From assembly GCF_016786255.1 (NCBI RefSeq), contig NZ_JADMKT010000062.1, positions 248,001-312,000 on the forward strand: a stretch of DNA of 64,000 nucleotides. The letters run 5' to 3'. Every line of letters begins with the position of its first letter. Within the stretch, counting starts at the first letter, position 1. Shown piece after piece: positions 1 to 64,000 of the stretch. Below the pieces are notes generated by a model that did no database searches, was not told the origin of the DNA, and saw only the letters and a list, made by a program, of their open reading frames with translations. This DNA is from Robertkochia sediminum (GTDB taxonomy: Bacteria; Bacteroidota; Bacteroidia; Flavobacteriales; Flavobacteriaceae). The position numbers and the translations under genes were made by a program.

Positions 1-3000
1 AATACATACGACTTGGTACCGGGGTTGTTGAAGTAATCGATACCTCTTGCTTTACTTACCCCTGAGAGGTTGGTATCGGGATCGTTCCCTTCGAATTCGG
101 TCCATAAGAAGAGGTTTCTTCCCATTACCGAGAACTGTACAGACTCAAAAGAGGTCTTCTCTTTCAACCAGTCTGAAGACCAGTTGTAGGAAAGGGCGAT
201 CTCACGAATACGACTCCAGGAACCGTCTTCGATGTAGAGCTCATCATTTCCTCCTCCGAAGAATCCTCCTTCACCGTTATACCAGGTTTCGGTAAGCGCT
301 ACCGGTCCACCTCCAAAGTCGGCTACATTCCCACGGAAGGTCTCCCCGATATTGATAATGTTTCCGTTCGCCTCGAAATAGTTTCGGGTTGCAGTCACTT
401 CATTGGCTGTACTCTCCCAACGACCAAGGTCGGTAAGTACCGATTTGGTACCGGCGTAGATATCTGCCCCCTGGTAGGTTTCGAACAATACGCGCAGGTT
501 AAATCCTTTATAGCTCAATGAGCTGGTCAAGGCACCCTGCCAATCAGGGTTAGGGTCTCCGATCACGCCTTCGGTCTGATCCTGTACCGGGAAACCGTAC
601 TCATCGAGCACCACATTTCCGGCTTCGTCTCTAAGGCTTTTAGATCCCCAAAGCACACCCAGCGGATAGCCTTCAACGGCTCTTGAACTCACTGCTGCAA
701 GTCCGCCCAGGTTAAGGGAAGCAATGCCGCGTAGCTCGGTAACCTCATTACGGATTCGGGTGTAGTTACCTCCGATCTCCCAGTTCCAGTCTTCTCCGGA
801 AATGATCTGATAACCCATATCGACTTCGACCCCTTTGTTGGTGATCTCTCCGGCATTGTCGTAGATCTCTGCAAATCCGGTGGAATTGGCCAGGGAAATA
901 TCGAGTAAGACATCTTCTGTAACGTTATCAAAGTAGGTTCCGCTAAAAGAAAGACGATCGTTAAAGAAACGCAGGTCTACCCCTATTTCGAACTCTTTCT
1001 TACGCTCCGGTCTTAGCTGGTTGTTACCCAGTCTTGCGCTTGGCACAAAAGCACCGTTCCCAAAGAGTCCTGTATTTAACTCACCTCCCAGGTTATCGCC
1101 AAAGGTAGGCTGCACATAGTTATTAAGTGTCCTGTAAGGTCTTGGCTCAACCCCCACCTCTCCGTAGGAAGCTCTCAGCTTACCAAAAGACAGGGTGTTA
1201 TTCTCAGGGAAAAGCTCGGTAAACTGCCATGCTGTAGATACCGATGGGAAGGTAAAGGTGTCTCCGGACTCCGAACCAAAGGTTGAAGCCGCTTCCGTAC
1301 GCAGGGAAGCATTGAGGAAGAACATCTCATAGGCCGAGAAGTTCATGGTTCCGAATACGGCCGCCTTGCGCTGACTCGTACTTCCGTATCCCGCCTGGAT
1401 GTTTTCAGGCAGGGAATTGTTAAGGTCTCTTATCCCGCTGGCCACATCGATGAATTGGATGAAATTGGTCGCGGTGGCAGAATTCACTACAGAACGATCT
1501 GAGAAATAGTTGAATCCGACGATCCCGTCGAGAGAAAAGTCTTTGTGGATCTTAGGATCGATCTTCGCCATCCAGGTGGTATTGAATACGGTATTGTGGG
1601 CCTGAGAAACCGCCATATATCCCGGGCGGAACTCACCTGCTGCCGATCCCGGTGTGAGGAACTGTGATCTTTCTTCGGTATACTGGTCTAAACCGGTTCT
1701 TGAGATCAGGTCTAACCACGGTGTTGGCGATGCCGTAAATTCTACATTGGTAATGTAACGGTCTACCACGGCCAGGTTTTCCTGTTCGTTAATGGTCCAT
1801 AATGGGTTGTTGTAGGTTGGTGTGCCATCGGCTCCCAGCGGCTCTCTGTACGATCGGTGTCTGTTAGCGATCGGGGAAGCATCGGGTGAACTGTAGTAAT
1901 CTCCTCTATATCCTGAGATATCGAAATCGGCCGGGGTTCTGAGCAATCCAAGGTAGAGCCCTGAAGAACTCGCTCCCTTACGAATACGGTTCGAGCTGGT
2001 ACGCGAATAGTTCGAGGTGAACTTCATACGCAGCCAGTCGTTAAAACGGTGTTTTGCATTAAAACGAGCCGTTGTTCTTCTGTAGTCAGAATTGTTCTTG
2101 ATGACCCCTTGTTGGTCAAGGTCTCCTAAACTGAAGAATACAGAAGTGTTCTTTCCTCCTCCTGTAATACTGAGGTTATTCTCGAAGAAGTATCCGTTAT
2201 CGAATACCTGGTCAAAGTTCGAATCGTCGTAGATACGCTGTGAATTCTTATTGATGATCGGATAGTAGGTGCGCCCATCCTGGTCTACATAAAACTCTCC
2301 GGTCGTATCGAACTCATCTTCTCCGCCTGCACGGTCGGCGATCTTATCTCCCCAGGAGTCACGGGCACGTTGGTCGTAAACCCCGTTATCTCCTTGTCCG
2401 AACCTGGTTTGCAGCGGATAACGACGGTTGATCTCATCGTAAGAGAAGGTACTCTGGTAGCTGATCGACATTTTTTCATTGAACTTACCACTCTTGGTAG
2501 TGATCATGATCACCCCACCGAGGGCCTGCGTTCCCCATAGGGCTGCAGCAGAAGCTCCCTTAAGTACCGACATGCTTTCGATGTCGTTAGGGTTAAGGTC
2601 ATTCAAACGTGATTGCTGAGATACCCCACTGCGGTCACTGTTACCACGGGTGTCATTACTAATAGGCACCCCATCTACAATAATAAGGGGCTGGGTAGAA
2701 CGATCTATAGAAGACAATCCACGAATCTGAATATACGAACCGGCACCCGGGTCACCCGAGTTCCTGGTAATACGCACTCCTGAAGATTTCCCTGAGAGTC
2801 CGTTAAGCAGGGTAGCCTCCTTGGCCTGTACCACAGCTTCTCCTTCTACCAGGGTGTTGGCATAACCCAATTCATCAGATCGCTCTTCAAAACCAAGTGA
2901 TGTCACCACCACACCTTCAAGGGTGGTCACATCGGTTTGCATAATAACTTGCAGAGGGACAGTAGCATTAGCCAACGCAATCGTTTGCGTTTTAAAGCCA

Positions 3001-3233
3001 ATATAAGAAAACACGAGGTTGGCGTTACCTCCGGAGACGGTCAGGGTAAACTCGCCGTCAAAATTGGTCACCGTACCGTTGGAAGTTCCTTCTTCCATTA
3101 CGGCAACCCCGGCCATTGGCAATTGGGTGTCGTCTAAGACCGTACCCGTAATGCGCTGTTGATCCTGGGCAAAACTGATATGGGCAAGCAAGATCCCTAA
3201 TACCAGAAAAGTCTTTTTTAGGTAAATTTTCAT
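1..3233 (-). CDS. SusC/RagA-type TonB-linked outer-membrane protein, 3' end cut by window edge
   Basis: This is an outer-membrane TonB-dependent transporter that, in this family, imports glycans or peptides together with a SusD lipoprotein. The start at 3233 gives a signal peptide ending near SFAQ (residue 22-23). It is followed by a carboxypeptidase-regulatory-like domain (about 26-110), the conserved GVVVTSLGF stretch, and a plug domain with IQIRGLSS and PLIIVDGVP. 1077 codons are visible without a stop. The last codons read GIDYFNNPGTKSY, which in this family lies close to the C terminus, so probably only a few tens of residues are missing. The partner susD would lie to the left of the window. 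The gene is divergent from an HTH-membrane protein at 3416. Substrate unknown. Confidence 0.93.
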   Translation of the reverse strand, partial: MKIYLKKTFLVLGILLAHISFAQDQQRITGTVLDDTQLPMAGVAVMEEGTSNGTVTNFDGEFTLTVSGGNANLVFSYIGFKTQTIALANATVPLQVIMQTDVTTLEGVVVTSLGFEERSDELGYANTLVEGEAVVQAKEATLLNGLSGKSSGVRITRNSGDPGAGSYIQIRGLSSIDRSTQPLIIVDGVPISNDTRGNSDRSGVSQQSRLNDLNPNDIESMSVLKGASAAALWGTQALGGVIMITTKSGKFNEKMSISYQSTFSYDEINRRYPLQTRFGQGDNGVYDQRARDSWGDKIADRAGGEDEFDTTGEFYVDQDGRTYYPIINKNSQRIYDDSNFDQVFDNGYFFENNLSITGGGKNTSVFFSLGDLDQQGVIKNNSDYRRTTARFNAKHRFNDWLRMKFTSNYSRTSSNRIRKGASSSGLYLGLLRTPADFDISGYRGDYYSSPDASPIANRHRSYREPLGADGTPTYNNPLWTINEQENLAVVDRYITNVEFTASPTPWLDLISRTGLDQYTEERSQFLTPGSAAGEFRPGYMAVSQAHNTVFNTTWMAKIDPKIHKDFSLDGIVGFNYFSDRSVVNSATATNFIQFIDVASGIRDLNNSLPENIQAGYGSTSQRKAAVFGTMNFSAYEMFFLNASLRTEAASTFGSESGDTFTFPSVSTAWQFTELFPENNTLSFGKLRASYGEVGVEPRPYRTLNNYVQPTFGDNLGGELNTGLFGNGAFVPSARLGNNQLRPERKKEFEIGVDLRFFNDRLSFSGTYFDNVTEDVLLDISLANSTGFAEIYDNAGEITNKGVEVDMGYQIISGEDWNWEIGGNYTRIRNEVTELRGIASLNLGGLAAVSSRAVEGYPLGVLWGSKSLRDEAGNVVLDEYGFPVQDQTEGVIGDPNPDWQGALTSSLSYKGFNLRVLFETYQGADIYAGTKSVLTDLGRWESTANEVTATRNYFEANGNIINIGETFRGNVADFGGGPVALTETWYNGEGGFFGGGNDELYIEDGSWSRIREIALSYNWSSDWLKEKTSFESVQFSVMGRNLFLWTEFEGNDPDTNLSGVSKARGIDYFNNPGTKSYV

Positions 3234-3415
3234 TCGTAATTGATTTAAGTTTCGGGTGAAATAACGATTGTTTAACACGTAATTACCGTAATGTTCATAC
3301 GGCAATTTTGTCAATATTATAAAAATGGCTTCTGCTGAGCGGTGTTTTAAGCGTTTTTATCAATTTTTAGTGAATTTTATCCATATTTGCACTATCAACC
3401 AAGGCCCTACACATC

Positions 3416-4570
3416 ATGTCGGATAAGAACCACATCGCTGCACTGCATCAAAATTTTATCGAATTGCTGGAACGTATCTACGGTTGCTTCGACAGGGAGA
3501 AGAATAAATTTGAATCGACCAGTAATTCGAAGATCGCCCGCGACCTTTTTTACAGTGATTCGCAATTCTCCAGGTTGATCAACGGAACGGCTTCTGAGGG
3601 TGAATTCGGAAGAGCGGTACGCAATGTGCAACGTTCCCTGGAATTGATGAAAGCCAAAGAGCACAGTAATGAGGTTGTTGTTGAAGTAAAAAAGAATCCG
3701 TTAAACAAACTTTTACTTGCCCTGGTTGCTGCCCTTGTGCTTGGCGGGCTTTATTTAGTGTATAAGTATACCCCTGTGATGCCGGCAGAAAATGACGTGG
3801 TATCTACATCCGATTCGCGTTATGACATGCTGAAATGGAGTTTCGAAAACCACTATATCAATCCTTATGTAAAGCTGAAGGAACTCCCCGACGATTGCTA
3901 TTATCCCTGTTATAAGTACCAGGGGAAGTGGACGCTAAAGCAGGAATATAAGATCCCGTTCTTCAGGGAGCGCAACGGATTTCACTATGTGGCCAAGGAA
4001 GCCACCATGTATACCAATTGTTTACAAACGGGCGACACGCAGAATGGCGAGGCTTTTGAGGGTTACGAATACCAAAAACACGAGATCTGGTATGATGTGA
4101 GGGAGCTCCCTATTGATTCCTTTCTGGTGGAAGCCGGATCGACCAAGGTGCGTCCGGAATACAATAATTCCCGTATGGAAGACGATCAGAACTTTGTCAA
4201 GATCGCCTACATCCACACCTTTTTCCGTAGTGAATACCAAATAGATTCATTGGGAATTCACCGCCAGGGAAAGGTGATCGGCAGGGATATCGAGTTTGTC
4301 GAGCAGACAGCACTACTCGACGGATTGGGAGATGCGAAACTGGTTAGTGATGTGAAGTCGGAAATGAATGCCATCGCACAAAACCGACTGGAAGACTTCT
4401 CCAAACCCATAAGCTGTGATCCCGGGAAACTCCCCAGGGCTGACTTCCATGCTATTGATGAAGGTGATGAACTCGAGTTTAATTGTCAGTTTAGCACCGG
4501 CCGATTCCTGGTAGACTACAAGAAGACCTATGTGCTGGATTACCAGTATATCAATAATGTGTGTAGGTAG
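3416..4570 (+). CDS. HTH-like, single-TM protein with a large extracytoplasmic domain
   Basis: Hypothetical protein of 384 residues. Residues 36-75 (SNSKIARDLFYSDSQFSRL and onward) look like a Cro/XRE-type helix-turn-helix, followed by one transmembrane helix at about 98-117. About 265 residues then lie outside the cytoplasm and carry six or so cysteines, including a C-x-x-x-C pair in DDCYYPCYKY and others near the C terminus. This is the layout of a one-component membrane sensor-regulator. It is divergent from the SusC-like gene with 182 bases between the starts, so it could regulate that locus; this is inference. A near-consensus -7 box (CATATTTG, 7 of 8) lies at 3382-3389. No named family was recognised with certainty. 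Confidence 0.8.
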   Translation: MSDKNHIAALHQNFIELLERIYGCFDREKNKFESTSNSKIARDLFYSDSQFSRLINGTASEGEFGRAVRNVQRSLELMKAKEHSNEVVVEVKKNPLNKLLLALVAALVLGGLYLVYKYTPVMPAENDVVSTSDSRYDMLKWSFENHYINPYVKLKELPDDCYYPCYKYQGKWTLKQEYKIPFFRERNGFHYVAKEATMYTNCLQTGDTQNGEAFEGYEYQKHEIWYDVRELPIDSFLVEAGSTKVRPEYNNSRMEDDQNFVKIAYIHTFFRSEYQIDSLGIHRQGKVIGRDIEFVEQTALLDGLGDAKLVSDVKSEMNAIAQNRLEDFSKPISCDPGKLPRADFHAIDEGDELEFNCQFSTGRFLVDYKKTYVLDYQYINNVCR

Positions 4571-4571
4571 T

Positions 4572-4607
4572 GGTTAGGGAGTAGGGAGTAGGGAGTAGTG
4601 AGTAGGG
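4572..4607. repeat. Heptamer tandem array (GTAGGGA type)
   Basis: Five consecutive 7-base units of the type GTAGGGA / GTAGTGA follow directly after the stop codon of the preceding gene. The same kind of unit recurs inside the TesA-like lipoprotein gene at 8042-8082. This is a short tandem repeat with a fixed unit of seven. Confidence 0.85.
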
Positions 4608-4688
4608 CTTACCCTCCTTTCAGCTCTTTACCCATTAACCTTTTCATCCTCCGAAACCTTGGTACAGGAGGGATTTTTCCCCTTTACC

Positions 4689-5129
4689 TTAGTGCAAACT
4701 GATCACGCGGTATATCTTCCAACCCTCGGGGGTGTCCTTCCAAACCACAACAAACTTACTGGGTTCAGACTTACTGTCGCCTTCCATGTGGTTGATAAAG
4801 GAGTGTTTCCCTATCGCTACGGCACCAAAGCCCGGTATGGCTGAGACTTCGATGCTCCCCTCTAACAGTTCCCTGCTCACCTTACCGCAAATATTCTCTT
4901 CGATAGACTTCAGCAAAGCCTGCTTGTCGGTGACCAATCCGCCACTATCGTGATAGAATTCAATATCCTCATGATAGAAATCGGCCTGAGTATCCATATC
5001 ACATTCGTTATAGGCCTTAAAATAAAGACTGTCCATTTTTCTTATGGTATTGGTAAGATCGCTTTGCGCCAACACCCCTAAGGTGCCGCTAAGAAAAAGC
5101 ATCATACTGAAAGTCATTATATGTTTCAT
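4689..5129 (-). CDS. Secreted NTF2-like (SnoaL/DUF4440-type) protein
   Basis: A 146-residue protein with a signal peptide ending near VLAQ (residue 21-22), so it is exported. The remainder has the NTF2-like alpha+beta cone pattern: an N-terminal helix with MDSLYFKAYNECD, then YHEDIEFYHDSGG, a middle helix, and a C-terminal strand pair with FVVVWKDTPEGWKIYRV, which is the usual end of DUF4440 proteins. Such domains bind small molecules or act as isomerase-like enzymes; the substrate cannot be read from the sequence. It is a single gene on the minus strand. The 3' side is a repeat-like region that resembles other intergenic elements in the window. Confidence 0.8.
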   Translation of the reverse strand: MKHIMTFSMMLFLSGTLGVLAQSDLTNTIRKMDSLYFKAYNECDMDTQADFYHEDIEFYHDSGGLVTDKQALLKSIEENICGKVSRELLEGSIEVSAIPGFGAVAIGKHSFINHMEGDSKSEPSKFVVVWKDTPEGWKIYRVISLH

Positions 5130-5497
5130 ATGGTGGTGCTATTGATGATTCATATTGGTTAGTATCAGAAACCCGGATTTGTTACAAGGGTGAAATAGAG
5201 CGTAGAGAATGGAGAATGGAGAGTAGAGAATAGGTAGGGCGGAGATTTCATCCTCGCGAGTTCACCTCCCGGAGAGAGGCGGGTGGAGGACGACGTGGCG
5301 ATCTCATGAGTTTGGTAGATGGGCATATAGGCTTGGGAGTTTTTAGGGAATGGTGATTTGTTGGCCGTGAGAAAAGGATCGATCAATTTGATCATAATCC
5401 ACCCAAGTGTAACAATTTTGTTTTGACATCATCTTTAAAAGACCGAAGCACTTCTTGTGCTTCTGAAGCAATACATCATCAATCAAAAAACAGTATT
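5130..5497. other. Gene-free spacer with two repeat elements
   Basis: No convincing gene. Four heptamers (GAGAATG, GAGAATG, GAGAGTA, GAGAATA) sit at 5205-5232. A copy of a dispersed element lies at 5247-5310, read on the minus strand as GAGATCGCCACGTC...CTCGCGA, with an internal hairpin; it matches the element at 16644-16705. A minus-strand reading frame across this stretch is not considered a gene because it is built from repeat sequence. Promoters for both flanking genes must lie here. Confidence 0.7.
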
Positions 5498-6409
5498 ATG
5501 TTAAAATCCTTTTTGGCCTTGTTTATGGCCCTTTTGCCTTTATGCGCCATAGCCCAGGACATCCCCGCACTTGCAGGTATCCAAATGAACGCACCGCTTG
5601 CTGAAGTGGAGGCCCTTATGCAAGAACGGTCTGCTTCCACAAAACTGATCACCATTGCCGAACCGCGGTTTCCGCTGGCGGAAAAGGAAGAGGCTCACCT
5701 TATTTGCCATGGCGTTACTACAGCCACTGGTACGCTGGAAAAGGTGGTTTTCACCTTTGCAGATAACCAGTTAGTCTATGTCGAAGCGCGAGGGAATGCC
5801 TCCGAAATATTTCCGAAGGCCGCAACCGATTCGATTCGTACCTATATGGACTACGACGTCTTCTTTGCCGATAAACTATTTATTCAGAAGAAGCAAGATA
5901 CCGCATGGATACTCAGTGATGCCGCCCTGCATGTGAATCTCTTCGCCTGGGAAAATCCGTTTTTGCAAAACCCCGACCGTACAGCTTATCCTCCAATAAA
6001 AGAAACCGGGATACCGGCCTTTCTCACCATGGGAGCTTCCCTGGAGACCATGACCCCGTTAATGGAACAGCACAGTATGGTCACCTTTAAAGAAACCCTT
6101 GACGGTTCGGACCCTAACGCCCAGGTACAGGTGAATTGCTTTGGGGTAGATTATATGGGATTTCCGAGGAAGGCAGAAGCGCGCTTTGGCGACAACATCC
6201 TGAACGTAGTGTGGATTCTCACCGGAAAGGGAGAGGAAGACCGCATTCGCAAAGCCCTTAGGACAGCATATGGAGCGCCGGTATACACCAACGACGACTG
6301 GGAGATCTACAACAACTGGCAGGTCGGATTGCGAAAAGACAAACCCGAGGTATTGCTTATGGAGCAGAGCATCGGATCAGGATATAAAAAGAGCTATTTT
6401 AATCAGTAA
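5498..6409 (+). CDS. Exported hypothetical protein
   Basis: A 303-residue protein. The ATG at 5498 was chosen because it begins directly with a signal peptide (MLKSFLALFMALLPLCAIAQ); an in-frame TTG at 5423 would add 25 residues without membrane or charge logic. The mature part starts DIPALAGIQMNAPLAEVEAL, and a similar phrase recurs later (FLTMGASLETMTPLM), suggesting two related halves of about 140 residues. Each half starts with a G-x-x-L/M-x-x-(V/M)-x-x-L/M pattern and then a beta-rich stretch. No enzymatic motif was found. Likely periplasmic or outer-membrane associated. Function unknown. Confidence 0.75.
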   Translation: MLKSFLALFMALLPLCAIAQDIPALAGIQMNAPLAEVEALMQERSASTKLITIAEPRFPLAEKEEAHLICHGVTTATGTLEKVVFTFADNQLVYVEARGNASEIFPKAATDSIRTYMDYDVFFADKLFIQKKQDTAWILSDAALHVNLFAWENPFLQNPDRTAYPPIKETGIPAFLTMGASLETMTPLMEQHSMVTFKETLDGSDPNAQVQVNCFGVDYMGFPRKAEARFGDNILNVVWILTGKGEEDRIRKALRTAYGAPVYTNDDWEIYNNWQVGLRKDKPEVLLMEQSIGSGYKKSYFNQ

Positions 6410-6455
6410 AGAGCATGGAATTCCCTTGGCGAAAGGATGTCCTTGAAATAAAAAA

Positions 6456-6485
6456 AGGGTTTAACCACCTGATGTGCTCAACCCT
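6456..6485 (-). terminator. Rho-independent terminator of the small lipoprotein gene
   Basis: Read on the minus strand, GGGTT pairs with AACCC around a short inner CAC/GTG stem, followed by a run of seven T residues. It lies 31 bases after the stop codon of the minus-strand gene. Confidence 0.7.
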
Positions 6486-6516
6486 CCTTCTATTTTAACG
6501 CTAATTCGAACTTTTC

Positions 6517-6762
6517 TTATTCACAACGATCAAGACAATCGCTATTGAGCGATCGCAAACGTTCTCCGCTGTAATAGGTGTCTTCACCTTTCACATCATC
6601 GGCATCCAACGGATCGGGAAGCCATTGGTTGATCTCGGGATAATAGGTGCATCCACAAGATTCCAGTTCATCAGAATCGTTGGTACAGGCAATGACAAGC
6701 GTGGCCATACCGAATACGATAGCCATAGCCCAACCCATTTGAGATAACTTTCTGTTTTTCAT
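6517..6762 (-). CDS. Small cysteine-containing lipoprotein
   Basis: An 81-residue protein with a lipoprotein signal: positive n-region (MKNRK), hydrophobic core, and a lipobox ending at Cys26 (VIAC). The mature part of 56 residues is acidic and has four more cysteines (SCGC and DCLDRC), which could form disulfides or bind a metal. It has its own terminator and a leader region upstream, so it appears to be a single-gene unit. No family was recognised. The coding call rests on the clean lipoprotein signal and the terminator at the correct distance. Confidence 0.65.
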   Translation of the reverse strand: MKNRKLSQMGWAMAIVFGMATLVIACTNDSDELESCGCTYYPEINQWLPDPLDADDVKGEDTYYSGERLRSLNSDCLDRCE

Positions 6763-6913
6763 CTTACTTCGTTTATTGACTATTACACCGCAATATTAAA
6801 ACACGCGGTTCACCCTGTAGTTAAGGCTGTGTTAGGGAAAGGTTAGAATTTCTTACAGGAAGATTAAGTTGAAGTAAACTCAGGGGTGAGTTTATTAAAG
6901 ATACGGAAAAGTC

Positions 6914-7003
6914 GGGAAAGAGGGAAAGAGGGAAATGGGGAAAGAGGGAAAGAGGGAAAGAGGGAAATGGGGAAAGAGGGAAATGGGGAAACGGGGAAAC
7001 GGG
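6914..7003 (+). repeat. G-run purine array, G-quadruplex-capable
   Basis: Twelve runs of three or four G, each separated by four or five bases (AAAGA, AAAT or AAAC), on the plus strand. The pattern meets the usual rule for intramolecular G-quadruplexes several times over. It lies 70 bases before the start of the IVP gene. The remainder of the 310-base spacer 6763-7072 is AT-rich and shows no gene. Confidence 0.9.
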
Positions 7004-7072
7004 AATTAGTTTTGATATTGACAATAATAAATATAGATTATTTTCTACATTTATAGAAATAAAATAAATTAA

Positions 7073-7420
7073 ATGCATACAGATTTAGACGTTTATAATC
7101 GCAGTATGGATCTTGTTGAAGAGATCTATAACCTCACAAAACAGTTTCCTGATTATGAGAGGTACGGGCTTGTTTCTCAAATTAACCGAGCGGTAGTATC
7201 CATACCGTCGAATATAGCTGAAGGTGCTGCCAGAGGAAGTACTAAAGATTACTGTCGCTTTATAAATATTGCACTGGGATCTGCATCAGAATTAGAAACC
7301 TTGCTAAGGTTATCAGAACGTCTTCGACTTGCCAATACCGAGAATATCATTAAGGATCGTCTTATCCCAGTACAGAAAATGCTATATAAACAAAGAGTAG
7401 GGCTTCAAAGAAGAATATAA
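7073..7420 (+). CDS. Four-helix bundle protein (23S rRNA intervening-sequence protein family, S23)
   Basis: A 115-residue protein matching the IVP/S23 family: LDVYNRSMDLVEEIYNLTKQFP at the N terminus, then the hallmark SQINRAVVSIPSNIAEGAARGS, then FINIALGSASELETLL. Members form pentameric four-helix bundles and were first described inside intervening sequences of 23S rRNA genes, but most copies in Bacteroidota are free-standing as here; there is no rRNA in the window. Role unproven. The gene is preceded by an AT-rich leader and a G-run array. It stops just before the convergent TesA-like gene. The family often varies in copy number between close strains, which suggests mobility, though no terminal repeats were found. 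Confidence 0.9.
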   Translation: MHTDLDVYNRSMDLVEEIYNLTKQFPDYERYGLVSQINRAVVSIPSNIAEGAARGSTKDYCRFINIALGSASELETLLRLSERLRLANTENIIKDRLIPVQKMLYKQRVGLQRRI

Positions 7421-7442
7421 TAATCCCTAAATCCCGATTTCC

Positions 7443-8192
7443 CTACTTCCCTAATTCCCCACTCAAAACCTCCCACACATTCTCCATCAACACCTTCTGC
7501 CCTTCGGCGGTGGGGTGAATGCCGTCTTCCTGGTTGAGGCTGGGATCGCCGGCTACGCCGTCTAATAAGAAGGGAATAAGCGGCAGGTTGTTTTCTTTGG
7601 CGAGTTCGGGGTATATATTCTTAAAGGTGGTGGTGTATTCCGGTCCCAGGTTGGGTGGCATTTGCATTCCTGCGAGGATAATGGTGGCTTCCGGATATTT
7701 GGCTTTTACCTTATCGATCATCGTTTGCAGGTTCTTACGCGTTTCTGTAAGTGGGATTCCGCGTAAACCATCATTGGCGCCGAGCTCCAGGATAAAGATA
7801 TCGACCTCCCCTTCCAGCACCCAATCCAAACGGGAGAGTCCGCTGGCGGTCGTATCCCCGCTCAATCCGGCATTGATCACCTTATAGCCGAGCTGTAGCG
7901 AATCCAGACGATCCTGCACCAGGGCAGGAAAAGCTTCTTCAGTATCGAGTCCCATCCCTGCGGTAAGGCTGTTCCCAAAGAAGAGAATGGTTTTGGTTTG
8001 GGCCGGATTGATTTCCTCAGATGGTCCCTTTTCATTATCCGACTCACTACTCCCTACTCCCAACTCACTACTCCTTACTCCCTCTTTACTATCGGCTTTT
8101 TCCTTACATCCTATAAAGAGTATCGATATGAGGCATGCCATTAAGCCCACCCATTTTCTTATCTTCACCGTTCCCAATGTATTTCGATGCAT
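7443..8192 (-). CDS. GDSL/SGNH arylesterase lipoprotein, TesA type
   Basis: A 249-residue lipase/esterase of the SGNH fold. The start at 8192 (MHRNTLG) was chosen over an in-frame upstream start at 8234 that would overlap the ATPase gene. A lipobox ends at Cys29 (FIGC). Conserved blocks: FFGNSLTAG with nucleophile Ser75, AGLSGDTT (oxyanion Gly), ELGANDG (Asn) and DGIHPTAEG (Asp and His of the triad). The linker between the lipid anchor and the domain (about residues 37-52) is encoded by a heptamer repeat array. Divergent ybbA-ybbP lie immediately alongside, the same arrangement as tesA/ybbA/ybbP in Escherichia coli, which supports an envelope lipid-related role. Confidence 0.9.
   Translation of the reverse strand: MHRNTLGTVKIRKWVGLMACLISILFIGCKEKADSKEGVRSSELGVGSSESDNEKGPSEEINPAQTKTILFFGNSLTAGMGLDTEEAFPALVQDRLDSLQLGYKVINAGLSGDTTASGLSRLDWVLEGEVDIFILELGANDGLRGIPLTETRKNLQTMIDKVKAKYPEATIILAGMQMPPNLGPEYTTTFKNIYPELAKENNLPLIPFLLDGVAGDPSLNQEDGIHPTAEGQKVLMENVWEVLSGELGK
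8042..8082 (-). repeat. Heptamer array inside the esterase gene
   Basis: Six 7-base units (GGGAGTA, AGGAGTA, GTGAGTT, GGGAGTA, GGGAGTA, GTGAGTC on the minus strand) lie in frame in the lipoprotein linker and are translated as a GVRSSEL / GVGSSES peptide repeat. The units are of the same type as the intergenic array at 4572-4607. Confidence 0.85.
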
Positions 8193-8227
8193 TGTTTCCT
8201 GATTAATGTTTCTGCAAAATACCAAAA

Positions 8228-8911
8228 ATGGCATACATACTAAAGGTCGACAACCTCACGAAATCCTATTCCAGCGGCAACAGGTCGCTTACCGTGCTTA
8301 ACGACGTTTCTTTTGTGATCCCCGAAGGATCGTCCTTTTCGATAGTGGGGCCTTCCGGTTCCGGGAAAACAACCCTACTCGGACTCTGCGCCGGATTAGA
8401 CACCACCGACAGCGGGAGTATTACCCTGTGCGGTACCGAACTAAAGACCTTGAGTGAAGACCAGCGGGCGGTCTTACGCAACCAGAAGGTAGGTTTTGTG
8501 TTCCAGGATTTTCAACTGCTACCAACCCTTACGGCCATTGAAAATGTGGTCGTTCCACTGGAATTACAGGGCGTAAAGAATGCCGATGCTACGGGGCGCG
8601 AGCTTCTGGAAAAAGTAGGCCTTGGAGAGCGTATGCACCACTATCCCAATCAGCTTTCCGGCGGAGAGCAACAGCGGGTAGCCCTGGCGCGGGCATTTTC
8701 GAACAAGCCACAGATCCTCTTTGCCGATGAGCCCACCGGGAACCTGGACGAAGCCACAGGAGAGAAGGTTACCGAACTGCTCTTTAACCTCAATAAAGAA
8801 GCCGGTACTACCCTGGTGATCGTTACCCACGATATGGAATTGGCGAGAATGACCGATCATATGATACGCCTTAAAGGCGGGAAACTCATCGAAAACAAAG
8901 CTGCCCTATGA
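8228..8911 (+). CDS. ybbA: ABC transporter ATPase, YbbA/LolD type
   Basis: A 227-residue ATP-binding subunit of the MacB/LolD/YbbA group. Walker A GPSGSGKTT at 41-49, Q-loop VFQDFQ at 91-96, signature LSGGEQQR at 143-150, Walker B ILFADE at 163-168 with the D-loop GNLD, and the H-loop His in VTHD. The next gene starts inside its stop codon (ATGA), so both are translated together. The partner permease is YbbP-like, and the divergent gene is a TesA-like esterase. The trio probably moves or remodels a lipid or lipoprotein in the envelope; the substrate in any organism is not firmly established. The start codons of the two divergent genes are 35 bases apart, so the promoters overlap. Confidence 0.92.
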   Translation: MAYILKVDNLTKSYSSGNRSLTVLNDVSFVIPEGSSFSIVGPSGSGKTTLLGLCAGLDTTDSGSITLCGTELKTLSEDQRAVLRNQKVGFVFQDFQLLPTLTAIENVVVPLELQGVKNADATGRELLEKVGLGERMHHYPNQLSGGEQQRVALARAFSNKPQILFADEPTGNLDEATGEKVTELLFNLNKEAGTTLVIVTHDMELARMTDHMIRLKGGKLIENKAAL

Positions 8912-11451
8912 GTACTCCACGCACCTCAAAAGCCGGTTTTGGATGGCTGCTAAAAATGGCATGGCGGGATGGCCGTGCCAGCTGGGGACGTATCCTCCTG
9001 TTCATGGCCTCGACCATCCTCGGGATCGCAGCCGTGGTCTCCATACAATCGTTTAGCGACACCTTGAAAGACAATATCGCCCTCCAGTCCAAAGAGCTTA
9101 TGGGGGCCGATTTCACCATTGACACCGATAAGAAGCCCAATGAACGGGTGACCTTTTTAATGGACTCCCTCGGCGGATACGATGCCCGGGAGGTGAGTTT
9201 TGCCTCTATGGCTTCCTTTTCGAATACCGACCAGACGCGATTGGTGCGCGTTCGCGGGATCGAAGGGAACTTTCCCTTCTACGGGAGCCTGGAAACCGAA
9301 CCGGCAACGGCGGCGGCAAACTACCAAAGCAATGGCGGCGCATTGGTTGACGCCACCCTGATGATGCAATTTGGCATCAGTCCCGGAGACACGATCAACC
9401 TCGGAGAGATCAGCCTTCCCGTTCTCGGCGCCCTGGAAAAGGCTCCCGGAAGCACCTCCATGTTCGGAGCCATCGCCCCACCGGTGATCATTCCGCATCA
9501 GTTTATCGGTCCGTCCCAACTCGTACAGCTGGGCAGCCGCGTCGATTACAACTTTTATTTTGAAGATACGACCACCAATCTCGAGCTCCTCGATCAAAAG
9601 GTCGATCCCATACTCGACGATGAGAATGCCGATATGGACACCCATACTTCTACCAGCAGCCGACTGGGAAGGCGGTATGAGAATTTCGGAAAGTTCCTGA
9701 ACCTGGTCGCCTTTATCGCCCTGTTATTAGGGTGTGTGGGTATTGCAAGCTCCATACATATCTACATCAAAGAAAAACTACCTTCGGCAGCCCTGCTCAA
9801 ATGCCTCGGTGCCAGCCGTAAACAAACCTTTATGATCTACCTCCTTCAGATCGCCTTTATGGGACTATTAGGAGGTATTCTCGGGGTGGTCATCGGCCTG
9901 CTCTTACAACAGCTCTTCCCTTATTTCCTGGAAGACCTGTTACCTGTAAGCCTTAGCCTGAGCATCTCGGTACCGGCCGTAGTTAGCGGACTTCTCCTGG
10001 GAGTACTTATGAGCGTGCTTTTCGCCTTGTATCCGCTATTGAGCACCCTGGGGGTTTCTCCCCTGGCGACACTGAGAAAGCAGGACACCCAAAATGCCCT
10101 GCCCAAAAAGTGGGGATGGGGCGTTTTTGCCCTCATCCTGCTCAGTATCTTTTTGATCTCGCTGTGGCTCCTCGATAATGCCAAATATGCCATTTGGTTC
10201 GTAGTAGGTATTGCCATCACCTTTGCCATACTCAGCGGGGTGGCCCACCTCTTTATGCAGGGAATCAAAAAGTTCTTCCCCAAGCATTGGAATTTCGAGG
10301 CGCGACAGAGCCTGCTGAACCTATTTCGTCCGCAAAACCAGACCCTCATCCTTATCCTTGCTATCGGGGTGGGAAGTTTTTTGATCTCTACCCTCTATTT
10401 TACCAAAGACATGCTGTTGCAGGAAGCCACCCTGGCCGACCAACAGGACAATCCGAACATCGTCTTGCTCGATGTGCAAAGTGATCAGCGCGAAGGGGTA
10501 GCACAAACCATTGAGGGGAACGAAATGAACGTGATCAGCGATATTCCCATTGTCACCATGCGGGTGGCCAGTATTAAGGGACGTTCGGTCAATGACCTGC
10601 GTCGCGATACCACCTCCACGATCAACCGCTGGGTGCTGAGTCATGAGTTTCGCACCACCTACCGCGATCATATGGTCAAGTCGGAAACCTTGCTGGAAGG
10701 AGAGTTCATCGACTCTGCATCAAGACAGGGAGTGATCCCCATCTCGGTGAGCGAGAATTTTGCCCGAGACACACAAACCAATGTAGGCGATACTGTAGCC
10801 TTCAATATTCAGGGCGTGGTGATGACCACGGAGGTGAAGAGTATCCGCACCGTAGACTGGAGCCGGATGGAGCCTAATTTTAATATCGTATTCCCGGCCG
10901 GGATCTTAGAGAATGCCCCCCAGTTCAGGGTGTTCACCACCAAGGCCGGAAGTGAAACGGTATCGGCACAATTTCAGCAGCAATTGGTGAAATTGTATCC
11001 CAATATCTCGGTATTAGACTTGCGTCAGCTCCTCAGTATCCTGCAGGACTTGCTGGCCAAGATCTCATGGATCATCAACTTTATAGCCTCCTTCAGCATC
11101 TTTACCGGGATCATTGTATTGTTCGGTGCCATTCGAAGCACGAAGTTCCAGCGTACTAAGGAAAGTGTATTGTTACGCACCTTAGGTGCCAAAGGCAAGC
11201 AGATCACCAAGATCGTCGCTTTGGAATACCTCTACCTGGGCGCTTTGGGAAGCCTGATCGGGATCCTGCTTTCGTTGATCGGTTGCTGGCTATTGGCGTG
11301 GTTTGCTTTTGAAACTACCTTTACCCCTTCGTGGTTCCCGTTCTTGGTGCTCTTCCCGGCGATCACCCTGCTCACCTTATTCATTGGGTGGAGTAACAGC
11401 CGTGGGGTGATCAAGAGTCCGCCGTTGCAGGTGCTTAGGCGGGGGTCGTAA
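8908..11451 (+). CDS. ybbP: FtsX-like ABC permease, YbbP type
   Basis: An 847-residue membrane subunit with the double-FtsX organisation of YbbP: one N-terminal TM helix (about 27-45), a periplasmic domain, a first set of three or four helices (about 265-400), further central helices including a pair before ARQSLLNLFRP, a second periplasmic domain, and a final set of helices from about 715 onward. FtsX motifs include LLKCLGASRKQ and LLRTLGAKGKQ, the cytosolic loops that contact the ATPase. Overlap of four bases with ybbA shows translational coupling. The gene is followed by palindromic repeats and not by a clear terminator. Confidence 0.92.
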   Translation: MSTPRTSKAGFGWLLKMAWRDGRASWGRILLFMASTILGIAAVVSIQSFSDTLKDNIALQSKELMGADFTIDTDKKPNERVTFLMDSLGGYDAREVSFASMASFSNTDQTRLVRVRGIEGNFPFYGSLETEPATAAANYQSNGGALVDATLMMQFGISPGDTINLGEISLPVLGALEKAPGSTSMFGAIAPPVIIPHQFIGPSQLVQLGSRVDYNFYFEDTTTNLELLDQKVDPILDDENADMDTHTSTSSRLGRRYENFGKFLNLVAFIALLLGCVGIASSIHIYIKEKLPSAALLKCLGASRKQTFMIYLLQIAFMGLLGGILGVVIGLLLQQLFPYFLEDLLPVSLSLSISVPAVVSGLLLGVLMSVLFALYPLLSTLGVSPLATLRKQDTQNALPKKWGWGVFALILLSIFLISLWLLDNAKYAIWFVVGIAITFAILSGVAHLFMQGIKKFFPKHWNFEARQSLLNLFRPQNQTLILILAIGVGSFLISTLYFTKDMLLQEATLADQQDNPNIVLLDVQSDQREGVAQTIEGNEMNVISDIPIVTMRVASIKGRSVNDLRRDTTSTINRWVLSHEFRTTYRDHMVKSETLLEGEFIDSASRQGVIPISVSENFARDTQTNVGDTVAFNIQGVVMTTEVKSIRTVDWSRMEPNFNIVFPAGILENAPQFRVFTTKAGSETVSAQFQQQLVKLYPNISVLDLRQLLSILQDLLAKISWIINFIASFSIFTGIIVLFGAIRSTKFQRTKESVLLRTLGAKGKQITKIVALEYLYLGALGSLIGILLSLIGCWLLAWFAFETTFTPSWFPFLVLFPAITLLTLFIGWSNSRGVIKSPPLQVLRRGS

Positions 11452-11475
11452 TATAATAACCTTGTTTCTTAAATT

Positions 11476-11514
11476 ACCTCTCGATACGATCGCTACGCGA
11501 TCACTCGAGGTGAC
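11476..11514 (+). repeat. CTCGATAC palindromic element, copy 1
   Basis: A nested imperfect palindrome: outer arms ACCTC/GAGGT and inner arms GATCGC/GCGATC around the loop TAC. A related element in reverse orientation follows at 11521-11562 (ends GTCAGTTCGAGTGC and TATCGAGAA). Confidence 0.85.
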
Positions 11515-11595
11515 AACCTCGTCAGTTCGAGTGCTGCGACGGAAGGAGCAGTATATCGAGAACGCTTCACCATATAAAAGGATTCCAAAAACCAA

Positions 11596-11674
11596 TACCT
11601 CTCGATACGACCGCTACGCGATCATCATTCCTTCAATATGCAAGCATATTCTCGGTAGACAAGCTCGAGGTGAC
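11596..11674 (+). repeat. CTCGATAC palindromic element, copy 2, interrupted
   Basis: Starts like copy 1 (ACCTCTCGATACGACCGC, TAC, GCGATCA). About 40 bases of unrelated sequence then separate it from the closing CTCGAGGTGAC. It appears to be a copy split by an insertion or a deletion event. Confidence 0.7.
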
Positions 11675-11682
11675 AAACCCGG

Positions 11683-11976
11683 TTATTTATTAAACTTCTT
11701 CTTAGCAAGCTCCGGTAATTTGTCATATTCTTCATTGATAAGGCATTCTTTCTTGGCTCTTGACCATCTCTTAATCATTTTCTCATATTCAAAAGCCTGT
11801 TCAATGTTGGTGAAATCACAATAGAACCTGAGAATAACAGGGCGCCGACTATGAGTATAACTACCTTTAAAGGTTCCGTTATTGTGCTGTTGCATACGTT
11901 GATCAAGATCTGTAGTTACTCCAGTGTAATAACTTCCATCCGCACACTCCAAAATATAAACATAACTGATGCGCAT
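11683..11976 (-). CDS. GIY-YIG nuclease-fold protein
   Basis: A 97-residue protein consisting only of a GIY-YIG domain (YhbQ/UPF0213-like). The motif appears as SYVYILECADGSYYTGVT at residues 4-21, followed by the conserved Arg of TDLDQRMQQH and a later Glu in FEYEKMIKRW. The tail is KKFNK. Stand-alone proteins of this size are common in Bacteroidota, are often present in several copies per genome, and have no settled function; nuclease activity is possible since the key Tyr, Arg and Glu are kept. It lies between palindromic repeat elements on both sides (11476-11674 and 11999-12037). Confidence 0.88.
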   Translation of the reverse strand: MRISYVYILECADGSYYTGVTTDLDQRMQQHNNGTFKGSYTHSRRPVILRFYCDFTNIEQAFEYEKMIKRWSRAKKECLINEEYDKLPELAKKKFNK

Positions 11977-11998
11977 CTTATCGCGTTTTAATATAGAA

Positions 11999-12037
11999 CT
12001 TCGCCCTAAGGGACGTCAGGCTATACCTGATACGAAG
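11999..12037. repeat. Hairpin element beside the GIY-YIG gene
   Basis: Nested inverted repeats: outer CTTCG/CGAAG and inner TCAGG/CCTGA around the loop CTATA, with CCCTAAGGG between them on the left arm. There is no T-run, so it does not look like a simple terminator. Confidence 0.6.
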
Positions 12038-12043
12038 CATAAA

Positions 12044-13090
12044 TCATAAATTGCCATCTTTATTCTTTACTCTTTGTTCTTCCATCTTTGCTCTTTGCTC
12101 CTGCATCTTAGACAGCACCACCCGGTGATGCAAATGCTTCTCACTTTCCGATAAGCCCAAAAACCTCGCGGCATTGAAGTACATGATGTCGCGCTTCTGA
12201 GCTTCGTTGAGCCAGCCGATATTGTAGATCACCCGAAGGTTGTCTTCGATGGTGCCTTCAAAATCGGAACCGAACATAAGCCGATCCCCGAGTCTGCTGG
12301 CATAAAGCATCCTGAGATTGGGTTCCCATACCTCTTTGGGCTGGTATAGGGAGATGGCACTGATATCGCAATACACCCCGGGGTAGTCACGCATGAGGGC
12401 CAGTGCCTGCTGTGAATAGGTGTCGCCGTAGTGCATAAGGTATAGCTTGAGATTGGGATATTTTTCCAGTACCGGCCTGAGCAATTCAGGATCGGCATAA
12501 TCGGGACGGTAATTCGGACGCTCTCTTTCATTCACCTTATTCGGTCCTGCATCGGCATGCACCCCTATGGGTAGTTGTAGCGCTTCTGCCACCGCCCAAT
12601 AGGGATCCAGACGCGGATCGGTAGGTGGAATGCCATAGTAATTGAACAGGGTTTCGCCCATGGCCCTGAGGTTGTGGTTGGCATAGAGCTCCTTAAGCTC
12701 CTCCAGGGTCATAAACTCTTTTTCACAAGGCCAGTCCCGGGCCACCTGCTTACTACACGGAAAGGTGATCCCCGCCCAGATACGCGTATCGGCTTTGGCG
12801 TATTCCTTAGCATATTTCACACTTCCGCCACCAATGGCCAGTACCACCTGGTTGCGATCGAGGGTTTCGATGAGCCAGGCTTCTCTCAGGCTATCCAAAG
12901 TCGCCCCGTTTTGAAGTCCGCCGGGATTGTAGTGTTCACTTTTCGCATCGCCCCGATACAGGTGGAGGTGCACATCGATGACCGGCTGACCGCGCATGAA
13001 CTGTTCAAAGGTTTGTGCATTGACCGTGGGAAGGATGAGTAAGCAGCATGCTGAGAGCAATACCGCTGAGACATTTTTTATTTTTAACAT
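12044..13090 (-). CDS. Exported amidohydrolase-family metal hydrolase (TIM barrel)
   Basis: A 348-residue amidohydrolase (COG2159-like). It has a signal peptide ending at VNAQ (about residue 26), so it acts outside the cytoplasm. The metal-binding H-x-H is in VIDVHLHLYRG. Later ligands are the His in LPIGVHADAGP, the His in LYLMHYGD, and the Asp in MFGSDFEG. The substrate cannot be named. The last 25 or so residues form a charged KMQEQRA / KMEEQRV tail encoded by an intragenic heptamer array, which looks like a recent extension and not part of the enzyme core. The gene is divergent from a ChaN-like gene with 142 bases between starts. Confidence 0.87.
   Translation of the reverse strand: MLKIKNVSAVLLSACCLLILPTVNAQTFEQFMRGQPVIDVHLHLYRGDAKSEHYNPGGLQNGATLDSLREAWLIETLDRNQVVLAIGGGSVKYAKEYAKADTRIWAGITFPCSKQVARDWPCEKEFMTLEELKELYANHNLRAMGETLFNYYGIPPTDPRLDPYWAVAEALQLPIGVHADAGPNKVNERERPNYRPDYADPELLRPVLEKYPNLKLYLMHYGDTYSQQALALMRDYPGVYCDISAISLYQPKEVWEPNLRMLYASRLGDRLMFGSDFEGTIEDNLRVIYNIGWLNEAQKRDIMYFNAARFLGLSESEKHLHHRVVLSKMQEQRAKMEEQRVKNKDGNL
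12056..12109 (-). repeat. Heptamer array forming the C-terminal tail of the amidohydrolase
   Basis: Read on the minus strand, eight units of seven bases of the type AAGAGCA / AAGATGG / AAGAATA. Since 21 bases make seven codons, the array produces a seven-residue peptide repeat. The units match those at 34664-34698, which are intergenic. Confidence 0.85.
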
Positions 13091-13232
13091 ATAAGGAGTT
13101 CCTGGATCGTTAGCTCAAATTACATAATTATGCCATGGCTTTCTCTTAGTGTTCTGTTAAGAGGTAAGTTTCAAGGCGTATCGTTACATTTACTCTAACT
13201 TACTTATATTTATCGGAAAACTATTACATATC

Positions 13233-14084
13233 ATGAAGCACCTTATTCTTTCAACCTTTTTCCTCCTTACTGCCACTACCCTTTTGGCCCAAAAAGAACC
13301 GTATAAAATTTTTGACCAGAATGGGAAGAAGGTGCGATACAAAAAAATGCTTCGTGAAATGGAGAAGTCAGACCTTGTCTTTCTCGGGGAGCTGCACAAC
13401 GACCCTATCGTCCACTGGCTACAACTGGAGATCACAAAAGACCTTAATGAAGACAGGGACCTGGTGCTGGGTGCAGAAATGTTCGAAGCCGACAATCAGG
13501 AAGCTGTAGATCGTTATCTGAAGGGAGAGATCGATCAAAAGGCCCTGGATACCCTGGCCCGACTTTGGCCTAATTATGCCACCGACTACGCCCCCTTACT
13601 GAACTACGCAAAAGACAACGACCTTAAATTTATCGCCACCAATATTCCGCGTCGCTATGCCAATATGGTATACAAAGGCGGATTCGAGGTGCTGGATTCT
13701 CTTAGCGATCAGGAAAAAAGCTGGATGGCACCGCTGCCTATGGCTTTCGAGCCTGAGCTACCCACTTATAAGAAGATCCTCGAGATGATGGGTGGCCACG
13801 GCTCACAGGCCCTGGTGATGGCACAGGCCACTAAAGATGCTACTATGGCGCATTTTATCCTGAACCATATGAAAGACGATGTGCTGTTCATTCACTACAA
13901 CGGCTCTTACCATTCTGATTTTAAAGAGGGCATCGTTTGGTATATCAAGCGGCAAGAGCCGCAAACCAAGGTGATCACCTTTACCACCGTACTTCAGAAA
14001 GACCTGAAAAAGCTCAAGGAAGAACACGAGGGGAAAGCCGATTTTATCCTGGTGGTCGATGAGGATATGACGCGGACGTATTAA
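13233..14084 (+). CDS. ChaN-family (DUF399) exported protein, possible haem binder
   Basis: A 283-residue member of the ChaN family (Tiki/EreA superfamily). Signal peptide MKHLILSTFFLLTATTLLAQ. The hallmark GELHNDPIVH (G-E-x-H) at about residues 49-58 holds the catalytic or metal-type residues. Further conserved blocks are GAEMFEADNQ, NIPRRYANMV, ALVMAQATKDATMA and FIHYNGSYH. ChaN of Campylobacter binds haem and is iron-regulated; here no iron-related gene lies directly beside it. Usual length for the family. It is the first gene in a plus-strand run that also holds a LytTR regulator, but the 38-base gap and different role leave operon status uncertain. Confidence 0.88.
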   Translation: MKHLILSTFFLLTATTLLAQKEPYKIFDQNGKKVRYKKMLREMEKSDLVFLGELHNDPIVHWLQLEITKDLNEDRDLVLGAEMFEADNQEAVDRYLKGEIDQKALDTLARLWPNYATDYAPLLNYAKDNDLKFIATNIPRRYANMVYKGGFEVLDSLSDQEKSWMAPLPMAFEPELPTYKKILEMMGGHGSQALVMAQATKDATMAHFILNHMKDDVLFIHYNGSYHSDFKEGIVWYIKRQEPQTKVITFTTVLQKDLKKLKEEHEGKADFILVVDEDMTRTY

Positions 14085-14122
14085 CAAACTTCTTTGTATT
14101 TTTCTTAAATCAATTCATAAGC

Positions 14123-14935
14123 ATGCAACTCAACCGGTCGATCGCTTTTACCGCTTCCTGGAAATACACCTTCCTGATCGCATTGATCCTGGGAGCGCTC
14201 ATTAGCTTCATCCTGATCTTTTTGCAGCCTTTTGACACCTACCAGCATAACATTTCCAATAAAAACCTGTTGTTGAGCGGTTACGGCCTATGCATTGCCA
14301 TCCCTGTATTACTCATTCATTTCCCTGAACTGTTTTGGTACAGGTCCCAAAGATCAAAGTGGTATCTATTCAATGAACTCCTCATTCTGGCTGTGGGGTT
14401 ACTACTCATCACCGCTCTTTGCTTTGTGTATAACAATGTCGTGATCAACGGGTATCCGGTTACCTGGGCATACTTCTGGGAGTGGCTCATGACTTTTGGG
14501 CTTCCTTTCGTACCCTTTATCATGCCGGTTTGGATCTACCTTAGGTTTAGATTCAGCGGGGTCACCATTGCACAAGACATTGCAGACATGGCTCCTATTA
14601 TCATCGAAGGGGAAAATGTGAACGAGCAATTACAGTTCACCCCGGAACAATTCATATTCGCCCAGGTGCAATCCAACTACGTGGATATCTACCTCCTGAA
14701 TGATCAGAAAAAAGCGGAAAAACACGTACTGAGGAGTACCCTCTCGGCCCTGGTCGACCAGATCCCTCATGCCGAGCAGGTACACCGTTCCTACCTGGTG
14801 AATCCGCAATACATCACTTCCCTGGAGGGCAACACTCGTAAAGGTGCTGCGGTATTACAACACATTGCCGATCCCATTCCCGTTTCTCCAAAACACTTCA
14901 AAGGACTCAAATCCTACCTTCAGGATCGTCCCTGA
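14123..14935 (+). CDS. Membrane-bound LytTR transcription regulator
   Basis: A 270-residue DNA-binding protein with four predicted membrane helices (about 16-36, 49-66, 84-103 and 115-140) and a C-terminal LytTR domain (about 169-266). The LytTR part keeps the aromatic FIFAQVQSNYVDIY strand, the LRSTLSAL helix and VHRSYLVNP. There is no receiver domain, so it is not a response regulator; signals are probably sensed in the membrane. Members of this group are common in Flavobacteriaceae. Targets unknown. It begins 38 bases after the ChaN-like gene and is followed 113 bases later by an S41 protease gene. Confidence 0.9.
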   Translation: MQLNRSIAFTASWKYTFLIALILGALISFILIFLQPFDTYQHNISNKNLLLSGYGLCIAIPVLLIHFPELFWYRSQRSKWYLFNELLILAVGLLLITALCFVYNNVVINGYPVTWAYFWEWLMTFGLPFVPFIMPVWIYLRFRFSGVTIAQDIADMAPIIIEGENVNEQLQFTPEQFIFAQVQSNYVDIYLLNDQKKAEKHVLRSTLSALVDQIPHAEQVHRSYLVNPQYITSLEGNTRKGAAVLQHIADPIPVSPKHFKGLKSYLQDRP

Positions 14936-15048
14936 AACTTCAATTTAGCCCCTGTTCATACGGGTTTATCACGAAATCTTCAATCCGGTCACACTTATTT
15001 TTTCATAAGGAATGAGTGGCATTACTTTGCTTCAAAATCATTCGAATC

Positions 15049-16053
15049 ATGAAAATTATCATCACCATCATCATCAGTTTTTTAAGCCTGTTCGTGCAGG
15101 CTAATGACCCGATCAAAGAACGCAAGCAGTTATTAGACCAGATCTTTGAGATCCTGGAAACCAACATTGCCAATCCGGCCTGGTTGGAAGAAGACGCCTA
15201 TGTGAAATTCAAGAACACCCTTTACAGTGAAAAGGTGTTACACCTAAGCGAGGAAAAATTCATTGCCCTGTTCAAACAGCAACGCCACACGTTGCCCTTT
15301 TCCCATTTTGACCTTAGGTTTCCGCAGGGTGCACCGGGAGGGGAAGCAGACAGCGACCAAACAAATACAGCCGAAAAACAGGAGGTCCTTACCTGGAAGG
15401 CCATCGACGAGCATACGGCCTACCTTGATGTGAATACCTTTGTTACCGATGCGGCGCCCATGATCAAAGCGGTGCAGGAAATTGGCATTGATCGCTACGA
15501 GAACCTCATCATTGACCTTCGTGGCAATGGAGGCGGTTCATTGGATGCTCCCGTGGTACTGGGGCAATTCCTAACAGACAAACCCATGGATGCAGGTGTG
15601 TATCTCACCCGTAAATGGTTTGAGCGGGAGGGCCGACAAGCCACCCATGAAGATATCGCGAAAATGCCCTTTTTGCAGGATATGACCTATCAGGGTATCG
15701 GAAAGATGTTTGCTGAAGAAGCCGCTTTTCGCATGGTACTCCCGGGTCATAACCGTCCCATATTCAAAGGAAAAGTATACGTGCTCATTGACGGTGCCAC
15801 GGGAAGTGCCTGTGAGCCACTGGTAGACCTGTTCAAAAAAGAAAAGATCGGCACCCTGGTGGGAGAGAAGACGTTTGGAGGGATGCTGAGCGGAAAGACC
15901 TTCCCCCTAAATGAGAAGATCAAGGTGTTCTTACCCATAGCCGATTTTCAAACGGCTACCGGAGAGCGCATCGATAAGGTAGGGGTGTCGCCGGATATCC
16001 GTGTACTTGCAGATGACGCTTTGGACTATGTTCTGGAAAACCTGATCAAATAA
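15049..16053 (+). CDS. Exported S41-family peptidase
   Basis: A 334-residue serine peptidase of the tail-specific protease (S41) fold. The ATG at 15049 starts a signal peptide (MKIIITIIISFLSLFVQA); a GTG at 15016 would add 11 residues before it. The fold signature is LIIDLRGNGGGSLDAP, followed by VYVLIDGATGSACEPL, where the Ser of SACE is the likely nucleophile, and VGEKTFGGMLSGK. There is no PDZ domain, unlike the CtpA-type gene at 47980. This PDZ-less type is related to tricorn-like and retinol-binding-like S41 proteins. Substrate unknown. A strong terminator follows. Confidence 0.88.
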   Translation: MKIIITIIISFLSLFVQANDPIKERKQLLDQIFEILETNIANPAWLEEDAYVKFKNTLYSEKVLHLSEEKFIALFKQQRHTLPFSHFDLRFPQGAPGGEADSDQTNTAEKQEVLTWKAIDEHTAYLDVNTFVTDAAPMIKAVQEIGIDRYENLIIDLRGNGGGSLDAPVVLGQFLTDKPMDAGVYLTRKWFEREGRQATHEDIAKMPFLQDMTYQGIGKMFAEEAAFRMVLPGHNRPIFKGKVYVLIDGATGSACEPLVDLFKKEKIGTLVGEKTFGGMLSGKTFPLNEKIKVFLPIADFQTATGERIDKVGVSPDIRVLADDALDYVLENLIK

Positions 16054-16093
16054 GATAAATAGCGACTAAAAACCATACGTTGAATTGGTTCGC

Positions 16094-16141
16094 GAGCGTC
16101 CCGGAAGATGATTGATGTTGTCTTTGGGGCGCTCTTTTTTT
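16094..16141 (+). terminator. Rho-independent terminator after the S41 gene
   Basis: GAGCGTCCC pairs with GGGGCGCTC (one G-T pair), with a 23-base loop and eight T residues after it, 40 bases past the stop codon. Confidence 0.75.
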
Positions 16142-16150
16142 GTCTTAAGG

Positions 16151-16297
16151 CTAAAGATCCCTACCCGTCCACACCAGATACCCGATGATCACGAATCCTA
16201 AAGCGGTTAATCCCGGCGCCGAGATGCGGTTGATCACAGCAAGAATAAACAGCCAGAGGGCCAAAAAGAATAACACAATTGCCAGTGCCTTTCGCAT
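16151..16297 (-). CDS. Small two-helix membrane protein (48 residues)
   Basis: An open reading frame of 48 codons with an ATG start. It reads MRKALAIVLFFLALWLF, a short polar turn with NRISAPG, then GFVIIGYLVW and a charged end TGRDL. Two membrane helices are predicted (about 4-22 and 28-45) with positive charges on both ends, which suits a hairpin with both termini inside. The sequence has the look of a real small membrane protein: clean hydrophobic segments, no rare codons and its own spacer on both sides. It lies convergent with the S41 gene just after the terminator. Function unknown. Confidence 0.6.
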   Translation of the reverse strand: MRKALAIVLFFLALWLFILAVINRISAPGLTALGFVIIGYLVWTGRDL

Positions 16298-16742
16298 GTG
16301 ATTTTTTTGAAAAGTTGCGCTAAGTTAATCTTTTATCACATTCCTAATCAGGTGTTTGGAGATAATTTTAAGATTGCATCTGTTTTAGGGCCGGTAACGG
16401 TAGAGGAGTAAAGCCCTTCTTCGCTAAAGCTACGAAGGGTGAAAAGGTTAAGGAGTGAAGACCATTCAATTTTTCATCAACCGGCGCGTTCGCCAAAACT
16501 CTAGTGAAGGAGAAAACCTTGGCGAAGGTTGACCGCCCTGACCGTCTACCTGCATACCCCTCTCGATACAATTGCTACGCAATCACTCGAGGTGACGATC
16601 TTGTTTCCCTATTTACCGGCCTACCTCTCTACCTGTCTACCCTCATTCAGGAGATCGCCACGTCCTCCTTCATCCTCTCCCTTCGGGAGACAGGCTCGCG
16701 AAGTCGAAATATTCAATCACCATAGTTCCCTACTCCCATTAA
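16298..16742. repeat. Repeat-rich spacer
   Basis: No gene is supported. It holds a CCCTTC-palindrome element at 16412-16440 (AGCCCTTCTTCGC, TAAAGC, TACGAAGGGT), a CTCGATAC element at 16558-16596, an octamer-like stretch around 16612-16637 (CCTACCTC, TCTACCTG, TCTACCCT) and an element of the GAGATCGCCACGTC type at 16644-16705. Apparent reading frames here are made of repeat sequence. Confidence 0.75.
16558..16596 (+). repeat. CTCGATAC palindromic element, copy 3, with compensatory changes
   Basis: Same outline as the element at 11476-11514, but the inner arms read ATTGC/GCAAT where copy 1 has ATCGC/GCGAT. Both arms have changed so that pairing is kept. Confidence 0.85.
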
Positions 16743-17414
16743 CTAATCCCTCAAATACTTCCCGACGATAAATGCGATCACGGTAGTGAGATAGAACTGT
16801 CCGGCGAGGCCCAGGAGTACGACCGTTTTTTGGGCAAGCATGGAATTAGGTACAATATCACCATACCCGATCGTGAGCAGGGTAATAAAAGAGAAATACA
16901 TAAGCTGAGAACCATCGCCAGGCGTAGTACCTGGGATATCTCTGGAAAATGAAATGGCATCAGGATTGCCCTGCATAATGAGCTGCAGCAGGAAGAGTCC
17001 GATAAATCCAAGGGTGACATAGCCGCTGAACATCCCCAGGATCACCCGAACTCCGACCTTTTGTTCCTGTATGATCTGGGAAATGATCTCTACGAACAAT
17101 ACCAGGTACAGTATAACGAACAAGGCTACCCTCAGGTTATCTAAAAATGAGAAGAGCCACGGCTGAAGGGCCAGCAGCAGTTCAATAACGATCAGGGAGA
17201 TCAAAAAGTAGAACAGCTTCTTTCTCCTGAAAATAATGGTGAGCCCCGCAATGAGATTGCCGAGCATGAACAGGGACAAGACCAGTTTATGGAGGGCTTC
17301 GGCCTCCAGCAGGATCTTTTCAAATGGCACCAGCAAACTCCCGAACAATACCAGGAGCTGACTAAAGAAAAAGATGTGAAACCGCCAGCGGTAAATGGCC
17401 TTAAGAAATTTCAT
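16743..17414 (-). CDS. Ion channel protein, probable potassium channel
   Basis: A 223-residue membrane protein ending in a two-helix pore module. The selectivity filter TIGYGD is at 181-186, inside FSFITLLTIGYGDIVP, and is flanked by a helix at about 126-147 and a final helix at about 196-219. Before it are about four more helices without the arginine-rich S4 of voltage-gated channels. There is no C-terminal RCK domain. It begins three bases after the stop of the RND pump gene and so belongs to the same transcript as the pump. A channel as the last gene of an RND operon is unusual. The filter strongly suggests K+ selectivity; physiological role unknown. Confidence 0.85.
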   Translation of the reverse strand: MKFLKAIYRWRFHIFFFSQLLVLFGSLLVPFEKILLEAEALHKLVLSLFMLGNLIAGLTIIFRRKKLFYFLISLIVIELLLALQPWLFSFLDNLRVALFVILYLVLFVEIISQIIQEQKVGVRVILGMFSGYVTLGFIGLFLLQLIMQGNPDAISFSRDIPGTTPGDGSQLMYFSFITLLTIGYGDIVPNSMLAQKTVVLLGLAGQFYLTTVIAFIVGKYLRD

Positions 17415-17417
17415 TAG

Positions 17418-20400
17418 CTATTCTTTCAGGAGTTCCGGATCGAATTCATAATCCTTATAGCTCACCTTGTACAGCAGTCCGTAAAGGGCCGGTACAAATA
17501 CCAGGGTGATCACCGTACCAAAGAGGAGTCCGATCATAATACTCACGGCCATACCTTCCCACATATCCCCTCCGCTTATATACAAAGGTATAAGTCCTAA
17601 TACCGTGGTAAAGGTCGCCAGTAATATCGGACGGAAGCGCTGTAAACAGGCGCTTATGATACCGTCTTGTGCACTTTTGCCCAATTGATTCTGTTCGATC
17701 TCCATCCGGTCGATGAGTACGATGGCGTTATTGATCACGATCCCTGCCAGGGAGATCACCCCTAAGAAAGGCATGAATCCGAAAGCCTGCCGGAAAAGCA
17801 AAAGACCGATCACCACCCCGATGATCCCCAGCGGAATGGTAAGCACGACGATGAGCATTTTTCGATAAGAGTTAAACTGAATCACCAACAGTAAAACGAT
17901 AATAAAGGCACTCAGCGGAAGGTATTTCACCACGGCGCCCATATTCTCAGCCGTGTTTTTGGCATCTCCCCCCAGCTGGTAAAAGAAGCCCTGGGGCCAA
18001 TCTTCCTGGATCTCATCTAACCAGGGCAGCATGGTCGACATCACCTCAGCCGCATTTCCGCTTGCCGTAAGCTCACTGGATACGGTGATGGTTCGAAACT
18101 GGTCAAAACGCACGATCTTGGCATACTGCCACAAGGGTACGATGCTGGCCACCTGTAAAAGCGGCACGCTTTGTCCCGTACTTTGAGAATAGACATTCAA
18201 GGTTTCGAGCGATTCCAGGCTTTGCTGCTGATCGCTGTCGCCACGCATCAGGATAGGTATAGACTTATCATCTTCGCGGTACTCCCCTGTTTTGAATCCG
18301 TCGAGTACGGTTTGCAGGGAGATCGCAATGTCCTGGCTGGTTACCCCTGCCAGTTGCGCCCGGTTCTGATCGATATTGATGAGCAGCTTTTTACTTTTCG
18401 GTCCCCAGTCGTCTTTGACGTTCTTGGTGCCCGGGAGCTTACTCAGTCTCCGGCGAATATCCAGGGAGATCTCCGACAAGACATCGGGATCTTCACCAGA
18501 CACCCTGATCTCTATCGGGGTCCCTCCACCGCCACTGCCCAGAGACGACACCTTGATATCGGCATTCGGAAACGAATTAAAACAGTATTTGTCGAGCTTT
18601 TCGATCATGGCATTGTTCATTTCGAACGAACTGGTATTTACCAGCATATGCGCATAATTGGAGTTGGGCTCGTCGGGTGAGTACCCCAGGTCATAGGATT
18701 CCGGACCTTTGCCCACATAGGCCGACCAGTCTACAATACCTTCCTGCCTGTTATCATTTACCTGGAGGGAGTCCCGCATATAGGTTTCCAGGGTATGAAT
18801 CAGGGCTTCTGTACTTTCAATACGCGTACCTTCGGGCAGGTTCACATCGACGGTGATCAGGTTCCTGTCGCTATCCGGGAAGAACAGAAAGGGGATGAGA
18901 CCGAAGCCGATTATAGACAGTACGAACATAGCAAAGATGGCCGAGATCACCAACGCTTTTCGGGTAAGGGCGAACATGATCAGGTCCTTGTATTTCAGTT
19001 TGAGCTTATAGAGTACCTTATCGATAAATGAAGGTTCGGATTCCGCTGTTTTATTACTCGGTTTTAAAAAGAGGTAGCACAGCAATGGGATCACGGTAAG
19101 GGCGATGACCCATGAAGACAGGAGCGAGATGGAGATCACTACGAAGATCGGTCCTACGATGTCTCCCATGGTCGATTCGGCCAGGTAAAAGGCCAGGAAG
19201 GCAGCCGAGGTGGTCAGGGTCGATATCAGCAAGGGTACCGAAAGTTCGGAATACGCTTCTACGGCCGCCTGTTTGGGCGCAATTCCTTCATCCATTTTTA
19301 CCATAATGGTCTCTGCGACCACGATGGCATTATCTACCATCATTCCCAGCGCCATGATGAGCGCTGCGAGGGTCACCTGGTTAAGACCGATATTCAGCAC
19401 CCCCATGATCATGAGGGTCATTAGTATCACCATGGGGATCAAACTGGCGATCACCAGCCCGGAACGCAGTCCGAGGAAAAAGAGCATCACCAGAAGTACG
19501 ATCACGACCGACTGCCCGAGGTTCACCACAAAGTCTTTGATCTTGAGGTCGATATAGGTATCCAGAGAAGAGATGCGTGTAAGCTTCATCCCGACGGGCA
19601 GGATGCCCTCCCATTTGGTCATCACCTTGTCTACATCGGCTCCAAGGTTGACGATATTTGCGCCTTCGATAAGGTTCACATGGATGGAGATCCCTTCCTT
19701 CCCTTCAATGGTCACGATCTGCGAAGGCGGATCAATATACCCTTTGGCAACGACGGCAAGATCACCCAGGGCCACCATTTGCTGACCCTGTTCCCCTACG
19801 GGAATAAGCATTTCCCTTATGTCGTCTATGCTGTTAAAGTTCCCTGTGGGCTCCAGGATAATACGTTCCTGTTCGAGGTTGATCTCTCCCCCGGAGCTCA
19901 GGATATTGGTTGAATTGATCAGATTCTGCAGGCGTCCGGAGGTGAGTCCGTACTCTTTGAGTTTTGCATCGTCGTATTCCACAAAGATCCTTTCGTCCTG
20001 CACCCCTCCAAGTTCTACTTTGGCGGCATCGGGAAGTTTGATCATCTCATCCTTGATATCGTCGGCGTAATCTTTAAGTTCGGCATAGGAGAATCCGTCG
20101 CCGGTGAGTCCGACCACGATCCCATACACATCACCGATCCCCTCATCGTCGAGGTAGGGGTTGACCCCATCCGGGAGGCCATCCATAGATTGAAGTTTTC
20201 TTCTGAGAAGGTCCCACACTTCCTGTAATCTTTCCGGAGGCACCTCATCTTTCAAGGTTACGGTAACCACAGAGAGTCCCGTTCTGGAGGTACTGCTCAT
20301 CTCTTTGAGTTCCGGAAGCTCCTGGGCGATCTTTTCCACCCGGTCGGTCACCAAAAGCTCGGTACGTTCAGGTCCTGCCCCGGGGAACTGGGTGATGATA

Positions 20401-20537
20401 TTGGCCACCCGCACCGTGTATGGCGGCATGCTATCCCGCGACAGGGAAACGAAAAGCGTGAGTCCGAGGATAATGATCGTACCCAGGACGGTAAAGGTAA
20501 TTCGGTTGCTATCAATAGAAAATCGACTGAGATTCAT
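17418..20537 (-). CDS. RND-family efflux pump inner-membrane subunit (HAE1/AcrB type)
   Basis: A 1039-residue proton-driven pump of the AcrB superfamily, full length. TM1 follows a short cytosolic start, then comes a large periplasmic loop (about 35-335), a helix bundle (about 336-500), a second periplasmic loop (about 560-860) and a final bundle. The proton-relay motif in TM4 reads GMMVDNAIVVAE, with one Asp and one Asn where AcrB has two Asp; this single-Asp form occurs in several RND subfamilies. Another conserved motif is GIVINNAIVLIDRME. It lies between the adaptor gene (7 bases upstream) and the channel gene (3 bases downstream). Substrates cannot be inferred; the class exports drugs, detergents or lipids. 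Confidence 0.95.
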   Translation of the reverse strand: MNLSRFSIDSNRITFTVLGTIIILGLTLFVSLSRDSMPPYTVRVANIITQFPGAGPERTELLVTDRVEKIAQELPELKEMSSTSRTGLSVVTVTLKDEVPPERLQEVWDLLRRKLQSMDGLPDGVNPYLDDEGIGDVYGIVVGLTGDGFSYAELKDYADDIKDEMIKLPDAAKVELGGVQDERIFVEYDDAKLKEYGLTSGRLQNLINSTNILSSGGEINLEQERIILEPTGNFNSIDDIREMLIPVGEQGQQMVALGDLAVVAKGYIDPPSQIVTIEGKEGISIHVNLIEGANIVNLGADVDKVMTKWEGILPVGMKLTRISSLDTYIDLKIKDFVVNLGQSVVIVLLVMLFFLGLRSGLVIASLIPMVILMTLMIMGVLNIGLNQVTLAALIMALGMMVDNAIVVAETIMVKMDEGIAPKQAAVEAYSELSVPLLISTLTTSAAFLAFYLAESTMGDIVGPIFVVISISLLSSWVIALTVIPLLCYLFLKPSNKTAESEPSFIDKVLYKLKLKYKDLIMFALTRKALVISAIFAMFVLSIIGFGLIPFLFFPDSDRNLITVDVNLPEGTRIESTEALIHTLETYMRDSLQVNDNRQEGIVDWSAYVGKGPESYDLGYSPDEPNSNYAHMLVNTSSFEMNNAMIEKLDKYCFNSFPNADIKVSSLGSGGGGTPIEIRVSGEDPDVLSEISLDIRRRLSKLPGTKNVKDDWGPKSKKLLINIDQNRAQLAGVTSQDIAISLQTVLDGFKTGEYREDDKSIPILMRGDSDQQQSLESLETLNVYSQSTGQSVPLLQVASIVPLWQYAKIVRFDQFRTITVSSELTASGNAAEVMSTMLPWLDEIQEDWPQGFFYQLGGDAKNTAENMGAVVKYLPLSAFIIVLLLVIQFNSYRKMLIVVLTIPLGIIGVVIGLLLFRQAFGFMPFLGVISLAGIVINNAIVLIDRMEIEQNQLGKSAQDGIISACLQRFRPILLATFTTVLGLIPLYISGGDMWEGMAVSIMIGLLFGTVITLVFVPALYGLLYKVSYKDYEFDPELLKE

Positions 20538-20544
20538 ACAGAGA

Positions 20545-21645
20545 TCATTTATACAGTTTAACCTCCTGCCCGTCGAGCAGGGTTTGCAGTCCTGCCGTAG
20601 CGATACGCTCCCCTTTTTGGAGTCCGGAATTCACGATAAATCCTTCGGAGGTCAGTTCTCCCAGGTCTACGGGTTGCTTCCTAACGAAGAGGGCCGAATC
20701 TTCTTCCTTGATCACATAGACAAAGTTCGATTCGCTGTCTTCTCCCACGGCATAGGCGGGCACTACCAGTCTGTTCTTTTGTTCTTCGGGTGTATCAGAA
20801 AAGTTAAAGGTCACACTCGCTGCCATCCCGCTTTTTACCTCATCGGCATCTTCTTCCAGGCGTACCCGTACCGGATAGGTGGCGGTGGCAGCATCTACTG
20901 CAGGAGCCACTTCGGTCACCACTCCCTTATAGGCCCTTCCGGGCAGGGAGGTAAAGGTTACCAGGGTTTTTAGTCCTACCTTGACCTCATTGATCACACT
21001 CTCGGGAATACCGAGGCTGATCTCCATATCGGTACCCGCATTGAGGACGGCGACCACCTGTCCGGGACTCACATTTTCATCGACCTCGGCACTTATGCCG
21101 GAAATGGTTCCATTTTCGGGCGCATAGAGGTACCCAAACCGTATTTGTTCTTCCTGGATCGCCACACTTCTTTTTGCCGATTCAAAACTCTGCTGGGCGG
21201 TGCGGAAGGAGTTTCGCGCCGCTTCAAAATCGCTGAGTGACAAACTCCCTTCCTCATACAGTTTTTCTACCCTGTTGAGGTTAAGCTTAGCCGTATTCAT
21301 TTGCGACATGGCACTGTTCTGCTGGGTAATAGCCTGTTCGTGCGCAAGTCTTGCCTGCACATTATCCAGTTCGCCGAGGAGCTCTCCCTTCTTCACGTTT
21401 TGTCCCAGGTTCATATCGAGATTGATAATGATCCCACTATTGCGAAAACTCAGGTTGATGATCTTTTCGGTGCGGGAAGATCCGCTAAAGGTGCGTATCC
21501 TGTCGCCTTTTAAATAGTCCACATCGGTATATTTAACAGGGCGAACGATCTTTTCTTCCTGAACCTCTTTCTTACAAGACGCCCCCATGAAGAGCATCAT
21601 GGCGCATCCCAACATGCAGAGGCGATAAAAAGCGTGTTTTTTCAT
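20545..21645 (-). CDS. RND efflux periplasmic adaptor (membrane fusion) lipoprotein
   Basis: A 366-residue HlyD/AcrA-type adaptor. The start at 21645 (MKKHAFYR) is preferred to one at 21687 because it begins the lipoprotein signal, with the lipobox ending in GASC. Next come the lipoyl half-motif with NLGQNVKKGELLGELDN, an alpha hairpin rich in Gln and Ala (about 85-160), the second lipoyl half with YLYAPENGTIS, and the beta-barrel and membrane-proximal domains ending with GLQTLLDGQEVKLYK. It bridges the pump and the outer-membrane channel. The start is four bases after the stop of the upstream TolC-fusion gene, so the three pump genes are coupled. Confidence 0.93.
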   Translation of the reverse strand: MKKHAFYRLCMLGCAMMLFMGASCKKEVQEEKIVRPVKYTDVDYLKGDRIRTFSGSSRTEKIINLSFRNSGIIINLDMNLGQNVKKGELLGELDNVQARLAHEQAITQQNSAMSQMNTAKLNLNRVEKLYEEGSLSLSDFEAARNSFRTAQQSFESAKRSVAIQEEQIRFGYLYAPENGTISGISAEVDENVSPGQVVAVLNAGTDMEISLGIPESVINEVKVGLKTLVTFTSLPGRAYKGVVTEVAPAVDAATATYPVRVRLEEDADEVKSGMAASVTFNFSDTPEEQKNRLVVPAYAVGEDSESNFVYVIKEEDSALFVRKQPVDLGELTSEGFIVNSGLQKGERIATAGLQTLLDGQEVKLYK

Positions 21646-21649
21646 GTGA

Positions 21650-23992
21650 TTAGTTTTGATCCAAGTATTCGATGAACCGTTGTTCAAATTCTATATTCTC
21701 TTCAGGCGTATGCAGCAGGAAGCTGTAACCGATAAGGCGCTCCAGCTGTATAGCGTTCAGCAAGTAGTTATAGGTGGCATTCGATTGGGCGAGCTGGGCC
21801 CTGAGCAGGTTGTTCTGCGCATCGATCAATTGCACGATGTTCACTGCTCCCTGGGTATACGACTCCTGGGTGAGTTGCAGCACTTCGCGGGCCGTTTCGG
21901 CCGAGATCTCTGATAAGCGAATGTTGGAGACCTGGTTGATCAGGTTGTACACCACAGCACGAATATTGGTCTCGTTATTCTGTACGAGTCCGCTACGCTG
22001 AATTTCCAATTGATCTTTTTGTATCTCCGAGGTTTGGCGCTCTATGCTGAACCGATTCTGCTGAAAAATAGGCAGGCTTACATTGACCCCGGCGGTGAGA
22101 AAGCCTTTGGGCCTGAGGTCTCCGGCACCTTCTCCCCATTGATTAAAGTCATAGGTGTAGCCACCTTGCAAGCCCAACTGCGGTAGAAGCCTGCCGGTGG
22201 TATTGAATTTAATATTGCGTTCTGTGGCCTCCAGGGTACGGTCGAGCACCTTAAATTCCGGGAGGTTGCGTTCGGCCTCCTCGATTAGAAAGGCAATAAA
22301 AGGCTCCCTAAGCTTCGGATTGTCCAGCAGGTCTGAAAGTTTATCGTAGTTATACGAGGTAAACACTCCCCGGCCAAGCTCGGCATCCTGAATAGCGATA
22401 GGGATATCCAGGGGAATATTGATCTGTCGTTTGATATCGATATAGGCCACGCTGAGCTGGTTACTCGCCTCGATCAGGCTTTGGGTGTTCTGGGCCATCT
22501 CACTGCGAAACCGCAGCATATCGGTTCTTCCCGATTGTCCCGCCCGGTAATTCTGTTCTGCCAGCTGAAGGTTTCTGCGGGTGAGGTCGCGGTTCTCCCT
22601 TTGAATGCTCAGATTGATCTTTGAGATGAGGGCATTGAAATAGAGGGAAGACACCTGGAGAATAGCGTCTAGTGTGGCTGTATTGAACTGTTCTTCCTGG
22701 GCTTCCCGAAGGCGCTTTTGAATGCTGATATTGGCATTGGCCGCCTCGGAGAACACCAGCTGATTTACCGAGAGGTTTCCCTGGGTGGCGAATTCCGGAA
22801 GTAAGGGTGAAAATGTACGACCGGCATCGCGATAGCTTCCGGAGGCGGCAGCATTGACATTAGGAAGATAGGAGCTGCCTGCAAATTTCACATCCTGACC
22901 GCTCAGTTCCACGTCTTTTTGCTGTTGCTGAAGCTGTAGGTTATCCCTAAGGGTCTTATCGATAAGCTCCAGGAGGTTATACGTGTAATCTACCGGAATA
23001 CCGCTGTAATTCCCCAGGATATTAGATCCTGCCAGCAGGCTGTATTTCAGCGGAAGTTCGATCCGGTTGATGGTATTGATATTTAAGGTGAGTTGTTCGT
23101 TAAGGTCGAGGAATACTGGCATGTCTTCCAGGGGGGTGCCACTAATGTACTGCTGAACATTCAGGGCGATCCTTCTGAAGATCCTTGTAAAATTATCGGC
23201 TCCCTGGTTGGTCGCCATGATCCCATTGGACACATCATTGTAGAAGGAGGACGTAAAAGAAGGAATCTTACGGTCGATCAGGGCATTTGCCAAATCCTTG
23301 ATCTCTGCATCGGTGAGGTAAAACGCTTCTGCCAGGTAAACAGCATCAACAGCATCCAGCTGAGGCGCCAGCTCTTCGGCCCGCTCATAGAACAGCAGCT
23401 CATGCTCTACCCCCAGCTCGGCCGTGACCTTATCGAAGGTTTCCTTAAGGTTGAGGGCTTCGTAAAAGGCCTTTCGCAACATGATCCCCACCTTGTTGAA
23501 TTGGGTGAGTTTATGAAAGGTCTTGAGGTCATTTTCCAGGGATTGGTTGGTCACCAGGTAGTGAAAGTTGGGTACGCCGGATGTTTCACCTTCCAAAGGA
23601 AGCTTGAGGCCGGGAGCATTTATTCCTGCGAACGAGATCACCGGCTTGGGAAATACCGGATCTTTAAGGAGCACCTCATTATTCAGGGTTCCTATACTCA
23701 AGATGAGGTCGGCATCCGATACCTGTAGTTCCCGGTATTGGGCGCGTGCCGTTTCAATGTTAAAATTATTGACCTTGAATAATTCCTTAGGAAAGGTAAC
23801 GCGTGCATCTTCTCCCACTACCCTTGTGATCTCCTGTTGCAATTCGCCGAGCAATTGTTCCGACTCTTCTGTCTGCACCTCCATCATGAGGGCAATTCTG
23901 AATTCAGGGGACTGCTGGGCATAGGCCGGATGCAATGTCAGCAACAAACTGAATACACAAGTGCCTATAAACAAAATGATTCTTGGATGCAT
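21650..23992 (-). CDS. Fusion of an ABC-type substrate-binding domain with a TolC-type outer-membrane channel
   Basis: A 780-residue protein, about 330 residues longer than usual TolC. Signal peptide up to AYAQ (about residue 25). Residues 29-322 resemble the PF04392 family of substrate-binding proteins (ABC_sub_bind): ADLILSIGTLNNEVL, PVISFAGINAPG, NKVGIMLRKAFYEAL, DAVYLAEAFYLTDAE, and QQYISGTPLEDMPVFL then LTLNINTINRIELPL at its end. Residues 335-780 form the TolC outer-membrane factor with two repeats of coiled-coil and strand elements (SYLPNVNAAASG and LLPQLGLQGGYTY) and the C-terminal AQLAQSNATYNYLLNAI. It is the first gene of a tight operon with RND adaptor, pump and channel. The periplasmic sensor-like domain on the exit duct is an unusual arrangement. 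Confidence 0.9.
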   Translation of the reverse strand: MHPRIILFIGTCVFSLLLTLHPAYAQQSPEFRIALMMEVQTEESEQLLGELQQEITRVVGEDARVTFPKELFKVNNFNIETARAQYRELQVSDADLILSIGTLNNEVLLKDPVFPKPVISFAGINAPGLKLPLEGETSGVPNFHYLVTNQSLENDLKTFHKLTQFNKVGIMLRKAFYEALNLKETFDKVTAELGVEHELLFYERAEELAPQLDAVDAVYLAEAFYLTDAEIKDLANALIDRKIPSFTSSFYNDVSNGIMATNQGADNFTRIFRRIALNVQQYISGTPLEDMPVFLDLNEQLTLNINTINRIELPLKYSLLAGSNILGNYSGIPVDYTYNLLELIDKTLRDNLQLQQQQKDVELSGQDVKFAGSSYLPNVNAAASGSYRDAGRTFSPLLPEFATQGNLSVNQLVFSEAANANISIQKRLREAQEEQFNTATLDAILQVSSLYFNALISKINLSIQRENRDLTRRNLQLAEQNYRAGQSGRTDMLRFRSEMAQNTQSLIEASNQLSVAYIDIKRQINIPLDIPIAIQDAELGRGVFTSYNYDKLSDLLDNPKLREPFIAFLIEEAERNLPEFKVLDRTLEATERNIKFNTTGRLLPQLGLQGGYTYDFNQWGEGAGDLRPKGFLTAGVNVSLPIFQQNRFSIERQTSEIQKDQLEIQRSGLVQNNETNIRAVVYNLINQVSNIRLSEISAETAREVLQLTQESYTQGAVNIVQLIDAQNNLLRAQLAQSNATYNYLLNAIQLERLIGYSFLLHTPEENIEFEQRFIEYLDQN

Positions 23993-24134
23993 GAAGACTG
24001 GTTATCTGATTGAAAGACTATTGATCTTTCAAAGTAGCAAGAACCGACTGAACCCTAAAGGTTTACCGATTAATTACTCATAAAATAGGGTAAATAAGAC
24101 ATGGATATTTATATCATTGTCCGTCAAAAATAAA

Positions 24135-24171
24135 CCCCGGGATCACTTCTCTCGTTGAAGTAACCCCGGGG
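24135..24171 (-). terminator. Strong rho-independent terminator after DUF6607 gene
   Basis: CCCCGGG pairs with CCCGGGG and an inner ACTTC pairs with GAAGT around a loop of seven bases. Read on the minus strand it is followed by TTTATTTTT. It stands between the end of the DUF6607 gene and the start of the pump operon. Confidence 0.9.
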
Positions 24172-24204
24172 CAGATAACCACGATGAGATTGCAGGCTTT
24201 TGAA

Positions 24205-25113
24205 TTATTTACCAATAAAGGTATCGATCACCTCATCTATGGACTCCTTGTCGCTATACGCCTCATTATCTAAGAGGTAATGAAACAGTGGTTTATCGTC
24301 GAGACTTTTTCTGAGTAAAAGGTCTTGTTTTTTGGCAAAGACCGTTTCCCATTTGCTGCGCACCTTCGCCCACTTTTCGGCATGTGCAGCCCAGTAATCG
24401 ATGGCCGCCTTACATTTACTGCTGTCTACTTTTGTATAGGTATTGTACCCTTTCTCTTCTGCCAGCACCTGGTCTTCTGCATCGGCTTTGCGTATCACCT
24501 TCTGGTTGTCCTGCTCATGAACCCATCCGTTTGGGGTGATCTCATGGCGGTTTAATCTGGAGGTTACGTTATAATCCTTTCGAATAGAAAACTCCCTTCG
24601 CGGGAGGGGCGCATCGGCCTTGCTCTCCCAGTAGCTCTTGCCATCTACGTGTACCCAAGAGGCCGTGCCTTCGTATCGCGGACTGTCATCGACCTGGAAG
24701 ACCTTTTGGGTCCACTGCCCTTTCACCGCTTCCGGGGTAAGGGAGGTGTAGGTCCACTTGTTCCCGTGATCGTAGGTGTAGAGGTCGGTATTCTCATAGA
24801 TCCAATCCTGTCGCCAGTGTTTGACCACCTGTTTGGCCTGTGGGGGTCCCACCACGAGAAGGTGTTGCATGACGATCTTGTTATCGCTGTCTTCGACCAG
24901 TTCTACCCACTCAATGCCCCCGGAATGTTTGTCGGCAGAAGGCATATAGGTCGAGTCATTGGCGTAGTTGAAGGTTTCGGCAAAGTTGAACTTTACCTCA
25001 TAACAGCCACACATGTCTTTGATGGCTTTTTTGTCCTGGGTTTTTTTGTCTTGGGCAGTTAAGGACAGGCTGCCGGCGAGGGCTAACGCAGTTACTACAA
25101 GTTTCGATCTCAT
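24205..25113 (-). CDS. Exported DUF6607-type protein
   Basis: A 302-residue secreted protein. The start at 25113 (MRSKLVVTALALAG) gives a signal peptide ending near LTAQ; an upstream in-frame start at 25170 adds 19 polar residues. The mature part begins with a Lys-rich stretch and then DMCGCYEVKFNFAET, the typical opening of this group, followed by VMQHLLVV, HWRQDWIYEN, QWTQKVFQVDDSPRYEG, and YWESKADAPLPRREF. DUF6607 has no assigned function; the proteins are often found near iron- or haem-uptake genes in other genomes, but none is adjacent here. The family name is from memory and should be treated as probable. Confidence 0.78.
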   Translation of the reverse strand: MRSKLVVTALALAGSLSLTAQDKKTQDKKAIKDMCGCYEVKFNFAETFNYANDSTYMPSADKHSGGIEWVELVEDSDNKIVMQHLLVVGPPQAKQVVKHWRQDWIYENTDLYTYDHGNKWTYTSLTPEAVKGQWTQKVFQVDDSPRYEGTASWVHVDGKSYWESKADAPLPRREFSIRKDYNVTSRLNRHEITPNGWVHEQDNQKVIRKADAEDQVLAEEKGYNTYTKVDSSKCKAAIDYWAAHAEKWAKVRSKWETVFAKKQDLLLRKSLDDKPLFHYLLDNEAYSDKESIDEVIDTFIGK

Positions 25114-25327
25114 AACTAATTTTTGTGATTTTAAGTTGACAGATTTAGCATCTGAGGTTGCATCGATCAAAATTATATGTAATGAGTCTAAATAAAAATA
25201 ATAATGGTTTTATATTTTTTATGAATGCATAAATGCTGAAGGTCCGACGACTTTTTAACATGACAACCATCATATCTCAATTTAACAGCGGGCTGTATCT
25301 TGCTTAAAGTTCTGTAAGCATGTACAT

Positions 25328-25837
25328 ATGAAGTCTTCATTATTCTTATTCGCCGCCGCGCTTGTGTTGGCATTTACAGGTTGTAAATCGGAAACAAAGG
25401 AAAAGGAAACCTTCTCCTATGAGCAACCAAATACCTCATCTAAAAAAGCATCATCACAAAATGACGATGCATTAAAACCATCGCAGACCGTTGATCTTTC
25501 TACTAAAGGGATCGGCCCGGTAACGGAAGTTGTTCTTCCGGCAACCATAGATGCAGAAATGGCTGCCCGTGGCGAAAAGGTTTTTGTCAGAGCATGTACG
25601 GTTTGTCATACCACAGACAAGCGCATGGTTGGTCCTGCGATGAAGGGGATCACCAAAAAACGCACCCCGGAGTGGATCATGAATCTGATCATTAATCCGC
25701 AAAAAATGGCCATGGAAGATCCGTTAGCCAAAGCCTTGTTGGAAGAGTACAAGCAGGCCATCATGCCCAACCAGGGCATTACCGAAGCCCAGGCCAGAGA
25801 CATCCTGGAGTATTTCAGGCAGATCGATGGGGAGTAA
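25328..25837 (+). CDS. c-type cytochrome lipoprotein
   Basis: A 169-residue electron carrier. The lipobox ends at Cys19 (FTGC), so it is anchored to a membrane on the periplasmic side. A Ser/Gln-rich, low-complexity linker (about 25-62) leads to one class I cytochrome c domain with the haem site CTVCH at 90-94 and a likely axial Met at 146 in MPNQGIT, followed by the C-terminal helix ARDILEYFRQI. Such single-haem lipoproteins feed cytochrome oxidases or periplasmic dehydrogenases. The neighbours give no specific partner. The gene is divergent from the DUF6607 gene. Confidence 0.9.
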   Translation: MKSSLFLFAAALVLAFTGCKSETKEKETFSYEQPNTSSKKASSQNDDALKPSQTVDLSTKGIGPVTEVVLPATIDAEMAARGEKVFVRACTVCHTTDKRMVGPAMKGITKKRTPEWIMNLIINPQKMAMEDPLAKALLEEYKQAIMPNQGITEAQARDILEYFRQIDGE

Positions 25838-26246
25838 GGTCTTTTAACGTGAACCGAGAGTCGAGAGTCGCTCTTTTTACTTATTACCTATTACTTTTTA
25901 CCCCTGGTAAAACCTTTACTGCTTTACGCTCCGAAGCTTAAGCGTAGGAGCTCTTTACCCCTTTACCTTCATTCATGAGATTGCCACGCCCTGCTATCGC
26001 ATGGCTCGCAAAGACACGAGGATATCTTGCGTAGGAAGATTTTATCGAGAGGTGCTTCAGCAGTTGCTGTCATTTCCAATTTGTTCTCGATACACCGCCC
26101 CTTCAGGCCGGCACTCGAACTGACCCCTTTGTTACTCTTGTCACCCCTGTTACCCTTGTCACCTCTGTTACCCCTGTTACCTTTGTCACCTATCACCCTT
26201 TGTAACATTTCCGTCCCTCCATCGTCTTCTATAAAAACACATCAAC
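25838..26246. repeat. Repeat-rich spacer with nonamer array
   Basis: No convincing gene. It contains a CTCCGAAGCTT-type palindrome element (25922-25961), a GAGATTGCCACGCC element (25973-26014), a CTCGATAC-related element (26084-26125) and seven 9-base units of the type GTTACCCCT / GTCACCTTT (26131-26193). A minus-strand frame across the nonamers gives a collagen-like peptide but is judged to be an artefact of the 9-base period. Confidence 0.8.
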
Positions 26247-26711
26247 ATGAAAACAATAGTTATGACGCTTATGGCGCTTTTTATGGCCTCCTCTATGGTT
26301 GCCCAACAGCGTATTAAAGAAAAGGACGTTTTAGGAACGTGGAAATTCAAACTCGATCTTAAGGAGGCTATCGACGAAGAGTCGGAAGACATGGGCTTTT
26401 TTGAAGGAATGATCGCCAAAGCCGTTTCAGGAATGGCTCAGGATATTGTCAATGAAATGGACATCACCTTTAATTTTAAGCGCGATCATGTCGTACTCCT
26501 TACCATCAATAATATCGAAGAAGACAAAGAAGAAATTGAAGAACTCACCTGGCAGATCAACGACCGCGGATATGTTGTCATCGACGATATCGACAATGAC
26601 AATGTACAGGTAAACAACGACGGCTACTGGATCGTTCAGGGCGACAAACTTATTGCCTATGACGACGATGGCTCTGAAGAAACTAAAGTTTGGATGGAGC
26701 GCGCTAGATAG
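26247..26711 (+). CDS. Exported small beta-rich protein (lipocalin-like pattern)
   Basis: A 154-residue protein with a signal peptide MKTIVMTLMALFMASSMVAQ. The mature part starts with VLGTWKFKLDL, a G-x-W motif as in lipocalin-like proteins of Bacteroidota, and ends with strands GYVVIDDIDNDNVQV and GYWIVQGDKLIAYDDDG. It is highly acidic. A helical insert (about 40-70) precedes the main sheet. Not a close match to a named family. Terminated by a hairpin 28 bases after the stop. Probably a periplasmic protein of unknown role. Confidence 0.75.
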   Translation: MKTIVMTLMALFMASSMVAQQRIKEKDVLGTWKFKLDLKEAIDEESEDMGFFEGMIAKAVSGMAQDIVNEMDITFNFKRDHVVLLTINNIEEDKEEIEELTWQINDRGYVVIDDIDNDNVQVNNDGYWIVQGDKLIAYDDDGSEETKVWMERAR

Positions 26712-26739
26712 CCCCACCCCATAAACAAACTGACAAAAG

Positions 26740-26768
26740 ACCTCCCGCTCATCACGGGAGGTTTTTTT
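26740..26768 (+). terminator. Rho-independent terminator
   Basis: ACCTCCCG pairs with CGGGAGGT around the loop CTCATCA, followed by seven T residues. Confidence 0.92.
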
Positions 26769-26835
26769 GTATCCATCCCCTCGAATTTTCGTAAATTAGA
26801 TAGAAATAACTTCCTGATAACCAAAACGAAAAATC

Positions 26836-27015
26836 ATGACCAATTCCAAGAATGATAAAACCACCTGGGCTATTGGCGGCGGTGTCCTTACCGGGCTCGG
26901 CGCAGGCTTCTTTTTTCTGAGCTCCTCCCCCGCCCTTTATTTTGTAGGCTCCATTATCGCCGGTTTAGGTATCGGACTCATCATTACCTCCATCCTCTCG
27001 GTGATACAAAGGTAA
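26836..27015 (+). CDS. Small two-helix membrane protein (59 residues)
   Basis: A 59-codon frame starting with ATG: polar start MTNSKNDKTTW, then a glycine-rich first helix (AIGGGVLTGLGAGFFFL), a short turn with SSSPALY, and a second helix (VGSIIAGLGIGLIITSIL) with a VIQR end. The repeated Gly-x-x-x-Gly pattern indicates close helix packing. It lies after a terminator, so it has its own promoter or a read-through one. The sequence resembles small conserved inner-membrane proteins of Flavobacteriaceae, but no name was recognised. Confidence 0.65.
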   Translation: MTNSKNDKTTWAIGGGVLTGLGAGFFFLSSSPALYFVGSIIAGLGIGLIITSILSVIQR

Positions 27016-27064
27016 TCAGAATAGCACTCTATTCCTTAAAGCAAACACAACTGCATAAAAAAAG

Positions 27065-27090
27065 AACCCCCTCCTGAACAGGAAGGGGTT
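27065..27090 (-). terminator. Terminator of the TonB receptor gene
   Basis: AACCCC(C)TCCTG pairs with (C)AGGAAGGGGTT, with a T-rich run on the minus strand side. It can serve both strands. Confidence 0.8.
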
Positions 27091-27127
27091 GCATTCTTAA
27101 ACTCCTATGTAGGCTTCCGGATTTCCT

Positions 27128-29485
27128 CTAAAAATCTACCACGATCCCGATACTCGGAATGGGTTGCCCTGTATCGCTATCCAGGGCCACCAGGGAGCGG
27201 GGCTCTACGATGCTTCCATCAGGGTTCCTGTTCAATCCGTATTCTGTAGGTTGGGGAATATTTTGCCCCAATACGTTCTGGGCTTCAAAGAATACGTTCA
27301 GGGCGAACTTTTTCAGGTTCCATTTCTTATCGATACGGATATCCAACTGACTGAAATTCGCTAGTTTTTCTTCCCCTAAACGATCGTAATCCAGTACCAC
27401 TTCCGGGTAACGCTCCAGGGTAGCTTCTACATCGGTAGGCACGAATGGCGTTCTTCCCGCAAAGCGGTAGCGGGAACTGAACTCCCAGTTGCGTCCAAAC
27501 TTATAGCCTCCGGTGAAGGATATCAGGTGACGGCTGTCCCATACCGATGGCAGGTATTCATCACTATCCAATCCGGTAAATTCACTAAAGAACCAGGTAT
27601 AGGCAAAGATGCCATAGAAATTATCGGTGAGTTTTTGCTGGAACTGCAATTCGGCACCATAGCTTCTCCCTTGTCCGTTAGTCACCACATCTTCACTCCC
27701 CAAAACTTCGAATCCGCCCCCCTTATTGGCCAGGGAAACCCCATCGACCACAGAGACCGGGTAATCGTCATAGCGCTTGTAGAAGCCTTCAACCGAAATG
27801 GTAGCCGACGGACTAAAATAGTGCTCAACACCAAGCACGTAGTGATCACTCAGGGTATAATCCACGTCCTTGTTCAGCAGGTTTCCGGTATTGTCGCGGA
27901 AGCCAAGGATGGTATATGGAGGGATCTTGTAATAGCGCCCGAGGGAACCGTTAAGCCTCCAGTTCTTCACGAACTCATAAGAGAGGGCCAGGCGCGGGGA
28001 AAAGGTCGAGAGCAGGTCGTCGTTCTCCGTAAACGTATCGTCGTCCATACGGAAGCCAAAAGACACATCCAGCTTATCGTTGAAAAAGGATTTGGTGAGG
28101 TTGGAGAAGAGTCCGTATTTAAAGAAGTTAATGTTGGTATCGAATTGCAATCCGCCATTCACATCGATGGTCGAATTCTCGTAATCGGAGAACTGCGCAT
28201 TGAAACCACTGGTCAGTTTCCATCCATTAAAAAAGTTGGTCATGGCATAGCGCAGCTTGGTTTCTGACTCTACAGCGTCGTTGTTAAAGAGCACCCCTTC
28301 TTCATTCTCAGAATCCTCATAACGGGTAAATTCATTGTTGAGCACGTTATTGCTCAGGGTGGTTTCCATGAAACCTGTACCGTCCTTGAAGCGCTTCCTC
28401 CATGTTACCCCGATGGCATTGGTACGCTGGTTGATAAACGGCGCCTGCTCCAGGGCAGCCTGCTGATTCTCATCGAATTCTTCAGGGGCTTCCAGGGTAA
28501 AATCGTCAATAGATCCGAGTCCGATGAAACTGATCTCGTTATAGGCATCGATCTTATGGTTCACCTTGTACTGGTAATCCCAGTAGCTGGGACGGAAAGG
28601 CAATCCGATCACGCTGAAGAGGAACTGCAGGTAGCTGCGACGTACCGAAGCGAGGAAGGTCGTTTTGGACTCATCATTGTTGCCCTTGAACAGTGGCCCT
28701 TCGAAGGTAAGGGCGGCCTCACTGGCACTCACACGGAAGTTCCCCCGGAACTGACGGGCGTTTCCGTTGCGCTGGCGGAATTGTAAAACTCCGGACAGCG
28801 GATTGTCGTACCGTGCACCAAAGGCCGAAGTAGACAGGGTTACATCTTCAATAAAAGAGACGTTAACCATCCCAACGGGTCCGCCCGCACTTCCCTGGGT
28901 TGAAAAGTGGTTGATGTTGGGAATTTCCATTCCGTCAAGGTAGTACACCGTTTCATTGGGCGCACCCCCGCGAATGATCAAGTCGTTTCGGAATCCGCCG
29001 ATCGAGGGTGATACTCCGGGGAGCGACTGGGCTACCTGCACCACATCGTTATTACTCCCGGGATAAGTGGCGATCTCTACGGCCGAAAGCGATTTGGTAG
29101 AGAGGGGTGTTTCCTTGGGGCGGCTAATACGGTTGGTTTCGGTAACCACCACCTCATCGAGCACTTCGGTATCTTCTTCAAGGGTGAAGTTGTAATCGGG
29201 AGTTCCCACCGATCGCACGAGGATGTTGAATTTGGTTTGGGTTTTGAAGCCGATATAGCTCGCGATCAGGTTATAGGACCCGGGGCTTACGTTCTTGATC
29301 ACGTACTTCCCGTCCATATCGGTCTGGGCACCTTGCTGTGTGCCTTCGAGAAATACGGAAGCCCCGGGAATGGGTTCCCCAAGCTTATCGGTAACCGTAC
29401 CGTAAATATTAGTCTCCACCTGGGCCATGGTGAGCTGAAAGGCCAGGAGGGTAAGGATGAATGCAAAGAATCTTTGAATTGCCAT
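27128..29485 (-). CDS. TonB-dependent receptor with carboxypeptidase-like N-terminal domain
   Basis: A 785-residue outer-membrane transporter. The start at 29485 (MAIQRFF) gives a signal peptide ending at TMAQ; a start at 29533 would place 16 polar residues before it. The N-terminal carboxypeptidase-regulatory-like domain (about 23-105) contains DKLGEPIPGASVFLEG. The plug domain contains LDEVVVTETNR (TonB-box-like), RNDLIIRGGAPNETVYYLDG, and the rest is the beta barrel ending in SIGIVVDF with a terminal Phe. No iron or vitamin signature; substrate not known. A perfect -7 box (TATTTTTG) lies at 29515-29522, about 30 bases before the start. Confidence 0.92.
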   Translation of the reverse strand: MAIQRFFAFILTLLAFQLTMAQVETNIYGTVTDKLGEPIPGASVFLEGTQQGAQTDMDGKYVIKNVSPGSYNLIASYIGFKTQTKFNILVRSVGTPDYNFTLEEDTEVLDEVVVTETNRISRPKETPLSTKSLSAVEIATYPGSNNDVVQVAQSLPGVSPSIGGFRNDLIIRGGAPNETVYYLDGMEIPNINHFSTQGSAGGPVGMVNVSFIEDVTLSTSAFGARYDNPLSGVLQFRQRNGNARQFRGNFRVSASEAALTFEGPLFKGNNDESKTTFLASVRRSYLQFLFSVIGLPFRPSYWDYQYKVNHKIDAYNEISFIGLGSIDDFTLEAPEEFDENQQAALEQAPFINQRTNAIGVTWRKRFKDGTGFMETTLSNNVLNNEFTRYEDSENEEGVLFNNDAVESETKLRYAMTNFFNGWKLTSGFNAQFSDYENSTIDVNGGLQFDTNINFFKYGLFSNLTKSFFNDKLDVSFGFRMDDDTFTENDDLLSTFSPRLALSYEFVKNWRLNGSLGRYYKIPPYTILGFRDNTGNLLNKDVDYTLSDHYVLGVEHYFSPSATISVEGFYKRYDDYPVSVVDGVSLANKGGGFEVLGSEDVVTNGQGRSYGAELQFQQKLTDNFYGIFAYTWFFSEFTGLDSDEYLPSVWDSRHLISFTGGYKFGRNWEFSSRYRFAGRTPFVPTDVEATLERYPEVVLDYDRLGEEKLANFSQLDIRIDKKWNLKKFALNVFFEAQNVLGQNIPQPTEYGLNRNPDGSIVEPRSLVALDSDTGQPIPSIGIVVDF

Positions 29486-29514
29486 TACATGTAAAGGGTT
29501 AAATATTTTTGTTT

Positions 29515-29522
29515 CAAAAATA
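29515..29522 (-). promoter_or_regulatory. -7 box of the TonB receptor gene
   Basis: TATTTTTG on the minus strand matches the Bacteroidota -7 consensus TAnnTTTG at all fixed positions, 29 bases before the start codon. Confidence 0.6.
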
Positions 29523-29792
29523 CGCCGCATCACTTAAACAATATTCTTTATTCATAGGTATTCTTTATACGGTTATAAATGCAGGTGTAAAGAGCTTAGG
29601 GTGAAGGGGGTGTTGACGGGGTTTAAGAAAATTTTAAAACGGGAAAAATCATCCCCTGGTCCTCCCGATACCGCGGACGTCCTCGTTAGTGGGGAATGCA
29701 AGTGAAGATATATATGCCTTGGTTAGCCCGCTGCGCTTCAGAAAAATGTTTTTAAGCGATTAAGGACATTCTTTTTTTTTGAGTAAAAAATC

Positions 29793-29800
29793 TATATTTG
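29793..29800 (+). promoter_or_regulatory. -7 box upstream of the outer-membrane protein pair
   Basis: TATATTTG matches the Bacteroidota -7 consensus. It would start transcription near 29805 and leave a leader of about 140 bases with an AGGCTT/AAGCCT inverted repeat. The remainder of the 29486-29942 spacer has no gene. Confidence 0.55.
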
Positions 29801-29942
29801 AATCTTTGAGGTAAAAATCCCACGAGATATTGCCATTATAGCCCTTCCCAGGCTTATTGCAGATCTTCATTTAAAAGCCTGCAGAGGCATTCGATCTTAG
29901 GAGGAAAAGAAATCGTTGAATCCGATCATAAAGAATATAGAC

Positions 29943-30500
29943 ATGAAGTCCCCAATATTAAGCATCGTATCTACTATAATTTTAATGGCTTTTTTCCAGA
30001 ATGGATCAGCCCAAAATTCAGCGTCTCACACTTCCCTGGAGAACGTTTGGAGAGTTAAGTTCATTAATCCGGGTGTTGAGTATGAGCTTCCCGCAGGCAA
30101 TACCACTTCCTTTATTTTTAATGCCGGAATTGGATATGGGGGCAGTTACCCGGAATTAGGGCGCGGCTCCGGATTTCAATATGTTATTGCTCCCTTCATT
30201 GATATAGAGTTCAGAAAATATTACAATCGGGAAAAGCAATTTTCAAAAGGCAGATCAGTACACTACAATTCGGGGAATTTCGTGTCTTTCAGAGCTGTCG
30301 GAAACGGATGGGCCATTGCTGAAAATGTGAATAGAAAAGATGATCTCGATTTTGCAATAGGGCCTACCTGGGGCCTGCAAAGAAACTTTAATAAATTACA
30401 TTTCCTCATGAATCTTGGGCCAACATATTATTTCAATACCATAGGCAACTCCGGGTTTTATCCCTTAATGCTCCAACTAAATTTCGGCCTGAATCTTTAG
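29943..30500 (+). CDS. Exported beta-barrel-like protein
   Basis: A 185-residue protein with a signal peptide (MKSPILSIVSTIILMAFFQNGSAQ). An in-frame TTG at 29916 is preceded by an AGGAGG at 29899-29904 with 11-base spacing and would add nine residues, so it is a real alternative. The mature part alternates hydrophobic and polar residues in a way typical of outer-membrane strands (FIFNAGIGYGGSYPELG, IAPFIDIEFRKYYN, FVSFRAVGNGW, LDFAIGPTWGLQR) and ends in LQLNFGLNL, a closing strand. Not assigned to a named family. The next gene begins close after it and has a similar character; the two probably arose as a pair. Confidence 0.72.
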   Translation: MKSPILSIVSTIILMAFFQNGSAQNSASHTSLENVWRVKFINPGVEYELPAGNTTSFIFNAGIGYGGSYPELGRGSGFQYVIAPFIDIEFRKYYNREKQFSKGRSVHYNSGNFVSFRAVGNGWAIAENVNRKDDLDFAIGPTWGLQRNFNKLHFLMNLGPTYYFNTIGNSGFYPLMLQLNFGLNL

Positions 30501-30537
30501 ATCTGCTAAAAATACAAGAAAAGGAAAGTTACTGCAG

Positions 30538-31158
30538 GTGCTCTTATCTGCGGCTTTTTTTATTGTTCTCCATGCTGAAGCCCAAACCCCACGCCCTTTC
30601 GCTAAACTGAACGGCTTCATCAGTAAAGAGCTCAATAACAATTTTTATCCGCAGATCGATCTGGGCCTGGAATTGTTCAGCATCCCGTTCTTTGCCCCTG
30701 AGGTTTCCTATTCCTATTTCGCAGCGCAAACCGATGAGATCGTCATTTTAACAAGCCCCAACCCATCCCGCATACAGATCAATTCCTGGGTTAAAGGCAG
30801 CCTGATCACCCTGACACCTAAAATAGCGATCCCTTTAGAGGAGTGGACACTATACTTTCTGCCGAATTATTCTTTTGGAAAAGCTACGGCCGATTCACGA
30901 AGGGAATCTTTGGTGAATGATGACGTCAATTTTGAAAGGGTTACCTATGCTGAACGTGTGCGTTTCTTCAGTTTTGGAGTGGGATTTGAGAAAGACCTAA
31001 CAGAGAAGATCAGTTGGGGAGGACAGCTCATGTACACCCAAAACAATTCCGGAAGGATCCTGGAGAACATTGAGTTTAATGATCCTGAATTAGGATTAAA
31101 GGGTATTAATCTGGAAACTATCGGTTTTGGCGTAGTTGTCTATTACGACCTTTTTTGA
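30538..31158 (+). CDS. Exported beta-barrel-like protein with unclear start
   Basis: At least 206 residues from a GTG at 30538. The frame stays open upstream to 30493, and the extra codons read AKNTRKGKLLQ, just the positive n-region a signal peptide needs before LLSAAFFIVLHAEAQ; but no ATG, GTG or TTG lies there. Either GTG is the start of a poorly charged signal, or a non-standard start is used, or an ATG was lost. The mature part is strand-rich (FYPQIDLGLELFSIP, LEEWTLYFLPNYSFG, FFSFGVGFEKDL, GGQLMYTQN) and ends in GFGVVVYYDLF with a terminal Phe, as in outer-membrane barrels. Confidence 0.65.
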   Translation: MLLSAAFFIVLHAEAQTPRPFAKLNGFISKELNNNFYPQIDLGLELFSIPFFAPEVSYSYFAAQTDEIVILTSPNPSRIQINSWVKGSLITLTPKIAIPLEEWTLYFLPNYSFGKATADSRRESLVNDDVNFERVTYAERVRFFSFGVGFEKDLTEKISWGGQLMYTQNNSGRILENIEFNDPELGLKGINLETIGFGVVVYYDLF

Positions 31159-31641
31159 TCTATTGGGTTAGCTCGCTGCGCCCTTCGTAGCTGAAGCGAA
31201 GAAGGGCTGCGATCGCTGGGCCAGGGGACCGAGCGTTAAGAAAATAGCCTGTGGCTGTTTTTAGCGAAGGGGCCAGCCGGCGCGCTGGCGGAGTGAAAAT
31301 GTTAACCCATGCCCTTTTACTGTATAATACATCAAAGTGTGGCTCCTTCCCCTGTCGGGGAAGGTGGCATTGCAAAGTAAAGACGGAAGGGGGGGGAATA
31401 CGATCCAAAGCTCACTGGGTGTTTCACCTGGGTTAGCTCGCTGCGCCCTTCGTAGCTGAAGCGAAGAAGGGCTGCGGTCGCTGGGCCAGGGGTTCCCGCT
31501 CCTGAAAATGTTAAACCCACGCCCTGCTTCGCAGCGCTAGTTTTTTTATTACTCTTACACTCTCCAAAAGCAAGCTTTTTGTCCGTTTCAGAGCAATAAA
31601 AAAACCCCCACTCCATTCAGAGTGAGGGTTTACGCTTTAAG
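31159..31641. repeat. Repeat cluster with two 63-base direct repeats
   Basis: No gene is supported. Two copies of a 63-base unit at 31165-31227 and 31430-31492 differ at one base and hold the palindrome CCCTTCGTAGC...GCGAAGAAGGG. Each is followed by a diverged copy of AAAATGTTAACCCATGCCC. Between them lies a perfect 8-base hairpin (CCTTCCCC, TGTC, GGGGAAGG, 31345-31364). Confidence 0.85.
31602..31631 (-). terminator. Terminator of the tRNA gene
   Basis: On the minus strand AAACCCTCACTC pairs with GAGTGGGGGTTT (one mismatch) and is followed by a run of T residues, directly after the tRNA. Confidence 0.85.
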
Positions 31642-31715
31642 TGGTCCCACCTGGGCTCGAACCAGGGACCACCTGATTATGAGTCAGGTGCTCTAACCAA
31701 CTGAGCTATAGGACC
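31642..31715 (-). tRNA. tRNA with CAU anticodon (Met or Ile2)
   Basis: A full cloverleaf of 74 bases without an encoded CCA. The acceptor arms GGTCCTA/TGGGACC pair fully (one G-T), the D arm contains AGCTCAGTTGGTTAGAGC, the anticodon arm CCTGA/TCAGG encloses CTCATAA, and the T loop is GTTCGAG. The CAU anticodon fits elongator tRNA-Met or the lysidine-modified tRNA-Ile that reads AUA; the sequence near the anticodon is compatible with both, and the choice depends on identity elements that were not tested. It is not an initiator tRNA, since the anticodon stem lacks three G-C pairs. Confidence 0.93.
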
Positions 31716-31892
31716 AATTCTTTTACGGGAAAAGAATTTTATTTTTGGTTATTCGCTTTCTTACAGAACGTCTTTCAGATTCGCACTTTCAAAGTACACA
31801 TTTAATCTGAAAATCGGAGTGCAATATTACTACTAATTCTGCAACAGTGCAAACCTTTTACTCCTCAAATTAGGAGGGACAAGGCTTCACGC

Positions 31893-32297
31893 TTATTCTT
31901 CGATATCCTGACAAAGCTCGACCAGAACGCCATTCGTGTTCTTAGGGTGTAAGAAGGCTACCCACTTATTATCTGCTCCTCGTTTTGGGGTTTCATTCAA
32001 TACGATGAAGCCCTCCCCTTTCAGGCGTTCGATCTCCTTATGGATATCGCTAACAGCAAATGCAATATGGTGGATCCCCTCCCCTTTCTTTTCAATGAAT
32101 TTAGCTATAGGACTATCTTCTTTTGTGGCTTCCAGTAATTCGATCTTGCTCTCTCCCATTTCAAAGAAAGAGGTCTTTACCCCTTCTGATGCGACTTCTT
32201 CTTCTTTATATGGGGCAACGCCAAGGAGTTTGGAAAACAATTCGTTCGAGGCAGTAAGGTCCTTTACCGCAATGCCTAAGTGCTCTATTTTATGCAT
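31893..32297 (-). CDS. mce: Methylmalonyl-CoA epimerase
   Basis: A 134-residue protein of the vicinal-oxygen-chelate fold that interconverts (R)- and (S)-methylmalonyl-CoA, linking propionyl-CoA and succinyl-CoA metabolism in the cytoplasm. Conserved: KIEHLGIAVKDL (metal His near the N terminus), SKIELLEAT, EGIHHIAFAVSDI (metal His), and NGVLVELCQ (metal Glu). Length is typical. It is a single gene; the mutase is not in the window. Downstream lies the tRNA on the same strand, 177 bases away. Confidence 0.93.
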   Translation of the reverse strand: MHKIEHLGIAVKDLTASNELFSKLLGVAPYKEEEVASEGVKTSFFEMGESKIELLEATKEDSPIAKFIEKKGEGIHHIAFAVSDIHKEIERLKGEGFIVLNETPKRGADNKWVAFLHPKNTNGVLVELCQDIEE

Positions 32298-32417
32298 ATC
32301 TGATGGTTCTTTATTTAAAGATTTCCTAAGTTTATAAGACGGAAATAATTGTAGTATGAAGGTACGATTTACCCCCTGAAACCTCCAACCTGTTTTTAAT
32401 AAAATTAAAGATCTACG

Positions 32418-32849
32418 ATGACCAGATCCGAATTCATCACGGCCTGCGAACGGTTAAATGTGAACATGCTGGAACCTTTGATCGAAGACCACGAGGAGTT
32501 CTGTGGTATGCCTAAATGGGAATTCCTGGCTTACCTCCGTGACCTATTTGCCGAACTGGACGATCAGGAAGTGGGTTCACTGAAAGCAGTGGAGCAGTTC
32601 TGTAGGGTCTGTCATCCCAAAATGGAGATCCTGGAATTTTACGAATTTACCCATGCATCCGAATACTGGCGATATCACAGGCGACTGGATGATAAGCGGG
32701 TCGTGATCCCTAAATTTGCCTTTGCCATAACCCGTAATACGAAAAACCATTTTGATATCGAACGATGCTTTAATTCCAGCGGATTTAAAGGACCCGGATC
32801 CTTTAAAGGTAAAATGGAACTCCTTAAGCTGATCCAGAAGAAAGTGTAA
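32418..32849 (+). CDS. Hypothetical cytoplasmic protein
   Basis: A 143-residue soluble protein without signal or membrane segments. The N-terminal half is helical with MTRSEFITACERLNVNMLEPLIEDHEEFCG and YLRDLFAELDDQEVGSL; the middle has a short CRVCHPK motif with two Cys and one His near a separate FYEFTHASEYWRYH, which could bind a metal but with too few ligands to be sure. The C-terminal half (RVVIPKFAFAITRN, FDIERCFNSSGF) is strand-rich. Not matched to a named family. It is flanked by non-coding sequence on both sides. Confidence 0.7.
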   Translation: MTRSEFITACERLNVNMLEPLIEDHEEFCGMPKWEFLAYLRDLFAELDDQEVGSLKAVEQFCRVCHPKMEILEFYEFTHASEYWRYHRRLDDKRVVIPKFAFAITRNTKNHFDIERCFNSSGFKGPGSFKGKMELLKLIQKKV

Positions 32850-33061
32850 TTGTCGATAGCCCGGATATTTCTTTATCACTTCATCATCCAACATAGCTTT
32901 AGCGAAGGTGGACATCACCTTATAATCCCTTCACTGTCCGGGCAGATCGCTTCGTCACTTCCCTACTCGCGAAGACAGCATAACTGTCTAACTCCCCCCC
33001 AAATAACCTCATAACCTTATAACTTCGTAACCTCGTAACTTTATTTCGTACTTTTGCATTT
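32850..33061. repeat. Octamer array and palindrome element upstream of rbfA
   Basis: An AGCTTTAGCGAAGGTGG element lies at 32894-32919. Five units of eight bases (TAACCTCA, TAACCTTA, TAACTTCG, TAACCTCG, TAACTTTA) run from 33004 to 33043, directly before the rbfA -7 box. Confidence 0.8.
33049..33056 (+). promoter_or_regulatory. -7 box of rbfA
   Basis: TACTTTTG matches TAnnTTTG and ends six bases before the ATG, so transcription would start at or next to the start codon (leaderless or nearly so). Confidence 0.65.
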
Positions 33062-33454
33062 ATGGAGACGAACAGACAGAAGAAGATCGCGGGGGTTTTA
33101 CGGAAAGACCTGGCCGATATATTGCAGAGAGCAGCCCAGGGGGGCGGACTCACAAACACCCTGATCAGTGTGACCAAGGTAAAGGTGACCACCGACCTTT
33201 CAATTGCTAAGGTATATATTAGCTTTTTCCCGCCGGAGAAAGGAAAGGAGCTCCTGGACGGTATCCGTTCCAATCAGCCACTTATCAAGCACGACCTGGC
33301 ACAGCGTACAAAGAACCAACTGCGCAGGGTTCCGGAACTGGAATTTTTTATTGACGACTCCCTGGAGTACATCAACAAGATCGAGCGCTCCCTGAAAGGA
33401 GATGACAACCCCATTGATAACCCTGACCTATTAGACAAAAGACAGCGTTCCTAA
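33062..33454 (+). CDS. rbfA: Ribosome-binding factor A
   Basis: A 130-residue KH-fold protein that helps mature the 30S subunit and binds the 5' end of 16S rRNA in the cytoplasm. Typical features: KIAGVLRKDLADILQRA at the N terminus, ISVTKVKVTTDLSIAKVYISFF in the middle, and RTKNQLRRVPELEFFIDDSLEYINKI near the end, followed by a polar C-terminal tail. The next gene, a Lol-type permease, begins three bases after the stop, so they share a transcript. The leader is very short according to the -7 box. Confidence 0.95.
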   Translation: METNRQKKIAGVLRKDLADILQRAAQGGGLTNTLISVTKVKVTTDLSIAKVYISFFPPEKGKELLDGIRSNQPLIKHDLAQRTKNQLRRVPELEFFIDDSLEYINKIERSLKGDDNPIDNPDLLDKRQRS

Positions 33455-33457
33455 GCA

Positions 33458-34660
33458 TTGAACATTGCCCTTTACATAGCCCAACGCTACCTGGTATCCA
33501 AAAGCTCCCAGAATGCCGTGAACATCATCAACCTGGTGACCTTCCTGGTGATCGTGATCGGAGCCGCGGCTTTGTTTATCGTACTTTCGGCCTTTGCCGG
33601 ACTCAAAACCTTTAGTCTTTCCTTTGCGAATAATTTTGATCCCGACCTGAAGGCTACGGCCTCCACAGGGAAATACTTTGTACTTGAGCCGGAAGAAGAG
33701 CAGAAACTGGAAGACCTTGAAGGCGTAGCGGCCTTTTCTAAAGAGATCGAAGAACGCATCTTTCTCACCCATGACCAAAAAAATCACGTAGGCTGGATCA
33801 AGGCCGTAGATACCAACTATCCGCAGGTAGTGGCCGTTGATACCCTGGTCTATTTTGGCGATTGGATGCAGGACAACCCTTATGAGGTAGTTCCCGGAAT
33901 CACCATTGCCAACCTGCTTAACCTGGGCATTAACGATTATCGGAGTCCGCTGCAGATCCTTGCACCAAAGCCCGGAGAAGGAAGTATTACCCGCAGTAAA
34001 AAGCCATACAATCAGCTATCGGTTACCGTTTCCGGGGTCTATGCCGTGAACGAGGAACTCGATAAGAAATATGTTTTTGCCTACCTGCCCACCGTGCAGC
34101 CCTTACTGGAAAAAGACAGCCTGGAGATCACCGGGATCAATTTTAAAATAACTCCGGAAGCCGATGAGGCTACCGTGATCGCCGGAATTCAAAACATTCT
34201 TGGGAATAAGACCATCGTGAAGAACAGGGCTCAGCTTAACGATGCCCTATACAAGATGCTCAATACCGAGAACCTGGCCATCTACCTCATCTTTACCCTG
34301 GTGCTTATCATTGCCCTCTTCAATGTCGTGGGAGCTATTATCATGATGATCCTCGATAAAAAAGGTAATCTCACCACCTTATTTAGCTTAGGCGTTCCTA
34401 TTAAAAAACTACGAAGGATCTATTTCCTTCAGGGATTACTTGTAACCTCTGCAGGAGGCTTATTAGGGATCTTCCTCGCTTCGTTATTGGTATGGAGTCA
34501 GATCGCTTTCCAGTGGATACGCCTTACCCCTTCCCTGCCCTACCCCGTAGAATTCCAGTTTTCTAATGTACTCCTGGTATTCGCTACGATCTTTGTACTG
34601 GGCTTTATCGCCTCTAAGATCGCTTCGGCAAGGATCAATAAGGCGTTGCTTACGCTTTAG
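33458..34660 (+). CDS. FtsX-like ABC permease (LolC/LolE type)
   Basis: A 400-residue inner-membrane permease, translated from a TTG three bases after rbfA. It opens with the family hallmark LYIAQRYLVSKSSQNAVNIIN and a first TM helix (about 26-48), then has a periplasmic domain of about 230 residues and three C-terminal helices (about 275-300, 322-345, 366-388) with FSLGVPIKKLRRIYFLQG, the loop that contacts the ATPase. In this phylum such proteins belong to lipoprotein export systems. No matching ATPase is nearby. The TTG start is accepted because no ATG precedes the conserved opening. Confidence 0.9.
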   Translation: MNIALYIAQRYLVSKSSQNAVNIINLVTFLVIVIGAAALFIVLSAFAGLKTFSLSFANNFDPDLKATASTGKYFVLEPEEEQKLEDLEGVAAFSKEIEERIFLTHDQKNHVGWIKAVDTNYPQVVAVDTLVYFGDWMQDNPYEVVPGITIANLLNLGINDYRSPLQILAPKPGEGSITRSKKPYNQLSVTVSGVYAVNEELDKKYVFAYLPTVQPLLEKDSLEITGINFKITPEADEATVIAGIQNILGNKTIVKNRAQLNDALYKMLNTENLAIYLIFTLVLIIALFNVVGAIIMMILDKKGNLTTLFSLGVPIKKLRRIYFLQGLLVTSAGGLLGIFLASLLVWSQIAFQWIRLTPSLPYPVEFQFSNVLLVFATIFVLGFIASKIASARINKALLTL

Positions 34661-34952
34661 AATCAAGAACCAAGAATAAAGAGTAAGGAATAAAGATGAT
34701 TTTGTGTGATTCGGGAGTCGAGAATCTGAATCGCCCTTATTACATATTACCTGTTACCGCTGTCACCCCTGTTACCTTTGTCACTTCTCTTTACCTCTTT
34801 ACGCTCCGAAGCTTTAGCGCAGGAGGGCTTCTCCCCTTTACCATAAAAAAAAAGGCCCTCCATTTCCGGAAAGCCTTCTTCTATATTTTCGCGTCTCGCA
34901 TCACGCGTCTCACATTTCACTCTTAGCTCTTAGCTCTTAACCCTTAGCCCGA
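34661..34952. repeat. Repeat-rich spacer
   Basis: Holds five heptamers (CAAGAAC, CAAGAAT, AAAGAGT, AAGGAAT, AAAGATG at 34664-34698), nonamers of the GTTACCTTT type (34753-34788), a CTCCGAAGCTTTAGCGCAGGAG element (34803-34825) and AGCTCTTAGCTCTTA repeats near 34920. No gene is supported. Confidence 0.8.
34852..34877 (-). terminator. Terminator downstream of dusB
   Basis: AAGGC pairs with GCCTT with an inner TCC/GGA; on the minus strand it is followed by a run of nine T. It lies 76 bases after the dusB stop. Confidence 0.65.
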
Positions 34953-35945
34953 TCAAGCAAACTGAAAATCTGCAAAATCGGCCAGCGCTTCATCAAAAGC
35001 AGCAAACACATCGGCTGCCTCATCGCTGGTCACCATTTTGGTGCGGTGCTCCTTGAAGTGCGGAATGCCCTTAAAATAGTTCGTATAGTGACGACGGGTT
35101 TCAAACACCCCAAGCTTATCTCCCTTCCAGTCGATAGCCATCTGTAAATGCCTTCTCGCGGCCTCTACGCGCTCTTCCATAGTTGGAGGTGCCAGGTGTT
35201 CCCCGGTCTCGATAAAGTGCTTTACCTCCTTAAAAAACCACGGATAACCGATACTTGCACGACCGATCATCGCCCCATCGAGTCCGTACTCATCACGCAT
35301 CTTCACCGCCATCTCAGGCGTGTTCACATCACCATTACCAAAAACAGGAATGTGCATGCGCTGATTATTCTTTACCTCAGCAATGGGACCCCAGTCGGCA
35401 TTACCCTTATACATCTGGGTACGGGTACGGCCGTGAATAGAAATTGCCTTGATACCCACATCCTGGAGTCTTTCGGCTACCTCAACGATCTTAATGCTGT
35501 TGTGATCCCATCCCAGACGTGTCTTTACGGTCACAGGAAGGTCGGTACGCTTCACCATCTCTTCGGTGAGCTTTACCATAAGGGGAATATCTCTTAGAAT
35601 ACCGGCTCCGGCATTCTTACATACCACTTTCTTTACGGGACACCCGAAGTTGATATCAATAATATCGGGCTTGGATTCAGCAACGATATCTATAGCCTGC
35701 AGCATGGAATCCAGCTCCGAACCGAAGATCTGTATACCCACCGGACGCTCCTTTTCATAGATGTCCAGCTTCATGACGCTTTTGGCAGCATCGCGTATGA
35801 GTCCTTCCGAAGAAATAAACTCTGTATATACCACATCGGCCCCCTGCTCCTTGCATAACTTCCTGAAAGGCGGATCACTCACGTCTTCCATCGGTGCCAG
35901 CAGCAATGGGAAATCTCCTAATTCTATATCTCCGATCTTAACCAA
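34953..35945 (-). CDS. dusB: tRNA-dihydrouridine synthase (DusB type)
   Basis: A 330-residue flavoenzyme that reduces uridines in tRNA to dihydrouridine. TIM barrel with FMN site LLLAPMEDVSDPPFRKL at the N terminus, INFGCPVKKVVCKNAGAGI with the active-site Cys, VTVKTRLGW, ISIHGRTRTQMYKG and GNGDVNTPEMA, then GRASIGYPWFF. A four-helix tRNA-binding C terminus follows. It is a single gene with its own promoter (-7 box at 35973-35980) and terminator. The family name is certain; the specific DusB class is likely. Confidence 0.95.
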   Translation of the reverse strand: MVKIGDIELGDFPLLLAPMEDVSDPPFRKLCKEQGADVVYTEFISSEGLIRDAAKSVMKLDIYEKERPVGIQIFGSELDSMLQAIDIVAESKPDIIDINFGCPVKKVVCKNAGAGILRDIPLMVKLTEEMVKRTDLPVTVKTRLGWDHNSIKIVEVAERLQDVGIKAISIHGRTRTQMYKGNADWGPIAEVKNNQRMHIPVFGNGDVNTPEMAVKMRDEYGLDGAMIGRASIGYPWFFKEVKHFIETGEHLAPPTMEERVEAARRHLQMAIDWKGDKLGVFETRRHYTNYFKGIPHFKEHRTKMVTSDEAADVFAAFDEALADFADFQFA

Positions 35946-35972
35946 TTTCCTCTATTTTAGGGATTTGCGGTG

Positions 35973-35980
35973 CAAAGATA
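35973..35980 (-). promoter_or_regulatory. -7 box and -33 TTG of dusB
   Basis: TATCTTTG on the minus strand lies 27 bases before the start codon. A TTG lies 18 bases farther upstream (35999-36001), matching the Bacteroidota promoter layout. Confidence 0.7.
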
Positions 35981-36022
35981 ATCCATTTTAGCATATAACA
36001 AGAAGTTTAAGAATTCCTTAAA

Positions 36023-38434
36023 CTAGCTTCCGGCGTTAAGTCGCTCCAGTTCAGCCGGATTGTTTCTGCTGCGGTTGTTGTCGTTGAGCCTGAAGTTTCC
36101 GAAGTTATAGCGAAAGGCCAGGAAGAATTTACGCGTTTCGGGACGTGCCAGGAAGCCATTATCCTGGTTGAGGTACCTGGAATTCATCTGTACGTTAGTG
36201 GTATTGAAAACATCATTAAGTCCCATAGTTAAAGAAGCCCTGTCGTTCCAGAGATTCTTGCGCACCGAAATGTCGAGGTAATGCATGTTCTGATATTTTT
36301 CAGACCCGGAGATCATATCACTAATAAAGACATAAGAGACATCCAGGTTGGTATCTTCCTTTTTACCTAAAGTGGTTCCACTGGAGAGGAAAGTCAGAAA
36401 TCCGTTGGTATTGTTCTTCACCAGGATATTTCCGCTTTCCCTGGCTATAAATTGATTTTCCATATAATACCCCGAGGCCACCACATAGGCGTACCAATTG
36501 CGCATAATATTTAACGGCGCCATAAAATCCAGGTTATACTGCCTGAACTGCTGGATATTCTCTTCTCTTCTATACAACTGCCTGTTCCCATTGTCCTGGA
36601 AGGGCAGGCTGTTGATATCCCCGTCTATATTCTGGAACCCAATCTCAAAAGTATAGGTATTATTATAGGTGTAGCTCAGGGCCAATTTATCTTCAATGGC
36701 CCGGGTGAGCTCTGGATTTCCTTCATTGTAGCGATCTTCAATGATGTAATACCTGAACGGATTCAGACTCTGGTAGCGCGGACGCGTAAGGCTTCTTCCG
36801 TAACTCATGCCGTAGCTGTTCGCTTCTGAAGGAACATATTGCACACCCAGGGAAGGAAAGATCCCGAAATATTTTTGGGTGTTAACGTCGCCCAGGGCGA
36901 TCGAATTGGCGGTAACATCGGTATACTCCATACGAGAGCCCAACTGAAGCTCCCACTTTTCCCATGATCGTCCGTATTCTGCATAGAACGCATAGATCGC
37001 CTCGTTATAGTCAAAATCATCATCCAGGGCGTTATCCGGTATAGAAGGTCCGGAAAAGCCGATACCACTGGAAGAATTGATGTTCACGAATTTGAGTCCC
37101 GTCTTTACATCGCCTCCGGCCCAGGTGCCTGAGAGATCGGTTTGCAGGGTGAAGATGTTGGTTTGCTGTTGCCCTTCGGTATCAAAGGCATTAAGATCTT
37201 CCGGTACGCCGAAAGGATCGAAGTAGGCCGTAGTAAGGGCTTGTAGCTGATCTTGTTCGTAATAAATATAATTGGCCACACTCTCCAGGGTGGTACCCTC
37301 ATCATCGAGCTCGGTGTCGAATTCGGCACCAAACACGTAATTATAGGTGTCATACTCCATATCGCTATCGGTGTTGAAGTAAGACGCGAGGGTATTGTCC
37401 GGTCCTGCGATATTGGTAACCGCTGAATTGTCAAAGGTCTTGTCCGGAGACCAAAGCACATTGGCACTAAGACTTAGCGTACTGCTTTCGCCGGTATCGA
37501 TATCGAGAATGGCATTTACGCTATGGTCGTTAAGACGAGTGATCTTTTTAAAGTTGGTATTCCACGCTTCGGTGCCCTCCCCTACATCGGTGAAATTGAT
37601 GAACGACAGGTCGTTCTTGAACAACTTGCTGCGATTAAAATTGTAGTTGAAGAAAAAGTCAAGTCCTTTGGTCTTGTAGTAATGCTGGGTGTTGAAGTTG
37701 TATTTTGGATACACCGCGAAGGTTCCCCTGGTTTCCAGAGACCCCTTATACCCTATCGATACATTGCTACGGGTAACGATGTTGAGTACCACGCTCCCTT
37801 CGGCGTCATAGCTTGCCGGCGGATTGGTGATCACCTCTACGGCTTCGACATTTACCCCTGCAAATCCCTGCAGCAAACTGTTGAGTTCTGCATTGCTCAG
37901 GTATACGCGTTTATCGTTAAGATAGACCACCGGCTCTGAGTTCTTGACCATAAGCTGCTCGTTCATCACGATGACCCCCGGTGTTCGCTTCAGGATCTCA
38001 TATCCCGATAATGAAGACAGGGTCGTATTGGCCACATTAAAAACGAGGCGGTCAGGACGTTTTTCTATGGTAGGCTTGCGATAGCTCACCGTTACCCCTT
38101 GAAGGGTTTCGGTAGCCGGCATGAGCTTTATGGTTTCTGTAGCGGTATTTCCATTAACCTCCACCGGCAAAAAATGGGTTTGATACCCTATATACGACGA
38201 CTGGATCACATAATTCCCTGCAGTAACATCCTGAAAAAGGAAACGACCGTCGTCACCGGATATCACCCCGTTCACCAGGGTCGAATCCTGAGCATTCAAC
38301 AAAAGAATATTTACAAAGGAAAGTGGAAGATCCTCACTGTCAGTGATCTTTCCGGAAAGATCATAATCTTGTGCAGTACTTAAAAAACTGCATAAGAAGA
38401 ATATCCCGAAAATTTTAACAAAAGGTCGGTGCAT
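36023..38434 (-). CDS. TonB-dependent receptor of the outer-membrane beta-barrel family (PF14905 type)
   Basis: An 803-residue outer-membrane protein. Signal peptide ends near STAQ (residue 21-22), followed by a carboxypeptidase-regulatory-like domain (about 24-110) with DSEDLPLSFVNILLLNAQD, and a reduced plug domain with LQGVTVSYRKPTIEKRPDRL and LKRTPGVIVMNEQLMVK. The barrel includes YGMSYGRSLTRPRYQSLNP, a hallmark of the PF14905 group, and ends in KFFLAFRYNFGNFRLN with a long polar tail. These receptors have no known ligand. No SusD partner next to it. Confidence 0.9.
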   Translation of the reverse strand: MHRPFVKIFGIFFLCSFLSTAQDYDLSGKITDSEDLPLSFVNILLLNAQDSTLVNGVISGDDGRFLFQDVTAGNYVIQSSYIGYQTHFLPVEVNGNTATETIKLMPATETLQGVTVSYRKPTIEKRPDRLVFNVANTTLSSLSGYEILKRTPGVIVMNEQLMVKNSEPVVYLNDKRVYLSNAELNSLLQGFAGVNVEAVEVITNPPASYDAEGSVVLNIVTRSNVSIGYKGSLETRGTFAVYPKYNFNTQHYYKTKGLDFFFNYNFNRSKLFKNDLSFINFTDVGEGTEAWNTNFKKITRLNDHSVNAILDIDTGESSTLSLSANVLWSPDKTFDNSAVTNIAGPDNTLASYFNTDSDMEYDTYNYVFGAEFDTELDDEGTTLESVANYIYYEQDQLQALTTAYFDPFGVPEDLNAFDTEGQQQTNIFTLQTDLSGTWAGGDVKTGLKFVNINSSSGIGFSGPSIPDNALDDDFDYNEAIYAFYAEYGRSWEKWELQLGSRMEYTDVTANSIALGDVNTQKYFGIFPSLGVQYVPSEANSYGMSYGRSLTRPRYQSLNPFRYYIIEDRYNEGNPELTRAIEDKLALSYTYNNTYTFEIGFQNIDGDINSLPFQDNGNRQLYRREENIQQFRQYNLDFMAPLNIMRNWYAYVVASGYYMENQFIARESGNILVKNNTNGFLTFLSSGTTLGKKEDTNLDVSYVFISDMISGSEKYQNMHYLDISVRKNLWNDRASLTMGLNDVFNTTNVQMNSRYLNQDNGFLARPETRKFFLAFRYNFGNFRLNDNNRSRNNPAELERLNAGS

Positions 38435-38530
38435 AAAGTAGGTCGGCGGTTAATTTCGCTTAAAAATAATGCTTTATTAACAATATCAAACCCGAAAGGT
38501 CAAAATTGTGGTTTCTATCGGGCGGCATTC

Positions 38531-38562
38531 TTGAGCCTGCGTATTAAAATACCGTATATTTG
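38531..38562 (+). promoter_or_regulatory. Promoter of lepA
   Basis: TTG (38531-38533), a 21-base spacer and TATATTTG (38555-38562), a near-perfect Bacteroidota promoter, 27 bases before the start codon. Confidence 0.75.
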
Positions 38563-38588
38563 CACACTCATTCGATGTAAAGACGGCT

Positions 38589-40385
38589 ATGAAGCATATA
38601 AGAAACTTTTGTATCATCGCGCATATTGACCACGGTAAAAGTACCCTGGCCGACCGTTTACTTGATTTTACGGGAAGCGTTACCGAGCGCGAGAAACAAG
38701 ACCAGTTACTTGACAATATGGACCTGGAGCGCGAGCGTGGAATTACCATTAAGAGCCACGCCATCCAGATGGAATATCACTATAAAGGGGAAGATTATAT
38801 CTTAAACCTGATCGACACCCCCGGTCACGTGGATTTCTCTTACGAGGTGTCCCGCTCTATTGCGGCTTGTGAAGGGGCTTTGTTGATCGTTGATGCCGCC
38901 CAGAGTATCCAGGCACAGACCATCTCTAACCTCTACCTTGCCCTTGAGAACGACCTGGAGATCATTCCTGTGCTCAATAAGGTCGATCTGCCATCGGCGA
39001 ATCCTGAAGAGGTAACAGATGACATCGTAGACCTGTTAGGTTGTGATCCTGAAGATGTGATCCCTGCCAGTGCCAAGACCGGTATCGGGATCGAAGAGAT
39101 CCTCGAAGCTATTATCGAGCGCATTCCGGCACCCAAAGGAAACCCGGATGAGCCTTTACAGGCACTGATCTTTGACTCCGTATACAATCCGTTTCGCGGC
39201 GTAGAGACCTACTTCCGTGTGATCAATGGAGAGATCAAAAAAGGACAGAAGATCAAATTCCTCGCTACAGGTAAGAGTTACGATGCCGATGAAGTAGGAA
39301 CCCTTAAGCTCAAACAACAGCCTAAGCAGGTGATCAAAACCGGTGATGTAGGATACCTGATCACAGGGATCAAAGATGCCCGTGAGGTAAAAGTGGGTGA
39401 TACCATTACCGATGCGGCAAATCCAACTGCCAATATGATCGAAGGGTTCGAGAACGTAAAACCTATGGTATTTGCAGGGATCTACCCGGTAGATACGGAG
39501 GATTACGAAGAACTTCGAAGCGCTATGGAAAAGCTTCAGCTTAACGATGCTTCCCTCGTATTTGCGCCGGAGAGTTCTGCAGCCCTTGGTTTTGGATTCC
39601 GTTGCGGATTCCTGGGTATGCTTCACCTGGAGATCATCCAGGAGCGTTTGGAGCGCGAATTCGATATGACCGTGATCACCACGGTACCTAACGTAAGTTA
39701 CCACGCCTATACCAAGAAGGAGCCCGATACGAAGATCATCGTGAACAATCCGTCAGACCTTCCGGAACCTTCAAAACTGGACAGGGTAGAAGAGCCGTAT
39801 ATCAAGGCTTCGATCATTACCAAAGCCGATTTCGTAGGACCTGTAATGTCCCTGTGTATCGAAAAAAGAGGGGTGATCACCAATCAAAGCTACCTCACAC
39901 CAGAACGTGTGGAGCTGAGCTTTGACCTGCCTTTGGCCGAGATCGTATTCGACTTCTACGACCGTTTGAAAACGGTATCTAAAGGATATGCCTCTTTCGA
40001 CTATTCGCCACTGGGTATGCGCGAATCCAAGCTTGTAAAAGTAGATGTACTTATCAACGCCCAGTCGGTAGATGCCCTGTCTGCGCTTATACATACCGAC
40101 AACGCCTATAACATTGGTAAAAAGATGTGTGAAAAGCTCAGAGAACTTATCCCGAGACAGCAGTTCGATATTCCGATCCAGGCTGCTATCGGTGCCAAGA
40201 TCATCTCCAGAGAGACCATCAAGGCCCTTAGAAAGGATGTAACCGCAAAATGTTACGGGGGTGATATCTCACGTAAGCGTAAGCTTCTTGAAAAGCAGAA
40301 AAAAGGTAAAAAGCGTATGCGCCAGGTAGGGAACGTAGAGATTCCGCAACAGGCGTTCATGGCCGTACTGAAACTCAACGACTAA
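38589..40385 (+). CDS. lepA: Translation elongation factor 4 (LepA)
   Basis: A 598-residue ribosomal GTPase that acts on stalled or misassembled ribosomes. G motifs: [15 protein letters not shown] (G1), RERGITIKS (G2), DTPGHVDF (G3) and NKVDLP (G4). Next are an EF-G-like domain II and domains III and V with [21 protein letters not shown], and the LepA-specific C terminus with [20 protein letters not shown]. Length is normal. The gene has its own promoter and a good terminator. Confidence 0.97.
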
Positions 40386-40408
40386 ACGTTAATCCACCAT
40401 ATAAAAAA

Positions 40409-40433
40409 AGCCTCCTGAACAGGGGGCTTTTTT
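40409..40433 (+). terminator. Terminator after lepA
   Basis: AAGCCTCCTG pairs with CAGGGGGCTT (short loop) followed by seven T residues. Confidence 0.9.
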
Positions 40434-40981
40434 TATGTTTGTTCTATTTGGGTATGTCCCTCCCGGTCAACGATGAGCACGTAATCCCGTTGTTCTTTGC
40501 TAAAGATATTTCGGTAGGAAAAATGGCAGTAAAGCCATTCTGAAGTGCTGCTCTCTTGGTCGATCTCAAAGGAAGTCAAACCCGCCAGGTTCCAGAAGGA
40601 GTCGTCTCCATCGTTCTTCAGGGCAAGGGCCTTTAATGACGTATTCCTGAGTAGTTCACGCTCGCGATAGCGGAAATCCAATAGGGTATCGTATACCGCA
40701 AACTCCGGATTAAACACCTTCGATTTAACGTCAAGAGATAAGGGCCTGTTGTTCTTTTGAGTACGAATGACCTTACTGGTAATTTTAAATCCGCTGGCCA
40801 TAACGGTATCCGTAACCTTGTTAAACTGTGACCCCTCGCCAAAGTCCGGGGAGATACTGCGATCGGTATTCACCCAACGGGAAAGTCCGCTATCCGGATT
40901 TCCGCTCTTACCCAGGTGGGCAAAAACCATCACCAGGGAAAATACCAACACGGTAACCGGGATCAGACTTTTTGTTTTCAT
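40433..40981 (-). CDS. Exported or membrane-anchored hypothetical protein
   Basis: A 182-residue protein with an N-terminal hydrophobic segment (LIPVTVLVFSLVMVFAHL, about 5-22) that lacks a clear cleavage site, so it may be an anchor. The rest is polar and strand-rich (SGFKITSKVIRTQKN, PEFAVYDTLLDFRYRE, WLYCHFSYRNIF, YVLIVDREGHTQIEQ). Not assigned to a family. Its start is six bases after the stop of the antiporter gene, so they form an operon; a role near that antiporter is only suggested by position. The stop is adjacent to the lepA terminator. Confidence 0.75.
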   Translation of the reverse strand: MKTKSLIPVTVLVFSLVMVFAHLGKSGNPDSGLSRWVNTDRSISPDFGEGSQFNKVTDTVMASGFKITSKVIRTQKNNRPLSLDVKSKVFNPEFAVYDTLLDFRYRERELLRNTSLKALALKNDGDDSFWNLAGLTSFEIDQESSTSEWLYCHFSYRNIFSKEQRDYVLIVDREGHTQIEQT

Positions 40982-40987
40982 CAGGCC

Positions 40988-42862
40988 TTATTTGCTCTCA
41001 GGAACCTCCTCTTGTACACTATTCACTTCTTCTTTAAGTAATTCTAAGGGTTTCCCCAGGTAAACCAGCTTATAGCCGGGTTCGATCTCCATGGTTTGGG
41101 TAAAGGTGGCTATGATATGTAATTCGCCGGAAAGGTCTTTGACAAAGATCGGAATGGCTTCCTTGAGCTCGTTGAGCTTTTTCATTTGATCGAGGAAGTG
41201 CTCACGCGACTCCAGTTCGATCTCGTTGATCTTCGGATAATCACGGGCCACCTCACTCAGGTTAATGTAATCGTCCTTCTTAGAGAAGAGCAGTTCCAGG
41301 TTGGTATCGTCCGGATTCTTCATCTCTTCTGAAGTAATAAGCCTGAAGGCACCATTCTCACCCAGATGCTCTCTGAAGCGTTCTATGGAATGTTTATTTA
41401 CCTCTTCACTGGCAGTTAATGCCATAAGGTATCCTATGTCGTTGAACTCGATATTATCGGTAAGCTCATCGGAGAAGATATTGGCCTCTTCAGCATCGAG
41501 GTCCATTCCCCTTGCCTTTTCCACATTCTCCTTATTACTGTCAATAAGCACCACGTGACGGTCGTTCTTTTGCAGGTATTTGGCAATAAGACGCGATACG
41601 TTCGAAGACCCCACAATAAGGATCCCGGTCGAATTCTTAAGGAATACACCCGATACCTTGGCAAATATCCTTGCCGTAGCGGCATTGAGCAATACCGTAC
41701 CCAACACGATCATGAACACCAGGGGAGTAATGTATTCTGCACCGGGTTCTCCCTCCAGTGCCAGTCGTGTACCAAAGAGCGAGGCGATACCCGCAGCAAC
41801 GATACCCCGGGGTCCTACCCAACTGATGAACATACGTTCATTGATCTTTAATCCGGAGCCGTAAGTACTCAGGAATACGCCCAGCGGACGAATAACAAAA
41901 ACCACACAGGCAAACAGCACAAGGGTCTTCCAGTTGTAAACCAGGTATAGATCGGCCATATCAATATTGGCCGCCAACAGGATAAAGAGTATGGATATGA
42001 GCAGTACGCTCAGGGATTCTTTAAAGTACAGCAGTTCTTTGATGTTAGGGAGGTCGATATTCCCCAGAACCATTCCCATAACCACTACAGACAGCAGTCC
42101 CGATTCGTGCGCAAATTGTTCTGAAAGCACATAAACCCCCAGTACTACAGACAGGGTGAACACGTTCAAAAGGAAATGAGGCACCATTTTTCTTTTGATC
42201 ACAAAATACAGGGCATAGGCAAAGAAGAATCCTTCTGAAAGTCCTACCACTACGGTTTTACTAAACTCGATCACGGCCTGTCGGGTATATTCTTCTCCTT
42301 GTCCCACCCTGATAAACTCAAACACCAGTACCGCTGCCACAGCTCCGATCGGGTCAATAAGGATCCCTTCCCACTTGAGTACTGCCGAAAGGTCTTTTTT
42401 AAGCGGTATGTTCCGCAATATGGGCGTAATTACTGTCGGTCCCGTTACGATGATCAAAGAGGCGAACAGGAAGGAGATCTCCCAGCTCAGGTCGAATAAA
42501 AAGTGAGATACCACCCCGGCCAGTAAGAAGGTAACGAGGGTTCCTACAGTAATAAGCTTAATGATCACCGGGCCAACGTTCAATACCTCGTTCTTCTTCA
42601 GGGTGAGTCCGCCCTCAAAAAGAATAATAGCGATAGCCAGGGAAACGAACTGAAACAACATTTCTCCGGGAAAGAGCCCTTTGTTGTACTCCGGGTGCCA
42701 CACCGGCTCGATGAGCTTGGTACCATCGGTAGTGTACAAGGTGGCCAGCGGCCCCACGGTAAGGCCGATAAGAATTAAAGGTAAAATAGCTGGGATCTTA
42801 AACCTCCATGCTACCCATTGTGCGAATATTCCAAGTATTACAATCCCTGCGAGTTCTATCAT
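40988..42862 (-). CDS. Monovalent cation/proton antiporter (CPA) with TrkA-type domain
   Basis: A 624-residue membrane transporter: 12 or so helices up to about residue 390, in the NhaP/KefB fold, with FEGGLTLKKNEV, LLASLIIVTGPTVITPILR, WEGILIDPIGAV (Asp of the ion site) and SWVGPRGIVAAG. A Rossmann domain follows from about 400 with TGILIVGSSNVSRLI and VVLIDSNKENVEKA, the TrkA-N (RCK) nucleotide-binding type that gates K+ or Na+ flux, and then a TrkA-C-like end. Exchange of K+ or Na+ for H+ across the inner membrane is likely. The next gene in the operon is an uncharacterised exported protein. Confidence 0.93.
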   Translation of the reverse strand: MIELAGIVILGIFAQWVAWRFKIPAILPLILIGLTVGPLATLYTTDGTKLIEPVWHPEYNKGLFPGEMLFQFVSLAIAIILFEGGLTLKKNEVLNVGPVIIKLITVGTLVTFLLAGVVSHFLFDLSWEISFLFASLIIVTGPTVITPILRNIPLKKDLSAVLKWEGILIDPIGAVAAVLVFEFIRVGQGEEYTRQAVIEFSKTVVVGLSEGFFFAYALYFVIKRKMVPHFLLNVFTLSVVLGVYVLSEQFAHESGLLSVVVMGMVLGNIDLPNIKELLYFKESLSVLLISILFILLAANIDMADLYLVYNWKTLVLFACVVFVIRPLGVFLSTYGSGLKINERMFISWVGPRGIVAAGIASLFGTRLALEGEPGAEYITPLVFMIVLGTVLLNAATARIFAKVSGVFLKNSTGILIVGSSNVSRLIAKYLQKNDRHVVLIDSNKENVEKARGMDLDAEEANIFSDELTDNIEFNDIGYLMALTASEEVNKHSIERFREHLGENGAFRLITSEEMKNPDDTNLELLFSKKDDYINLSEVARDYPKINEIELESREHFLDQMKKLNELKEAIPIFVKDLSGELHIIATFTQTMEIEPGYKLVYLGKPLELLKEEVNSVQEEVPESK

Positions 42863-43004
42863 ATAATTTGCGGTAAACGCCGTTTTAAGAGCTACTAAAA
42901 TATAAAAATGTTAAAAATAGGATAATAATCAACATGTATTTTACCAATCTTTGACGGTTTTCTTAATTTGCGTAACCTTAATTTAATAATTCAGGAATTG
43001 CGAT

Positions 43005-43856
43005 ATGCGTCTATATGCCATTGAAACCGGGAACTTCAAACTGGACGGGGGAGCCATGTTCGGAGTGGTTCCTAAAAGTCTCTGGTCCAGGACCAACCCT
43101 GCCGACCAGAACAATATGATCGATATCGCAGCCCGATCCCTGCTTATTGAAGACGGCAACAGGCTCATCCTCATCGATACCGGAATGGGGAATAAGCAGT
43201 CGGATAAATTCTTTAGCTATTACTACCTCTGGGGCGATCATTCGATAGACAAATCGCTTGCACAACACGGATTTCACCGCGATGACATTACCGATGTGTT
43301 CATGACCCACCTGCACTTTGACCATTGCGGAGGGAGTGTGGAGCGCCATGGGGAAGGCTACCGTCCCGCATTTAAGAATGCCAGGTTCTGGACCAATAAA
43401 GAACACTGGGACTGGGCCGTAAAACCCAATGCCCGGGAAAAAGCTTCGTTCTTATCAGAGAATATTCTGCCGCTGGAAGAAAGCGGACAATTGGAATTTA
43501 TTGCTACCCCACAGGGGGATTTCGTTAAAGAGAGTGAATTGGGATTCGGGATCCTTTTTGTTGACGGACATACCGAAAAGCAGATGATCCCCCATATTCA
43601 ATACCAGGGAAAGACGATCGTTTTCACAGCCGACCTCCTGCCCACAGCAGGACATATCCCATTACCTTATGTCATGGGTTACGATACGCGTCCGTTGCTT
43701 ACCCTCGACGAAAAGGCTAAATTTCTCAAAAACGCAGTTAACAACGATTACTACCTCTTTCTGGAGCACGATGCACATAACGAGATCTGCACCCTCCGGG
43801 AAACCGAAAAAGGCATTCGCCTTGATAACATCATAAAATTCACAGATATCATATAA
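43005..43856 (+). CDS. MBL-fold metallo-hydrolase
   Basis: A 283-residue metallo-beta-lactamase-fold enzyme, cytoplasmic (no signal). The zinc site HLHFDH is at 102-107, preceded by DITDVFMT and followed by RFWTNKEHWDW, a His-containing block FVDGHTEKQMIPH, and VFTADLLPTAGHI, with a final His in FLEHDAHNE. The opening MRLYAIETGNFKLDGGAMFGV is typical of a Bacteroidota group of this fold. Possible substrates include lactones or phosphodiesters; the sequence does not say which. It lies 10 bases before a subtilase gene on the same strand, so the two are likely co-transcribed. Confidence 0.92.
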   Translation: MRLYAIETGNFKLDGGAMFGVVPKSLWSRTNPADQNNMIDIAARSLLIEDGNRLILIDTGMGNKQSDKFFSYYYLWGDHSIDKSLAQHGFHRDDITDVFMTHLHFDHCGGSVERHGEGYRPAFKNARFWTNKEHWDWAVKPNAREKASFLSENILPLEESGQLEFIATPQGDFVKESELGFGILFVDGHTEKQMIPHIQYQGKTIVFTADLLPTAGHIPLPYVMGYDTRPLLTLDEKAKFLKNAVNNDYYLFLEHDAHNEICTLRETEKGIRLDNIIKFTDII

Positions 43857-43866
43857 CTATATAAAC

Positions 43867-45489
43867 ATGAACATTAGATCATCATTTGCCTATGGAGCCC
43901 TGGCAATGGGTATCCTGGCCGGATGTGGCCCCGCAGCCATCAAACTGGACCCTATGCAAAATACGGTAGGGACCGATTTTAATAAAAATAACTTCACAGA
44001 AGAGCAATATAAGAACTGGGGGCATGCCGACCTCCTTACCGATACCATCCCCGGGATGAGTGTTATGAAAGCCTATACCGATATTCTCGCAGAAAGAGAA
44101 GGGACCAAGGTGATAGTAGGGGTTGTAGATTCCGGTATCGATATCAATCACGAAGACCTTAGCAGTGTGATTTGGGTGAATAAAGATGAGATCGCAGGAA
44201 ACGGCATCGACGACGATAAGAATGGTTTTATTGACGATATCCACGGATGGAACTTCCTGGGAGAATCGAACGATGAGAACCTCGAAATGACCCGTATTGT
44301 AAAGCGTGGAGACGACGGTTCTGAAATGTACAAGAAGGCTAAGGCCGAGTTCGATGAAAAACTTAATTATGCCAAGGCCGGACTTGCCCGCTACGAAGAG
44401 CTTATGGCCGGAATAGACGGTGCTCAGGGTGTGGTTAAGGAAGCCCTTGGAAAAGATGTTTATACTGTTGAAGAGCTTCAAAACATTACTTCGGAAGACG
44501 AGAGTGTGGCCCAGGCTGCGAAAACCCTCGAATACTGGATGACCCGTATTGGTTCTGTAGACGAGATCAAAGAGCAACTTCAGGGAGGGATCAACTATTT
44601 CTCTGATCAGCTCGAGTACAACCTCAATGCCGATTTCGACGGTAGAGCAGTAGTAGGAGACGATCCTTACGATATTAATGATACCGATTACGGTAACGGT
44701 GATGTGATCGGAGACCTGGAGCACGCCAAGCACGGTACCCACGTTGCCGGGATCATCGCTGCAGCCCGTAACAACGGCGTTGGAATGAACGGAGTAGCTC
44801 ACAATGTAGAGATCATGGCGCTCAGAGCTGTTCCTAACGGTGATGAGTATGATAAAGATATCGCCCTGGCTATTCGCTATGCGGTTGATAACGGAGCTAA
44901 GGTGATCAACGGAAGTTTTGGTAAAGGATACTCTCCGAACAAGGAGTGGGTTTACGATGCCCTGAAGTACGCTGCCGAGAACGATGTGCTTTTTGTACAC
45001 GCTGCCGGTAACGACAGCAAGTTTCTAGATGAAGCAGAGAACTATCCGAACGACCAGGAAAACAACGGTCCGGAATTCTTTGACAATGTGATCACCGTTG
45101 GAGCCCTGAACTGGGATTACGGACAAAATATGGTGGCTGGATTCTCAAACTACGGAAAAGTGAATGTAGACGTATTCGCTCCCGGAACCAAGATCTATGC
45201 GACCACTCCTGATAACGAATATGAGTACCTGCAGGGAACTTCTATGGCTGCACCGGGTGTTGCCGGAGTAGCTGCCCTCATTCGCTCATACTTCCCGAAG
45301 CTTACCGCTTCTCAGGTTAAGCATATCATCATGCAGTCAGGACTGGCCTCTGATGCTGAAGTAGTTGTTGGAGGAGACCCTGGTAACAAACAACCTTTCG
45401 GAGACCTTTCTAAATCAGGTAAAATGACCAACCTGTACAACGCCCTGATCATGGCCGATAAGGTTTCAAGAAAAAAGATCAAACTTTAA
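43867..45489 (+). CDS. S8-family subtilisin-like lipoprotein peptidase with large insertion
   Basis: A 540-residue serine peptidase. Lipobox ends at Cys20 (ILAGC). Catalytic Asp88 in VGVVDSGIDINH, His289 in HGTHVAG, oxyanion Asn382 in HAAGNDS and Ser459 in GTSMAAPGVAG. Between Asp and His there are about 200 residues, far more than in subtilisin; the insert (about 135-285) is helical and acidic with Asp-rich loops, and probably forms a lid or a calcium site. It starts 10 bases after the MBL-fold gene and has a strong terminator. Likely cleaves peptides at the cell surface or in the periplasm. Confidence 0.93.
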   Translation: MNIRSSFAYGALAMGILAGCGPAAIKLDPMQNTVGTDFNKNNFTEEQYKNWGHADLLTDTIPGMSVMKAYTDILAEREGTKVIVGVVDSGIDINHEDLSSVIWVNKDEIAGNGIDDDKNGFIDDIHGWNFLGESNDENLEMTRIVKRGDDGSEMYKKAKAEFDEKLNYAKAGLARYEELMAGIDGAQGVVKEALGKDVYTVEELQNITSEDESVAQAAKTLEYWMTRIGSVDEIKEQLQGGINYFSDQLEYNLNADFDGRAVVGDDPYDINDTDYGNGDVIGDLEHAKHGTHVAGIIAAARNNGVGMNGVAHNVEIMALRAVPNGDEYDKDIALAIRYAVDNGAKVINGSFGKGYSPNKEWVYDALKYAAENDVLFVHAAGNDSKFLDEAENYPNDQENNGPEFFDNVITVGALNWDYGQNMVAGFSNYGKVNVDVFAPGTKIYATTPDNEYEYLQGTSMAAPGVAGVAALIRSYFPKLTASQVKHIIMQSGLASDAEVVVGGDPGNKQPFGDLSKSGKMTNLYNALIMADKVSRKKIKL

Positions 45490-45505
45490 TAATTCACCTG
45501 TGAAC

Positions 45506-45538
45506 AAGGCCCCTTTACTGCGGTAAGGGGCCTTTTTT
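45506..45538 (+). terminator. Strong terminator after the subtilase gene
   Basis: AAGGCCCCTTTAC pairs with GTAAGGGGCCTT around a TGCG loop, followed by T residues. Confidence 0.95.
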
Positions 45539-45552
45539 ATTTTTAAAAAATT

Positions 45553-47400
45553 ATGAAAAAGTTATTTCTAGTCATCCTCGGCCTGGGTATTTCCCTTACC
45601 GGCCGCGCACAATTCGAGAACGACCGTCCGTATTACTGGCAGCAACATGTAGATTATACTATGAACGTAGACATGGATGTTGAAACCTACCGGTTTACCG
45701 GAGACCAGGAATTGCGCTACACCAACAATTCTCCAGACACCCTGAAAACGGTATTCTACCACCTCTATTTTAACGCCTTCCAACCGGGAAGTGAAATGGA
45801 TGTACGCAGCCGTAACCTGCCCGATCCGGACCGCAGGGTAGGATCGAGGATCAATGGTCTGAAACCCGATGAGATCGGATACCTCAAGGTAGGCACCCTC
45901 AAGCAGAACGGCGTAGCGATCAAACACCATACAGAAGGTACCATTCTTGAAGTGGAACTCCATAAACCTATTCTCCCCGGAGAAACGGTAACCTTCACCA
46001 TGGATTTCGAAGGGCAGGTTCCTGTGCAGATCCGTCGTAGCGGTAGAAACAATGCCGAAGGCGTAGCCCTTTCCATGACCCAATGGTATCCTAAAATGGC
46101 TGAATACGACTTTGAAGGCTGGCAGGATCACGCCTATATCGCCAGGGAATTCCAGGGCGTATGGGGTGACTTTGATGTGAAGATCACCATCGATAAGGAC
46201 TATGTGATCGGAGGTACCGGATACCTTCAAAATCCGCAGGAGATCGGACAAGGATACGAAACCGAAGGTATGAAGGTGAAAAGACCTAAAGGCGATAAGC
46301 TTACCTGGCATTTCAAAGCGCCTATGGTTCACGATTTTGCCTGGGCCGCAGATGCCAACTACGTTCACGATACCTACCAGGTGGAGAACGGACCCACCCT
46401 GCATTTCTTCTACCTCGATGAGGAGAAGTACGCCGAGAACTGGAAGAACCTTCAGCCAAAGACGGCAGCACTTATAGAATTCTTCAGCGAATATGTAGGG
46501 CCTTATCCGTGGGAGCAATACTCTGTGATCCAGGGGGGAGACGGTGGTATGGAATACGCTATGAGCACCCTGATCACCGGGGATCGCAGCTTTGGAAGCC
46601 TTGTAGGGGTAACCGCTCATGAAATGGCGCATACCTGGTTCCAGCAGATCCTGGCGACCAACGAATCAAAGCACGAATGGATGGATGAAGGATTTACCTC
46701 CTTCGTTTCTGACCTGGCCATGAACATTGTTATGGAGGAGAAAAAGGACAATCCGTTCGAAGGGGCGTACAAGGGCTACCTCAGACTGGCCAATTCTGAA
46801 ATGCAGGAGCCACTTACCACACAGGCAGACCGTTACAGTATGAATGCCGTTTACGGGATCTCTGCCTACAGCAAGGGAGAGGTATTTTTGAGTCAGCTGG
46901 GGTATATCATCGGGCAGGATAAATTGCAAGAGACCCTGCAACGTTACTACGACGACTTTAAATTTACCCACCCAACGCCAAACGATATTATTCGTACCGC
47001 AGAGAAGGTTTCCGGCATTCAGCTATGGTGGTACCTCAACGAATGGGCACAAACCACCCATACCATAGACTACGGGATCAAAAGCGTGGAAGCCGAAGGG
47101 GAGAAGACCCGTATCACCCTGGAGCGTATTGGTAAAATGCCTATGCCGTTAGATATTCTCGTTAAATACAAGAACGGAGAAATGGAAACGTTTTACGCCC
47201 CATTGCGTATGATGAGAGGGGAGAAGGCTAATCCGTATACAGCCCTTAACAGACAGCTACTGGACGACTGGCCATGGGTATATCCTGAGTACAGTTTCAG
47301 TATCGAAAAGAACGCTGCTGAGATCGAGGCGATCTACATCGATCCTTCCGGACTTATGGCCGATACCAACAGAGATAATAACACCTATACTGCAGAATAA
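45553..47400 (+). CDS. M1-family zinc metallopeptidase (aminopeptidase-like), exported
   Basis: A 615-residue gluzincin. Signal peptide ending near GRAQ (residue 20). Active site HEMAH at 356-360 with the second Glu ligand at 379 (H-E-x-x-H-x18-E), preceded by VIQGGDGGMEYAMSTL, a variant of the G-x-M-E-N motif with Tyr. The N-terminal part (about 25-250) is the beta-sandwich of M1 enzymes, with DYTMNVDMDVETYRF and MDFEGQVPVQIR; a short C-terminal beta domain follows. It trims peptides in the periplasm. Separated from the subtilase by a terminator, so it is expressed from its own promoter, though both act on peptides. Confidence 0.94.
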   Translation: MKKLFLVILGLGISLTGRAQFENDRPYYWQQHVDYTMNVDMDVETYRFTGDQELRYTNNSPDTLKTVFYHLYFNAFQPGSEMDVRSRNLPDPDRRVGSRINGLKPDEIGYLKVGTLKQNGVAIKHHTEGTILEVELHKPILPGETVTFTMDFEGQVPVQIRRSGRNNAEGVALSMTQWYPKMAEYDFEGWQDHAYIAREFQGVWGDFDVKITIDKDYVIGGTGYLQNPQEIGQGYETEGMKVKRPKGDKLTWHFKAPMVHDFAWAADANYVHDTYQVENGPTLHFFYLDEEKYAENWKNLQPKTAALIEFFSEYVGPYPWEQYSVIQGGDGGMEYAMSTLITGDRSFGSLVGVTAHEMAHTWFQQILATNESKHEWMDEGFTSFVSDLAMNIVMEEKKDNPFEGAYKGYLRLANSEMQEPLTTQADRYSMNAVYGISAYSKGEVFLSQLGYIIGQDKLQETLQRYYDDFKFTHPTPNDIIRTAEKVSGIQLWWYLNEWAQTTHTIDYGIKSVEAEGEKTRITLERIGKMPMPLDILVKYKNGEMETFYAPLRMMRGEKANPYTALNRQLLDDWPWVYPEYSFSIEKNAAEIEAIYIDPSGLMADTNRDNNTYTAE

Positions 47401-47427
47401 AGCATTAAGGATAACGCTTTACGTTTC

Positions 47428-47455
47428 AAAACCTCTCTTTTCAAGGGAGGTTTTG
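47428..47455 (+). terminator. Terminator after the M1 peptidase gene
   Basis: AAAACCTC pairs with GAGGTTTT, with an inner TC/GG region. The following T-rich stretch also carries the rnpA -7 box. Confidence 0.8.
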
Positions 47456-47456
47456 T

Positions 47457-47464
47457 TATTTTTG
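47457..47464 (+). promoter_or_regulatory. -7 box of rnpA inside the terminator tail
   Basis: TATTTTTG matches the consensus and ends eight bases before the first ATG of rnpA (47472). Transcription would start a few bases before that codon, leaving little or no leader; the second ATG at 47481 would have a leader of about 12 bases. Confidence 0.6.
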
Positions 47465-47471
47465 CCCCTTA

Positions 47472-47852
47472 ATGTGGCGTATGGACCAGTCCTTTCCGAG
47501 AAAAGAAAAACTCAAAAGCAAAAAGCGCATAGAACAGGTGTTCACCGAAGGATCATCGGTGTCCAAATACCCCCTTAAATTGGTTTATCTGCCCTTTGAA
47601 TTCCAGGAAGATACCAAAGTTCAGGTAGCCGTTTCTGTGCCTAAACGACGTTTTAAACGTGCGGTAGACCGCAACCGCGTAAAACGACTCATGCGTGAAA
47701 GCTGGCGCCTGCAAAAAGCGTCATGGCTTCCGGAAATGAAACAACCCCATGCCCTGTTATTCATCTATATCGGAAAAGAACTTCCCACGCTCAAGAAGCT
47801 GCAAAAAGCCATGGATGTAGCTATGCATAAATTTCTCCAAAAACAAGCATAA
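47472..47852 (+). CDS. rnpA: Ribonuclease P protein component
   Basis: A 126-residue basic protein that binds the RNase P RNA and helps cleave tRNA 5' leaders. Conserved: FPRKEKLKSKKRIEQVFTEG at the start, and the RNR signature KRAVDRNRVKRLMRE, in which Arg residues contact the RNA. Two starts are possible, 47472 (used here) and 47481 (MDQSF), which differ by three residues. In many bacteria rnpA follows rpmH near the origin; here it follows a peptidase gene and rpmH is not in the window. Confidence 0.95.
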   Translation: MWRMDQSFPRKEKLKSKKRIEQVFTEGSSVSKYPLKLVYLPFEFQEDTKVQVAVSVPKRRFKRAVDRNRVKRLMRESWRLQKASWLPEMKQPHALLFIYIGKELPTLKKLQKAMDVAMHKFLQKQA

Positions 47853-47979
47853 GACAGCCTGTTCTTCACCATTGTCTTAAAATTAACGTTAAAACTGTAG
47901 CGTTTAAAAGCAATTCTTTTTCTGAACCGGTCAATTTTGGTACTTTTAAAAAAGGCCTGAACCTGAAAAAGTATTGAGC

Positions 47980-49599
47980 ATGATGATAAAGAAGATCCTG
48001 ATCCCTGTCCTGTTACTATTTGTTACACTGACAGTTACGAGTTACCGCAATGATTATTTCGAGATCGCCAAACAGGTGGAGATCTTTACGACCATGTTCA
48101 AAGAACTCAATATGAACTATGTCGATGAGACCAATCCTGCCGAGCTTATGGACGGAGCGATCAAGAGCATGCTGGAAGACCTGGATCCCTACACCCGGTT
48201 CATGAACGAACAGGATGTGGAAACCTTTAAGATCAACAACAACGGAGAATATTCGGGCATAGGAGCCCTTGTACGCAGTTTTAACGACAAGTTACTGGTC
48301 ATTGAACCCTATGAAGGCTATCCGGCCGATAAAGCCGGTTTAAAGGCCGGAGATGAGATCATTCAGATAGGAGATGTCAAAGTAGCCGATTTTAAGGATG
48401 ATGCCACCGAACTTCTTAAAGGAGCTAAAAATTCATCTGTTGCTGTGGTATACAAACGACAGGGAAAAACAGAGAACACGACCGTAGAGCGCAGTGATAT
48501 CGAAGTCGATGCCGTGCCCTTCTACCAAATGGCCGATGAACAGACCGGGTATATCGTACTTTCCAGGTTCAACAGAAAAGCCTACGAACAAACCAAGCAG
48601 GCCCTGATCGATCTCAAGGAACAGGGAGCATCTCAGATCGTTCTCGACCTGAGAGGAAATCCCGGCGGACTCCTGAGTGAGGCCATTAAGATCTGTAACC
48701 TTTTTGTACCCAAGGGAGAACTTATAGTAAGCACCCGTTCAAAGGTGAAAAAGTTCAACCAGGAATTCTCGACACGGAGTAAACCGGTAGATACCGAAAT
48801 TCCGCTGGTGATCCTGATTGACGACCGCAGTGCTTCGGCCAGTGAGATCGTAAGTGGCGCCCTTCAGGACCTTGACCGTGCTGTAGTTGCCGGAAGCAGG
48901 AGCTTCGGAAAAGGCCTTGTTCAACGTCCGATCAATCTATCCTATGGCACCCAGCTTAAAGTGACCATCTCCAGATACTACACCCCCAGTGGCCGTTGTA
49001 TCCAGGCTATGGATTACTGGAACCGGGACGAGCAGGGGAATGCCGTTTCCAAACGGTCTTATAGTGAATTTAAAACCAGGAATGGCAGGGTGGTATACGA
49101 TAATGGTGGGGTAACTCCCGATGTGACCATTGAAGAACTGGAACAAAACTCCCTGACCAGGGCACTGGATAACAACCTGATCATTTTTGATTACGCCACC
49201 GATTACTACTATAAGCACCCGGATGTGGATCCGGAAACCTTTGAATTCACCGATAGTGATTACAAGCAGTTCAAAGCCTTTGTAAAGAATAAAGAACTCG
49301 AATATACTACTCCGGAAGAAGAACTGCTCAAGAAACAATTGAACCCTGAGGCCCTTGCAGATTTGGGAACTGATGTTGAAAAAGAATACAAAGAACTACT
49401 CAACAGCATTTCACAAAGTAAGCTGGCAGCCCTGGATAGCAGAGCTGAAAGAATTAAAAAGGATATTCGCGACGAGTTGGTTACCCGCTACGGATATCGC
49501 AACGGATTGTATACGTATTACCTCGATCACGACAAGACCATTCTTGAAGCCCGGAATATCCTGGCAGACAAGAGTAGGTATCAGGAGCTGTTGAAGTGA
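47980..49599 (+). CDS. CtpA-type S41 carboxy-terminal processing peptidase
   Basis: A 539-residue exported serine protease. The ATG at 47980 was chosen over an in-frame TTG six bases upstream. The N-terminal hydrophobic segment (MIKKILIPVLLLFVTLTVTS) is a signal or anchor. Then comes a helical start, a PDZ domain (about 80-170) with GYPADKAGLKAGDEI, and the catalytic S41 fold with IVLDLRGNPGGLLSEAI, DDRSASASEIVSGAL (Ser) and GKGLVQ (Lys dyad). A helical C-terminal extension of about 150 residues follows. Such enzymes trim proteins in the periplasm. It follows rnpA by 127 bases. Confidence 0.93.
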   Translation: MMIKKILIPVLLLFVTLTVTSYRNDYFEIAKQVEIFTTMFKELNMNYVDETNPAELMDGAIKSMLEDLDPYTRFMNEQDVETFKINNNGEYSGIGALVRSFNDKLLVIEPYEGYPADKAGLKAGDEIIQIGDVKVADFKDDATELLKGAKNSSVAVVYKRQGKTENTTVERSDIEVDAVPFYQMADEQTGYIVLSRFNRKAYEQTKQALIDLKEQGASQIVLDLRGNPGGLLSEAIKICNLFVPKGELIVSTRSKVKKFNQEFSTRSKPVDTEIPLVILIDDRSASASEIVSGALQDLDRAVVAGSRSFGKGLVQRPINLSYGTQLKVTISRYYTPSGRCIQAMDYWNRDEQGNAVSKRSYSEFKTRNGRVVYDNGGVTPDVTIEELEQNSLTRALDNNLIIFDYATDYYYKHPDVDPETFEFTDSDYKQFKAFVKNKELEYTTPEEELLKKQLNPEALADLGTDVEKEYKELLNSISQSKLAALDSRAERIKKDIRDELVTRYGYRNGLYTYYLDHDKTILEARNILADKSRYQELLK

Positions 49600-50300
49600 A
49601 AGAGGTAACCGGTTACAAGTAATGGGTAATAGGTAATGTGGTCGATGATCTCCTGCGAGTCATAACTCTCTATTCGTCACTCACTTCAAAAGATAATACT
49701 GCGTCTTTGCGAGCCGTGCGATAGCAGGGCGCGGCAATCTCATGAAAGAAGGTAAAACCCACCTTCGATAAAGCTAAGTGCTAAGAGTTACCATCCCTTG
49801 TGCCTTCGTACCTTCGTACCTCCGTCACCGTATCACTACAAAACCACCCCGACCACGTTTTAGACGTTGCCACTCCTCCTTAGATAGGAGGGGAGAAATC
49901 CCAACTTTTTAAAGTCTTTTGAACTACCCATCCCGACACAGCAGAAGAACGTTTGAACGATCCTTTAATACCATATACTACAGCGAACCGTATAACTGTT
50001 TAACTGTATAACAGCTAAGTGCTAAGAGTTACGATCCCTTGTGCCTTCGTAACCCCGTACCTTCGTACCTCCGTCACTGTATCACTGTATTACCCACCGA
50101 AGCTTCAGCGAAGGTGGACATCACCGCTTCACTGAATCACTGTGTTGCCCTTGCATTTCAGAAAATTCTCTCATAACTTATTCCATTTTAACCGCATAAC
50201 TGTATAACCCCATAACCTTGTAACCTTGTAACCTTGTAACCTTGTAACCTTGTAACCTTGTAACCTTGTAACCTTGTAACCTTGTAACCTTCTAACCATT
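49600..50300. repeat. Repeat cluster ending in an octamer array
   Basis: No gene in 701 bases. It includes a GTCTTTGCGAGCC element at 49703-49746 (reverse copy of 25973-26014), a pair of direct repeats at 49772-49838 and 50013-50083, a hairpin (CTCCTCCT, AGGAGGGGAG) at 49873-49894, an AGCTTCAGCGAAGGTGG element at 50094-50125 and an 8-base tandem array from 50194 to the start of the next gene. Confidence 0.88.
50194..50300 (+). repeat. Octamer tandem array directly before the patatin gene
   Basis: Variant units (CATAACTG, TATAACCC, CATAACCT) lead into nine perfect copies of TAACCTTG (50213-50284), then TAACCTTC and TAACCATT, and the start codon ATG follows at once at 50301. The pattern of perfect core and varied edges is typical of growth by slippage. 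Confidence 0.95.
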
Positions 50301-52013
50301 ATGCCCGAAACCAGCTTTAAACTCTGTCTTACCATGGCCGGTGCCGTTTCTGCCGGAGCCTATACCGCTGGGGTTATGGATGAACTTCTCGGGGTTCTTG
50401 ACCGATGGGAAAAAGCCAAAGCAAGGAACCTGGAACTGGGTATCGATCACCCTGATTACGATCACAGTATCCCTATGCACCGTGTAGAACTGGAAGTACT
50501 CAGTGGTGCCTCAGCAGGGGGGATCACCGCCACACTTGCCCTTAAAAAGATCCTGGATAGCAGTCATAGTACGCTTGAAAATAACAGCCTGCTTAAAGAC
50601 TGTTGGGTAAGTATGGCCGATGATGAAACACACTATACCCTCGAAAAACTCCTGAGTACCAAGGATCTCAATAAGGAGAAAAACGTACGTTCCCTCCTCA
50701 ATGCATACCCTATCGAAAACCTGGCCGACCGGTATTTAGCACCTCTGAAAAACCTTAAAAAACCTTCCTGGCTTTCTGAACAGGCCGAGGTGATACTCAC
50801 CACGACCAACCTCGAAGGCATCGATGTGAATATTGACTTTAACGGGGCCGGAACCGAAAACGGTGGTCATACGATTACCCAGCACAGTAGTGTATTCAGA
50901 TTTCACGCTATTACTGATGAAAAAGAACCTGTTCCAGAGCCTCACCGCTATGCCACCGACCTTCGGTTAAAAGAAGATGCCGCCCTGCTCAAAGCTGCTG
51001 CCCTGAGCACTTCGGCCTTCCCCATAGGATTACCTACCCGAAGCGTTACCTTGCCCCACGACCCCTACCTGAAATACCTGCCGGGGAAAGCTTCAGAAAG
51101 TAATCTGCACATCGATATAAAAAACCCTCATGCACATACACCCTTTCCGGCTATAGATGGGGGACTGCTCAATAATGAACCCTATGGTTGGGCATTAAAA
51201 GTACTCCGTGAGAACTGTGCACCCGCCTGTGAAAATAACCGGTATGCAGTGATCATGATCGATCCCCTTCCTTCAAAACCACCTTCCACGAAGTCTGTAG
51301 GATCCATGGGACTCTGGAATACCTTAACAGGAATGTTCCGCGCCTTGCGCAATGAGGTCATGCTCAACCAGGAAGGCCTGGCCGAAGCCATATCGCTTAA
51401 AGACCGCACCCGGTTTCTTATCGCTCCCCGAAAGGGAGGGGGTTACCCCGAAAAATGGAATGCCTTAGGCAAAGTCCTCGCCTCGGCACCCCTTGGCGGA
51501 TTCGCAGGTTTTATAGGGAAAGACCTCAGGGCGCATGATTACGAACTGGGCAGAAGAAACTGCAGGGATTTTTTGAGATTTCACTTTACCCTTCCGGTAG
51601 AAACGGCAAAGGTGCGCCTGGATCAACTTCCGGTTGAAACCGCCCTTGACCGATTTTGTATTGTACGCCGGGATAAAAGTGCTGCTTCAGTTATGCACTT
51701 TCCCATCATTCCCGATGTGCGTTTAAAAGAAGCCCGTAACCAAATACTCCTGGAAGGCCAGGTGGAATCAAAAACATATCCGGTACTGCCGGAATTCTCG
51801 ATGTCCGACTTCATTCAGCAATATCAACCCCTCATTAATAAGCGACTTATTGCACTGGTAAGGACCCTTTCCGGTAAATGGTGGCTCACCCTTGGTTTTC
51901 GTCTTTTCCTCCTTCGTCCGCTTCGAAAACAACTGTACAAGATCATCACCGGGGAAATGAAGTTCTTCGATCAAAATCAGGATGCCGTAGCAGCAAACAA
52001 TGAGGTGACTTAA
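50301..52013 (+). CDS. Patatin-like phospholipase
   Basis: A 570-residue protein with a patatin domain: LTMAGAVSAGAYTAGVMDE (oxyanion glycine loop), the nucleophile elbow LSGASAGG with Ser71 and the dyad Asp286 in AIDGGLLNNEP. It hydrolyses lipids or acyl esters. A C-terminal part of about 200 residues with RRNCRDFLRFHFTLP is found in a subgroup of longer bacterial patatins. No signal peptide, so it is probably cytoplasmic or peripheral. The start codon is immediately preceded by an 8-base tandem array, which suggests that translation or transcription could vary with copy number. Confidence 0.9.
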   Translation: MPETSFKLCLTMAGAVSAGAYTAGVMDELLGVLDRWEKAKARNLELGIDHPDYDHSIPMHRVELEVLSGASAGGITATLALKKILDSSHSTLENNSLLKDCWVSMADDETHYTLEKLLSTKDLNKEKNVRSLLNAYPIENLADRYLAPLKNLKKPSWLSEQAEVILTTTNLEGIDVNIDFNGAGTENGGHTITQHSSVFRFHAITDEKEPVPEPHRYATDLRLKEDAALLKAAALSTSAFPIGLPTRSVTLPHDPYLKYLPGKASESNLHIDIKNPHAHTPFPAIDGGLLNNEPYGWALKVLRENCAPACENNRYAVIMIDPLPSKPPSTKSVGSMGLWNTLTGMFRALRNEVMLNQEGLAEAISLKDRTRFLIAPRKGGGYPEKWNALGKVLASAPLGGFAGFIGKDLRAHDYELGRRNCRDFLRFHFTLPVETAKVRLDQLPVETALDRFCIVRRDKSAASVMHFPIIPDVRLKEARNQILLEGQVESKTYPVLPEFSMSDFIQQYQPLINKRLIALVRTLSGKWWLTLGFRLFLLRPLRKQLYKIITGEMKFFDQNQDAVAANNEVT

Positions 52014-52103
52014 AAGGTCTGGACAACGTGGTTAAACCGTGTTAAAACGATTTAACTAACTGATTTATTGATACTTACAGTTAAGTGTTGTATTTTTATA
52101 GCT

Positions 52104-52478
52104 ATGATAGCACTTGACAGAGAGAATAATAAAGATTTTTTGAATCAGACAGTAAGTTACCTTGAAAACAGAGGTTTTAACAACATCAAAGCAGCCTTAG
52201 ACGGTTACGAATCTCCAAAATCGTTTACCAAAAAAGGTAGTGATGTGGTCGTAACCCCTGATATCGTAGCTCAGAAAATGGGGATCAAGTACTATTTTGA
52301 ACTCAGTGTAAAGTCGGAAAAGCCCAATCTTCTAAAATCAAAATGGATGTTTTTGGATGCCTTGAGCAAAAGAAACTCCTCCCGCTTTAAGATCGTGACC
52401 ACCAAGGGTCACTATAAGTTTACCAACACCATGTTAGACGATCTGAACCTTGAAAAGAACATGATCAAGATCAATTAG
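52104..52478 (+). CDS. Hypothetical protein, possible restriction-endonuclease fold
   Basis: A 124-residue soluble protein; the ATG at 52104 is preferred over 52068, which would add a hydrophobic piece with two Cys and no clear role. The middle has SDVVVTPDIVAQKMG and YYFELSVKSEK, a strand-turn-strand with acidic and Lys residues that recalls the PD-(D/E)xK layout, but the spacing E-L-S-V-K differs from the E-x-K motif, so the link is weak. A TATTTTTA box lies at 52091-52098. The gene overlaps the end of the GNAT gene on the other strand by four bases. Function unknown. Confidence 0.72.
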   Translation: MIALDRENNKDFLNQTVSYLENRGFNNIKAALDGYESPKSFTKKGSDVVVTPDIVAQKMGIKYYFELSVKSEKPNLLKSKWMFLDALSKRNSSRFKIVTTKGHYKFTNTMLDDLNLEKNMIKIN

Positions 52479-52915
52479 TCTCTGATCATACGAACATGAG
52501 GAATTCCATCCTCCAGGTACGTTTCTCCCACAGCCCTGAATTTGTGGTCGTTATAGAACTTCTCGAGATAGGTCTGCGCTGAGATCTCAATAGGCTGTTT
52601 GCCAAACCTGGTTTCTATCGTTTCGATAGAAGCCCTGAGTATGTCATGTCCAAAAGCCTTACCTCTGGCGGTTTCAGCTACCACCACACGGCCAATACTG
52701 GGTCTGTCAAAATAATCGCCACCGGTAAATAAACGGGTATAGGCTACCAATTGATCGCCTTCATAGCCCATAACGTGCAAGGCCTTTTGATCCTTGTTAT
52801 CAACATCCTGGTACACACAATCCTGTTCTACTACAAATACGGCTGCACGTAAACGCAGCAATGCGTAGAGTTCATCAATATTGAGTTCATTAAAGGTTTT
52901 AACCACGATCTTCAT
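52475..52915 (-). CDS. GNAT-family N-acetyltransferase (ElaA type)
   Basis: A 146-residue acetyl-CoA-dependent transferase of the ElaA subgroup. The opening LYALLRLRAAVFVVEQDCVYQDVDNKDQ is the ElaA hallmark, followed by LVAYTRLF, IGRVVVAETARGKAFGHDIL (the pyrophosphate-binding motif A) and PIEISAQTYLEKFY. The acceptor is not known. Last gene of a three-gene minus-strand operon with rpiB and a CDF transporter; 12 bases follow the CDF stop. Confidence 0.9.
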   Translation of the reverse strand: MKIVVKTFNELNIDELYALLRLRAAVFVVEQDCVYQDVDNKDQKALHVMGYEGDQLVAYTRLFTGGDYFDRPSIGRVVVAETARGKAFGHDILRASIETIETRFGKQPIEISAQTYLEKFYNDHKFRAVGETYLEDGIPHVRMIRD

Positions 52916-52927
52916 AAAGCAACATTT

Positions 52928-53842
52928 TTAATCCTGAACAATATAATCCTTGGGATCTTCCTTGTTGAATTCCGGTTGAATATTCACATGATTGATCCCG
53001 TATTCTTCCTTAAGGATCGTTTCGATCTGTGCGAGGATCTCATTGAATCGACTAAGGGTGATATCTTTTTTAAAATCGAGATGGGCTTCCAGGTGCAGCT
53101 CATCATCGTTAAGTCCCCATACATGAATATGATGGAGTTTATTAACATCTTCCAGTTGGTGTACCGAACGCACCAGGGCTTTAACATCGATATGGTCCGG
53201 AGTAAATAACATAAGCATGCGGGTAGAGCTTCGCAAAAGATCATAGCCTACGTAAATAAGGTAGAGACCAATAAGAAAAGTAAGTACACTGTCTATCCAG
53301 TAGATGCCGAAAAATTTCATGAGCAATCCGCCTATCAGCACCGCAACACTGGCCATCATATCGGTTAACAAATGTAGGTAGGCAGAACGCATATTAATAT
53401 TGCGGCCGGCATCCTTTTTAAGAATGAGCACACTTAAGCCGTTGGCAACGATACCTAAAATGGCAAGCCATATGACCAGGCCAGTGCCAATGGGTTGCGG
53501 ATCGAGAATGCGTTTATACGCCTCGGCAATTAGAATAATAGCAATAACGATAAGGGATACCGCATTGATAAAAGCAGCGATGATCTCTGCGCGCTTGTAC
53601 CCGAAAGTTCGGTGTGTAGAAGCCTTGGTACGCGCCAGCCTGTTAGCCACATAACTAATAATTAAGGAGATGACATCGGTAGCATTGTGAAGGGCATCAG
53701 ACAGGAGGGCTAAACTTCCGGAGATCAACCCTCCTATAACCTGAGCCAGGGTAATACAGATATTGAGCAGGATCGAGATCAGTAGATTCTTACCCTTTAA
53801 AGGTTGATGAGCTCCGTGATCGTGACTATGCCCGTGTCCCAT
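52928..53842 (-). CDS. Cation diffusion facilitator (CzcD type)
   Basis: A 304-residue metal/proton antiporter of the CDF family, probably exporting Zn2+ or a similar metal. His-rich start MGHGHSHDHGAH, six membrane helices (about 20-185) with the metal site residues in LLSDALHNATDV and LLTDMMASVAV, then a cytoplasmic domain with VHQLEDVNKLHHIHVWGLNDDELHLEAHL. It begins two bases after the rpiB stop, so the two genes are coupled. Confidence 0.94.
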   Translation of the reverse strand: MGHGHSHDHGAHQPLKGKNLLISILLNICITLAQVIGGLISGSLALLSDALHNATDVISLIISYVANRLARTKASTHRTFGYKRAEIIAAFINAVSLIVIAIILIAEAYKRILDPQPIGTGLVIWLAILGIVANGLSVLILKKDAGRNINMRSAYLHLLTDMMASVAVLIGGLLMKFFGIYWIDSVLTFLIGLYLIYVGYDLLRSSTRMLMLFTPDHIDVKALVRSVHQLEDVNKLHHIHVWGLNDDELHLEAHLDFKKDITLSRFNEILAQIETILKEEYGINHVNIQPEFNKEDPKDYIVQD

Positions 53843-53843
53843 A

Positions 53844-54278
53844 TTAACAACCTAATGGGATCTTGTTAATTCTTCCTTCGTGGCGTCCGCCCTCGAATTC
53901 AGTATTTAAAAAGGTTCTCACCATTTCAAGAACCTGTTCTTTAGCGGTAAAACGCGCAGGCATACATAATATGTTTGCATTATTGTGTAAGCGCGTAAGC
54001 TCAACGAGCTCTTTGCTCCAGCACAGGCCGGCTCTTACATTAGCGTGTTTGTTTGCCGTCATGGCTACCCCGTTACCACTACCGCAAAGAAGGATCCCGT
54101 AATCGACCTCTCCTTTATCTACTGCCGAAGCTACAGGATGCACAAAATCAGGATAATCAACACTGTCAGCAGCGTCGGTACCACTATTTATAACTTCAAA
54201 ACCCATACCTTTTAACATGTCAACAATAGCGAACTTGTATTCGGTACCGGCATGGTCGTTTCCAATGGCAATTTTCAT
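53844..54278 (-). CDS. rpiB: Ribose-5-phosphate isomerase B
   Basis: A 144-residue sugar-phosphate isomerase of the pentose phosphate pathway. IAIGNDHAGTEYK opens the fold, with the active-site Cys in LCGSGNGVAM, and ARFTAKEQVLEMVRTFL near the end. Normal length. It is the first gene of the operon with CDF and GNAT genes. A -7 box (TACCTTTG) lies at 54307-54314, about 29 bases upstream. Confidence 0.95.
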   Translation of the reverse strand: MKIAIGNDHAGTEYKFAIVDMLKGMGFEVINSGTDAADSVDYPDFVHPVASAVDKGEVDYGILLCGSGNGVAMTANKHANVRAGLCWSKELVELTRLHNNANILCMPARFTAKEQVLEMVRTFLNTEFEGGRHEGRINKIPLGC

Positions 54279-55043
54279 AGTTTGTTTTATTTAAATGAAC
54301 ACCCCACAAAGGTAGTAAATACCTACATCTTACACTTATAAACACCCCTTATTAACGATGTTCGGTAATGAACTGAAAAACAAAACCTTAATAAAACCCC
54401 CGAATTGTTGATAAATGGAAAGTTATTTCTACTAAAAAAATTTGGTGGGTTAAATGCAATTTTCCATTGGTGAAATTTTAGGTTTCTAACAAGTGGAAAA
54501 TGTATTTTTTAATTGACAATTCTTAAACCGGTTTCACATACAAATCAACATTGTTAACAAGCATTATTTATTAAAAAACAACCACTGTTCACAGTTGTTC
54601 ACAACTGTTAATTACATCTAAAAATCCCTTGATTCTTAACGCTATATCCGGTTAACGGATTGTTCATAACGATGTAAAACACTACTCTTAGTTAAAATAC
54701 CAAATACTTCGGTAAAAAGTTATACCTGTTATGAACACCCTATAATAGACATCTAAAATTTTAATTTTAAAAAGAAGAAAAAAGAATATAATAGTATAAT
54801 GGTTAATAAGTGAATAACCTGTTTTGAATTTTGAAGTGAGTGTTTGGTAGGAGAAAGGAAAAGGTTGAAAGGGTCCTGAAAGGTGTTTGGGAAAATGAGC
54901 GAAAGGAGAACTGGAAAGGTGAGGGATGTTTTGGAAAGTAGGGCTGGTGGCATGGTGAATCCGGAAAAGCGTTTTGGAAAGGATGGATATGGTGGCGCTG
55001 TGAATCCGGGAGGGTTTCAGAAAAAGGGGAGAGGCCTGCGGGA
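54279..55043. other. AT-rich gene-free block with TGTTCAYAA motif cluster
   Basis: No gene in 765 bases. From 54279 to about 54830 the sequence is AT-rich and holds five related 9-base motifs: TGTTGATAA (54406-54414), TGTTCACAG (54586-54594), TGTTCACAA (54596-54604), TGTTCATAA (54661-54669) and, reversed, TTATGAACA (54729-54737). Palindromes AAACCGGTTT (54525-54534) and TTGTTAACAA (54551-54560) are also present. From 54830 to 55040 the plus strand is purine-rich with a repeated GTGAATCCGG. A -7 box for rpiB sits at the left end. A candidate replication origin or regulatory region. Confidence 0.7.
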
Positions 55044-55286
55044 TCAAACTACGCGTAGGTGAGAAGCGGGATCTTCGAGGTCGTTAATAAGTTCGGCGAC
55101 GTAATCGGCGTAGTCCTTATGTACCAGCAAACGTATACCTCCCAAGGCATTCGAATAAAAAGGAGATATCCCTATCATGGTTTCGTTCTCGAAGACATAG
55201 GGTATACCTTCTTCCTCCATGATAAAACGCAATACCATGTATTCATGAGGATACGTAAAGGTGGCGATATGTTGAAAATGGGTCAC
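55044..55286 (-). CDS. DUF2007-type small protein
   Basis: An 80-residue protein resembling the DUF2007 (putative signal-transducing) family: FTYPHEYMVLRFIMEEEGIPYVFENE is its usual opening, then GGIRLLVHKDYADYVAELI. The fold is a small alpha/beta unit also found fused to other domains. No molecular function is established. It is a single gene; a small membrane protein gene lies 59 bases upstream of its start on the same strand, so the two may be co-transcribed. Confidence 0.85.
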   Translation of the reverse strand: MTHFQHIATFTYPHEYMVLRFIMEEEGIPYVFENETMIGISPFYSNALGGIRLLVHKDYADYVAELINDLEDPASHLRVV

Positions 55287-55345
55287 TGCTAATCTATTGA
55301 TTGTCAGTTCTAAAAATAAGAAAAAAATACGGAGGATAAACAGCC

Positions 55346-55504
55346 TTATGCATGTTTACCAAGAGAAGTGGTTACTCTTTCGATCTCTGCTGCCTTAGCC
55401 TTTTCTTTTTGATCCAGGCTGTAGTTAATATAGCCCGCAAGTGCACCTATCCCCAGAACAAAGAGGATGATAAAGAGCAGTAAGATGCGATAGAATCTTT
55501 TCAC
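55346..55504 (-). CDS. Small single-helix membrane protein (52 residues, GTG start)
   Basis: A 52-codon frame from GTG: positive start (KRFYR), one strongly hydrophobic helix (ILLLFIILFVLGIGALAGYI, about 7-26), then a short charged tail with DQKEKAKAAEIER and a SLGKHA end. It has the normal layout of a small bacterial membrane protein with the N terminus inside. The codons are unremarkable and the spacers on both sides are proper. No ATG is available, which makes the GTG the only start. Function unknown. Confidence 0.6.
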   Translation of the reverse strand: MKRFYRILLLFIILFVLGIGALAGYINYSLDQKEKAKAAEIERVTTSLGKHA

Positions 55505-55636
55505 TTAAGTGGTGGCTTTATTATAAAGACGAATAAGTTCTTTAAACGTTACACTATTTTTAATATTATTTTAACGCTGGAAGTAATTAACAGGAGCTGT
55601 TTAATTATTCGTACTTTCGAAGTATAAAATTAGTAT

Positions 55637-57832
55637 ATGTCAAAACGTAAAAAGAGATCAGAAAAGCAACGGAAGAATGAGATCACGAAAGGAATCTTTT
55701 CTGTTCTTGAGAGTAATCCCGATAAATCTTATAACTACAAACAGATCGCTGCCAGACTGGATATTACCGATACCGCAGGTAGAAATCTCATCATCAAACG
55801 ATTAGGAGAACTGGTTGGTAAGCAACGTATCGAACAAGTAGAAAAAGGAAAGTACAAAGTAATTCCCAGTCAGAACTATTACGAAGGTGTCGTAGACATG
55901 ACCGGGAGAAGCAATGCCTATGTGATCTGTGAAGATCTCGATACCGATGTATTCGTACCCCAGAACTTATTGAACAAGGCCCTTCATGGCGATACCGTAG
56001 AAGTGTATGTATTTCCCAGACGTCGAAGAGGAAAGAAACTGGAAGGAGAGATCACCAGGATACTTCAACGTAAAAAGACCACCTTCGTAGGGGTGTTACA
56101 GATGCAAAAGAATTTTGGCTTCGTACTCACGTCCGACCATAAAATGTACACCGATATCTTTGTTCCCAAGAACAGGATAGGAAAGGCTGAACACGGCGAC
56201 AAGGTGATCGTTGAGATCAACGACTGGCCAAAGAATGCCGATTCACCTTATGGTACTATCGTAGAAACCCTTGGTAAACCAGGGGAGCACGATACCGAGA
56301 TGCACGCCATTCTTGCAGAGTATGGATTGCCTTATTCGTTTCCGGAAGAAGTAGAACACTTTGCCAATCAGATAGATACTTCTATTAAACCCGAAGAGAT
56401 CGCTAAGCGAAGGGACATGCGTGAGGTGCCTACATTTACCATAGATCCTAAAGATGCAAAGGATTTCGACGATGCTTTGTCTTTCAGAAAGATCGATGAT
56501 GAGTGGTACGAAGTAGGGATCCATATTGCCGATGTATCTCACTATGTACAGCCCGGAACTATTCTCGATGATGAGGCTTACGACAGGGCAACTTCTGTTT
56601 ACCTGGTAGACAGGGTAGTGCCCATGCTGCCGGAGATCCTGTCGAATAATGCCTGTTCGCTAAGGCCTAATGAAGAAAAATACACCTTCTCTGCAGTTTT
56701 TACCATGAATAAGAAAGCAGAGATCAAAGACCAGTGGTTTGGGAGAACAGTGACCTATTCAGACCGGCGATTTGCCTATGAAGAGGCACAACAACTCATA
56801 GAGAACGGGGGTACCACCGTACCCGGATCGGTTTCTCTTACAGGGAAGGCTTATGAGGTCGAACCCCATATAGCTCAGGCCATTCAGCTTATGGATAGCA
56901 TGGCGAAGACCATGAGAAAGAAACGTATGCAGGCTGGTGCTATCTCTTTCGATAAGGTAGAGGTGAAGTTCAACCTCAATGAAGAGAACGAACCGGTAGG
57001 GGTGTATTTTAAGACCTCCCAGGATGCCAATAAGATGATCGAGGAATTTATGTTGCTGGCCAATCGCAAGGTGGCCGAATTTATTGGGAAACAGAAAAAG
57101 ACCTTTGTGTACAGGGTACACGACGACCCGGATGAAGAAAAATTAATGCAGTTACAAGGCGTTATTAAACGTTTTGGATACAGTCTTAATATGAAGAGCA
57201 GAAATACCATTACAAGCTCTTTAAACAGCCTTTTAAAAGATGTACAGGGTAAAAAGGAGCAGAATCTCGTAGACACCCTGGCTATAAGAACCATGAGTAA
57301 GGCTGAATACACTACGGAAAATATTGGGCATTACGGACTCGCCTTTGATTATTACACTCACTTTACTTCACCCATACGGAGGTATCCCGATGTGATGGTG
57401 CACAGACTATTACAGCACTATCTGGACCAGGGAGCTACAGTAAAGGAGGCCGATTACGAAGAGAAGTGTAAGCATTCGTCGAATATGGAATCCCTGGCAG
57501 CCAATGCAGAAAGAGATAGTATTAAGTACATGCAGATCAAGTTCATGGAAGATCATCAGGATGAAGACTTCCTGGGAGTGATCTCCGGGGTAACCGAATG
57601 GGGGATCTATGTGGAGATCATCGAGAATAAATGTGAAGGAATGATCAGAATACGGGATATCAAAGACGACTATTATGTGTTTGATGAAAAGTTGTATGCC
57701 ATAGTAGGAGAAGTTACCAAGAATCAATATCAATTGGGAGATGAGGTGTATGTTCGCGTAAAGAATACAGACCTGGTAAAGCGCCATCTCGATTTTTCAT
57801 TATTGGGTAAAAAGGACGAATATCAACCATAA
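55637..57832 (+). CDS. rnr: Ribonuclease R
   Basis: A 731-residue 3'-to-5' exoribonuclease that degrades structured RNA. N-terminal winged-helix (about 12-75), two cold-shock domains (about 80-230), the RNB catalytic domain with TIDPKDAKDFDDALSF holding the Mg-binding aspartates, IHIADVSHYV, YTHFTSPIRRYPDV, and a C-terminal S1 domain with GVISGVTEWGIYVEII. The Lys-rich tail of some homologues is absent. A -7-like box (TACTTTCG, 7 of 8) lies at 55612-55619. The next gene begins 14 bases after the stop, so it may share the transcript. Confidence 0.97.
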   Translation: MSKRKKRSEKQRKNEITKGIFSVLESNPDKSYNYKQIAARLDITDTAGRNLIIKRLGELVGKQRIEQVEKGKYKVIPSQNYYEGVVDMTGRSNAYVICEDLDTDVFVPQNLLNKALHGDTVEVYVFPRRRRGKKLEGEITRILQRKKTTFVGVLQMQKNFGFVLTSDHKMYTDIFVPKNRIGKAEHGDKVIVEINDWPKNADSPYGTIVETLGKPGEHDTEMHAILAEYGLPYSFPEEVEHFANQIDTSIKPEEIAKRRDMREVPTFTIDPKDAKDFDDALSFRKIDDEWYEVGIHIADVSHYVQPGTILDDEAYDRATSVYLVDRVVPMLPEILSNNACSLRPNEEKYTFSAVFTMNKKAEIKDQWFGRTVTYSDRRFAYEEAQQLIENGGTTVPGSVSLTGKAYEVEPHIAQAIQLMDSMAKTMRKKRMQAGAISFDKVEVKFNLNEENEPVGVYFKTSQDANKMIEEFMLLANRKVAEFIGKQKKTFVYRVHDDPDEEKLMQLQGVIKRFGYSLNMKSRNTITSSLNSLLKDVQGKKEQNLVDTLAIRTMSKAEYTTENIGHYGLAFDYYTHFTSPIRRYPDVMVHRLLQHYLDQGATVKEADYEEKCKHSSNMESLAANAERDSIKYMQIKFMEDHQDEDFLGVISGVTEWGIYVEIIENKCEGMIRIRDIKDDYYVFDEKLYAIVGEVTKNQYQLGDEVYVRVKNTDLVKRHLDFSLLGKKDEYQP

Positions 57833-57846
57833 ATAATTAGCGTATC

Positions 57847-58521
57847 ATGAAGCAGTTCATGGCAGCGATCGCAATGTTGATCGTATCATTTGCAATAGCC
57901 CAGGATGAGGTGGAATATCCTGTAGACGATTTTTCAGAACTCAAGGTATTTGACGGAATTTCGGTAAAACTAATTCCCGGAAAAGAGAACAAGGTCGTGA
58001 TCAAAGGAGAAGATGCAAGATCGGTTACGGTAAGATGGGTTCGCGGGAAACTTAAGATCCGTATGGAGATTGAAAAGCTCTTTAGTGGGTATGCCACCTT
58101 TGCTGAAGTGTACTACAACAAACCCTTATCGGTATTGGATGTAAACGAGAATGCGCTTATTACCTCAGATGAGGTGATCGATCAGGTCGATCTCGAACTC
58201 AGGGCACAGGAAGCAGGTGAGATCGATCTAAAGGTTGCCCTGAAACGGCTACGTGTAAAATCGGTTACCGGAGCGACCATTGCGGTGGAAGGCTCAGCCA
58301 AAAATCAGGTGGTCGATGTGAATACCGGTGGTGGTTATGAAGCGGGAAACCTGGAAACCGAGCAAACCGAAGTGGAAGTGAATGCCGGAGGATATGCCGA
58401 TATCAGGGCCTCAGAATATGTAGACGCTACCGTGCGTGCAGGCGGAAATATTAATATTTACGGGAAACCACGGGTGATAGACCAAACAAAATTTCTCGGC
58501 GGAACCATAAAAGAATTTTAA
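57847..58521 (+). CDS. Exported GIN-domain (DUF2807-type) protein
   Basis: A 224-residue protein with a signal peptide ending near AIAQ (about residue 19). The beta-helix-like DUF2807 (head GIN) pattern is clear: FSELKVFDGISVKLIPGKENKVVIKG, then repeated short strands with DVNENALITSDE, LRAQEAGEIDLKVA, VKSVTGATIAVEGSA, VEVNAGGYADIRAS and VRAGGNINIYGKP. The function of the family is unknown; members are common in Bacteroidota. The gene starts 14 bases after rnr and could be expressed with it. Confidence 0.88.
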   Translation: MKQFMAAIAMLIVSFAIAQDEVEYPVDDFSELKVFDGISVKLIPGKENKVVIKGEDARSVTVRWVRGKLKIRMEIEKLFSGYATFAEVYYNKPLSVLDVNENALITSDEVIDQVDLELRAQEAGEIDLKVALKRLRVKSVTGATIAVEGSAKNQVVDVNTGGGYEAGNLETEQTEVEVNAGGYADIRASEYVDATVRAGGNINIYGKPRVIDQTKFLGGTIKEF

Positions 58522-58608
58522 AAAGTAAATTTGTGTTGCGATAGGCCAACCCTTCACGGGTGAACTATGGTCATTATGTTTGCGATCTAATAAAATTGAC
58601 CCCGTTTC

Positions 58609-59289
58609 ATGATAGAAGATATTGCTTCGGGCATCCCATTAGGAATATTACTCTCTTTTACGATAGGCCCTGTTTTTTTTGTGTTATTAGAAACAGGTGC
58701 CCTTAAAGGATTCAGGGCTGCTATGAGCTTTGATGTAGGGGTGGTGTTGGGGGATATCCTCTTTATTCTTATCGCATACTTTAGTACCAACCGGATCCTT
58801 GAACGGATTAAGGACGATCCGTCCCTGTTTATTTTTGGGGGTGCGTTACTCATTACTTATGGGGTCATATCGTTTATACGATCTAAGAAGGCCTATAAGA
58901 AAGAAGTGGATAAGGATGTGGTCGAAGTGATCAATAAGAACAATTACCTGCATCTTATTCTCAAAGGATTTCTACTCAATTTTATCAATGTGGGAGTGCT
59001 TGGATTTTGGTTGGGGATCATTATTATTTTTGGTCCCAGATTAGAGATGAACGAAGGTCGTATCTTCGTCTTTATCAGCTCCATACTCATCACGTATATG
59101 CTGGTAGATGCAGTGAAGATCCTTTTGGCAAAACAATTAAAGCACAGGCTCACGCCTTACCTGATCTTCAGGGTCAAAAGGGTGATTAGCCTGGTGTTGA
59201 TCTTTTTCGGAATGGTATTGATGTTTCAGGGGTTCTTTCCTAAGGAAAAGGAGAAGATCAAAGGAGTAATTGAGAATATTAGAACCTGA
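58609..59289 (+). CDS. LysE-family transporter
   Basis: A 226-residue inner-membrane protein with about six helices. The N-terminal SGIPLGILLSFTIGPVFFVLLETG is the LysE/RhtB hallmark (G-x-x-x-G-P), and the middle has LLNFINVGVLGFWLGII, the second conserved block. Members export amino acids or other solutes. A charged cytoplasmic loop (RSKKAYKKEVDKD) lies between helices 3 and 4, and a basic tail follows the last helix. It starts 87 bases after the GIN-domain gene and is followed by a DoxX-like gene 14 bases away. Confidence 0.88.
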   Translation: MIEDIASGIPLGILLSFTIGPVFFVLLETGALKGFRAAMSFDVGVVLGDILFILIAYFSTNRILERIKDDPSLFIFGGALLITYGVISFIRSKKAYKKEVDKDVVEVINKNNYLHLILKGFLLNFINVGVLGFWLGIIIIFGPRLEMNEGRIFVFISSILITYMLVDAVKILLAKQLKHRLTPYLIFRVKRVISLVLIFFGMVLMFQGFFPKEKEKIKGVIENIRT

Positions 59290-59303
59290 TAATACCTAGG
59301 ATT

Positions 59304-59687
59304 ATGTTTTACTTAAAAATGCTTATTCTGCTATTTGTACTGATCACTTTTTTGCAAAGTGGTTTGGATAAGATCACCGATTGGAAAGGGAATGTTACCT
59401 GGTTGAACGATCATTTTAAAGACACGGTTATCAAAGGTATGGTGCCAGTTTCCCTCGGATTTATCGTACTGCTGGAGATAGCCACGACAGTGACCACGTT
59501 TTTGGCCTTTTATGAGCTGTTTACAGATGGTGGTAGTTATTGGGCACAAATGAGTTTAGTGATCTCAGGAGTTACCCTGTTAATGTTGTTACTAGGGCAG
59601 CGACTTGCTAAGGATTACGATGGGGCTAGAACCATAGTGATCTATCTGATGCCTGTCTTTTTCGGGTTATATCTCTTTGCGGCTTAG
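59304..59687 (+). CDS. DoxX-like membrane protein
   Basis: A 127-residue protein with four predicted helices (about 3-20, 44-66, 76-97 and 105-125). The N-terminal LITFLQSGLDKITDWKGNVTWLNDHF is characteristic of the DoxX/DoxD group in this phylum. No enzymatic residues are defined; members often occur with redox or envelope genes. Probably co-transcribed with the LysE gene. It ends four bases inside the convergent AsmA-like gene. Confidence 0.85.
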   Translation: MFYLKMLILLFVLITFLQSGLDKITDWKGNVTWLNDHFKDTVIKGMVPVSLGFIVLLEIATTVTTFLAFYELFTDGGSYWAQMSLVISGVTLLMLLLGQRLAKDYDGARTIVIYLMPVFFGLYLFAA

Positions 59688-61177
59688 ATCATATTCACTG
59701 TTATTCCTTTTTGAGCGCAAAGCCACATATAGTTAAAGAATGACCGCTCCTGATTACGGGTTATCGTGAACTTTTCTTCTTCATTGAGATCCCTCTTTTT
59801 TGGCACTATAAAATTAGCGATAGAACTCAGGATCTTTTTGGCTCCACCTGTTTTCTTGTTAACAAGTGTAACCTCGAATTCATCGTAATTAAGGTAGGAT
59901 CTTCCCTTGGCACTTATATGATCCCCGGAGGCGTTGATGTAAGCATTATTTATAATGCCCTTGTTGGTCATGTTCATGTTCGTTTCGGTAAACGAATTGA
60001 ACGTGGCAAAATTTACCTTGTGCATGTATAAATGCATGTCGAAATGTGCACTTTCAGAAGCCAGTGGTAGGGTACATGAGCCTTTTACAAGGCCCTGGCT
60101 ACCTGAATTGGCACTAAAATTTATGAAGACAGTATCTTTTTCGATCGTATTAAGGCGATATATATTGTTTTGTATGTTGTTCAGGGTAACACTACCGTAA
60201 TTGTTATTTTCCGGCATACGTTCTCCATAGGTTAGTTTACCATTGTTTATAAGTACCGAGTCTAAGGCGATCTTTAGTGGAATGTCATTCAGAAGGGTGG
60301 TTAACATGGGCTTTTGTGTATTCTTACGGGCGATATGTTTATCTCTGAATATATCCAGTTGAAGTCCGTTGATGGCGATATGATCAGCCTTGAAAACACT
60401 ATCAGAAAGTTGGGTGATATCGGGTTGATGGAGTTCAAGGTTGTTAATCGTTCCTGAGATCCAATCGTCCTGATAGGGAATGAATTTACTGTAATTGTAT
60501 TTGTCATGAGTAGGGCGTAATAAAAGATGTTCTAAGGTCCATTTTTCTTTCGTTAGTTCCATACGGGCCAGGGTTACCCGTGATAGGGTATTCGGTTTAA
60601 TAATGGTATTTAAGATCGTTAGACGATACGCTCCAATTTTTGGGGGAGCGTTATTTTCCGGGTCTGTTGATAAGTCGGTTATCGCTATTCGGAGACTCGG
60701 GAGCGACATCAGGGTATCTTTTGATGTGTCCTGTCGAAGGATCTTTCCGTTATTTAGAAAGATGTGTTTGATCTGTATGAAGGGTTTGTTACTGTCGGTC
60801 TCGTTTACCGGGGGCAGGGGTAAGGTATCGTATCGGGTTATGTATAGCAGGGGACTATCGATGATAAGACTGTCTAAACGTACGGTGTTGTTAAAAATAT
60901 AATCAGAGTAATGAATACCCTGTACTCGTATTTCCGGGATGGTAACCAGGATGGAATCTGTTGCTGTATATGTATTGATCTGCGCTTGTTGAATAGAGAT
61001 GCTTCTGTTAAGCAGGTCTATTTCAGAATGGTTAGTACTCAGGGTAAAACCCGGAAATTCCAGGTAATTCAATTCTGATATAAATTGTTTCTTTTTGTAT
61101 TCAACAAAAAGAAAAAGGATCAAGGCGATAAGCAGGAAGACAAGGAAGAACAGGCTTAAGCTTTTACGAGTAGCCAT
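59684..61177 (-). CDS. AsmA-like envelope protein with one N-terminal anchor
   Basis: A 497-residue protein with an N-terminal membrane anchor (LSLFFLVFLLIALILFLFVEY, about 6-26), the remainder in the periplasm. It is rich in short beta strands with repeated INTYTATDSILVTIPEIRV, LIIDSPLLYITRYD and LRIAITDLST units, a pattern seen in AsmA/DUF748-type proteins that form long lipid-transfer grooves. A helical and basic stretch near the end (KKTGGAKKILSSIANFIVPKKRD) is followed by a polar tail that includes two Cys-free strands and one Cys. The family match is a judgement from pattern, not from a clear motif. Confidence 0.7.
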   Translation of the reverse strand: MATRKSLSLFFLVFLLIALILFLFVEYKKKQFISELNYLEFPGFTLSTNHSEIDLLNRSISIQQAQINTYTATDSILVTIPEIRVQGIHYSDYIFNNTVRLDSLIIDSPLLYITRYDTLPLPPVNETDSNKPFIQIKHIFLNNGKILRQDTSKDTLMSLPSLRIAITDLSTDPENNAPPKIGAYRLTILNTIIKPNTLSRVTLARMELTKEKWTLEHLLLRPTHDKYNYSKFIPYQDDWISGTINNLELHQPDITQLSDSVFKADHIAINGLQLDIFRDKHIARKNTQKPMLTTLLNDIPLKIALDSVLINNGKLTYGERMPENNNYGSVTLNNIQNNIYRLNTIEKDTVFINFSANSGSQGLVKGSCTLPLASESAHFDMHLYMHKVNFATFNSFTETNMNMTNKGIINNAYINASGDHISAKGRSYLNYDEFEVTLVNKKTGGAKKILSSIANFIVPKKRDLNEEEKFTITRNQERSFFNYMWLCAQKGITVNMI

Positions 61178-61204
61178 GATGTTCTTATTTAGGTATAATT
61201 TAAA

Positions 61205-61235
61205 AAATAAAACCCTCGTAATGAGGGTTTTATTT
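61205..61235 (-). terminator. Bidirectional terminator after the Skp-like gene
   Basis: AAATAAAACCCTC pairs with GAGGGTTTTATTT around GTAAT; it works in either direction and lies 23 bases after the stop of the minus-strand gene. Confidence 0.92.
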
Positions 61236-61257
61236 AATTATTTAAAGAAGCGAGTTG

Positions 61258-61773
61258 TTATTTTTCTTCTTTGTATGCGGTGTTCAGGGAACGTAGTACG
61301 TCGGCTGTGATATCTTTTGAGTTCTCACCGTAAAATACATTTCCACCTTCATTTTCTGCAAGGATGTATGTGTATCCGTTTTTCTTACCGTAGTCCTTAA
61401 CGAATGTTCTTACTTTCTTTACGAGTGAATCTACTGCTTGTCCGCTCTCCTGACTAAGGAGCTGTTCTTCGTTTTGGAATTGTTGAGCGAGTTGTTGGCG
61501 CTTTTGCATCAATTCGTTGTATTTTTCCTGTGCTTTGTTCTGACTCATTTTCTGAGCGCTGTTTTGGAACGACTGGATCTCTTGTTGAAGAACGGCAGAA
61601 GAACTATCTAATTTTTGTTGGAACTTTTCGAATTTTACTTTGTACTTATTTTCTAGATCGATCTTCTCCTGGTATTCTTTGATCAGTTTGGTATTATCAA
61701 CAAAAGCGATCTTGTCTTGGTTACATGAAGCAGCAAGCATCGCGGTAAGCAAAATTAAGGGAAGTTTTTTCAT
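61258..61773 (-). CDS. OmpH/Skp-family periplasmic chaperone-like lipoprotein
   Basis: A 171-residue protein of the Skp (OmpH) family that guards unfolded outer-membrane proteins. Lipobox ends at Cys18 (LAASC), which is unusual for Skp but common in this phylum. The mature part opens IAFVDNTKLIKEYQEKIDLE, then a long coiled coil (about 45-125) rich in Gln and Lys, and ends with the compact body GYTYILAENEGGNVFYG. Length matches the family. A -7 box (TATTTTTG, minus strand) lies at 61800-61807. Single gene with its own promoter and terminator. Confidence 0.9.
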   Translation of the reverse strand: MKKLPLILLTAMLAASCNQDKIAFVDNTKLIKEYQEKIDLENKYKVKFEKFQQKLDSSSAVLQQEIQSFQNSAQKMSQNKAQEKYNELMQKRQQLAQQFQNEEQLLSQESGQAVDSLVKKVRTFVKDYGKKNGYTYILAENEGGNVFYGENSKDITADVLRSLNTAYKEEK

Positions 61774-61799
61774 GAATAGGTTTTTGTTTTGTCTACGCC

Positions 61800-61807
61800 C
61801 AAAAATA
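61800..61807 (-). promoter_or_regulatory. -7 box of the Skp-like gene
   Basis: TATTTTTG matches TAnnTTTG fully, 26 bases before the start codon. The rest of the 215-base spacer up to 61988 is AT-rich with no feature seen. Confidence 0.65.
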
Positions 61808-61988
61808 GAAATTCTGGAGGGTTGAGGGTAGGGTTGTGCGTTTATTTTATGTTATAGATTTTACTTATAGATTTTTTAATACACATCAAAGTCTTTTATT
61901 TAAACTAACGTATTTAAACGACTTTTAAGCTATGTTTATAACTTTTTGAAGTAAGTTATCGTCTACTTAAAGTAAACCGTCTTAGATC

Positions 61989-62831
61989 TTATTTATTTGT
62001 GTTTTTACGGATAATATAGATCAAAGAAGAGCATTCACCATCAAAAAGTGAATTCAGGTTAGAAATGCTTCCGGTAATCGTGGCGCGTAAGGTGGTAAGT
62101 GAGTTTTTTCTGTATTTCTCACTAAGCAGACTTACATAGTAAGCGTCGAAATACATAGGTAAGATTTTTACTACATTTAATTTATGAGCCATACAAAGAT
62201 TTTGAACGGAGCTTTTATCGTAGTGCCATAGATGTCTTGGTACATCATATCCTGCCCATTCTGGTCCGTAGTATTTTGCATCCCAACTTTTATAATTTGG
62301 CAAGGCGATGATAAGTGTTCCATGATCTGTTAGACGTTCCCTTAGTTTAGCAATGGTTTCATCCGGCTCATAAAGATGTTCCAAAACATGCCATAACGTG
62401 ATCACGTCATATTGCGTTTCTGTTTCTTCTATGGATTTTATAATATGCAATCCTTTTTTACTAGCAATGCCTGCAGCTTTTGGATTAATCTCTATTCCTG
62501 TTTTCTGGTATGCTTTGGGCAGGTGATCCAGGAAGTCTCCTGTTCCACATCCAACATCCAGAACATTATGAATTTGATGCTGATATGTATTAAGGATACG
62601 CTCCTTTCGATTTAGATTGATCGATTTAATGGTTCGGTAGATCCTAGCAAAGAGGCCGGGTGCGGAATCGTCATGAGATAAATATTCCTCAGATTCGTAG
62701 TAGCGACCAATTTTTTCTTGTTCAGGTTGGGGTAGTGTCTTTAGAATGCCATAGGGAGGTACGGCTTTCAGTGTAAAGTTTTCTTTACTTAGGAAGTGAT
62801 CTTTAACCTGAATGGATTTAGGTGTTTTCAT
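61989..62831 (-). CDS. Class I SAM-dependent methyltransferase
   Basis: A 280-residue soluble methyltransferase. The SAM site is VLDVGCGTGDFLDHLP, followed by TGIEINPKAAGIA (acidic residue for ribose), ITLWHVLEHLYEP and LIIALPNYKSWDAKYYG. The fold matches the UbiG/Methyltransf_23 group, which often acts on small molecules, lipids or cell-surface sugars. The N-terminal 80 residues add a helical cap. Substrate unknown. It follows mnmG on the minus strand but is separated from it by the parS-like terminator. Confidence 0.9.
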   Translation of the reverse strand: MKTPKSIQVKDHFLSKENFTLKAVPPYGILKTLPQPEQEKIGRYYESEEYLSHDDSAPGLFARIYRTIKSINLNRKERILNTYQHQIHNVLDVGCGTGDFLDHLPKAYQKTGIEINPKAAGIASKKGLHIIKSIEETETQYDVITLWHVLEHLYEPDETIAKLRERLTDHGTLIIALPNYKSWDAKYYGPEWAGYDVPRHLWHYDKSSVQNLCMAHKLNVVKILPMYFDAYYVSLLSEKYRKNSLTTLRATITGSISNLNSLFDGECSSLIYIIRKNTNK

Positions 62832-62860
62832 GGGGTAAACTTACAGTAATTAGGTGGTAA

Positions 62861-62894
62861 AAAAAATAGCGTTCCACGTGGAACGCTATTTTTT
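62861..62894 (-). terminator. Terminator of mnmG containing a parS-like site
   Basis: A perfect 34-base palindrome without spacer: AAAAAATAGCGTTCCAC mirrored. Its centre CGTTCCACGTGGAACG (62870-62885) matches the ParB binding site consensus TGTTnCACGTGnAACA at all positions except the outermost pair. A run of T on both sides makes it a bidirectional terminator, 20 bases after the mnmG stop. Confidence 0.8.
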
Positions 62895-62913
62895 TATTTT
62901 TACATGAGGTTAA

Positions 62914-64000
62914 TTAGCGACCCATATATACAAGCATAACAGAAATATCACTTGGTGAAACACCACTAATTCTTGATGCCTGGGAGAGTGTCTTTGGCTG
63001 GATGCTTTTTAATTTTTCTCTGGCTTCGAATGAAAGTGATTTCAGTTTGTTGTAGTCAAAGTTATCAGGGATCACAATATTCTCTAAGCGATTCAGCTTG
63101 TCTGCATTGTTCTTTTCTTTTTCAATGTATCCTGAATATTTTACCTGGATCTCGGTTTGTTCCAATACCTCACTATCGAGAGCGTGCGCGGTAATATATT
63201 GATCAACTTCCGGTAGTCTTCGCATATGATCCAGGGTAACTTTTGGACGGCTATAGATCTTGAACATCTTGTCGGATTGTTTCATCGGTGAGGAGTTCAG
63301 ATCTTCCAAAATAGGATTTATGGCCTCGGGGGTTACGCTGGTATTTTTAAAGAAATGGATGAAATCTTTCGCTTGTGTTTCTTTTTCCTCCATACGTTCC
63401 ATACGGTCCTTTTTAGCAAGTCCGATCTCAAATGATCTTGGAGTCAGTCGGAGGTCGGCATTGTCCTGTCTAAGTAGCGTACGGTATTCTGCTCTTGAAG
63501 TAAACATTCGGTATGGTTCTTCGGTACCCTTTGTGATGAGGTCGTCGATAAGTACACCGATATATGCTTCGTTTCGTTTGAGGATAAAGGGATCTTTCTC
63601 TGCACATTTCAACGCAGCGTTGACTCCCGCCATTAGGCCCTGGGCAGCTGCCTCTTCGTAACCTGTGGTTCCGTTGATCTGTCCGGCGAAATATAGACCG
63701 GAGATCAGTTTGGTTTCGAGGGTATGTTGTAGCTGCGTAGGTGGGAAGTAGTCGTATTCGATGGCATATCCCGGACGGAAGAATTTGACGTTTTCGAATC
63801 CGTCAACAGAACGCAAGGCTTTGTATTGAACATCTTCCGGAAGGGAAGTAGAGAATCCGTTTACATATACCTCTACCGTATCCCAACCTTCGGGCTCTAC
63901 GAATAATTGATGTCTGTCTTTATCTGCGAAGCGGTTGATCTTGTCTTCGATGGAAGGGCAGTATCTGGGTCCAATACTTTTAATACGGCCATTGAACATA
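62914..64000 (-). CDS. mnmG: tRNA uridine-5-carboxymethylaminomethyl modification enzyme, 5' end cut by window edge
   Basis: The C-terminal 361 or more residues of MnmG (GidA), a flavoprotein that works with MnmE to modify U34 in several tRNAs. Visible: FNGRIKSIGPRYCPSIEDKI with the conserved catalytic-type Cys, EGWDTVEVYVNGFSTSLP, LISGLYFAGQINGTTGYEEAAAQG (FAD contact), FTSRAEYRTLLRQDNADLRL, and the C-terminal helical domain that binds MnmE, ending RISGVSPSDISVMLVYM. The FAD-binding N-terminal part lies beyond the right edge. mnmG is near the replication origin in many bacteria. A terminator with a parS-like centre follows the gene. Confidence 0.96.
   Translation of the reverse strand, partial: MFNGRIKSIGPRYCPSIEDKINRFADKDRHQLFVEPEGWDTVEVYVNGFSTSLPEDVQYKALRSVDGFENVKFFRPGYAIEYDYFPPTQLQHTLETKLISGLYFAGQINGTTGYEEAAAQGLMAGVNAALKCAEKDPFILKRNEAYIGVLIDDLITKGTEEPYRMFTSRAEYRTLLRQDNADLRLTPRSFEIGLAKKDRMERMEEKETQAKDFIHFFKNTSVTPEAINPILEDLNSSPMKQSDKMFKIYSRPKVTLDHMRRLPEVDQYITAHALDSEVLEQTEIQVKYSGYIEKEKNNADKLNRLENIVIPDNFDYNKLKSLSFEAREKLKSIQPKTLSQASRISGVSPSDISVMLVYMGR

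Follow-up and report, generated by a model that had tools for sequence, protein, structure and literature searches.

Organisation of the mnmG locus

The window analysed here, a 64-kb stretch of a 334-kb contig (C53), ends within the 3' part of mnmG (gidA; 62914..64000, minus strand), which was assigned with TIGR00136 (860.9 bits) and continues past the window edge to C53:312785. Directly 3' of mnmG lies a perfect palindrome (62860..62895, minus strand as a hairpin), followed by a SAM-dependent methyltransferase-like gene (61989..62831, minus strand; weak UbiG/MetW-like matches), which is co-directional with mnmG and begins some 29 bp beyond the hairpin. The centre of the palindrome is a 14-bp core, GTTCCACGTGGAAC (62871..62884), which matches the pattern GTTNCACGTGNAAC exactly, and the palindrome is a strict extension of this 14-mer by 11 bases on each side. 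An earlier note on this DNA had described a perfect palindrome at 62861-62894; the palindrome is indeed present, with a length of 36 bp and not 34, and its central 16 bases (62870-62885) read CGTTCCACGTGGAACG as claimed. The chromosomal parS consensus of Bacillus subtilis is TGTTNCACGTGAAACA (PMC7022226, PMC10197239). The core shows no mismatch to GTTNCACGTGNAAC, and at the two ends of the 16-bp consensus this site has C...G instead of T...A.

A terminator scan returned a 16-pair stem with a 4-nt loop spanning 62860-62895, with a folding energy of -20.4 kcal/mol as against -5.0 for shuffled sequences (z = -7.2). On the minus strand, which is the direction of mnmG, the palindrome region reads AAAAAAATAGCGTTCCACGTGGAACGCTATTTTTTT and is followed by one more T. 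The hairpin is located about 20 nt past the mnmG stop codon, carries a U8 tail and has the parS core as its inner stem and loop. The suggestion that the palindrome is also a good terminator of mnmG is thus upheld as a prediction, based on the fold and on the covariation described below.

Two copies of the motif flank mnmG

The complete set of contigs of this genome (3.53 Mb, 82 contigs) contains exactly two matches to GTTNCACGTGNAAC and none to a reversed control pattern. The single exact match in the window is the one at the 3' end of mnmG, while the second, GTTTCACGTGGAAC (L005:4801-4820 = C53:312801-312820), is found at the opposite end of the gene, shortly after the window ends, so that the two sites, 1,935 bp apart, lie one on each side of mnmG. 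The second copy lacks a hairpin and is embedded in the final codons of ybeY (…EEEKMALFHVEH and the stop codon; C-terminus …LFHVEH), 20-21 bp before the mnmG start. As judged from their sequence context, both sites overlap another function, a predicted terminator hairpin in one case and the ybeY 3' end in the other. Approximately 0.2 matches to GTTNCACGTGNAAC per 3.5 Mb are expected by chance, as estimated from base composition, and the occurrence of two within 2 kb is therefore not attributable to chance. A genome search permitting two mismatches gave only background (75 matches, 146 for the reversed control) and was rejected as a source of further sites.

The upstream site imposes the C-terminus [LM]FHV(E/K)(Q/H/R) on ybeY at this locus and in many relatives, and among the 29 upstream sites lying inside a long ORF nearly all share this frame.

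Conservation across the relatives

Each of the five genomes of the genus carries exactly two sites, separated by about 1.9 kb. Across the family the motif was identified in 296 of 299 genomes (201 of 203 genera), nearly always twice, and matches to the reversed control were rare. The motif was not found in the three other genomes (G008, G111 and G203) and mnmG was not detected in them either, indicating a joint absence of motif and gene; all three do have a chromosomal-type ParB. G111 is a single contig with 99% completeness, and the failure to find mnmG and an exact parS beside its ParB may reflect a real loss or an assembly gap.

The mnmG loci of 80 named relatives (Bizionia, Winogradskyella, Flavobacterium, Polaribacter, Chryseobacterium, Algoriphagus and others) were also scanned. 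Together with the present locus, 67 of the 81 loci have the motif on both sides of mnmG, nine upstream only, three downstream only and two on neither side, the loci of Tenacibaculum and Polaribacter being among those with the upstream site only. Outside the family, most loci in a phylum-wide sample still have between one and four sites no more than 1.5 kb from mnmG, and four loci have none. In the 257 sites pooled from the relatives, position 4 is occupied by C or T only and position 11 by G or A only, although the search pattern left both positions free, and most of the sites carry the outer T...A of consensus parS. The parS consensus therefore emerges from the pooled sites without having been imposed by the search pattern.

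Arrays of about six to seven parS sites, spaced by about 40-90 bp, take the place of the single site upstream of mnmG in three Flavobacterium loci (L086, L088 and L081) and in L157. At G287:C1:2989028-2990895 (L162, L166), mnmG seems to be split into two overlapping frames by an apparent frameshift, with the parS sites intact.

Position relative to the putative replication origin

GC skew was computed from contig stretches. On the 334-kb contig, about 300 kb of negative skew give way to positive values, and the cumulative curve is lowest at C53:302,753 (window position 54,753). This position falls within an AT-rich, repeat-bearing gap extending from rpiB to a small ORF before rnr (54279..55040), which is a putative oriC. 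The four other members of the genus and G128, which belongs to a different genus, likewise have their minimum in the rpiB-rnr gap, at 7.2-8.4 kb from the parS pair. The fine position of the origin covers these six genomes, and beyond them a coarse, sampled skew was used; in the single-contig genomes G128, G262 and G353 the sampled skew places the chromosome-wide minimum close to mnmG. In six further single-contig genomes, a search of the 20 kb downstream of mnmG did not find an rpiB-rnr arrangement.

The earlier note had proposed that further copies be sought and compared with the skew minimum. The search returned one more copy, which lies outside the window and had been missed in that note, and the two sites lie roughly 8 and 10 kb away from the minimum, the window site at 8.1 kb. 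The skew switch is thus close to the site, and the motif is not scattered evenly but limited to the two copies that flank mnmG.

In the putative origin gap, classical DnaA boxes are represented by at most one or two near-matches per genome, with no convincing cluster. The gap holds conserved blocks such as AAAAGTTATACC…TTATTAACAAG, and within window positions 52001-64000 the GC content declines towards the putative-origin side, with values of about 0.47 dropping to about 0.40. The dnaA gene is far from mnmG, at about 2.0 Mb in G128 and about 0.75 Mb in G353, and is on a different contig in the present genome. This placement agrees with a report that dnaA is an unreliable origin marker in gut bacteria including Bacteroidetes (PMC10197239).

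The partition proteins

The parB gene, the lack of which would have spoken against a ParB site, is present in the genome in a parA-parB operon on a contig other than that of mnmG. The operon is followed by genes that, from their sequences, we take to be dapB and then lepB. The ParB protein matches TIGR00180 with 165 bits and the ParB/Spo0J chains of solved structures with E-values of about 1e-45 to 1e-51, and contains the GERR and ENxQR motifs. Residues contacting parS were taken from PMC7383237, in which R173 and G201 are described as absolutely conserved in ParB. By hand mapping from alignments, the protein retains the equivalents of Caulobacter Q162, G170, K171, R173, N178, G201 and R204, while S172 is replaced by K; it thus has the R173/G201 pair of parS-type proteins.

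The top NCBIfam match of the protein by score is the Noc model (237.5 bits), from a related protein family. Assignment to the Noc/NBS system, which pairs an TATTTCCCGGGAAATA-type site with a Q173/R201 protein, was however rejected, since the score is below the 315 cut-off of the model, the site has a CACGTG core and the protein carries R and G at the two positions.

In eight single-contig relatives parB is about 0.65-1.4 Mb from the parS pair, as measured by direct comparison of coordinates with circularity ignored; parS therefore sits at the origin, away from parAB. Both parAB and dnaA are far from parS and mnmG in G128, G262 and G353, and are on contigs C60 and C69 in G000. The condensin loader ScpA was not found in the six genomes searched (G000, G003, G128, G262, G353 and G119, the present genome included), while nine of 14 control genomes have it. 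This fits the report of two Bacteroidetes without a known condensin (PMC10197239). ParB may work here by ParA-driven partition without Smc-ScpAB.

A gene flanked by two palindromic sites, one of them abutting its start, could also be expected if the palindrome were an operator for another regulator, for example of mnmG or ybeY, and not a ParB site. It is very hard to reconcile such an operator with sites that equal the parS consensus down to the pyrimidine and purine at the two free positions and that adjoin the skew minimum and occur almost nowhere else, in a genome encoding a parS-type ParB, and this explanation is considered extremely improbable. Motif, copy number, position, conservation, skew and the presence of ParA and ParB all support the parS-like ParB site that had been proposed, from which we infer the binding itself.

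Covariation and age of the hairpin

The 14-bp core is identical across the genus while the outer stem varies, being TAGC/GCTA in two of the five members and GAGC/GCTC, AAGGT/ACCTT and AAAGG/CCTTT in the others. In this small set of five sequences, 97.3% of the outer-stem cells are paired as against 41-65% in slid controls, and four pairs have changed on both sides with no one-sided change. The stem has thus been kept by compensatory change in these five sequences, as in intrinsic terminators. A core held fixed by ParB and an outer stem held by RNA folding would be expected to produce such a pattern, as two separate constraints.

The hairpin and the T-run are also present in the nearest sister genus (G223 and G031) and in scattered lineages (L052, Olleya; L160; G039), and L059 (Cellulophaga) has a long hairpin with a weak T-run. 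G128 and most other relatives have the parS core without a hairpin. The bases flanking the core pair at 3.03 of 6 positions on average at 116 downstream sites, and at 3.08 of 6 at 141 upstream sites. Since downstream sites are not enriched over upstream ones, a family-wide co-option of the site as a hairpin was rejected, and the equally unpaired flanks point to a lineage-specific co-option. On the sequences compared, parS is the old feature and the predicted terminator the newer one. Relatives that keep the terminator and lose the core, which the earlier note had named as evidence against its proposal, were not observed; the opposite is seen, with the core kept and the hairpin mostly absent. 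Its estimate that a terminator would match parS by chance once in 16,000 was framed the wrong way round, as the terminator is apparently a late addition to an old parS.

The strong hairpin with a T-run directly 3' of mnmG would by itself be compatible with an intrinsic terminator whose stem resembles parS by accident. That such an accident is the explanation has hardly any probability, given that the core is conserved over about 200 genera, most of them without a hairpin at the site, that a second, non-hairpin copy lies at the other side of mnmG and that within the genus the outer stem varies in a compensatory manner around an invariant core. Conversely, the hairpin and the T-run could be incidental to a parS site and terminate no transcription; most relatives have a downstream parS without a hairpin and mnmG is nevertheless kept. 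This is rather improbable, though less so than an accidental resemblance, as the extended stem and U tract are present in all five genus members with four compensatory pair changes, and the nearest sister genus has the hairpin as well.

Probable functions and comparison with known systems

The palindrome 3' of mnmG is thus very probably one of two ancient origin-proximal parS sites. The reading favoured here, to which a probability of roughly 0.88 is given as a whole, is that a parS pair has flanked mnmG at least from the common ancestor of the Flavobacteriaceae onwards and that its downstream member also serves as the predicted terminator of mnmG in this genus and in the nearest sister genus. 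From sequence evidence we infer ParB occupancy, partition function and termination activity.

Binding of parS by ParB dimers, loading of ParB as a CTP clamp and ParA-driven movement of origins are established for the ParB family in other bacteria. By analogy, a ParB dimer would bind GTTCCACGTGGAAC with one monomer per half-site and load there as a CTP clamp, and both sites flanking mnmG would together nucleate a ParB complex through which ParA moves the freshly replicated origin region. The flanking bases of the downstream site have become self-complementary and T-tailed in this genus and in the sister genus closest to it. RNA polymerase leaving mnmG would then copy parS into RNA, in which the flanks extend the self-complementarity to form the terminator, and selection would be divided between the sequence of the 14-bp core, for ParB binding, and the pairing of the outer stem, for the RNA hairpin. 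The hairpin can be made only once polymerase has crossed parS, and such a terminator therefore cannot protect parS itself, but it could shield the DNA beyond parS, towards the origin. It is conceivable, though unlikely, that ParB loading and mnmG termination influence each other and that a link between partition and termination arose more than once by a hairpin built around parS; ParB might, for example, act as a roadblock aiding release, or the terminator might keep polymerase off the ParB-covered, origin-facing DNA.

The parS site itself belongs to a known kind. It resembles the chromosomal parS/ParABS systems in its GTTNCACGTGNAAC core, in the few copies beside the skew minimum, in a position conserved among relatives and in the cognate ParA and ParB encoded. 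It differs from them in that one copy is in a predicted terminator hairpin and the other in the last ybeY codons, and in the distant parA-parB and the ScpA not found in the genomes given above. A partition system in which parS was kept at the origin while parAB moved far off thus emerges. The origin cluster of Pseudomonas and Bacillus has the order gidA-gidB-parA-parB. The present arrangement is similar in having parS and gidA (mnmG) together near the origin, but only parS has stayed with gidA, with parAB and dnaA elsewhere in the single-contig relatives examined. As an origin marker independent of dnaA, the two parS sites flanking mnmG appear reliable in the Flavobacteriaceae.

No description of a composite parS-terminator with covariation was found in the papers covered, the 2007 parS survey (Livny et al.) not being among them, and part of this may be known. 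Literature joining parS with terminators yielded nothing relevant in titles and abstracts. As in other Rho-independent terminators, a GC-containing stem and a U tract follow the stop codon. Unlike in those terminators, the upper stem and the loop are probably fixed in sequence by the DNA-binding site and only the lower stem can covary, so that a single DNA palindrome would be subject to two separable constraints, protein recognition of its core and RNA pairing of its flank.
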